Of a DNA stretch of 33,995 nucleotides, positions 1 through 33,995 are shown piece after piece. The DNA is from an uncultured Pseudobutyrivibrio sp. GTDB lineage: Bacteria > Bacillota > Clostridia > Lachnospirales > Lachnospiraceae. The stretch spans positions 1 through 33,995 of the forward strand of contig CAMEWP010000005.1 of the NCBI GenBank assembly GCA_945946605.1. The letters are read 5' to 3'. A program made the position numbers and the translations under genes. Under the pieces are notes generated by a model. The model had not been told where the DNA came from. It did no database searches and worked only from the letters and a program-made list of their open reading frames with translations. How positions within the stretch are numbered: position 1 is the first letter of the stretch; every line of letters starts with the position of its first letter.

Positions 1-69
1 CGCATTGTTGTTTTTGGCCGGACACCGCAGGACACCCGCAAACACAGAATCAGACACCGTGAAGAATGA
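1..69 (+). CDS. possible 3' end of an upstream gene
   Basis: The first frame is open from base 1 to a TGA at 67-69 and would encode a basic, Arg/His-rich tail of 22 residues. It would end 17 bases before the next start codon. A second frame is also open here, so this is only a guess that a truncated gene enters the window. I do not recognise the peptide. Confidence 0.2.
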   Translation, partial: RIVVFGRTPQDTRKHRIRHREE

Positions 70-86
70 TGACAGGAGGAATACCC

Positions 87-938
87 ATGAAGTTAACCAT
101 GCTTGGCACAGGAAATGCCACAGTTACAAAATGTTATAATACATGTTTTCTGCTGACAGAGGAGAACATAGAGAGCACAGAAAACGCAGAATATGCAGAG
201 AATGACAATGTTGGAAGCCGCACCCTGCTGGTGGACGGCGGCGGTGGAAATGAAATTCTTTCCCGTCTGGAGAAGGCCGGTGTGCAGCTGTCAGATCTGC
301 ATGATATTTTTGTGACCCACAAACACATCGATCATCTGTTGGGAATTATCTGGCTGATCCGGATGGTGTGTCAGCAGATGGGTCAGGGAAAATATCAGGG
401 GGAACTGCGGATCTATGCACATGAAGAGGTGACAGCATTGCTTCGACAGATGGCAGACCAGCTTCTTACCAAAAAACAGACAAAATATATCGGTGACCGG
501 CTGCATCTGATAACCGTGGAAGATGGGGAAGAAAAAAACCTGCTGGGTCACAAAGTAACCTTCTTTGATATCCATTCCACCAAGGCAAAGCAGTTTGGAT
601 TTACCATGGAATTGGATGAGTGTGAGAAATTGACCTGTTGCGGAGATGAACCCTGCAGTGAAAGCTGCTATGAATATGCAAGGGGAAGCAAGTGGCTTCT
701 TCACGAAGCCTTTTGCCTGGATGAGCAGAAGGATATTTTTCATCCCTATGAGAAACATCATTCCACAGTAAAGGATGCCTGCCGTCTGGCAGAGGAACTG
801 GGGGTGCAGAATCTGGTGCTGTATCACACGGAAGATAAGGATATGCTGCACAGAAAGGAACGCTACACCAGAGAGGGACAGCCATTCTTTACCGGGAACC
901 TGTATGTGCCGGAGGATATGGAAAGCCTTGTGTTATAA
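87..938 (+). CDS. MBL-fold metallo-hydrolase (RNase Z-like)
   Basis: The 283-residue product has the metallo-beta-lactamase signature H78-x-H80-x-D82-H83 in the context THKHIDH, preceded by the glycine-rich LVDGGGG strand. Further candidate metal ligands follow in HEAFC and LYHTED. The layout is that of the RNase Z/arylsulfatase-like branch, so it probably is a cytoplasmic phosphodiesterase or hydrolase with two zinc ions; the substrate cannot be read from sequence. A cysteine-rich insertion (CCGDEPCSESC, around residues 184-194) is unusual and could bind another metal. The start at 87 is chosen over the in-frame ATGs at 66 and 69 because AGGAGGA sits at 74-80 with six bases of spacing, and the family begins MKLTMLGTG. 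It converges on the glycerate kinase gene and the two stop codons overlap by six bases. Confidence 0.85.
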   Translation: MKLTMLGTGNATVTKCYNTCFLLTEENIESTENAEYAENDNVGSRTLLVDGGGGNEILSRLEKAGVQLSDLHDIFVTHKHIDHLLGIIWLIRMVCQQMGQGKYQGELRIYAHEEVTALLRQMADQLLTKKQTKYIGDRLHLITVEDGEEKNLLGHKVTFFDIHSTKAKQFGFTMELDECEKLTCCGDEPCSESCYEYARGSKWLLHEAFCLDEQKDIFHPYEKHHSTVKDACRLAEELGVQNLVLYHTEDKDMLHRKERYTREGQPFFTGNLYVPEDMESLVL

Positions 939-2177
939 GGCCTCCCCTTTGATCAGCAACACAGCAACATCATTGACATTTGTGCCGGTAGGGCCTGTAA
1001 TGATCAGGCCTCCGGCCTTTTTTAGTGCATGGTAGGCATCATTGTCAGACAGTACGGAAGGGATGGAAATTCCCATGCCCCGAAGAGTGGCTGCGGTGTC
1101 CGTGTCCACATATCCGCCGGCGGCATCTGTGGGGCCGTCTGTTCCATCGGATCCAATGGAAAACAGAGCTGTCTGTTCTAGGCCTTCTAACTGGGCAGCG
1201 GCAGAAAGGGCCAGTTCCTGATTGCGTCCTCCCAGACCTTTTCCGGTAAGATGGACTACCGTTTCACCCCCTGCGATAAAGGCCAGATTTCGGCTGGTGC
1301 CGGCCTGGGAACGGGCAATGGAGCCAAGGAAGGCGCCGGCTTCTTTTGCCTGGCAGTTCAGCTGGTCTGTCAGGAAAACAGGCTCATATCCCAGGAAACG
1401 GCATTCCTTTTCCGCAGCCCGGCAGAGTTCCCGTACACTGCCGATGATTTTGGATGTTACATTGGGAAGATCTTTAGGGGTCTCTTTGTTCAGACATTCC
1501 ATGGCCTGGGGACTTAAGGTAAGCTGATATTTTTCTGCAATGGCCAGTGCATCGGCACAGGAAGAGTGATCCGGGGCAGCCGGGCCGGAGGCGATCATAT
1601 CCAGAGGATCCCCCAGTACATCCGACAAAATGATACTGAACACGGAGGCGGGAGCACACCACTGGCCGAATCGTCCGCCCTTGACACCGGAAAGGCGCTT
1701 GCGGATGGTGTTGATCTCCACAATGTCAGCGCCGCAGGCCAGCAGCTGGCCGGTAATGTCTTCCATTTCTTCTGTAGGGATCAAAGGTTTTTCAAACAGT
1801 GCACTTCCACCCCCGGAGAGAAGGAACAGCACGGTATCCTCCGGCTTCAGATCGGCGGTAAGATCTAACACAGCCTGAGTGCCCAGATAGCTGTTGGTAT
1901 CGGGAACGGGGTGGCCGGCTTCATAGCAGGTAACACCGGGGATCTCTCCCATAATGTGATGGTACTTGGTTACTACAATGCCCCCGGTGATGGGCTGCTT
2001 CATACATTTTACTGCGGCGTCGGCCATCTGCCAGGCTGCTTTTCCCACAGCCACCAGATAAATGTTTCCGGAAAATGTCTGATCCTGCAGGCATCTGCGG
2101 ACTGCCTCATCCGGCTTGACAGCAGTGATGGCTTTTTCTATGATGCGATCTGCATCCTGTCGTAATTTTGTATTCAT
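933..2177 (-). CDS. glycerate 2-kinase, MOFRL family (GckA/TtuD-like)
   Basis: 414 residues, the usual length for the DUF4147-MOFRL family, which phosphorylates D-glycerate to 2-phospho-D-glycerate (older name hydroxypyruvate reductase TtuD). Visible family motifs: VGKAAW with K46, GHPVPD at 88-93, the glycine loop SGGGSAL at 121-127, IRKRLSGVKGGR at 158-169, GGRNQE at 316-321 and SDGTDGPTDAAG at 343-354 in the C-terminal MOFRL domain. TCCTCC-complement (AGGAGG) lies just upstream of the start. It follows the AraC regulator gene by 18 bases and is almost certainly co-transcribed with it. Tartronate semialdehyde reductase on the opposite strand makes D-glycerate, so this kinase is the logical last step delivering carbon to lower glycolysis. 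Confidence 0.92.
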   Translation of the reverse strand: MNTKLRQDADRIIEKAITAVKPDEAVRRCLQDQTFSGNIYLVAVGKAAWQMADAAVKCMKQPITGGIVVTKYHHIMGEIPGVTCYEAGHPVPDTNSYLGTQAVLDLTADLKPEDTVLFLLSGGGSALFEKPLIPTEEMEDITGQLLACGADIVEINTIRKRLSGVKGGRFGQWCAPASVFSIILSDVLGDPLDMIASGPAAPDHSSCADALAIAEKYQLTLSPQAMECLNKETPKDLPNVTSKIIGSVRELCRAAEKECRFLGYEPVFLTDQLNCQAKEAGAFLGSIARSQAGTSRNLAFIAGGETVVHLTGKGLGGRNQELALSAAAQLEGLEQTALFSIGSDGTDGPTDAAGGYVDTDTAATLRGMGISIPSVLSDNDAYHALKKAGGLIITGPTGTNVNDVAVLLIKGEAL

Positions 2178-2195
2178 AAAAATCTTCCTCCTAAA

Positions 2196-3404
2196 TTATA
2201 TGATCCCGTAATTCTTTCGGTATTCACTGGGTGGCATACCGGTCTTTTTGTGGAACACGCTGGTAAAATATCCGCTGGAACCAAAGTGCAGCTGGCTGGC
2301 AATGTCCTCTACCGTGTTTTCTGTGGTTCGGAGAAGAAACTGGGCCCGCTGGATCTTGATGTCCTGCATATATTCCACCAAAGTACATCCCATTTCCTGA
2401 CGAAACTTCCGGGATAGGTGATAAACAGAATAACCCACACGGTTTGCAAGATATTCCAAAGTAAGCTTCTCCTCCGGGTGATTGTTGATATATTCGCAGC
2501 AAAGCTGGATCTGTTTGGAACACTGCCGGTATTTTTGCATGCTGTTGACCCGCTGGATGTACTCTGTCAGCATCTCATTGCTCAGCAGAGTCAGCTCATG
2601 CATGGAGGTACATCTTTTGATCCGCCGGCGGTATTCGCCACTTAAGGCAAAGGATGTCTTCCGGGGTACACCGCCTTCCACCGCCGCCCTGGAAACCAGG
2701 GAGAGAAGCATATTGATATTCTGCCTTCCGGCGTCTATATTTCGCCGGTCTTCTTCCGAAACCAGAGTAGCCTGCTGGTTAAATTTTTCCAGAAGACCGG
2801 ACAGGTTCATATCTCCCCGCTTTACTTTTTCTAACAGTTCGTCCTCAATCTGCCAGTTGGTGTTGGTACGCTGCAGCTGGTCTGTTTCCACGCTGCGGTC
2901 CTTGTTCCAGCCGGATGTATAACGGAGATGGATGTCTCCTTCCGATATGGGCTGCTGGTGTACCGCCTGATGGAGCATGAGGGCCAGCCGGGTAGCCTCA
3001 TTGGCATTGATGGCGGGCAGCGCAGAAAAGGAATCCTGCAGGATCTGACACATATTTTCCGAAAAATGATGCCCTTTTAAGATGTCGGCATAACTGGCAG
3101 GATCATTGTAACTGTTAAAAAATGGCCCTTTGATGTAAATGGTAGAAAAATCCTTCTCAAAAACAGCGATCCAGCAGAGGGCAGCCTCTTCCATGTAAAC
3201 AAGAGGCGTTGGGGAGGACATCATCTGTTTCTCCAGGGCACTGCGTATACCACTTTCTGTTAACAGTGTGCTGTAGAGGGATTCGTGGGGACAATTGCTT
3301 GAGATCACCCGAAAGTCCTCATCAAACCGCCAGTCCCAGATGGGATAGCAGCTGCCTGTCAGTTGTTCATAGGCTTCTAAAAGCTGTTCCTTTTCCAGCA
3401 TCAT
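2196..3404 (-). CDS. AraC-family transcriptional regulator
   Basis: 402 residues. The C-terminal 100 residues (about 300-402) form a two-helix-turn-helix AraC DNA-binding domain: CEYINNHPEEKLTLEYLANR, then YHLSRKFRQEMGCTLVEYMQ and the second HTH ending in FHKKTGMPPSEYRK. The N-terminal 290 residues match no domain I can name; they are presumably the effector-sensing part. The gene sits between the divergent catabolic operon (from 3659) and the glycerate kinase gene that it precedes in the same transcript, so it is expected to activate the divergent operon in response to the island's substrate or an intermediate. Two consecutive ATGs (3404 and 3401) are possible starts; GGATGGTGAG precedes them. 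Confidence 0.9.
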   Translation of the reverse strand: MMLEKEQLLEAYEQLTGSCYPIWDWRFDEDFRVISSNCPHESLYSTLLTESGIRSALEKQMMSSPTPLVYMEEAALCWIAVFEKDFSTIYIKGPFFNSYNDPASYADILKGHHFSENMCQILQDSFSALPAINANEATRLALMLHQAVHQQPISEGDIHLRYTSGWNKDRSVETDQLQRTNTNWQIEDELLEKVKRGDMNLSGLLEKFNQQATLVSEEDRRNIDAGRQNINMLLSLVSRAAVEGGVPRKTSFALSGEYRRRIKRCTSMHELTLLSNEMLTEYIQRVNSMQKYRQCSKQIQLCCEYINNHPEEKLTLEYLANRVGYSVYHLSRKFRQEMGCTLVEYMQDIKIQRAQFLLRTTENTVEDIASQLHFGSSGYFTSVFHKKTGMPPSEYRKNYGII

Positions 3405-3658
3405 CTCACCATCCTTTCCTGGTTTTCTTAGATTTCTTAATTTTTTTCACTTTCCTGGATTCTTTGTAATTTACCCTCATTATAGTATAAAAAAATCTGC
3501 CTGAATATAAAAATATTGCTATAATTTATGAAAAATTGTTGTATTGAGATAAGATGGCAAAATATGAGAAATAACAGCAAATAATCGTTATATATATTCG
3601 GAACAGATGAAATATAATCAACGGGAACAGAACGAGAAAGGAAAAGGAGGTTTGCAAT
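3405..3658. promoter_or_regulatory. divergent control region of the catabolic island
   Basis: An AT-rich 254-base gap between the AraC gene and the plus-strand operon. On the minus strand a TATAAT lies at about 3479-3484 with no good -35. On the plus strand TATAAT occurs near 3519 and at 3613-3618, again without a convincing -35, as expected for an activator-dependent promoter. GAAAGGAAAAGGAGG precedes the start at 3659. No clear direct-repeat AraC site could be defined by eye. Confidence 0.45.
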
Positions 3659-4894
3659 ATGCCTGAAATAAAAAAAGTAGTGTCGACACTGATGTATCCG
3701 GCTGATCGCTTGGAAGAAGTGAAGGCTCTTTTTGAAGGAAGCGAATTTGTTCAGGTAAATTACAGTGACAGTGAGACACTGGTTTCTGAATTAAAGGATG
3801 CAGATGTGGCAATCCTTCCCATGGATGTGGATGAACGATTCCTGGGAGAGAATAAGCTGAAGTGGATCCACTGTGACCATGCAGGACTGAACAATTCCGC
3901 CAAGCCGGAAATTTTTGAGCGCGGCATCATTCTTACCGGTGCAGCAGGGCGTTCCGCTCCGGTTCTGGCAGAACACTGTGTCTACTTCATGCTGAATGCA
4001 TGTTATCACACCAGGGAACTGATCCATGCCCAGGAAGAATGCAGATGGGGCGTGGAAGGAATGGAACAGTGGAAGGGCCTTTATGGCAGGACCGCGGGCA
4101 TCATCGGAATGGGTAATAACGGCAAAATGCTATCAGAGAGACTCCATGCATTTGGAATGAAGCTCATCACCTATGACCGGTATGATATTGAGGGCTTTGA
4201 TTATATTAATCAGAAACTCTGCGGCAACAAGGGGGATTCCATTGATCCTTTGTTGGAACAGTCGGATTTTATTATCCTTTGTGTGGCTTTGAATGATGAT
4301 ACTTATCACATGCTGAATAAGGCGGCTTTTGACAAGATGAAGGACGGTGTGGTGATCGTAAATATGAGCCGGGGACCGCTGATCGCAACAGAGGATCTCA
4401 TTGATGCATTAAACAGCGGAAAAGTGGGATGCGCCGGTCTGGATGTATTTGAGGAGGAACCCCCTCTTCCGGAGAATCCTCTCTGGCATATGCCAAATGT
4501 TTATATCACACCCCATACCACACCTCAGGTGCCGGACCGCACAGGACGAAGCATTGAGATCCTGAAGGAAAATGTCCGTCGTTACCGTGCCGGTGAGCCC
4601 ATGATCAACCAGATGCATCAGGCTGATGTTTATAAGGCAAAAGGGGAAGTGGAAAAACCGGAGGGACCCTTTGGAGTGGACGATAAAGTGGCTGCGATCC
4701 TTACAGATGATGCTTCCACGGAAACCCTTTTGGACATTATGGAAGAATGTGGCAAGCAGCGCCAGCCCAAAGGTGCACTGCATATGGTATCCAAATACAA
4801 AGTACGCCAGCTGTTTCAGTTGATGAAACTGCCTGTGACGGAAGAGCAGATGGCGGAATTTGATGTGAGACTGAAGGAAAGTTTCGGAAAGTAA
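3659..4894 (+). CDS. D-isomer-specific 2-hydroxyacid dehydrogenase with C-terminal extension
   Basis: 411 residues. A Rossmann NAD-binding motif G150-M-G-N-N-G155 and the family catalytic triad R238 (MSRGP), E267 (FEEEP) and H286 (ITPHTT) are all present, so it should be an active NAD(P)-dependent oxidoreductase acting on a D-2-hydroxyacid or 2-ketoacid such as glycerate/hydroxypyruvate or phosphoglycerate. Ordinary family members end near residue 320; this one carries about 90 more residues that do not look like an ACT domain. First gene of the plus-strand operon, with AAAAGGAGG at 3644-3652. In context it may interconvert glycerate and hydroxypyruvate or oxidise a sugar acid; the substrate is inference. 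It is annotated easily as SerA, but the context argues against serine biosynthesis. Confidence 0.85.
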   Translation: MPEIKKVVSTLMYPADRLEEVKALFEGSEFVQVNYSDSETLVSELKDADVAILPMDVDERFLGENKLKWIHCDHAGLNNSAKPEIFERGIILTGAAGRSAPVLAEHCVYFMLNACYHTRELIHAQEECRWGVEGMEQWKGLYGRTAGIIGMGNNGKMLSERLHAFGMKLITYDRYDIEGFDYINQKLCGNKGDSIDPLLEQSDFIILCVALNDDTYHMLNKAAFDKMKDGVVIVNMSRGPLIATEDLIDALNSGKVGCAGLDVFEEEPPLPENPLWHMPNVYITPHTTPQVPDRTGRSIEILKENVRRYRAGEPMINQMHQADVYKAKGEVEKPEGPFGVDDKVAAILTDDASTETLLDIMEECGKQRQPKGALHMVSKYKVRQLFQLMKLPVTEEQMAEFDVRLKESFGK

Positions 4895-4917
4895 GAAAAG
4901 AGAAAGGATACAAAAAA

Positions 4918-6927
4918 ATGAGCAAATGGTGGGAACATTACCCATGGCGGAATATCCAGACCAATCTGCGGCAGATTGACATGATGGATATTGACGCAAA
5001 AGAATATGTGGCCCAGTTAAAAGATCTGGGTGCCACCGTTACCCTGCTGAACGCGGCGGGAATCATTGCCAGTTACGACACAGAACTGGATTTTCAGCCC
5101 AAAAGTGAGTATCTGCAGGGAAGTTCTCTGGCGGAAATTGTGGAGGAGTGTCATAAGGCAGGAATCAAAGTGTTCTGCCGCACCGATTTTTCCAAGATCC
5201 GCAGAGAGGTATATGAAAAACATCCGGAGTGGGCATTCCGCACGGCAAAAGGGGAGATCGTGGATTATAACGGCGATATTTCCACCTGCCCCAACGGAGA
5301 TTATCAGAAAGTCTATATGCATAAAATCCTGCGGGAAGTGCTGACAAAGATTCCCTTTGATGGGGTTTTCTGTAACATGAGCGGATTTTTGGTAACGGAT
5401 TATGACATGAATTATTACGGCATCTGTCATTGTGACAGCTGCAAGCGCATGTTCAGGGAAAGATTCGGGGAGGAACTGCCGGAAACCATGCAGCCGGGAA
5501 ATCCTTCCATGATGAAATACATGGCCTTCAAAAAGCAGTGTGAGAAGGAACATGAGGAAAGAGTTCGCGCTACCGTGCGGGATATCAATCCTCAGATTGC
5601 CGTAAACGGTCTGGATTACATCCGCAGCGAATCCAACACGGATATCAAGCGGCCGGCCTGGCCTTACAGTGCATCTTCCAATGCAAGGAAGGACAGTGGT
5701 CCGGCAAGACTTCGTGTGGCGGACAACAATTCCGTGGATTTTATCGGTTTTCAGTATCGTCACATCAGCGTTTCCCCGGAACTGATGGAGCTGCGTCAGT
5801 GGCAGAACCTGGCCAATTCCGGAAATGTCAGTGTCTATATTATGGGACACCTGGGAAATCACAAGGATATGTCCTGGTATGAAGGAACAAAGCGTGTCTT
5901 TGATTTCCATAAGGCCCATGAAGATCTCTATACTTCCATGCGATCCGATGCAAAGGTGGCACTGGTGCGCAACAGCGGACTGGAGATGGATAAGGAAGGA
6001 CAGGGCTGGGTACGGGTGCTGACCCAGAGCCATATCCCCTTTGATGAGATCTATGTGGACGAGATGGATCAGCCGGATCGCCTGGAAGGAAAGGAAGTGC
6101 TGATCCTTGGAAACATTTCCCTGATGTCAGATGAGGAAGCAGCCCGGATCGACGCTTTTGTGGAACAGGGCGGTAAAGTTATTGTTACGGCTTCCACCGG
6201 TATGATGGATGAAAATTATACACCCCGCAGGGGCTTTGCCCTGAAATGCTTGGGCGTTTCGGTTACGGGAAGAAAGAATGGAATGAAATCTACCATGTTT
6301 GAGCTGGGAGAAGGGGAGGAACGCTTTTTCCCCAGAACGGCATCGGCCCATTATGTTGCACCGGGTGCATCCATGATCGAGATCAAAGCCAGGGAAGGAA
6401 CTCAGTCGTACTTCCATGTGATCCCGGAGCATCCCTTCGGACCGCCGGAGCGGTGCTATTTCACGGAAGTGGGAACCATGCCGGCAGTGGTGAAGGCTGC
6501 ATACGGCGCAGGGGAGAGCATTTACATCCCGTTTGCCGCAGCAGACTTCTATGCAAAGGAAGGATATCAGAATTCCCTTTCCTTCCTGCAGGATGTGTTG
6601 TTTGAAATCTGCGGTATCACCGAGATCGCACCGGAACTGTCACCTATGGTGGAGATCAACATCTGCAGGACCAAGGAGGAAAAGATCCTTCAGTTTGTAA
6701 ATACCAGCGGATGTTTTGCCAATCATTATGTGGCGCCTCTTCCAATTTACGGATTAGAGGTCCGGATAGATGAGTGGCTGGATGAAAGTGTGGATAACGA
6801 CGGTGAACTTCAGGCGAAAACATTAAACGGCGGAACCGTGGAACTGGAGCGTCGGGGGAGTGAGATCTGGGCAAAGTTGGATCGACTGGACCATTATGAT
6901 GCCATCGTATTGTCATCGCAAAAATAA
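4918..6927 (+). CDS. putative glycoside hydrolase (GHL6-like barrel plus beta-galactosidase trimerisation-like domain)
   Basis: 669 residues without signal peptide or membrane segment, so cytoplasmic. Residues 1 to about 330 resemble the TIM-barrel of proteins annotated as hypothetical glycosyl hydrolase 6 / alpha-amylase-like: WRNIQTNLRQIDMMDIDA, repeated strand motifs, FDGVFCNMSGF near 145-155 and the C170-x-C172-x2-C175 motif (CHCDSCKRMF) often seen in these proteins. Residues about 340-450 (KVALVRNSGLEM, VLILGNISLMSDEEAARID, GGKVIVTASTG) resemble the glutamine-amidotransferase-like trimerisation domain of GH42 enzymes. The C-terminal 200 residues look beta-rich. Activity and substrate are unknown; acidic catalytic residues cannot be assigned by eye. 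It lies 23 bases after the dehydrogenase gene and 43 before garR, in one operon, suggesting intracellular cleavage of an imported glycoside. Confidence 0.65.
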   Translation: MSKWWEHYPWRNIQTNLRQIDMMDIDAKEYVAQLKDLGATVTLLNAAGIIASYDTELDFQPKSEYLQGSSLAEIVEECHKAGIKVFCRTDFSKIRREVYEKHPEWAFRTAKGEIVDYNGDISTCPNGDYQKVYMHKILREVLTKIPFDGVFCNMSGFLVTDYDMNYYGICHCDSCKRMFRERFGEELPETMQPGNPSMMKYMAFKKQCEKEHEERVRATVRDINPQIAVNGLDYIRSESNTDIKRPAWPYSASSNARKDSGPARLRVADNNSVDFIGFQYRHISVSPELMELRQWQNLANSGNVSVYIMGHLGNHKDMSWYEGTKRVFDFHKAHEDLYTSMRSDAKVALVRNSGLEMDKEGQGWVRVLTQSHIPFDEIYVDEMDQPDRLEGKEVLILGNISLMSDEEAARIDAFVEQGGKVIVTASTGMMDENYTPRRGFALKCLGVSVTGRKNGMKSTMFELGEGEERFFPRTASAHYVAPGASMIEIKAREGTQSYFHVIPEHPFGPPERCYFTEVGTMPAVVKAAYGAGESIYIPFAAADFYAKEGYQNSLSFLQDVLFEICGITEIAPELSPMVEINICRTKEEKILQFVNTSGCFANHYVAPLPIYGLEVRIDEWLDESVDNDGELQAKTLNGGTVELERRGSEIWAKLDRLDHYDAIVLSSQK

Positions 6928-6970
6928 CAGAAAAAATAAGGTAAAAGAGAGATAAAGGAGGAAATCTAAT

Positions 6971-7852
6971 ATGAAAATCGGATTTATCGGACTTGGAATT
7001 ATGGGAAAACCCATGTCAAAGAATCTTCTGAAGGCAGGCCATGAACTGATGGTTTCTGATCTGAATCAGAGTGCAGTGGATGAAGTGGTGGCAGCAGGAG
7101 CAGTGGCAGCAGACAACAATACCATCGCAGCAGAATGTGATATGGTGATCACCATGCTTCCCAACTCTCCCCAGGTAAAGGAAGTTGTCTGTGGAGATAA
7201 GGGATTTTTACCCAGTGCAAAAGAGGGACTGATCCTCATCGATATGAGCTCCATTGCACCTCTGGCATCCCAGGAAGTGGCAAAGGCCTGCGAAGAGAAA
7301 GGTGTCCGTATGTTGGAGGCACCGGTCAGCGGTGGAGAACCTAAGGCCATTGACGGTACACTTTCCATTATGTGCGGAGGCGACGAGGCACTGTTTGAGG
7401 AATGTGTTACTGTATTAAAAGTCATGGGATCGGATGTGGTTTACTGCGGAGCATCAGGTGCCGGAAATACCACAAAACTGGCAAATCAGATCATTGTAGC
7501 AGCCAACATCGCAGCTGTTTCCGAAGGATTTATGCTGGCAAAGAAAGCCGGAGTGGATCCCAACAAAGTATATGCAGCAATCCGGGGAGGCTTAGCAGGA
7601 AGCACCGTTATGGATGCAAAGGGTACCATGATGCTGGCAAATAACACCAAGCCTGGATTTAAGATCGATCTGCATATCAAAGATCTGAATAACGCAGTTG
7701 ACACTGGCCATGCTGTGGGAGCGCCGCTTCCCATGACAGCAGTTGTGATGGAGATGCTGCAGAATCTCCATGCAGACGGTATGGGACAGTGTGACCATAG
7801 CGCCATTGCCAAATATTATGAGAAGATGGCAAATGAGCACTTATATGACTAA
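6971..7852 (+). CDS. garR: 2-hydroxy-3-oxopropionate (tartronate semialdehyde) reductase
   Basis: 293 residues, standard for the beta-hydroxyacid dehydrogenase family. The N-terminal GFIGLGIMGKPM (residues 4-15) binds NAD(P), APVSGGEPKA (117-126) is the substrate-binding motif, and K169 in GNTTKLANQ is the catalytic lysine. GarR-type enzymes reduce tartronate semialdehyde to D-glycerate. A D-glycerate 2-kinase gene in the same island supports that assignment over 3-hydroxyisobutyrate dehydrogenase. A sulfolactaldehyde reductase (YihU-like) would be the alternative in the same family. AAAGGAGGAAATCTAAT precedes the ATG. It lies between the glycosidase-like gene and the transporter gene. Confidence 0.88.
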   Translation: MKIGFIGLGIMGKPMSKNLLKAGHELMVSDLNQSAVDEVVAAGAVAADNNTIAAECDMVITMLPNSPQVKEVVCGDKGFLPSAKEGLILIDMSSIAPLASQEVAKACEEKGVRMLEAPVSGGEPKAIDGTLSIMCGGDEALFEECVTVLKVMGSDVVYCGASGAGNTTKLANQIIVAANIAAVSEGFMLAKKAGVDPNKVYAAIRGGLAGSTVMDAKGTMMLANNTKPGFKIDLHIKDLNNAVDTGHAVGAPLPMTAVVMEMLQNLHADGMGQCDHSAIAKYYEKMANEHLYD

Positions 7853-7873
7853 GGAACAAAGGGGGAAGGGAGA

Positions 7874-9319
7874 ATGAGCGAGACTCAGAACAAAAATTAT
7901 ATTACCTGTAAACCGTGGCAGTTAGTGCTTTGGCCCTGTCACACCACAGCCAGCAATTTTCTTTACATCGCCATGTCCATGGTAAGCTACATTGCTACCG
8001 GTGAGTATGGAATTCTGGTGGCAACCGCCGGAATCATTGCTACTGCCAGCCGTATGTTTGACGGTATCATTGATCCGATCCTGGCTATGATCACAGACCG
8101 TGTACATACCAAATTCGGTACGGTCCGGGTACTGATACTGGTGGGACGAACCATACAGATCCTAAGTGTCTTTGGAATTTATTTCTGGGGTGTGGGAACC
8201 CACAGTGTTGTGCTGTATATCCTGCTGAATTTCACCTATGTTATCGGCGGAACCACATCAGCCATTGCAACCCATACCGGTAATCCGGTGCTGACAACCA
8301 ATCCGAAACAGCGTCCGAAAATTTTCCGCTGGATGATGGTATACACTATTTTTGTCAGCACATTTATCTCCAATTACCTGTCCAAGGTGCTGATTCCAAA
8401 GTACGGCAGCATCAGCACTGCCATGATGCAGGAACTGGCTATCGTTATGGTAAGTATTGTTGTGGTATTTGAGATTCTGGCTATCATTGCCATCACACCG
8501 GTAGATAAGCCGGAGAATTTCCCCAACAAGACAAAGGAAGACAATGTAAAACCAAGGGATATGTGGGAACTCATCAAAGGAAACCGTGCGCTGCAGATGT
8601 ATGTCATCAGTGGTGTGACAGATAAGATCGCCACCAATGCCACAGGACAGAATGTTATCGGTGTGCTGCTCTATGGTATCGTCATCGGTAACTATGCCTT
8701 CTCAGGATCCTTTGCTACCTATTCCATGATTCCGAAACTGTTGTTTGTATTCTTCGGAACACAGATCATGGGCAAGACCGGAAGCAAGAAAGCCATGGTA
8801 ACCTGGACTTCCATCTGTGTTGGACTTTCCCTGATCTATCTGGGATTCATGATCATCGCAGATCCTACACAGATCAGCCAGAAGGTTGTACCTACCGTGT
8901 TCTTCGTAGTGGTACAGATCGCACTGACCGCTTCCCAGTCCATGGTAAGTGCCACAACCAATTCCCTGGTTCCGGATATTGTTGACTACGAGCTTTACAG
9001 AAGCGGAAAATTTATGCCGGGTGCCGTTGGAATGATCTATGCATTCATTGATGAGTTTATGTCATCCTTCTCCAATACTATTGTAGCGGTACTGCTGACC
9101 ATGGTAGGTTATGTATCTGTACAGCCTCAGCCGGGAGATGCCTGCACCACAGCCATCTTTGCAATGACCATGTTTATCACCGTTGGTCTGCCTGTCATCG
9201 GTTGGGTTGCAACCCTTATCGCCATGAGATTCTATCCGCTGGATGCAGCAAAGATGGAGGAAGTACAGGAGCACAATGCAAGACTGCGCGAGGCACAGAA
9301 GGCTGCCAAGGCAGAGTAA
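7874..9319 (+). CDS. GPH-family sugar:cation symporter (MelB/GusB-like, MFS)
   Basis: 481 residues with about twelve hydrophobic segments. The signature of the glycoside-pentoside-hexuronide family is visible in the N-terminal half: MFDGIIDPILAMITDR followed by KFGTVR. The middle loop (KPENFPNKTKEDNVKPRD) and the conserved VPDIVDYELYRSGK in the C-terminal half also fit. It should import a sugar, glycoside, uronide or sugar acid with Na+ or H+. The start follows AAGGGGGAAGGGAGA with short spacing. Last gene of the plus-strand island operon; the next gene (apt) has its own promoter. Confidence 0.9.
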   Translation: MSETQNKNYITCKPWQLVLWPCHTTASNFLYIAMSMVSYIATGEYGILVATAGIIATASRMFDGIIDPILAMITDRVHTKFGTVRVLILVGRTIQILSVFGIYFWGVGTHSVVLYILLNFTYVIGGTTSAIATHTGNPVLTTNPKQRPKIFRWMMVYTIFVSTFISNYLSKVLIPKYGSISTAMMQELAIVMVSIVVVFEILAIIAITPVDKPENFPNKTKEDNVKPRDMWELIKGNRALQMYVISGVTDKIATNATGQNVIGVLLYGIVIGNYAFSGSFATYSMIPKLLFVFFGTQIMGKTGSKKAMVTWTSICVGLSLIYLGFMIIADPTQISQKVVPTVFFVVVQIALTASQSMVSATTNSLVPDIVDYELYRSGKFMPGAVGMIYAFIDEFMSSFSNTIVAVLLTMVGYVSVQPQPGDACTTAIFAMTMFITVGLPVIGWVATLIAMRFYPLDAAKMEEVQEHNARLREAQKAAKAE

Positions 9320-9326
9320 AAGTGTG

Positions 9327-9355
9327 TTGACATCCGTCTGCAAACCGACTATCAT
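9327..9355 (+). promoter_or_regulatory. sigma-A promoter of apt
   Basis: TTGACA at 9327-9332, 17-base spacer, TATCAT at 9350-9355. It starts eight bases after the transporter stop codon, so apt is separated from the catabolic operon. The leader of about 47 bases contains the palindrome GCATCGATGC and has no strong Shine-Dalgarno sequence. Confidence 0.75.
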
Positions 9356-9408
9356 AGAACCGTGATAAACGGCATCGATGCGGATGCAGAAAGTGGGGCA
9401 TTTCCAAC

Positions 9409-9933
9409 ATGAAGAAGATAGAAGACTACATAAGAAGCATTCCGGATTTCCCGGAGGAGGGAATTATTTTCCGTGATGTAACAAGCGTTCTGCAGGACGC
9501 AGAGGGCCTGAAACTGGCCATCGATTCCATGATCAAATTGTTAGACGGTGTAGATTTTGATGTGATCGCAGGAGCGGAGGCCCGAGGATTTATGTTTGGT
9601 ATGCCTATCGCATATGCACTGGGCAAGCCTTTCGTACCGGTGAGAAAAGCTGGCAAGCTTCCCTGTGAGACAGTATCCCAGGATTACGCCTTAGAGTACG
9701 GTACTGCTACCATTGAGATTCATAAAGATGCCATCTGTCCGGGACAGAAGGTGGTTCTGGTGGATGATCTCATCGCTACCGGCGGCACCATTGAGGCGGC
9801 AGCCAAACTGGTGGAGAAACTGGGAGGCGAAGTTGTGAAAGTGATCTTCCTGATCGAGCTGGCCGGACTGAAAGGCCGGGAGAAGTTATCTGCCTATGAT
9901 GTGGCATCAGTGATCACTTATGAAGGAAAATAA
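9409..9933 (+). CDS. apt: adenine phosphoribosyltransferase
   Basis: 174 residues, the usual length. It converts adenine and PRPP to AMP in purine salvage. The PRPP-binding loop VVLVDDLIATGGT is at 115-127, and the N-terminal IPDFPEEGIIFRDVTSVLQD and AGAEARGF are characteristic of Apt. The ribosome binding site is weak (a GGGG 13 bases upstream), but the ATG matches the family start. The coding end is followed within five bases by trmO, so the two are co-transcribed from the promoter at 9327-9355. Confidence 0.95.
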   Translation: MKKIEDYIRSIPDFPEEGIIFRDVTSVLQDAEGLKLAIDSMIKLLDGVDFDVIAGAEARGFMFGMPIAYALGKPFVPVRKAGKLPCETVSQDYALEYGTATIEIHKDAICPGQKVVLVDDLIATGGTIEAAAKLVEKLGGEVVKVIFLIELAGLKGREKLSAYDVASVITYEGK

Positions 9934-9937
9934 TCAT

Positions 9938-10630
9938 ATGAATAAGGAATTGCAAGTTATTGCCCATATTGAGAGTGAGTTTACACAGAAGTTTGGGATT
10001 CCGAGACAAAGCGGGCTGGTGGCAGATGCCACCGCCCGCATTGTGTTTGAGCGGGAATACAGGGATCCTGCAGCTTTCCGTGGAATTGAGGAATACGAAT
10101 ACCTGTGGCTGCTCTGGGGATTTTCCCAGAGTGAGGGCAGAGGTTACAGTGCAACGGTCCGACCGCCCCGGCTTGGCGGGAAAAAACGGATGGGGGTTTT
10201 TGCCACAAGGGCGCCTTATCGGCCAAACAACATCGGCCTGTCATCGGTGCGGCTGGATCATCTGGAACTTTCGGAGACGGAAGGTCCCGTTCTTGTGGTG
10301 AAGGGGGCAGATCTGTTAAATGGTACGCCCATCTATGACGTGAAACCCTATATTGCCTATACGGATGCCCATCCGGATGCCGGAGGAGGCTATGCCAAAC
10401 CGGGAGAACAGGAACTGCTGGTGGATTTTCCGGAGGAGCTGCAGCAGAAACTGCCGGAAGATTTGCGAAGTACCGTTACAGAACTGCTCCGGCAGGACCC
10501 AAGACCCGGGTATGACGAGGATTCCAAGCGGGAATATGCCATGAATTACGGCGGATATGATGTACGGTTTGGGGTGGAAGAAGAGCGCCTTACGGTGACG
10601 GATGTTTGTCAGATCAGAGGGATGACCTGA
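9938..10630 (+). CDS. trmO: tRNA (N6-threonylcarbamoyladenosine(37)-N6)-methyltransferase TrmO (TsaA family)
   Basis: 230 residues. The signature GVFATRAPYRPNNIGLS (86-102) and GTPIYDVKPYIAYTD define the TsaA/TrmO beta-barrel family, whose E. coli member uses S-adenosylmethionine to methylate t6A37 of tRNAs. The C-terminal 80 residues with DPRPGY and YDVRF fit the TrmO C-terminal domain. The start at 9938 is preferred to the in-frame ATG at 9920, which overlaps apt and lacks a ribosome binding site; GAAGGA at 9922-9927 serves 9938. It converges with the HAD gene, and the two coding ends overlap by 22 bases. Confidence 0.88.
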   Translation: MNKELQVIAHIESEFTQKFGIPRQSGLVADATARIVFEREYRDPAAFRGIEEYEYLWLLWGFSQSEGRGYSATVRPPRLGGKKRMGVFATRAPYRPNNIGLSSVRLDHLELSETEGPVLVVKGADLLNGTPIYDVKPYIAYTDAHPDAGGGYAKPGEQELLVDFPEELQQKLPEDLRSTVTELLRQDPRPGYDEDSKREYAMNYGGYDVRFGVEEERLTVTDVCQIRGMT

Positions 10631-11253
10631 TCCAGGCTGTCAGCAACACCGTAGAGCATGGGCATCAGATCCTCTGTGGGTTGTGTCAGGTCCGGTACCA
10701 TGATGGTGCGGCAGCCTGCCCGGTAGGCAGCAGTGATACCGTTGGGGGAATCTTCGATGGCGATGCAGTCACCGGGATCCTCTCCAATCTGCCGGCAGGC
10801 ATAGAGGTAAACATCCGGGTGGGGTTTACCGCGCTTTACCATGTGAGCGCTGATGACGGTGTCAAAGGCATCCGCCAGACCGATCTGCCCCAGCCGTTCC
10901 ATGGCCCAGTCGTATCGGGTGGCTGTGGCAACGGCAGATTTGATATGCTGTTTCCTCAGGTAGGAAAGCAGTTCGTCAATGCCGGGCTTTGCCTGAATAC
11001 CATATTTTTCGATGAGAGTCTGAACGCTTTTGTTGTTGTAGGCGCGGATCTGATCCATGGGGATATCTTCCCCAAAACGCTCTCTTGCCCAACGGTAGGT
11101 GTCTTCATGGTTGAGACTGCGTTTAAAAAGAGCATCTTCCGGAGTAAACTCAGTGTAACCGAAATGGTGAAAGGATTTGGGCCAACATTCATAATAATAT
11201 TTCTCGGTGTCTGTGATGACGCCGTCCATGTCAAATATCACTGCATGTATCAT
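10609..11253 (-). CDS. HAD-superfamily hydrolase, beta-phosphoglucomutase-like
   Basis: 214 residues. HAD motif I FDMDGV with D8 and D10, motif II threonine at TAT (residues 110-112), motif III K143 in KRGKPHP and motif IV acidic pair E167-D168 in AIEDSPNG are all present. A helical cap (about 17-90) is inserted after motif I, placing it in subclass IA with phosphatases and beta-phosphoglucomutase. It should act on a small phosphorylated metabolite in the cytoplasm; which one is unknown. The start is set at 11253 because the ATG overlaps the LysR stop as ATGA, a normal translational coupling. A longer upstream open frame is an artefact of reading into the LysR gene. Confidence 0.85.
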   Translation of the reverse strand: MIHAVIFDMDGVITDTEKYYYECWPKSFHHFGYTEFTPEDALFKRSLNHEDTYRWARERFGEDIPMDQIRAYNNKSVQTLIEKYGIQAKPGIDELLSYLRKQHIKSAVATATRYDWAMERLGQIGLADAFDTVISAHMVKRGKPHPDVYLYACRQIGEDPGDCIAIEDSPNGITAAYRAGCRTIMVPDLTQPTEDLMPMLYGVADSLDQVIPLI

Positions 11254-12128
11254 TTCTGTTCTCCCGTCACATACTCTTTCACATATTTTACCATTTCCTT
11301 GGCAGCAGGTGACAGCAGCTCCATATTCAGGCAGCAGATGCCCAGCACACGGTACTGTTCCGGCTGGATGGGATAGATATCCACATTGCAGGAAACCGTC
11401 TTTGTGAAAAGTTCCGGCATGATGCAGATCCCGGCGCCGCATTCCACCATAGCCATGGTGGACTGGTCATCTAATACATGGCAGTTGGCCCGGACAGAAA
11501 GCCGGTATTTATTGAGAAAATTGGTGATGTCCGTATCACAGCTTTCCTGCTGGATCACAAAGGGCTGGTTTTTCAGGTCATCCGGGGTCATGCACTGGGT
11601 ATATGCAGGCATGTAGCCTTTGGGAACCACACACATGAGATTATCCCGGTACAGAGGAAGGAAGGGCAGACCTTCTTTGGCTTCCTGGGAGACGATGCCA
11701 AAATCGATGATACCGTTGCGGATCCAGCTGATGGTGTCAGAGTAGGAACCCTGGTACACTTCAATGTCAATCTGTGGATAATCCTGCTGAAAGGCTTTAA
11801 TAATGTGGGGAACCCAGGCCAGACAGACGGTGTTGGTGCATCCTAACTTTACCTTTCCGGTCTGGAGTCCGTTGAGATTCTGGATGGCCTGCTGCAAATT
11901 GTTGTTACTGGTGATGATCTTCTGGATATAGGGATAGAGCTGTAAGCCTGCACTTGTCAGCTTTACTCCGGATTTGCTTCTGGCAAACAGGGAACAGCCC
12001 ACCTCAGCTTCCATGGCAGAGATGGAGTGGCTGATGGCGGATGGTGTCAGGTGAAGAATGGAGGCAGCTTTGGCAAAAGAGCCCTGCTCCATTACTGTCT
12101 GGAAAATTTCATAGGATAAAAGTGTCAT
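11250..12128 (-). CDS. LysR-family transcriptional regulator
   Basis: 292 residues. An N-terminal winged helix-turn-helix (FQTVMEQGSFAKAASILHLT and SAISHSISAMEAEVGCSLF, about residues 8-48) is followed by a periplasmic-binding-protein-like effector domain (GKVKLGCTN onward). It is translationally coupled to the HAD phosphatase gene downstream, so the pair may share an effector, with the regulator controlling its own operon. A sigma-A promoter (12204-12232) and a perfect 17-base palindrome (12161-12177) lie in the leader. Confidence 0.9.
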   Translation of the reverse strand: MTLLSYEIFQTVMEQGSFAKAASILHLTPSAISHSISAMEAEVGCSLFARSKSGVKLTSAGLQLYPYIQKIITSNNNLQQAIQNLNGLQTGKVKLGCTNTVCLAWVPHIIKAFQQDYPQIDIEVYQGSYSDTISWIRNGIIDFGIVSQEAKEGLPFLPLYRDNLMCVVPKGYMPAYTQCMTPDDLKNQPFVIQQESCDTDITNFLNKYRLSVRANCHVLDDQSTMAMVECGAGICIMPELFTKTVSCNVDIYPIQPEQYRVLGICCLNMELLSPAAKEMVKYVKEYVTGEQK

Positions 12129-12160
12129 GGAATGTTACCTTCTTTCGTGGGTGAATAAAA

Positions 12161-12177
12161 TTCATCGGGTCGATGAA
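12161..12177. promoter_or_regulatory. perfect dyad in the LysR leader
   Basis: TTCATCG-GGT-CGATGAA: seven-base perfect arms around three bases. It lies between the predicted LysR transcription start (about 12197, minus strand) and the ATG at 12128. It could be an operator or a short RNA hairpin occluding upstream leader sequence; the protein that binds it is unknown. Confidence 0.5.
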
Positions 12178-12203
12178 AAGGTTGAACTTTACTTCATGCC
12201 AAT

Positions 12204-12232
12204 ATCATATTACAATATCATCAGACAGTCAA
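12204..12232 (-). promoter_or_regulatory. sigma-A promoter of the LysR-HAD operon
   Basis: On the minus strand TTGACT (12232-12227), a 17-base spacer and TATGAT (12209-12204). The predicted start of transcription is about 70 bases upstream of the LysR start codon. Confidence 0.65.
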
Positions 12233-12259
12233 ATGTTGAGTAATCTTTTTTTCTTTTTT

Positions 12260-12284
12260 GGGCAGTTGCAAGACTGCCCTTTTT
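12260..12284 (+). terminator. plus-strand intrinsic terminator with no obvious gene upstream
   Basis: GGGCAGT (12260-12266), six-base loop, ACTGCCC (12273-12279), then TTTTT. Orientation is plus strand: the opposite side is A-rich when read on the minus strand. All coding sequence immediately to the left is on the minus strand, so it must end a short plus-strand transcript or insulate the Rrf2 gene. Confidence 0.65.
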
Positions 12285-12299
12285 CCTTTTTATGAATCG

Positions 12300-12308
12300 T
12301 GATATAAT
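12300..12308 (+). promoter_or_regulatory. extended -10 promoter of the Rrf2 gene
   Basis: TGA-TATAAT: an extended -10 (TGN) at 12300-12308. No good -35 is present 17 bases upstream, where the U-tract of the terminator lies. Downstream, ATCAAT occurs three times between about 12317 and 12352 and could be an operator for the Rrf2 protein. Confidence 0.55.
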
Positions 12309-12385
12309 AGTAAAATCAATAAAGAATCAATGGAATGAATAGATCAATAGAATTATTTTAAAGAACGAGAGCAAGGAGGAGTACC

Positions 12386-12796
12386 ATGCGGGTTTCTACA
12401 AAGGGGCGTTATGCTTTGACCATTATGATAGAACTGGCACTTCACCGGGAAGAAGGCTATCTTTCCCTGAAGGATGTGGCTGAGAAGAAGGGCATTTCCA
12501 TGAAATATCTGGAAATGATCGTCAGCAATCTGAACAAGGCCGGATATGTGGTAGGCCAGCGGGGCAAGTCCGGGGGATATCGTCTGGCAAAAGATCCAAA
12601 GGACTATTCCATCGGAGGCATTTTAAAGACCTGTGAGGGAAGTCTGGCGCCGGTGAAATGTCTGGATGATGAGAATACCGTCTGTGAGAAGGCCGGGGAG
12701 TGTCTGACACTGCCCCTCTGGTCCAAACTGGATCAGATCATCGATCAGTATCTGGAGAGTGTGTCCCTGCAGGATTTATTGGATGGAAAGGTGTGA
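12386..12796 (+). CDS. Rrf2-family transcriptional regulator, probably Fe-S
   Basis: 136 residues with the Rrf2 winged-helix start MRVSTKGRYALTIMIELA, recognition region YLEMIVSNLNKAGYV and the wing motif GKSGGYRLA. Cysteines C92, C100 and C106 (C-x7-C-x5-C), plus C83, fall where IscR/NsrR-type proteins ligate an iron-sulfur cluster, so it may sense Fe-S status, oxidants or nitric oxide. The spacing differs slightly from E. coli IscR (x5/x5) and resembles that of other Firmicute members. The usual partners (cysteine desulfurase, NifU, cysK) are not adjacent. AAGGAGGAG at 12373-12381 is a strong ribosome binding site. Confidence 0.88.
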   Translation: MRVSTKGRYALTIMIELALHREEGYLSLKDVAEKKGISMKYLEMIVSNLNKAGYVVGQRGKSGGYRLAKDPKDYSIGGILKTCEGSLAPVKCLDDENTVCEKAGECLTLPLWSKLDQIIDQYLESVSLQDLLDGKV

Positions 12797-12800
12797 TCCT

Positions 12801-13121
12801 ATGGTTTTGTTATTGGCAGTTCAGAGTGTTGAACGCAAAATTGAGATGCAGACATCTGTGATCGTTGGTAATTATGAGTTTTATTATGCCAGTGGGAAAC
12901 TGGCTGCGCTGACAGATCTGCCGGCGGAGGGCAGCACGCCGCCCATGGAATTAAAGGAGCAGGTGATGACGGCTATAGAAGGATTTTCCCCTGCAGATCC
13001 GGGGCAGTCTTATCTTGTGAGACTGTTGGACCGCTATCGTCCTTCCGAGGCCTGGGATGAACAGATGGAACAGCTTTTTTTGTGGGGAAAAACAGGAAAG
13101 CAGCCGGAAATGGGGAAGTAA
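12801..13121 (+). CDS. small hypothetical protein downstream of the Rrf2 gene
   Basis: A 106-residue frame starts four bases after the Rrf2 stop (ATG at 12801, GGAAAGGTG upstream). The product begins MVLLLAVQSVERKIEMQ, has no membrane segment long enough to be convincing, and its C-terminal half is acidic with aromatic residues (WDEQMEQLFLWGK). A shorter start at 12846 is possible. I do not recognise a family. Tight spacing suggests co-transcription with the regulator gene. Confidence 0.5.
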   Translation: MVLLLAVQSVERKIEMQTSVIVGNYEFYYASGKLAALTDLPAEGSTPPMELKEQVMTAIEGFSPADPGQSYLVRLLDRYRPSEAWDEQMEQLFLWGKTGKQPEMGK

Positions 13122-13149
13122 ACTCTCATGATACTGTAGAGTTTGGGAG
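13119..13149 (+). promoter_or_regulatory. MerR-type operator upstream of the merR-like gene
   Basis: A perfect seven-base inverted repeat AAACTCT (13120-13126) / AGAGTTT (13138-13144). Aligned with the promoter at 14009-14039 it has the same CTCATG start and GTT end of a 19-base interval, flanked by TAAACT in the -35 place and a degenerate TGGGAG in the -10 place, which overlaps the ribosome binding site GGGAGG. It is probably the autoregulatory site, possibly decayed as a promoter. Confidence 0.5.
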
Positions 13150-13155
13150 GCGGCC

Positions 13156-14001
13156 ATGAATACAGAATTATTATCCATTGGGAAAATGGCAAAGATCAAT
13201 CATATATCCATTGCCACGCTGCGGCTTTATGAGGAAAAGGGACTTCTGATCCCACGTTACATCAATCCGGAAAGCGGATACCGGTACTATGATGTTTCCT
13301 AGAATGCCCGGCTGGATATGATCGCCTACATGAAAGAACTGGGGATGAGTCTGTCGGAGATTGCTGATGTTCTGCAAAAGGAGGACCTGGCGCTGATCGA
13401 AGATATTCTGGCACAAAAAAATGAACAGCTTCACGAGCAGATGCGGGAATTGAAGAGCAGACATGACGCGGTGGAGCGGGCCATTATGTCCATTGAGCGT
13501 TACCGTAAGTCCCCCAAAACCGGCACCATGGCCTTAGAGTACATAGACCGCCGTTATATCTGGGGGATTCCATGTTCCGCTAACTTTTATGAGAGTGATA
13601 TCAGAGGCTATGAAGCGGAACTTTCCGGGCTTCGTGCAGCTCTGGAAAAGGAAAATTTCAGTCAGATCCATTCCTATAACATTGGCACTTCCATTGCAAA
13701 AGAGGATTTCCTGGAAGGAAATTTTGTTGCGGAAAAGATCTTTGTTTTCACAGGCAAGCATGTGGAGAATACCCATGCGGTGCTGCAGACCATAGACAGC
13801 GGTATGTATGCCTGCATTTACCTGGATCGGTATGATGATGAGATAGCATATGCCAATATGCTGAAGGACTACTGTAAACAAAACAATTATCAGATTGCAG
13901 GGGACTATATCTGTGAAGTGATGACGGAGTTCAATGTGTTTTGCAGTGACCAGCGGAACATGTTTTTAAGACTCCAGGTACCCATCAGTTTTCCAAAATA
14001 A
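13156..14001 (+). pseudogene. MerR-family regulator (GyrI-like effector domain) interrupted by an in-frame TAG
   Basis: From the ATG at 13156 (GGGAGG six bases upstream) the frame reads a MerR helix-turn-helix, LLSIGKMAKINHISIATLRL and YEEKGLLIP, up to GYRYYDVS, then TAG at 13300-13302 (codon 49). The same frame continues without another stop to 14001: NARLDMIAYMKELGMSLSEI, a coiled-coil dimerisation helix and a C-terminal BmrR/GyrI-like effector domain of about 150 residues. Other MerR proteins have glutamine or a similar residue here, so CAG to TAG is the simplest lesion. If real, only a 48-residue DNA-binding fragment without dimerisation helix is made, or a separate product initiates downstream (for example at 13318). 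Its probable target gene follows. Confidence 0.85.
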
Positions 14002-14008
14002 AAAGCCC

Positions 14009-14039
14009 TTGACTCTCATGTAAACGGAGGGTTTACAAT
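14009..14039 (+). promoter_or_regulatory. MerR-type promoter with 19-base spacer
   Basis: TTGACT at 14009-14014 and TACAAT at 14034-14039 are separated by 19 bases, the overlong spacing that MerR-family activators untwist. The spacer contains ACTCTC-N9-GAGGGT (one mismatch from a perfect dyad), and GTAAAC-GGAGG-GTTTAC (14020-14036) is a second inverted repeat. It lies immediately behind the merR-like gene and drives the dehydrogenase gene. Confidence 0.7.
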
Positions 14040-14073
14040 GAAATTACAACAAGGAGAAGGAGCTAATTTCATT

Positions 14074-15099
14074 ATGGAGAAAGTGAAAGTTGTACAGTAT
14101 GGCTGCGGTAAAATGTCAAAATATACCCTGCGCTATTTATATGAGCATGGTGCTCAGATCGTTGGAGCTATCGATGTAAATCCTGCGGTGGTTGGTATGG
14201 ACGTTGGGGATTATGCCGAGTTGGGGGTAAAGACCGGTATTCTCATTTCCAATGATCCGGACAAAGTGCTGGATGAGTGCGATGCGGACGTGGCCATCGT
14301 TACATTGTTCAGCTTTATCGGAGATATTTACGATCATGTAGAAAAATGTGTGTCCCGTGGTATCAATGTGATCACAACCTGTGAGGAAGCCATTTATCCC
14401 TGGACCACAGCAGCTGCACAGATCAACCGTCTGGATGCATTGGCGAAGGAAAATAACTGCACCATTACTGGTTCCGGTATGCAGGATATCTTCTGGATTA
14501 ATATGGTGGCTATGGTTGCCAGCGGCTGCAATAAGCTGACAAAGATCAAAGGTGCATACAGTTACAATGTAGATGAATATGGACTGGCACTGGCAAAAGC
14601 CCATGGCTGTGACCTTACAAAGGAGGAGTTTGAGAGTACCATCGCTCATCCGGCAGAGTTTGAGCCCTCTTATGCATGGAATGCCAGTGAGGCACTGTGC
14701 AACAAACTGGGTCTCACCATTAAATCCATCAAGCAGGAGCATGTTCCCTATATCATTGATGAGGACATTTACAGTGAGACTCTTGGAAAGACTATCGAGG
14801 CAGGAAGATGCATCGGAATGTCTGCTGTGGTTACCATTGAGACCATGCAGGGAATTACCATTGAGGAGGAAACCATCGGTAAGGTATATGGCCTGGATGA
14901 CGGGGATATGTGTGACTGGTGGCTTACCGGTGAACCGGATACAGAGTTCCATGTAGTAAAACCTGCTACAGTAGAACATACCTGCGCAACCATCGTAAAC
15001 CGTATTCCTACCCTGCTTACAGCACCGGCAGGCTATGTGACCAGCGATCAGTTAGATCCTCATTGCTACCTGACCTATCCCATGGAATATCATATTTAA
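14074..15099 (+). CDS. NAD(P)-dependent dehydrogenase resembling 2,4-diaminopentanoate dehydrogenase / DapB-like
   Basis: 341 residues. An N-terminal Rossmann fold starts [11 protein letters not shown] (G10, G12), followed by [17 protein letters not shown] and [12 protein letters not shown]. The overall form fits the dihydrodipicolinate-reductase-like family that includes 2,4-diaminopentanoate dehydrogenase of ornithine fermentation. No ornithine aminomutase or thiolase genes are nearby, so the substrate (an amino or diamino acid) is uncertain. The ATG at 14074 with GGAGAAGGAG upstream is chosen over the in-frame ATG at 14038, because 14038 lies inside the -10 element. Regulated, by inference, by the adjacent MerR-like protein. 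A strong terminator follows. Confidence 0.65.
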
Positions 15100-15126
15100 G
15101 CTCATAGTTCGCCTCATTTTTTCATT

Positions 15127-15161
15127 TATCGCCCTATCCATTTTCTGTGGATAGGGCGATA
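15127..15161 (+). terminator. intrinsic terminator after the dehydrogenase gene
   Basis: A perfect 14-base stem (TATCGCCCTATCCA and its complement) with a seven-base loop TTTTCTG, followed by TTTATTT. It begins 28 bases after the stop codon. Confidence 0.9.
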
Positions 15162-15212
15162 TTTATTTCCAATCATTTCTGATCATTTTCTGCAGTTTCC
15201 ACATTTTCCCTG

Positions 15213-15246
15213 TTGACTTTCTTTTTTTGGGTTAGTTTATCCTAAC
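15213..15246 (+). promoter_or_regulatory. promoter with overlapping GTTAG-N6-CTAAC operator
   Basis: TTGACT at 15213-15218 is followed, 17 bases on, by a poor -10 (TTTATC at 15236). The -10 region lies inside the dyad GTTAG (15231-15235) / CTAAC (15242-15246), which looks like DtxR/IdeR-type metal-repressor boxes (TTAGG...CCTAA). A second inverted repeat AAGTAA / TTACTT follows between about 15249 and 15268. The downstream operon is therefore probably repressed, perhaps by an iron or manganese regulator. Confidence 0.45.
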
Positions 15247-15291
15247 GAAAGTAAGTTACAAATTACTTCAAAGAGAAAAAGGAGGAACAAC

Positions 15292-15465
15292 ATGAACAGA
15301 CATAGAATTTTTTCCTGGATTGCCACAGCCTGCATGGTGCTCACTTTTATCACCGGATTTCTGACAGAACAGGTACTGTTTTTGCATTTGCATAAACTGG
15401 GTGGCTGCGGGGCATTTGTGCTGATGATGGCAGCCATGATAACCGGGTATGGAAGAAAGAAGTGA
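15292..15465 (+). CDS. 57-residue membrane protein
   Basis: ATG at 15292 with AAGGAGG at 15279-15285 as ribosome binding site. The product has two hydrophobic segments, residues about 8-24 (FSWIATACMVLTFITGF) and 37-53, separated by a His-rich turn (LHLHK), and ends in KK. It resembles a two-helix heme- or cofactor-anchoring fragment of the DUF4405 kind, but this is only a resemblance. It is first in the DUF454/ABC operon, 17 bases before the DUF454 start, and may be an accessory subunit of that system. Confidence 0.7.
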   Translation: MNRHRIFSWIATACMVLTFITGFLTEQVLFLHLHKLGGCGAFVLMMAAMITGYGRKK

Positions 15466-15482
15466 TAAGACAGGGAGGAAAA

Positions 15483-15876
15483 ATGAAACTGATTTGGATC
15501 TTTTTGGGATGTTTCAGTCTGGGAATCGGGGCGGTGGGAGCAGTGCTTCCGTTTTTGCCTACCTTTCCTTTTTTGATGCTGACGCTGTTTTGCTTTGCAA
15601 AAAGTTCCCGTCGTCTGCATCAGTGGTTTTTAGGAACGAAACTGTATCATGATCATCTGGAATCCTATGTGAAGGACCGTTCCATGACGGTAAAAACAAA
15701 GGTGAGGATTGTGACAACCGTTACCCTTTTGATGGGATTTCGCATTTGTTATGATGGCACATGTGCCGGCGGCAAGAATCCTGCTGGTGTTGGTGTGGCT
15801 GTGTCATGTCCTGTATTTTTGGCTTGGAGTAGGAACCATAAAAGAAGAACAGAAAAAGGAAGAAGAGTTACTATGA
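15483..15876 (+). pseudogene. DUF454 (YbaN-like) membrane protein with +1 frameshift
   Basis: From ATG 15483 (GGGAGG upstream) the frame encodes a typical DUF454 start, MKLIWIFLGCFSLGIG then LPFLPTFPFLMLTLFCFAKS. After LLMG-F the reading goes wrong at 15738-15740 (TTT where TTC is expected). Removing one T restores FVMMAHVPAARILLVLVWLC, FWLGVGTIKEEQKKEEELL and a TGA at 15874-15876 that overlaps the ABC gene start as ATGA: a complete 130-residue family member. With the extra T, the frame runs on in phase into the ABC transporter, giving an apparent fusion of more than 700 residues. Either a real lesion or a read error in the T run. Confidence 0.85.
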
Positions 15877-17633
15877 TAAAAAAACGATTGGTGGGCCTTT
15901 TGCCCCATGCAAAAAAACATATCATGTTTCAAGTTTTATGGCAGTGGATCGCGCTGCTGGCACAGATCGCAATGATCTTTACAGTGACAGGTCTTTTGGA
16001 GTCGGTTCTTGGCGGGACTTTGGAGAGAATGGAAATTTTTCGTGGAGTGACGGTTTTGGTATGCGGTATGCTGCTGCGATATCTTTGCGACCGGATGGCA
16101 GCAGGTGCATCTTATGCAGCCAGTGTGGATGTGAAACTGGTTCTTAGGGAAAAGATTTACGATAAACTGTTGAAACTGGGGGCATCCTATAAAGAACACA
16201 GGGCAACTTCTGAGGTGGTGCAGCTGGCAACAGAAGGCGTGGAACAGCTGGAAACTTATTTCGGACGTTATCTTCCCCAACTTTTTTACAGTCTGCTGGC
16301 TCCGGTGACATTGTTTGTTGTCCTGTCTTTTGTAAATTGGAAAGCAAGTGTGATCCTGCTGATCTGTGTGCCCCTGATTCCCATTTCCATTGTGGCGGTT
16401 CAGAAATTTGCAAAAAAACTGCTGAGTAAATACTGGGACATTTACACAGAGTTGGGAGACAGTTTTCTGGAAAATCTCCAGGGACTTACTACTTTAAAAA
16501 TTTATCAGGCAGATGAACAGAAAGCGAAGGAGATGGATGAGGAATCGCAGCGCTTTCGAAAGATCACCATGAAGGTTCTGACCATGCAGCTGAATTCCAC
16601 CAGTGTGATGGATATCATCGCATACGGTGGTGCGGCGGCAGGTATGATCACCGCCATGACAGAGTACAGCAAAGGAAATGTTGCATTTTCCGGAACCCTG
16701 GCTATCGTGCTTCTGGCGTCGGAATTTTTTATTCCCCTGCGGCTGCTGGGTTCCTTTTTCCACATCGCCATGAACGGAATGGCAGCCAGCGATAAGATCT
16801 TTGCCCTGCTGGATCTTCCGGAACAGGTAAGCCCGGCAGGAGAGATTTCCGGGGAGCAGATTGCGGCAGAACTGGAAAATGTATCTTTTTCCTATGGAGA
16901 TGACCGCAGGATCTTAGATGGGATCCATATGGAATTTGCAGCAGGAACATACACGGCGCTGGTGGGGGCTTCCGGGTGTGGAAAGAGCACCATCGCCGGC
17001 ATACTCATGGGAAGAAACCCGGGATATCAGGGCAGGGTTACCATAAACGGTGTGCCCTTGCATGAGATCCGGGAGCAGTGCCTCATGTCTCATGTGACAC
17101 TGGTAAAGCATAACAGTTATCTTTTCTGTGGTACGGTGGAAGAAAATCTGCGGATGGCAAAAGAGAATGCCACCCAGGAAGAACTTTGGGATGCTCTTCG
17201 AAAAGTAAATCTGGAAGCATTTCTTTTGACACAGAAGGGACTTCTTACAAAGGTCCAGGAAAAGGGCGGCAATTTTTCCGGCGGGCAGTGCCAGAGGCTT
17301 GCCATTGCCAGAGCGCTGCTTCACGATACAGCCATGTATATCTTTGACGAGGCCACATCCAATATTGATGCGGAAAGTGAGGAAGTGATCATGGGTGTCA
17401 TTTCGGAACTGGCAAAGACAAAAACGGTGATCCTGATCTCTCATCGTCTGGCAAATGTGGTGCAGGCGGACCGGATCTACTTTTTGAAAAACGGTGGGAT
17501 TGTGGAACAGGGAACCCATGAGTCCCTGATGGATCAGAAGGGCGATTACCATACATTATATTGTTATCAGACCGATCTGGAAGGGTACGGTTTTGCGGAT
17601 CAGAGGACAAAAAGAAAGGAAGTGGGAGCATGA
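15873..17633 (+). CDS. ABC transporter ATP-binding/permease protein, CydD-like half
   Basis: 586 residues: an N-terminal six-helix exporter membrane domain (about 1-310) and a C-terminal ATPase with Walker A GASGCGKST (about 365-373), signature FSGGQCQRLAIARA (about 468), Walker B MYIFDEATSNID (about 489) and H-loop ILISHRLANV. The sequence resembles thiol/heme-type CydDC exporters. The start at 15873 overlaps the restored DUF454 stop as ATGA; the longer open frame upstream exists only because of the DUF454 frameshift. It is coupled to the partner half-transporter by another ATGA overlap at 17630. Substrate unknown; the metal-box-like operator upstream hints at a metal- or heme-linked role. 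Confidence 0.85.
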   Translation: MIKKRLVGLLPHAKKHIMFQVLWQWIALLAQIAMIFTVTGLLESVLGGTLERMEIFRGVTVLVCGMLLRYLCDRMAAGASYAASVDVKLVLREKIYDKLLKLGASYKEHRATSEVVQLATEGVEQLETYFGRYLPQLFYSLLAPVTLFVVLSFVNWKASVILLICVPLIPISIVAVQKFAKKLLSKYWDIYTELGDSFLENLQGLTTLKIYQADEQKAKEMDEESQRFRKITMKVLTMQLNSTSVMDIIAYGGAAAGMITAMTEYSKGNVAFSGTLAIVLLASEFFIPLRLLGSFFHIAMNGMAASDKIFALLDLPEQVSPAGEISGEQIAAELENVSFSYGDDRRILDGIHMEFAAGTYTALVGASGCGKSTIAGILMGRNPGYQGRVTINGVPLHEIREQCLMSHVTLVKHNSYLFCGTVEENLRMAKENATQEELWDALRKVNLEAFLLTQKGLLTKVQEKGGNFSGGQCQRLAIARALLHDTAMYIFDEATSNIDAESEEVIMGVISELAKTKTVILISHRLANVVQADRIYFLKNGGIVEQGTHESLMDQKGDYHTLYCYQTDLEGYGFADQRTKRKEVGA

Positions 17634-19267
17634 AACAGTTGATCGTACTGGTAAAACCCCTGATCCCGGTGATGGGGGCAGCAATTATCTTTGGCGTTGC
17701 AGGGTATCTGTGTGCCATTTTTCTAACCATCCTTACCGGATATGGGCTGCTTCAGATCATGACCCAGGGACAGGTTCTGCCGTCTCTTTTCGGAGTGCTG
17801 TTGCTGTTGGCTGTCAGCCGCGGGGTGTTTCATTATATTGAGCAGTACTGCAATCATTTTATTGCCTTTAAACTGTTGGCGCTGATCCGGCATCAGGTCT
17901 TTGGGGCACTACGCAGACTGTGTCCGGCCAAGCTGGAATCACGCCAAAAGGGAAATCTGATTTCCATTATCACTTCAGATATTGAACTTCTGGAAGTGTT
18001 TTATGCCCACACCATTTCCCCTATTGCCATCGCGTTTTTCACTTCCCTGATCATGGTTCTTTTCATCGGGCGGTTTGATCCCGGGGCAGGTGTCATTGCC
18101 CTGTGCGGATATCTTGTGGTGGGTGTTGCCATCCCGCTGAAGAAAGGCAGACAAGGTGCGGTGCCTGGCATGAAACTTCGGAGCGCCTTTGGGGAAATGA
18201 ACAGTTTTGTGCTGGATTCCCTTCGGGGACTGGATGAGACCATACAGTATGGTAAGGGTGAAAAACGAAAAGCGGATATGAACCAGAGATCCACCCATTT
18301 GGGCATGATCCAGAAAAGCCTTTCGAAACTGGAGGGAGAGCAGAGAGGTGTGTCCAATCTGGCAGTGCTTTTCTTTTCCTTTCTGGTTTTATTTTACATG
18401 ATGTTCCGGCTGTATAGCGGAAATGCGGATTTTGAGGATCTACTGCTGGCGGTGATCTCGGTGATGGGATCCTTTGGCCCTGTGATGGCTCTTTCCAATC
18501 TCTCCAACAATCTGAACCAGTCTCTTGCAAGCGGCAAGCGGGTTTGGGAAATCTTAGAGGAGCAGCCTGTGGTAGAAGAGGTCCCGGAGGATGCCATAGA
18601 TCCGGATGATCCATCTGTATCTTTGGCGTCTGACTTTGCCGGGGCAGAGGCAGACAGGGTAACATTTTCCTACGGAAAGGAGGATGTGCTTTCCGATTTT
18701 TCCATGAAACTGGAGCCTGGGAAGATAGTGGGGATCCATGGAGCCAGCGGTTCCGGAAAATCCACTCTTTTAAAACTTTTGATGCGCTTCTGGGATGTGG
18801 ATCAGGGAAGGATATCCATTTCCGGGGAGGATATCAGGAAGATCCCAACCAAAAAACTCCGGGATATGGAAAGTTATGTGACACAGGAAACCCATTTGTT
18901 CCACGATACCATTGCAAACAATATTGCCATGGGAAAGCTGGGAGCCACAAGAAATGAGATCGTAGAAGCGGCAAAAAAAGCTTCCCTGCATGATTTTATT
19001 ATGAGCCTTCCGCAGGGATACGATACACAGGTGGGGGAACTGGGAGATACCTTGTCAGGCGGTGAAAGACAGCGGATCGGGATCGCCCGGACATTTTTGC
19101 ATGATGCCCCGTTTCTGCTGCTGGATGAACCTACCAGCAATCTGGATGCCCTGAATGAAGGAATCATATTAAAATCCCTGCAGGACGCATCCATCCATAT
19201 GACCGTGGTGCTGGTATCCCACAGGCAATCCACCATGAACATCGCAGACCGGGTGGTGGAAATGTAA
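17630..19267 (+). CDS. ABC transporter ATP-binding/permease protein, CydC-like half
   Basis: 545 residues. Six membrane segments in the first 300 residues, then an ATPase with Walker A GASGSGKST (about 371), signature LSGGERQRIGIARTF (about 476), Walker B FLLLDEPTSNLD (about 497) and H-loop VLVSHRQST. The start at 17630 overlaps the partner's stop as ATGA. It should form a heterodimeric exporter with the preceding protein. The C-terminus stops at ADRVVEM, only about a dozen residues after the H-loop, whereas the sister protein continues for about 50; a slightly truncated end is possible. TAA is followed by TGA out of frame and by a sigma-G promoter. Confidence 0.85.
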   Translation: MKQLIVLVKPLIPVMGAAIIFGVAGYLCAIFLTILTGYGLLQIMTQGQVLPSLFGVLLLLAVSRGVFHYIEQYCNHFIAFKLLALIRHQVFGALRRLCPAKLESRQKGNLISIITSDIELLEVFYAHTISPIAIAFFTSLIMVLFIGRFDPGAGVIALCGYLVVGVAIPLKKGRQGAVPGMKLRSAFGEMNSFVLDSLRGLDETIQYGKGEKRKADMNQRSTHLGMIQKSLSKLEGEQRGVSNLAVLFFSFLVLFYMMFRLYSGNADFEDLLLAVISVMGSFGPVMALSNLSNNLNQSLASGKRVWEILEEQPVVEEVPEDAIDPDDPSVSLASDFAGAEADRVTFSYGKEDVLSDFSMKLEPGKIVGIHGASGSGKSTLLKLLMRFWDVDQGRISISGEDIRKIPTKKLRDMESYVTQETHLFHDTIANNIAMGKLGATRNEIVEAAKKASLHDFIMSLPQGYDTQVGELGDTLSGGERQRIGIARTFLHDAPFLLLDEPTSNLDALNEGIILKSLQDASIHMTVVLVSHRQSTMNIADRVVEM

Positions 19268-19277
19268 TGATATAAAC

Positions 19278-19307
19278 GCATATTTTTTCGCAAAACGACG
19301 CATACTT
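19278..19307 (+). promoter_or_regulatory. sigma-G-type forespore promoter of spoVAD
   Basis: GCATA (19278-19282), an 18-base spacer and CATACTT (19301-19307). This fits the B. subtilis sigma-G consensus GHATR-N18-CATWMTA in 11 of 12 positions and sits 27 bases before the spoVAD start, consistent with forespore expression of spoVA genes. Confidence 0.7.
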
Positions 19308-19333
19308 TCTCCAAAGCAGAAAAGGAGAAGGCA

Positions 19334-20353
19334 ATGGGACAGATTTGTGGATCACAGAGCCTCCGTTATACGGAGGCCTGTTATATTTTGGGAAGTGCTT
19401 CCGTGGTGGGAAAAAAAGAGGGAGAAGGCCCTTTGGGTAGCCTCTTTGATATGATTTGTGATGATGATAAATTTGGACAGGATAATTGGGAAAAATCGGA
19501 AAGTCAGCTCCAGAAGGAAGCCCTGACCCTGGCCATAGGGAAGACCGGGATCAAAAAGGAAGATCTGCGGTATGTGTTTGCCGGGGATCTTCTGGGGCAG
19601 AACATGGCCACCACCTTCGGACTGATGGATTTTCAGATCCCGGTTTTTGGCCTGTACGGTGCCTGTTCCACAGCGGGGGAATCCCTTTCCCTGGCTTCCA
19701 TGTGTGTGGCAGGGGGATTTGCGGACCGGGTGGCAGCGGTTACTTCCAGTCATTTTGCCAGTGCGGAAAAACAGTTCCGTTTTCCTCTGGAATATGCCAA
19801 TCAGCGTCCGCTGTCAGCCACCTGGACAGTAACCGGAGGCGGTGCCTACATTGTGGGAAAGAAGAAAAGTCCCGTGCGTATTGCCGGCATCACCACCGGG
19901 AAAATTGTGGATTACGGCATCAAAGATTCCATGAATATGGGGGCGGCCATGGCACCGGCAGCAGCGGATCTGATCGCAGCCAATCTTCAGGATTTTCAGC
20001 GGAAATCTGAGGATTATGATGCGGTGATCACCGGGGATCTTGGAGCGGTGGGACAGAAGATCCTCTTTGATCTTCTCTGGCAGCGAGGATACGACATTAC
20101 AGACAGGCATTATGACTGCGGTATGGAAATCTTTGATGCAAAAACCCAGAATACCTGCGCCGGAGGCTCGGGATGCGGCTGTTCGGCGGCAGTGTTATCT
20201 GCCTGTTTTCTTCCCCGCCTTATCAAAGGAGAATGGAAACGGATCCTGTTTGTTCCCACCGGAGCACTTTTGTCCACTACCAGCTTCCATGAGGGAGAAA
20301 ATGTGCCGGGGATTGCCCATGGTGTTGTTTTGGAACACGAAGAAAATGTCTGA
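19334..20353 (+). CDS. spoVAD: stage V sporulation protein AD
   Basis: 339 residues, thiolase-like fold. GSASVVGKKEGEGPLG, FAGDLLGQNMATTFG, the conserved cysteine C111 in YGACSTAGES, and CAGGSGCGCSA with ending ALLSTTSFHEGENVPGIAHG are all SpoVAD signatures. The protein binds dipicolinic acid and takes part in its uptake into, and release from, the spore across the inner membrane. AAAGGAGAAGG precedes the ATG. It is the first gene of the sporulation cluster here; spoVAC, which normally precedes it, is absent, and the ABC gene lies immediately upstream instead. Confidence 0.95.
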   Translation: MGQICGSQSLRYTEACYILGSASVVGKKEGEGPLGSLFDMICDDDKFGQDNWEKSESQLQKEALTLAIGKTGIKKEDLRYVFAGDLLGQNMATTFGLMDFQIPVFGLYGACSTAGESLSLASMCVAGGFADRVAAVTSSHFASAEKQFRFPLEYANQRPLSATWTVTGGGAYIVGKKKSPVRIAGITTGKIVDYGIKDSMNMGAAMAPAAADLIAANLQDFQRKSEDYDAVITGDLGAVGQKILFDLLWQRGYDITDRHYDCGMEIFDAKTQNTCAGGSGCGCSAAVLSACFLPRLIKGEWKRILFVPTGALLSTTSFHEGENVPGIAHGVVLEHEENV

Positions 20354-20370
20354 AAGGAAAGTGATGGGAT

Positions 20371-20727
20371 ATGGATTATCTGAAAGCCTTTTTGGTGGGA
20401 GGAGCCATCTGTGCGGCAGTGCAGATTTTAATGGAAAAAACGAAACTGATGCCCGGGCGGATCATGGTGCTTCTGGTGTGTGTGGGAGCTGTACTGGGAG
20501 CCCTGGGGATTTACCAGCCTTTTGCAGATTTTGCCGGGGCAGGTGCCACGGTGCCGCTGTCGGGATTCGGCAATCTTTTATGGAAAGGTGTCCGGGATGC
20601 GGTGGATGAGCAGGGATTTATCGGGATCTTCGCCGGTGGATTTGAATCCTGTGCTGTGGGGGTGTCGGCGGCACTGGTGTTTGGCTATCTGGCGTCTCTC
20701 ATCTTTAAACCTAAAATGAAAAAGTAA
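20371..20727 (+). CDS. spoVAE: stage V sporulation protein AE
   Basis: 118 residues with about three to four hydrophobic segments; DYLKAFLVGGAICAAVQILM, GRIMVLLVCVGAVLGALGIY and FAGGFESCAVGVSAALVFGY match SpoVAEb. It is an integral inner-membrane component of the spore dipicolinic acid channel. The start is 18 bases after the spoVAD stop, with GAAAGGAAAG upstream at rather long spacing. Expressed with spoVAD from the sigma-G promoter. Confidence 0.93.
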   Translation: MDYLKAFLVGGAICAAVQILMEKTKLMPGRIMVLLVCVGAVLGALGIYQPFADFAGAGATVPLSGFGNLLWKGVRDAVDEQGFIGIFAGGFESCAVGVSAALVFGYLASLIFKPKMKK

Positions 20728-20739
20728 CAGACCGGCCAT

Positions 20740-20769
20740 GTATAAAGTGTGGGGCCAGGGGTCATACTA
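20740..20769 (+). promoter_or_regulatory. near-perfect sigma-G promoter of the lipoprotein gene
   Basis: GTATA (20740-20744), exactly 18 bases, CATACTA (20763-20769): all twelve positions agree with the B. subtilis sigma-G consensus. The start codon of the lipoprotein gene is 40 bases downstream. Confidence 0.78.
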
Positions 20770-20808
20770 GGAGAGTAAAAAATCAACAGTCAAAGGAGAC
20801 GAAGAGTG

Positions 20809-21126
20809 ATGAAAAAATGGAAGTTATTTACCGCGGGCTGTCTGCTGGTACTGGTATTTGCCTTTGCAACAGGATGCGGCACCAATGGTAATATGGATGA
20901 TACCAACCAAAATAACACCAACAATGGGGTGGAAAATGAGGATGATTCCATAGGTAACGGAACCGGAACCGGCATCGAAAATGAAAATGGAACCGGTACT
21001 GGGAATGGCAATGGCAATGGAAATGTGGTAGATGATGTGGTGGATGGAGTCGGTGACGGCGTAAAAGACGTCACAAACGGCGTCGTAGACGGAACAGAAA
21101 ATCTCGTCAATGATGTGACCAGGTAG
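20809..21126 (+). CDS. small Asn/Gly-rich lipoprotein, probable sporulation protein
   Basis: 105 residues. A lipoprotein signal, MKKWKLFTAGCLLVLVFA followed by FATGC with lipid-bearing C23, ends at residue 22. The mature part is low in complexity: Asn/Asp/Gly/Thr-rich (repeats of NGTGTG and GNGNGN), then a C-terminal amphipathic stretch with a repeated D-x-V-x-[DG]-G-V pattern (VVDDVVDGVGDGVKDV). No catalytic domain. The GTG at 20806 is an alternative start, better spaced from GGAG at 20795-20798. Its own sigma-G-type promoter and position after spoVAE indicate forespore expression; it may be anchored on the inner spore membrane. I do not recognise the family. Confidence 0.8.
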   Translation: MKKWKLFTAGCLLVLVFAFATGCGTNGNMDDTNQNNTNNGVENEDDSIGNGTGTGIENENGTGTGNGNGNGNVVDDVVDGVGDGVKDVTNGVVDGTENLVNDVTR

Positions 21127-21141
21127 ATTTCTGGTAGTTTT

Positions 21142-21231
21142 TCGGGGACGGTTCTTTTGCCATGAGGGTTGTCCCTCCGGCCAAATCTCAGGCCGGAGGG
21201 ACACCCCTCATGGCAAAAGAACCGTCCCCGA
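21142..21231. repeat. long palindromic REP-like element
   Basis: A 27-base perfect arm (21142-21168 with 21205-21231), one mismatch, then 13 more pairs (21170-21182 with 21191-21203) around an eight-base loop. The outer arm reads TCGGGGACGGTTCTTTTGCC, a sequence that I associate with dispersed palindromes in Clostridia, sometimes next to REP-associated tyrosine transposases; no transposase is in the window. There is no T tract on either side, so it is not an ordinary intrinsic terminator, although it would form a very stable RNA hairpin. Confidence 0.8.
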
Positions 21232-21234
21232 CAC

Positions 21235-21262
21235 TTGTGAATTCCTCAACAATGTATATAAT
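21235..21262 (+). promoter_or_regulatory. sigma-A promoter of the amidase gene
   Basis: TTGTGA (21235-21240), 16 bases, TATAAT (21257-21262). The -35 element starts three bases after the palindrome. The predicted first transcribed base is at or beside the A of the ATG at 21269. Confidence 0.6.
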
Positions 21263-21268
21263 AGAGAT

Positions 21269-21934
21269 ATGTCTTACAAGAGAAAACGCAAGCTGACAAA
21301 AAACAGAAGAACGAACAGGATCTATGATCTGATCCTTCACTTTCTGGCACTGGTGGGGGCTATTACCCTGCTGTATCTGGCAGTCAGAGGGGTTTACGGA
21401 CTGGTGGCAGGTAAAAAGACGGTGCAGCAGGCACCGGAGATTTTGGAGGAGTATCTGACAGTGAATGAATACTCCCGCCCGGGGATCTCCCTGCCAAAGG
21501 TGAAAGGGATCGTGATCCACTATACGGCAAATCCGGGAACCGGAGCAGAAGCCAACCGCAATTATTTTGAGGGCCTGAAGGACAGTCATGACACAAAGGC
21601 CAGCAGTCATTACATAGTGGGGCTAGATGGAGAGATCATTCAGTGTATTCCCACATCGGAGATCGCTTATGCTTCCAATGACAGAAATACAGATACCATT
21701 TCCATTGAGTGCTGTCATCCGGATGAAACAGGTGTTTTTGACCCTTCCACCTATCAGTCCCTGGTGCATCTGACAGCCTGGCTTTGCGGCCAGTATGACC
21801 TGACCACGGAAGATGTGATCCGTCACTATGATGTAACAGGAAAAAATTGCCCGAAATATTATGTGGAGCATCCGGAGGCCTGGGAGCAGTTTTTGGCAGA
21901 TGTGGATGCCTATATTGAAGAAAATGGAGAGTAG
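21269..21934 (+). CDS. N-acetylmuramoyl-L-alanine amidase (Amidase_2), membrane anchored
   Basis: 221 residues: a basic N-terminus, one membrane segment (about 20-46) and an extracellular Amidase_2/PGRP-like domain. Zinc ligands expected for the family are visible as H84 (VIHYTA), H186 (RHYDVTGKNC) and C194, with SSHYIVGLDG and ISIECCHPD between. It cuts the lactyl-peptide bond of peptidoglycan. There is no Shine-Dalgarno sequence before the ATG, and the promoter places the transcript start on it, so translation may be leaderless. Followed by a PAP2 gene after eight bases; both could serve envelope or spore wall remodelling. Confidence 0.88.
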   Translation: MSYKRKRKLTKNRRTNRIYDLILHFLALVGAITLLYLAVRGVYGLVAGKKTVQQAPEILEEYLTVNEYSRPGISLPKVKGIVIHYTANPGTGAEANRNYFEGLKDSHDTKASSHYIVGLDGEIIQCIPTSEIAYASNDRNTDTISIECCHPDETGVFDPSTYQSLVHLTAWLCGQYDLTTEDVIRHYDVTGKNCPKYYVEHPEAWEQFLADVDAYIEENGE

Positions 21935-21942
21935 GGAATTCG

Positions 21943-22443
21943 ATGACAAAAGAGCAGTATGAGAACTGGACCAGAGGGATCAAAAGCAGTGCCAACGGCG
22001 TGACAATTTTGCGTTATGGAACCAGAGTGCTGACCGTGTTTACCATGTTATCCTATGGAATACTGTTGGTGTATGAAGCCTGCAGCAGACAGTGGACAGA
22101 ACTTTATCACAGCATTCTGGTGCCGGGAGTTTCCTTTGTGGTGGTCAGCCTGTTCCGGAGTGTGATTCCGGCAAAAAGACCCTATGAAGAGCTGGAGATC
22201 CAGCCGCTGTTACATAAGGAGACTGAGGGGAAGAGTTTCCCCAGCAGACATGTTTTTTCCATCTTTATGATCGCCATGACCATGGCAGACCATAATATAT
22301 GGCTGGGACTCTTTTTTATGATCTTAGGTGTTGTGCTGGCGGTGTTTCGTGTGCTTGGTGGAGTGCACTATGTCCGTGATGTGGTGGCCGGTGCAGCCAT
22401 TGGAATCTTATGCGGAATACTGGGCTATGTTGTGATATTTTAG
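21943..22443 (+). CDS. PAP2-family phosphatase
   Basis: 166 residues, multi-pass membrane protein. The three phosphatase motifs are recognisable: C1 K78-R79-P80 (with PAKRP), C2 SFPSRH with H103, and C3 R136-x5-H142-x3-D146 (RVLGGVHYVRD). It probably dephosphorylates undecaprenyl pyrophosphate or phosphatidic acid-type lipids at the membrane. The start lies eight bases after the amidase stop, with GTAGGGAA as a weak binding site, so it is co-transcribed and fits a cell wall role. Confidence 0.85.
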   Translation: MTKEQYENWTRGIKSSANGVTILRYGTRVLTVFTMLSYGILLVYEACSRQWTELYHSILVPGVSFVVVSLFRSVIPAKRPYEELEIQPLLHKETEGKSFPSRHVFSIFMIAMTMADHNIWLGLFFMILGVVLAVFRVLGGVHYVRDVVAGAAIGILCGILGYVVIF

Positions 22444-22465
22444 ACTTTGAACAAAAAGGAGGACT

Positions 22466-23369
22466 ATGCAAAAGAAAATCAAAAATGTGATGGATCAATT
22501 AAACGGTATGAATTTTATTGTCTTATTTCTTGCAGGGTGCATCAATGCCTTTGGTGTGACGGTATTTTTGGCGCCGGTGAAATTATATGACAGCGGAATA
22601 TCGGGAACGGCCATGCTGATTTCCCAGATCACGCCGGACTATCTGTCCCTGTCATTGTTCCTGATCCTTTTGAACGTACCGTTGCTTTTTATATGGTTTA
22701 AAAAAACAGGGGGTTACTTTTACCGTGTATTCCCTGTTTGCAGTGAGTGTTTATTCCCTTGCAGCATGGATGATCACGGATGTGCTGCCGTTAGATGTGG
22801 CAGAGTCTTCCCCAATGGTAGGGACGGATCTTTTGCTGTGTGCGTTGTTTGGCGGTCTGATCTCCGGTGTGGGAAGCGGTCTTACCATCCGTTTCGGCGG
22901 TGCCATTGACGGCATTGAAGTCATGGCGGTGATCTTTGCCAAGAAACTAGGAATGACTGTGGGAACCTTTGTTATGATCTATAATGTCTGCCTGTATGTA
23001 CTGTGCGGATTTATCCTGCAAAGCTGGGTTCTTCCGCTGTATTCTGTGGTGACTTATATGGCGGCTTTAAAAACAGTGGATTTTATTGTGGAAGGTATCG
23101 ACCGGTCCAAGAGTGCCATGATCATTACGGACAAGGCGCAGGAGATTACGGCAGCTTTGACGGAAACCTTTGAGACAGGCGCAACCATCATGCCGGCCAG
23201 AGGCGGGTATTCCGGCACGGAAAAAACCGTGATCTATTTTATCGTGAACCGGTTCCAGATTTCAAGGCTGCGGACCATCGTTCATGGCATTGATGAGAAT
23301 GCATTTATGACAATTACAGAAGTGGCGGATGTTTTTCACAGTGATACCGCAGAAGAAAGTGGGAGGTAG
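22466..23369 (+). pseudogene. YitT-family membrane protein (DUF161/DUF2179) with +1 frameshift
   Basis: The start at 22466 (AAAAAGGAGG upstream) encodes the YitT N-terminus: NFIVLFLAGCINAFGVTVFL and LYDSGISGTAMLISQ. At 22709-22713 five G occur; with four, the frame would continue KKTG-VTFTVYSLFAVSVY and connect to the rest of the protein: the remaining membrane segments, FGGAIDGIEVMAVI and the C-terminal cytoplasmic DUF2179 domain (MIITDKAQEIT to VADVFHS). The restored protein would be 300 residues, normal for the family. Function of the family is unknown. As given, the first fragment is 147 residues. Either a real frameshift or a homopolymer error. Confidence 0.85.
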
Positions 23370-23371
23370 AT

Positions 23372-23668
23372 ATGAAAAGGGGATTGAAAAAAGTATTAGC
23401 AGTGGGATTAAGCCTGTTTGGTACGGCTTTGGCTGCATATGTGGGCGGATACTGGCTGCTGTTTCGGCCGGTGCGGTATCTGATCGTGGGCTTTTCGGCC
23501 GGAACACTTACAAAGGGAAATCTTGTGATCTGTATTGTAAAGATCTTCTTTGCGTCCACAGCCAGCGGCGGTATCTGGTGTGTCTTTGATATTATAGCCG
23601 GAAAATTCCGGGAGGAAGAAGAACTGATCCCGGAGAAAAAGCCCCGGAAGTTGGAAAAAGAAGAATAA
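23372..23668 (+). CDS. small two-helix membrane protein
   Basis: 98 residues, starting two bases after the yitT stop with GGGAGGTAG as ribosome binding site. Two hydrophobic segments (about 7-28 and 34-65, the second possibly split) and a strongly charged C-terminal tail (EEEELIPEKKPRKLEKEE). No family recognised. Last gene of the amidase-PAP2-YitT operon. Confidence 0.7.
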   Translation: MKRGLKKVLAVGLSLFGTALAAYVGGYWLLFRPVRYLIVGFSAGTLTKGNLVICIVKIFFASTASGGIWCVFDIIAGKFREEEELIPEKKPRKLEKEE

Positions 23669-23714
23669 AAGCAGAATAGGAAAAAATAGAAAAAGATCAG
23701 AAGAGAATTATAAA

Positions 23715-23752
23715 AAAAGCGGCGGTACAGCAAAAACTGTATCGCCGCTTTT
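23715..23752. terminator. bidirectional terminator between the amidase operon and guaB
   Basis: AGCGGCGGTACAG (23718-23730), six-base loop CAAAAA, CTGTATCGCCGCT (23737-23749), with A3 before and T3 after extending the pairing. It is flanked by A-rich sequence on the left and TTTT on the right, serving the convergent operons. Confidence 0.85.
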
Positions 23753-23786
23753 CAGTTGCATTGTAAAGATCAGATGAATGATAAGA

Positions 23787-25271
<1,485 letters not shown>

Positions 25272-25300
25272 TCATTCATTGATATTTTATTTAGTTTTAT

Positions 25301-25329
25301 ATTTTATCAAACAAAAATGGGTGTGTCAA
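25301..25329 (-). promoter_or_regulatory. sigma-A promoter of guaB
   Basis: On the minus strand TTGACA (25329-25324), a 17-base spacer and TAAAAT (25306-25301); leader about 52 bases. Confidence 0.8.
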
Positions 25330-25354
25330 CGCGAACAGCCGTGCTTTTTTCTAT

Positions 25355-25382
25355 TTGCATAACATTGATTTTATGGTAAGAT
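25355..25382 (+). promoter_or_regulatory. promoter of hisA-dapF-dapL
   Basis: TTGCAT (25355-25360), 16 bases, TAAGAT (25377-25382). It predicts a transcript start near 25389, two bases before an in-frame ATG at 25391; this favours the later start at 25445. Confidence 0.5.
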
Positions 25383-25444
25383 AGGAAAGAATGTATAAAA
25401 TATCTGAAATGGTTTGGGAAGAAAGGAACAGGAAAAACAAACAA

Positions 25445-26224
25445 ATGGAATTTCGACCGTGTATTGATATACATAACGGTCTGGTAAAACAGATCGTGGG
25501 CAGCAGTCTGCAGGATGAAGGGGACATAGCGGAGGAAAATTTTGTCTCCAAGCGAAATGCGGATTTCTTTGCCGAATTTTATGCCAAGGACGGCCTTACC
25601 GGCGGTCATGTGATCATGCTGAACAGGCAGGACAGTCCTTATTATGAGCAGACGAAACACCAGGCCATGCTGGCTCTTGAGGCATATCCCGGGGGACTGC
25701 AGATCGGCGGAGGCATTACGGCTGAGAATGCTGCCGAGTTTATACAGGCGGGAGCATCCCATGTGATCGTGACTTCCTATATTTTTTCCCAGGGCAGGAT
25801 CGATTATGATCACCTGGAAAAACTGGTGGCAGCCGTGGGAAAGGAGCACATTGTGCTGGATGTGAGCTGTCGCAGAAAAGATGACGATTACTATGTGGTG
25901 ACAGACCGCTGGCAGCATTTTACAAAGGAGAAAGTCAATGCTGCACTGCTGGATAAGCTGGCTGCTTACTGCGATGAATTTTTGATCCACGCGGCGGATG
26001 TGGAAGGAAAGGTATCCGGCGTTGAGGAGGATCTGGTGCGGATTCTGGGTTCCTGGGGGAAGATTCCTGTTACCTATGCAGGGGGGATTTCCGATTATGA
26101 TGATATTGAGACAGTGAAGGAACTGGGAGAGGGCAGGTTAAATGTGACCATCGGAAGTGCGCTGGATCTTTTTGGAGGCCCTATGAATTATGAAACAGTG
26201 CTCAGCTGCATACAGGATGTATAA
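25445..26224 (+). CDS. hisA: phosphoribosylformimino-AICAR ribotide isomerase, eukaryotic (HIS6) type
   Basis: 259 residues, a (beta/alpha)8 barrel. The start MEFRPCIDIHNGLVKQIVG with D8, GLQIGGGI, SHVIVTSYIF, VLDVSCRR, EFLIHAADVEG and VTYAGGISDYDD, and the ending TIGSALDLFGG, match yeast and plant HIS6 more closely than ordinary bacterial HisA. It catalyses the fourth step of histidine synthesis. The start at 25445 fits the family and the promoter; in-frame ATGs at 25391 and 25409 would add 18 or 12 unusual residues. It stands outside a his operon, 21 bases before dapF. Confidence 0.85.
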   Translation: MEFRPCIDIHNGLVKQIVGSSLQDEGDIAEENFVSKRNADFFAEFYAKDGLTGGHVIMLNRQDSPYYEQTKHQAMLALEAYPGGLQIGGGITAENAAEFIQAGASHVIVTSYIFSQGRIDYDHLEKLVAAVGKEHIVLDVSCRRKDDDYYVVTDRWQHFTKEKVNAALLDKLAAYCDEFLIHAADVEGKVSGVEEDLVRILGSWGKIPVTYAGGISDYDDIETVKELGEGRLNVTIGSALDLFGGPMNYETVLSCIQDV

Positions 26225-26245
26225 AAGATCAGGAGGTAAGATCAG

Positions 26246-27094
26246 GTGAAATTTGCAAAAATGCATGGATGCGGCAACGATTATGTCTATGTGGACTGTA
26301 CAAAAGAGCCTTTGAAAAATATTGAAAAAACAGCTGTTTATGTCAGCGACCGCCATTTTGGTATCGGTTCCGACGGACTGATCCTCATCAACCCGTCAGA
26401 TGCGGCGGATTTTGAAATGGCAATGTACAATGCGGACGGATCCCGGGGCGAGATGTGCGGCAACGGTATCCGCTGCGTAGGAAAGTTTGTTTATGATAAG
26501 GGACTGACGGATAAGGAACGGATCACAGTAGAGACTCTGGGAGGAATTAAGACCCTGGATCTTTCTGTGGAGGATGGCCGGGTACAGCGTGCCCTGGTGG
26601 ATATGGGAAGTCCCATTTTGGAGTGTGAGCAGATTCCCGTAACGGCAGATGTGCCGGTGGCGGTGAATGAACCCATCACAGTGGAGGGTATCACTTACCG
26701 GATGACCTGTGTTTCCATGGGCAATCCCCACTGCGTGATCTTTATGGATGAGGATGTGCGAGACCTGGATCTGGAGAGGATCGGGCCGGCTTTTGAACAT
26801 CACGAGAGATTTCCTAAGAGGGTAAATACAGAGTTTGTAAATGTCATTGATGAGGAGCATCTTCGAATGAGAGTCTGGGAGCGGGGAAGCGGAGAGACCC
26901 TTGCCTGCGGTACAGGAGCCTGTGCCACAGCAGTGGCAGCCAGCCTGAATCATCTGGCAAAGGATGTGGTGGACGTGGAACTTCTAGGTGGCCATCTGCA
27001 GATCACATATGACAGAGAAAAAAATCTGGTGATGATGGAAGGACCTGCAGTTACGGTATTTGAGGGGGAGATCGCTCTTCCCTGGGAAGCATAA
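26246..27094 (+). CDS. dapF: diaminopimelate epimerase
   Basis: 282 residues from a GTG start (AGGAGG at 26231-26236, nine bases away). The two catalytic cysteines lie in GEMCGNGIRC (C71) and TLACGTGACATA (C221); KMHGCGNDYVYVD and GNPHCVIF are also conserved. It converts LL- to meso-diaminopimelate for lysine and peptidoglycan. It is followed by dapL after 48 bases, giving the last two steps of the aminotransferase variant of the pathway. Confidence 0.97.
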   Translation: MKFAKMHGCGNDYVYVDCTKEPLKNIEKTAVYVSDRHFGIGSDGLILINPSDAADFEMAMYNADGSRGEMCGNGIRCVGKFVYDKGLTDKERITVETLGGIKTLDLSVEDGRVQRALVDMGSPILECEQIPVTADVPVAVNEPITVEGITYRMTCVSMGNPHCVIFMDEDVRDLDLERIGPAFEHHERFPKRVNTEFVNVIDEEHLRMRVWERGSGETLACGTGACATAVAASLNHLAKDVVDVELLGGHLQITYDREKNLVMMEGPAVTVFEGEIALPWEA

Positions 27095-27142
27095 AGGAAA
27101 AAGAGAAAGATACGATACATTATTATATAAAGGAGCAGAGAT

Positions 27143-28357
27143 ATGTATAAGATCAACACAAACTACCAGAAGTTGCCGGGCAGTTATCTGTTCAGCAATA
27201 TCGCAAAGAAAGTCAATGCCTTTACCGAGGCCAATCCTGAGGCTGATATCATCCGTCTGGGAATCGGTGATGTGACACAGCCCATTGCACCGGCGATGAT
27301 CAGTGCCATGCACAAGGCGGTGGATGAGATGGCAGATGCTGCTACCTTCCACGGATATGCACCGGATCTTGGGTATGATTTCCTCCGCAATGCCATTGTG
27401 GAGAAAGATTACAAAGCCAGAGGATGTGATATTTCCGCAGATGAGATCTTTGTATCTGACGGGGCAAAGAGCGACTCCGGCAATATTCAGGAGATCTTTT
27501 CCCAGGACAACAGAATTGCAGTATGCGATCCGGTATATCCCGTTTACGTGGATTCCAATGTAATGGCAGGACGGACCGGCACTTATGATCCGGACACACA
27601 GATGTGGAGCAATGTGATCTACATGCCCTGTACTGCAGAGAACAATTTTGTTCCGGAATTTCCTAAGGAGCAGCCGGATATCATTTATCTCTGCCTTCCC
27701 AATAACCCCACCGGTACGACCCTGACAAAGGATCAGCTGCAGGAGTGGGTGGATTACGCCAATAAGATCGGGGCGGTGATCATTTACGATGCGGCATACG
27801 AAGCATATATCTCTGAGGATAATGTGGCACATTCCATCTACGAATGTGAAGGGGCGAGAACCTGTGCCATCGAGATCCGCAGCTTCTCTAAAAATGCCGG
27901 ATTTACCGGTGTCCGCCTTGGATTTACCGTAGTGCCCAAAGATCTGGTATGTGACGGTGTTTCCCTCAACGGTATGTGGGCAAGACGCCACGGAACCAAA
28001 TTCAACGGGGCGCCCTACATCATTCAGAGAGCCGGCGAGGCAGTATACTCTGCAGAGGGGCAGGCTCAGATCAAGGAACAGGTTGGCTATTATATGAAGA
28101 ATGCCCATATCATTTACAGCGGCCTGAAGGAGGCCGGATATCAGGTATTCGGCGGTGTCAATGCACCTTACATCTGGCTGAAGACACCGGGACAGATGAC
28201 ATCCTGGGAATTCTTTGATTATCTTCTGGAAAATGCCAATGTGGTGGGTACACCGGGAAGCGGCTTTGGCCCCAGTGGAGAAGGATATTTCCGCCTGACA
28301 GCCTTCGGAAGTTACGAGAACACCGTGCGTGCACTGGAGAGAATCAAAAAACTGTAA
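27143..28357 (+). CDS. dapL: LL-diaminopimelate aminotransferase
   Basis: 404 residues, fold type I PLP enzyme. The PLP lysine is K250 in [15 protein letters not shown], and [12 protein letters not shown] and [11 protein letters not shown] fit. It converts tetrahydrodipicolinate directly to LL-diaminopimelate, so the organism uses the DapL route instead of succinyl or acetyl intermediates. AAAGGAG precedes the ATG. Next to dapF, its functional successor. Confidence 0.97.
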
Positions 28358-28432
28358 TTGTGCAGACGCAGGAAATAAAGCGCAGCATAAAATATCAGAT
28401 AAAAAATTACGGTTAAAATATCAAAAAAATGT

Positions 28433-28461
28433 AAGACAAGAGCAAAGAAAAATATTATAAT
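28433..28461 (+). promoter_or_regulatory. promoter of the transaldolase gene
   Basis: AAGACA (28433-28438), 17 bases, TATAAT (28456-28461). The rest of the AT-rich 140-base gap after dapL shows no terminator. Confidence 0.6.
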
Positions 28462-28497
28462 TTTTTTATCAAAGGTATGAGCAAAGGAGATTGCACT

Positions 28498-29151
28498 ATG
28501 AAATTATTTATTGATACCGCAAAAGTAGAAGACATCCGCAAAGCAAATGACATGGGAGTTATCTGTGGTGTTACCACCAATCCTTCCCTGATCGCAAAGG
28601 AAGGAAGAGATTTCAACGAAGTGATCCGCGAGATCACCACCATCGTTGACGGACCCATCAGCGGAGAAGTAAAGGCAACTACAGTAGATGCAGAAGGCAT
28701 GATCAAGGAAGGCCGCGAGATCGCAGCAATCCATCCCAACATGGTTGTTAAGATCCCTATGACCATCGAAGGTCTGAAGGCAGTTAAGGTTCTTGCAGCA
28801 GAAGGCATCAAGACCAATGTGACCCTGATCTTTACAGCAAACCAGGCACTTCTGGCAGCTGAGGCAGGTGCTACCTATGTTTCACCTTTCTTAGGCAGAC
28901 TGGATGACATCAATCAGGATGGCGTTTCTCTCATCGAAGACATCGTTACTATCTTTGATAACTATGGATATGAGACAGAGATCATTGCAGCCAGCGTCCG
29001 CAACCCTGTACATGTGACCAACTGTGCACTGGCAGGTGCAGACATCGCTACCGTTCCTTACTCTGTCATCGAGCAGATGACCAAGCATCCGCTTACTGAT
29101 GCAGGTATCGCAAGATTCCAGGCAGACTATAAAGCAGTATTTGGTGAGTAA
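28498..29151 (+). CDS. TalC/FSA-type transaldolase
   Basis: 217 residues, the short class I aldolase type. K85 in VVKIPMT is the Schiff-base lysine. E57 (SGEVKAT) and F131 (SPFLGRLDD) sit where fructose-6-phosphate aldolases have Gln and Tyr, so a true transaldolase is predicted, transferring a dihydroxyacetone unit in the non-oxidative pentose phosphate pathway. The start at 28498 has AAAGGAG eight bases upstream; an in-frame start at 28477 has none. A strong terminator follows. It stands upstream of a pentulose kinase and epimerase, which would supply D-xylulose 5-phosphate. Confidence 0.9.
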
Positions 29152-29213
29152 ATCCATAAGGTAAGGCTGGCTTGTCGTACAACTTATAAGATAATAGAGA
29201 TTATAAGAAATGG

Positions 29214-29263
29214 ACGGAGAATATCTGTTGTGCGCAGGAGATATTCTCCGTTTTGTTTTTTTT
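29214..29263 (+). terminator. intrinsic terminator after the transaldolase gene
   Basis: Perfect 13-base stem ACGGAGAATATCT (29214-29226) / AGATATTCTCCGT (29239-29251), 12-base loop, then TTTGTTTTTTTT. Its U-tract runs directly into the tandem repeat. Confidence 0.9.
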
Positions 29264-29335
29264 GAAAGTTTTGTTTTTTTGAAAGTTTTGTTTTTTTGAA
29301 AGTTTTGTTTTTTTGAAAGTTTTGTTTTTTAAAAG
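29251..29335 (+). repeat. 17-base T-rich tandem repeat
   Basis: The unit TTTTGTTTTTTTGAAAG occurs four times in a row (29251-29319, the first with one extra T), followed by a degenerate part unit (29320-29335). Each unit contains TTGAAA. It fills the space between the terminator and the ribosome binding site of the sugar kinase gene. Confidence 0.9.
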
Positions 29336-29362
29336 AAAAAGTGGGAAAAAGGAGAAGGTGAC

Positions 29363-30952
29363 ATGGGAAGAAGAGAAGAGATCATGGAAGGCAGCACCGC
29401 ACTGGGAATCGAGTTTGGTTCTACCCGTATCAAGGCGGTTCTGGTAAATAAAAAGAACGAGATCCTGGCTCAGGGGGATCATTCCTGGGAAAATCAGCTG
29501 GTGGACGGTATCTGGACTTACAGCCTGGATGCTATCTGGGAAGGATTGCAGGACTGTTACCGCAAACTGGCAGCAGATGTGCAGACAAAATATCAGACAG
29601 AACTGACCACCTTAGGATCCATCGGATTTTCCGCTATGATGCATGGCTATATGCCCTTTGACGGAGAAGGACGACTTTTGGTTCCCTTCCGTACCTGGCG
29701 TAACACCATGACGGAGGAAGCATCCCTGAAACTGACAGAAGTATTTGGATTTCACATTCCCCAGAGATGGAGTATCGCACATCTGTATCAGGCGATCCTG
29801 AAGGGGGAAGAGCATGTAAAGGATGTGAGATTTTTCACCACACTGGCCGGTTACATCCACTGGCAGCTTACCGGTGAGAAGGTGCTGGGAGTAGGCGAGG
29901 CTTCCGGTATGTTCCCTATTGACAGCAAGACAAAACAGTTTGACACCGGTATGATCGCTTCCTTTGATGAGCTGGTGGCAGACAAGGGATTCCCCTGGAA
30001 ACTGGCAGAGATCCTTCCGGCCGTTAAGGTGGCAGGAGAACATGCCGGCGTACTGACGGAGGAGGGAGCAAGAAAACTGGATCCCTCCGGCAAGCTTTGT
30101 GCAGGAATTCCCCTTTGCCCTCCGGAAGGTGATGCGGGAACCGGTATGACAGCAACCAACAGCGTAAAGGTCCGTACCGGAAATGTATCGGCAGGTACCA
30201 GCGTATTTTCCATGGTAGTTACCGAGAAACCTCTTTCCAAAGCATATGAGGAGATCGACATGGTGACCACACCTACCGGTGAGCCGGTGGCTATGGTGCA
30301 CTGCAACAACTGTACTTCCGATCTGAACGCCTGGGTGAATCTGTTTAAGGAAACCCTGGATCTCTTTGGAGCAGAGGTGTCCATGGATGATCTTTACGGC
30401 AAATTATACAACAAGGCACTGGAGGGGGATGCAGACTGCGGCGGACTGCTGGCTTACAATTATTTCTCCGGTGAACATGTGACAGGATTTGAGGAAGGAC
30501 GCCCGCTGTTCGTTCGCCAGCCTGACGCAGCCTTTAACCTTTCCAATTTCATGCGCACCCACCTGTACACCTCCCTGGGAGCATTGAAGACAGGTATGGA
30601 TATCCTGCTGAAGGAGGAGAAGGTGGCTATCGACCGGATCACCGGACATGGCGGATTGTTTAAGACGAAAGGGGTTGGACAGAGTGTTCTGGCAGCAGCC
30701 TGCGACGCACCCATTGCCGTGATGGAGACAGCCGGTGAAGGCGGTGCCTGGGGCATGGCGATCCTTGCAAATTATATGATGCGCCAGGAGGAGATCACCC
30801 TGGATGATTATCTGGAGCAGGAGGTATTTGCAGATGCAGTTTGCGAAATGGAAGAGCCGCAGCCGGAAATGGTATCAGGTTTTGACGCGTTTATGGAGAC
30901 TTACAAAGCAGGTCTGGCTGTGGAAAGAGCAGCGGTAGATCATTTGCGGTAA
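29363..30952 (+). CDS. FGGY-family carbohydrate kinase (pentulokinase, probably L-ribulokinase-like)
   Basis: 529 residues. The N-terminal phosphate-binding motif [10 protein letters not shown] (15-24), then [13 protein letters not shown], the FGGY central region ([24 protein letters not shown]) and the C-terminal [14 protein letters not shown] and [12 protein letters not shown] define a two-domain FGGY kinase that phosphorylates a ketose with ATP. AraD immediately downstream suggests L-ribulose as substrate, but D-xylulose or another pentulose is possible. AAAAAGGAG serves ATG 29363; a second in-frame ATG (29384) is less well placed. No clear promoter lies between the terminator and this gene. 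Confidence 0.85.
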
Positions 30953-31012
30953 ATGTGTTTGACAGGATAGATTTAGCAGGATAGATGAGAAGGGTAAAAG
31001 GAGATAAATATC

Positions 31013-31717
31013 ATGTTAGAAGAGTTAAAAAAACAGGTATATGAAGCAAATATGGAACTTCCAAAAAGAGGTCTGGTGACTTACACCTGGGGCAATGTCA
31101 GCGGAATTGACCGGGAGAGCGGACTCTTTGTCATCAAACCCAGCGGTGTTTCCTATGAGGAACTGACACCGGAGGATATGGTGGTGGTAGATCTTGAGGG
31201 AAATGTGGTGGAAGGCAGATATAAGCCTTCTTCCGATACAGCCACCCATATCGAACTTTACAAAAAATATGAAAAGATCGGCGGTGTGGTACATACTCAT
31301 TCCACCTATGCGGTAGCTTGGGCCCAGGCCGGACGGGATATCCCCCTTTACGGCACTACCCATGCGGATTATTTCCTGGGAAGTATTCCCTGCACCAGAA
31401 ACCTGACACCCCAGGAGATCGATGAGGCCTACGAGAAAAATACAGGAAGTGTCATTATCGAAACCTTTGAGGAGGGTGGACTGAATCCGGAGTATACACC
31501 GGGAGTGATCTGCAAGAATCACGGACCCTTTACCTGGGGAAAAGATGCGGATCAGGCTGTATATAATGCAGTGGTATTGGAGGAGGTTGCCCGGATGGCG
31601 CTTCTCACAGAACAGGTAAACCCCAAGGTGGAGAAAGCTCCGGACTGCATCCGTGACAAACATTTCTACCGCAAACACGGGGCAAATGCATATTATGGAC
31701 AGAACGGCCCATGTTAG
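31013..31717 (+). CDS. araD: L-ribulose-5-phosphate 4-epimerase
   Basis: 234 residues, class II aldolase/AraD fold. Zinc ligands are H94 and H96 (VVHTHST) and H170 ([10 protein letters not shown]); TWGNVSGID and [10 protein letters not shown] bind the substrate phosphate region. It converts L-ribulose 5-phosphate to D-xylulose 5-phosphate, linking the upstream kinase and transaldolase to the pentose phosphate pathway. AAAGGAG precedes the start. The stop overlaps the following GNAT gene by seven bases. No isomerase or transporter gene accompanies it here. Confidence 0.93.
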
Positions 31718-32391
31718 TGATATCAACAGATGCCGAACTGTTAGAAGAATTACAAAAAAAGGGAATGGCAGTAGCTTTGCAGGAGACAGAAGGAATGGAA
31801 AAAAGCTATGCCATTCCCTATGTTATTCAGAAGCCGGAAGAGTTGTCCTACCGGGATTATGACAGGATCTTCCGGCGGCAGAAGGGGATTCCCTGGACTA
31901 TTTTTACCACCGAAAGGTGTGTGGTCCGGGAATTTTCCATGAAAGATCTGGATGCGCTGTGGGATCTTTATGCACAGCCATCCGTGACGGATTATATCCA
32001 GCCCCTTCATGAAACGAAAGAGAAAGAGGAAGCATACCAGAGAGATTATATTCATTATATGTATGGATTCTTTGAATACGGCATGTGGCTGGTGGAGGAT
32101 AAAAAAACCGGCCGGATCATAGGGAGAGCCGGGATAGAGACAAACGAGCGGTGCCGTGACGGTGAGGCGGAGCTGGGGTATGTGATCCATCCGGAGAATC
32201 AGCGTCAGGGGATCGCCGCAGAAGTGTGCAGAGGGATCCTTCAGTATGCTGCCCGGGAACTGGAAATCCACTCCATCTTTGCCAGAGTGCACAAAAAGAA
32301 CCGGGCATCTGTGGGATTATTGGAAAAACTTGGCTTTGTCAGGGAAGAAAGTCAGGAAGATACCATCACCTTCCGCATTGCAATTCCGTAG
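31711..32391 (+). CDS. GNAT-family N-acetyltransferase
   Basis: 226 residues. The first 65 or so are not recognised; from about residue 66 ([20 protein letters not shown]) an acetyltransferase domain follows, with the acetyl-CoA pyrophosphate loop [10 protein letters not shown] and the end [20 protein letters not shown] of the RimJ/RimL type. The acceptor may be a protein amino terminus or a small amine; it cannot be told. The ATG overlaps the araD stop by seven bases with no strong ribosome binding site, so translation is probably coupled. The end of the coding region carries the relA promoter. Confidence 0.85.
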
Positions 32392-32406
32392 CATTTTTAT
32401 TATAAT
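32378..32406 (+). promoter_or_regulatory. sigma-A promoter of relA
   Basis: TTGCAA (32378-32383), exactly 17 bases, TATAAT (32401-32406). The -35 lies within the end of the acetyltransferase gene. The leader is about 30 bases, with GGGGAG before the ATG at 32443. Confidence 0.75.
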
Positions 32407-32442
32407 AAGTAAAATATTGTACGCAAGAAGGGGAGAACTACC

Positions 32443-33995
32443 ATGTCAGACATTTCCGCAAAGCAGATCAAAGAGATAGAAGAGGATTTGGAAAAGGAAA
32501 ATGAAGGGTTAGTACAGACCGAGGATTTTGTGGAGCCTGAGAAGTTATACGATGAACTGATCGACCGGATCCATAAATATCACCCGAATGCGGACATCTC
32601 CATGATCGAGAAAGCCTATCATGTTGCACGGGATGCCCATAAGGGACAGGTGCGCAAATCCGGAGAAGAATATATCATTCATCCTCTTTGCGTTGCCATT
32701 ATTCTTGCGGATCTGGAGCTGGATAAGGAGACCATCGTGGCAGGTCTTCTCCATGATGTGGTGGAAGACACTGTTATGACAAAGGAGCAGATCGCATCGG
32801 AATTCTCCGATGAGGTGGCACTTCTGGTAGATGGTGTCACAAAACTGGGACAGTTGTCCTACGATGCGGATAAGGTGGAAGTCCAGGCGGAAAATCTTCG
32901 TAAGATGTTTCTGGCCATGGCAAAAGATATCCGTGTGATCATGATCAAACTGGCAGACCGCCTTCACAATATGCGTACCCTGAAATATATGCCGCCGGAA
33001 AAACAGCGGGAGAAGGCAAAGGAGACCATGGAGATCTATGCTCCTCTGGCACAGCGCCTTGGTATCAGCAAGATCAAGGTGGAACTGGATGACCTTGCCC
33101 TGAAATATCTGGAGCCGGAGGCCTATTATGATCTGGTGGAAAAGGTTGCCCTGCGCAAGGCCCAGAGAGAGGAATATGTCAAGTCCCTGGAAGAGGAAGT
33201 GGCCAAACATATTGCAGATGCCGGCATCAAAGCAAAGATTGAGGGCCGGGCAAAGCATTTCTTCAGTATCTATAAAAAGATGGTGAATCAGCACAAGACT
33301 ATTGACCAGATCTATGATCTGTTTGCCATTCGTATCATTGTGGATACGGTAAAAGACTGTTATGCGGCGCTGGGTGTTATCCATGAAATGTATACCCCTA
33401 TCCCCGGGCGGTTTAAAGATTATATTGCCATGCCAAAGCCCAATATGTACCAGTCCCTGCACACTACCCTCATCGGACCCAACGGTACTCCCTTTGAGAT
33501 CCAGATCCGGACATACGACATGCACCGTACCTCTGAGTATGGTATCGCAGCCCACTGGAAATATAAAGAGAGCGGCGAAGGTGCCACCATCAACCAGGAA
33601 GAGGAGAAGTTAAGCTGGCTTCGCCAGATCTTAGAGTGGCAGCGGGACATGTCCGATAACAAGGAATTCATGAGCCTTTTGAAGAGCGATCTGAACCTGT
33701 TTTCCGACACGGTGTTCTGTTTTACCCCCTCCGGAGATGTAAAGAATCTGCCCAATGGCTCAACTCCCATTGATTTTGCCTACAGCATCCATTCGGCAGT
33801 GGGCAACCGCATGGTGGGAGCAAAGGTAAACGGCAAGTTGGTGCCCATCGATTATGAGATCCAGAACGGTGACCGGATTGAGATCATCACTTCCCAGAAT
33901 TCCAGAGGACCCAGTCGTGACTGGCTGAAACTGGTGAAGAGCACCCAGGCGAAGAATAAGATCAACCAGTGGTTCCGCAATGAGTTTAAAGAGGA
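32443..33995 (+). CDS. relA: bifunctional (p)ppGpp synthetase/hydrolase, RelA/SpoT type (3' end cut by the window)
   Basis: At least 517 residues are encoded before the window ends; the frame is still open. Order of domains: HD hydrolase (about 55-200; H104-D105-x2-E108-D109 in HDVVEDT, also ADRLHNMRTL), the synthetase domain (about 250-400; R323 in RFKDYIAMPKPN, YQSLHTTL, EIQIRT, EYGIAAHWKYK) and the beginning of TGS (DTVFCFTPSGDV, about 421 onward). Both active sites look intact, so it should both make and degrade the alarmone. The missing part would hold the helical and ACT domains. Single RelA-type genes of this kind (Rel) are usual in Firmicutes. Confidence 0.96.
   Translation, partial: MSDISAKQIKEIEEDLEKENEGLVQTEDFVEPEKLYDELIDRIHKYHPNADISMIEKAYHVARDAHKGQVRKSGEEYIIHPLCVAIILADLELDKETIVAGLLHDVVEDTVMTKEQIASEFSDEVALLVDGVTKLGQLSYDADKVEVQAENLRKMFLAMAKDIRVIMIKLADRLHNMRTLKYMPPEKQREKAKETMEIYAPLAQRLGISKIKVELDDLALKYLEPEAYYDLVEKVALRKAQREEYVKSLEEEVAKHIADAGIKAKIEGRAKHFFSIYKKMVNQHKTIDQIYDLFAIRIIVDTVKDCYAALGVIHEMYTPIPGRFKDYIAMPKPNMYQSLHTTLIGPNGTPFEIQIRTYDMHRTSEYGIAAHWKYKESGEGATINQEEEKLSWLRQILEWQRDMSDNKEFMSLLKSDLNLFSDTVFCFTPSGDVKNLPNGSTPIDFAYSIHSAVGNRMVGAKVNGKLVPIDYEIQNGDRIEIITSQNSRGPSRDWLKLVKSTQAKNKINQWFRNEFKE

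Follow-up and report, generated by a model that had tools for sequence, protein, structure and literature searches.

The gene that follows spoVAE in the window, by which we mean the whole stretch of 33,995 nucleotides of Pseudobutyrivibrio sp. DNA that was analysed, encodes a small protein that, as judged from its sequence, is a member of a conserved, real and undescribed family of lipid-anchored proteins in Lachnospiraceae. The first-pass annotation had put this product forward as a new forespore lipoprotein, a proposal that is now well supported at the level of sequence: the promoter box is found at more than one genomic location, the family co-occurs with spoVAC/VAE and it belongs to no known family. 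Expression in the forespore, under sigma-G or sigma-F, appears very likely from the promoter sequences, and the product is with high confidence predicted to be a lipoprotein of the inner membrane, on its outer face. In the reading that we favour, and which we consider fairly probable, this forespore lipoprotein would, from that position on the inner spore membrane, condition the membrane and/or a complex embedded in it, with no single partner fixed. Lachnospiraceae are among the main gut spore formers, and to our knowledge their spores have been little studied; the family, with members in 60% or more of the sporulation-positive genera of a lineage in which no YhcN/YlaJ lipoproteins were detected, offers a concrete gene for probing the control of inner membrane, DPA and germination in these spores, and provides annotators with a sporulation-linked family not yet in Pfam or NCBIfam.

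The gene and its promoter

The open reading frame (20809..21126; 105 aa; all features given here lie on the forward strand) extends from an ATG at 20809 to a TAG stop at 21124-21126 and is represented in an alignment of 51 members (A1). It comes directly after spoVAE (20371..20727; TIGR02839, 3e-40), as first annotated, with 20727 as the last position of spoVAE; upstream of this lies spoVAD (19334..20353; PF07451), which exhibits its own sigma-G-like box, GCATA-N18-CATACTT, 26 nt upstream. The gap between spoVAE and the lipoprotein gene contains a sigma-G-type promoter (20740..20769) composed of GTATA (20740-20744), an 18-nt spacer and CATACTA (20763-20769), placed 39 nt from the ATG, together with a ribosome binding site AAAGGAG (20792..20798). 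The earlier claim of a full sigma-G consensus was confirmed, with agreement at 12/12 positions of GHATR-N18-CATWHTA. A possible intrinsic terminator identified by consensus scan (21118..21140) overlaps the end of the gene.

Counting both strands, the full 1.89-Mb assembly holds 7 copies of the exact consensus, so that a chance match at any of the ~50 positions in the gap has a probability of ~1e-4. Three other exact copies precede genes for a YtvI-like protein (L101), a DUF1540-like protein (L104) and a CGCG-rich small protein (L102), all named by eye, and the remaining copies look intragenic. The genome-wide count is not enriched (7 copies versus 15 for the reversed-pattern control) and is thus no evidence by itself: the case for the promoter rests on conservation in relatives. 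Here, a sigma-G-like box matching at least 11/12 positions was found upstream of 51 of the 65 spoVAE-linked members (window included) and of 15 of the 21 members at other locations; for 355 control genes drawn from those loci the figure is 9.3% (Fisher 2e-30 for the spoVAE-linked members, 1e-10 for the others). Perfect boxes precede 7 of the 21 members elsewhere and 2.5% of the control genes (5e-6), and shuffle nulls gave rates similar to the control genes; conservation of the box against both led us to reject a chance promoter. Across the 86 members scored, the 12/12 consensus is seen for the window gene and 16 others. As for a member of the sigma-G regulon, GHATR-N17/18-CATWHTA is found upstream of the lipoprotein gene and is kept in relatives. 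The same genome encodes sigF with spoIIAA/AB as well as SASP genes, one of them with ACATA-N17-CATACTA, and a sigG-like gene that scores under the NCBIfam cut-off (400 vs 457 bits). Some sigma-F contribution to expression of the lipoprotein gene is also possible, as the window has both the G's before CATACTA and the final A.

Regarding the surroundings of the gene, spoVAD in the window follows an ABC transporter gene (upstream stretch 19250-19333), whilst spoVAC is not adjacent to it and is located on another contig (G000:C138). Amidase_2 and PAP2 genes come after the lipoprotein gene (21269-22443); a PAP2 relative turned up in 12 of the 63 fetched loci with spoVAE and the lipoprotein gene, an amidase relative in 2 of them. 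Between the lipoprotein and amidase genes lies a near-perfect long palindrome (21141-21235; fold z -12.65), the arms of which (GGGGACGGTTCTTTTG) are also found at several further sites of the assembly: this recurrence suggests a dispersed REP- or MITE-like element and led us to reject the palindrome as a gene-specific terminator.

Distribution in Lachnospiraceae

In the nearest relatives, 80 loci were fetched using SpoVAD as anchor, of which 78 were usable (recognised spoVAE and enough downstream sequence), and 63 of these carry a lipoprotein of the same plan after spoVAE. We also searched an even sample of 150 Lachnospiraceae genomes, one per genus, with profile A1 and a spoVAE model. A spoVAC/VAE match was obtained in 104 of the 150, and all 62 of the best full-length profile-A1 matches (E<=2.1e-7; matches in a short frame that span the whole profile, tallied by hand) fall within these 104 genomes (hypergeometric p ~2e-14, a value that treats genomes as independent and is weakened by their relatedness). 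The next full-length match, at E 2.7e-7, falls in a genome without a spoVAC/VAE match (G088), and ~40 sporulation-positive genera lack a strong profile-A1 match. Absence from most spore-forming relatives, which had been named as an outcome that would speak against the proposal, was checked and is not the case: at least 62 of the 104 sporulation-positive genera have the gene.

Conservation next to spoVAD/AE, which the first-pass annotation had suggested checking, holds for the clade of nearest relatives and not for Lachnospiraceae at large: of the ~103 genera of the even sample with spoVAE, about 8 have the gene beside it, and strict conservation of this arrangement across the family Lachnospiraceae was rejected. 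Most members in the even sample are located elsewhere, next to dapA-dapB, fbp and/or hisA, or other genes (neighbours of these copies were named by eye and from tblastn comparisons of the loci); copies near dapB, fbp, hisA or purine genes include L003-L012, L105, L110, L117, L120, L121 and L132. The position after spoVAE is thus a clade trait and not proof of a role in the DPA channel, since with so few genera showing it the operon context says little about SpoVA. It should be noted that the sequences are of low complexity, so that the E-values overstate how certain the homology is between spoVAE-linked copies and those elsewhere.

Protein architecture and known families

All members are built alike, with a signal peptide, a disordered linker of Asn, Thr, Gly and Asp, and an amphipathic, acidic segment of 11-residue repeats. 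In the window protein, the signal peptide leads up to a lipobox (20809..20877) with the sequence ATGC, in which MKKWKLFTAGCLLVLVFAFATG is followed by the predicted lipidated Cys23, in agreement with the original assignment as a lipoprotein; C23 and G24 are invariant in the 51 members of A1, and Cys23 is also invariant in A2. The linker (20878..21018), rich in Asn, Gly, Thr and Asp, is predicted to be disordered (AlphaFold pLDDT mostly <60). An Asn/Gly-rich linker had been described before, and the composition of the mature members bears this out (23% Asn, 16% Asp, 16% Thr and 15% Gly); their median net charge is -18. Lys or Arg is found at the C-terminal end in 53 of 84 members (L016-L132), though these make up ~5% of mature residues.

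The C-terminal segment (21019..21123; NGNVVDDVVDGVGDGVKDVTNGVVDGTENLVNDVTR) had been read as a repeat of a short motif: the repeat is real, and is better put as an 11-residue (hendecad) pattern, with a hydrophobic period of 3.68 (11/3 = 3.67) in the 65 spoVAE-linked and 22 other members and a lag-11 autocorrelation of 0.58-0.65. AlphaFold gave low-confidence models for both proteins modelled, with the segment disordered in the window protein (pLDDT ~47) and a helix at 90-116 in its relative L021. Such models are what a helix dependent on a surface or partner would be expected to give, and we regard a membrane- or partner-induced helix as rather likely on this basis. The disorder modelled for the window protein's own segment nonetheless speaks against the favoured reading, as does the strong acidity of the mature proteins: to bind an anionic membrane they would need Ca2+ or another bridge, which we can offer as speculation at most.

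No Pfam or NCBIfam model describes the window protein or the members, with matches to Pfam, NCBIfam and PDB being weak or partial, in line with the initial impression of no recognisable family; a description of the family was also not found in the open-access literature. GerD, a germination lipoprotein whose proposed site of action is the inner spore membrane, was the parallel drawn in the first-pass annotation: the new family likewise consists of lipoproteins proposed for this membrane, but matches no GerD profile (Pfam, NCBIfam), and the YhcN/YlaJ proteins, including SpoVANJ2 of B. anthracis, are closer. These are lipoproteins of the inner spore membrane expressed in the forespore, the same placement as predicted for the new family, and share with it a lipoprotein signal peptide. 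However, membership of YhcN/YlaJ was rejected, with scores under the cut-off: the window protein reached 15.4 bits against TIGR02898 (cut-off 99.75; best member E 1.8e-4), a weak match confined to positions 3-70 of the 158 in the profile (leader and N-rich part), and the C-terminal half of the profile is unmatched, its place being taken by the hendecad segment. PF09580 (YhcN/YlaJ) scored above its cut-off in none of the 150 Lachnospiraceae genomes, including that of the window, with the B. subtilis control positive.

The 11-residue hydrophobic repeat and its period close to 11/3 are of the type known from LEA group 3 proteins, alpha-synuclein and perilipin, which are also predicted to be disordered alone; in contrast to these, the new family is exported, lipid-anchored and strongly acidic, and the LEA Pfam profile had no match among the 51 members.

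Possible roles in the spore

Given the conserved box, we propose that the gene has a promoter of its own that sigma-G RNA polymerase would use at a late stage in the forespore. Judging by the lipobox, export and lipidation at Cys23 would then leave the product anchored in the outer leaflet of the inner spore membrane, on the side of the cortex. There, the disordered linker would bear the acidic repeat segment, for which an amphipathic helix is probable only once it lies against a membrane or partner. The likeliest task of the protein may be conditioning of this membrane and/or of a complex within it, SpoVA for example, as the YhcN/YlaJ/SpoVANJ2 lipoproteins do in Bacillus. The role in germination or the DPA channel put forward in the first-pass annotation is likewise a hypothesis. 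The absence of YhcN/YlaJ lipoproteins from all 150 genomes makes functional replacement our leading hypothesis on function, albeit a tentative one: Lachnospiraceae could have swapped the YhcN/YlaJ/NJ class for an unrelated acidic, amphipathic hendecad lipoprotein, a LEA- or synuclein-like protein recruited for spore dormancy that would act from the outer side to condition either the spore membrane or the SpoVA channel. Compartment, timing and the absence of the YhcN/YlaJ family all fit this proposal. YhcN/YlaJ proteins have been reported, in a passage of PMC12331253, to help set the low fluidity of the inner membrane.

A narrower role would be that of an accessory devoted to SpoVA: as a counterpart of SpoVANJ2, the protein would sit on the SpoVAC/SpoVAE channel at its outer face and control passage of Ca-DPA, perhaps with Ca2+ bound by its acidic helix. 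This appears unlikely to us. There is a precedent, which also bears on the favoured reading: SpoVANJ2, a YhcN/YlaJ-type lipoprotein of B. anthracis encoded in the spoVA2 locus, is found together with SpoVA2 in a complex, where the prediction is that it caps the SpoVA2 channel from outside, whilst the spoVA operons of C. difficile and B. subtilis are without such a lipoprotein gene (PMC13059800). Together with this, the gene order in the near-relative loci, the absence of YhcN/YlaJ and the copies that adjoin dapA-dapB, the pathway supplying DPA precursors, speak for such a role; against it, the gene is away from spoVA in most genera and not always by dapB, dapAB serves mainly lysine and cell-wall metabolism, and the AlphaFold models of the window protein and L021 predict no globular domain that could serve as cap.

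Less probable still is an early-forespore lipoprotein, under sigma-F or sigma-F and sigma-G, with a part in engulfment or cortex assembly instead of DPA or germination. G's precede CATACTA in the window (where the final A is also present) and in many relatives the motif is CATAATG, with no final A, which would suit sigma-F, but the full sigma-G consensus of the window gene and the 16 other members, and the spoVAD box of the same type in the same window, argue for sigma-G. That the protein is an ordinary surface lipoprotein of growing cells with a chance promoter match is very improbable: its low-complexity composition would allow this, as would similar lipoproteins outside the family that mostly lack a strong box, but the box is conserved at unrelated genomic locations and the best matches co-occur exclusively with spoVAC/VAE.

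These similar lipoproteins occur class-wide in Clostridia (e.g. L167, L171, L180) and share leader, linker and 11-residue repeats with the new family, but differ from it in that, besides mostly having no strong sigma-G-like box, the tested neighbour genes were not found beside them. Near-perfect 11-residue repeats are present in such Clostridia sequences outside the family (L165-L184), for example GAGNAVKDVTD in L171.
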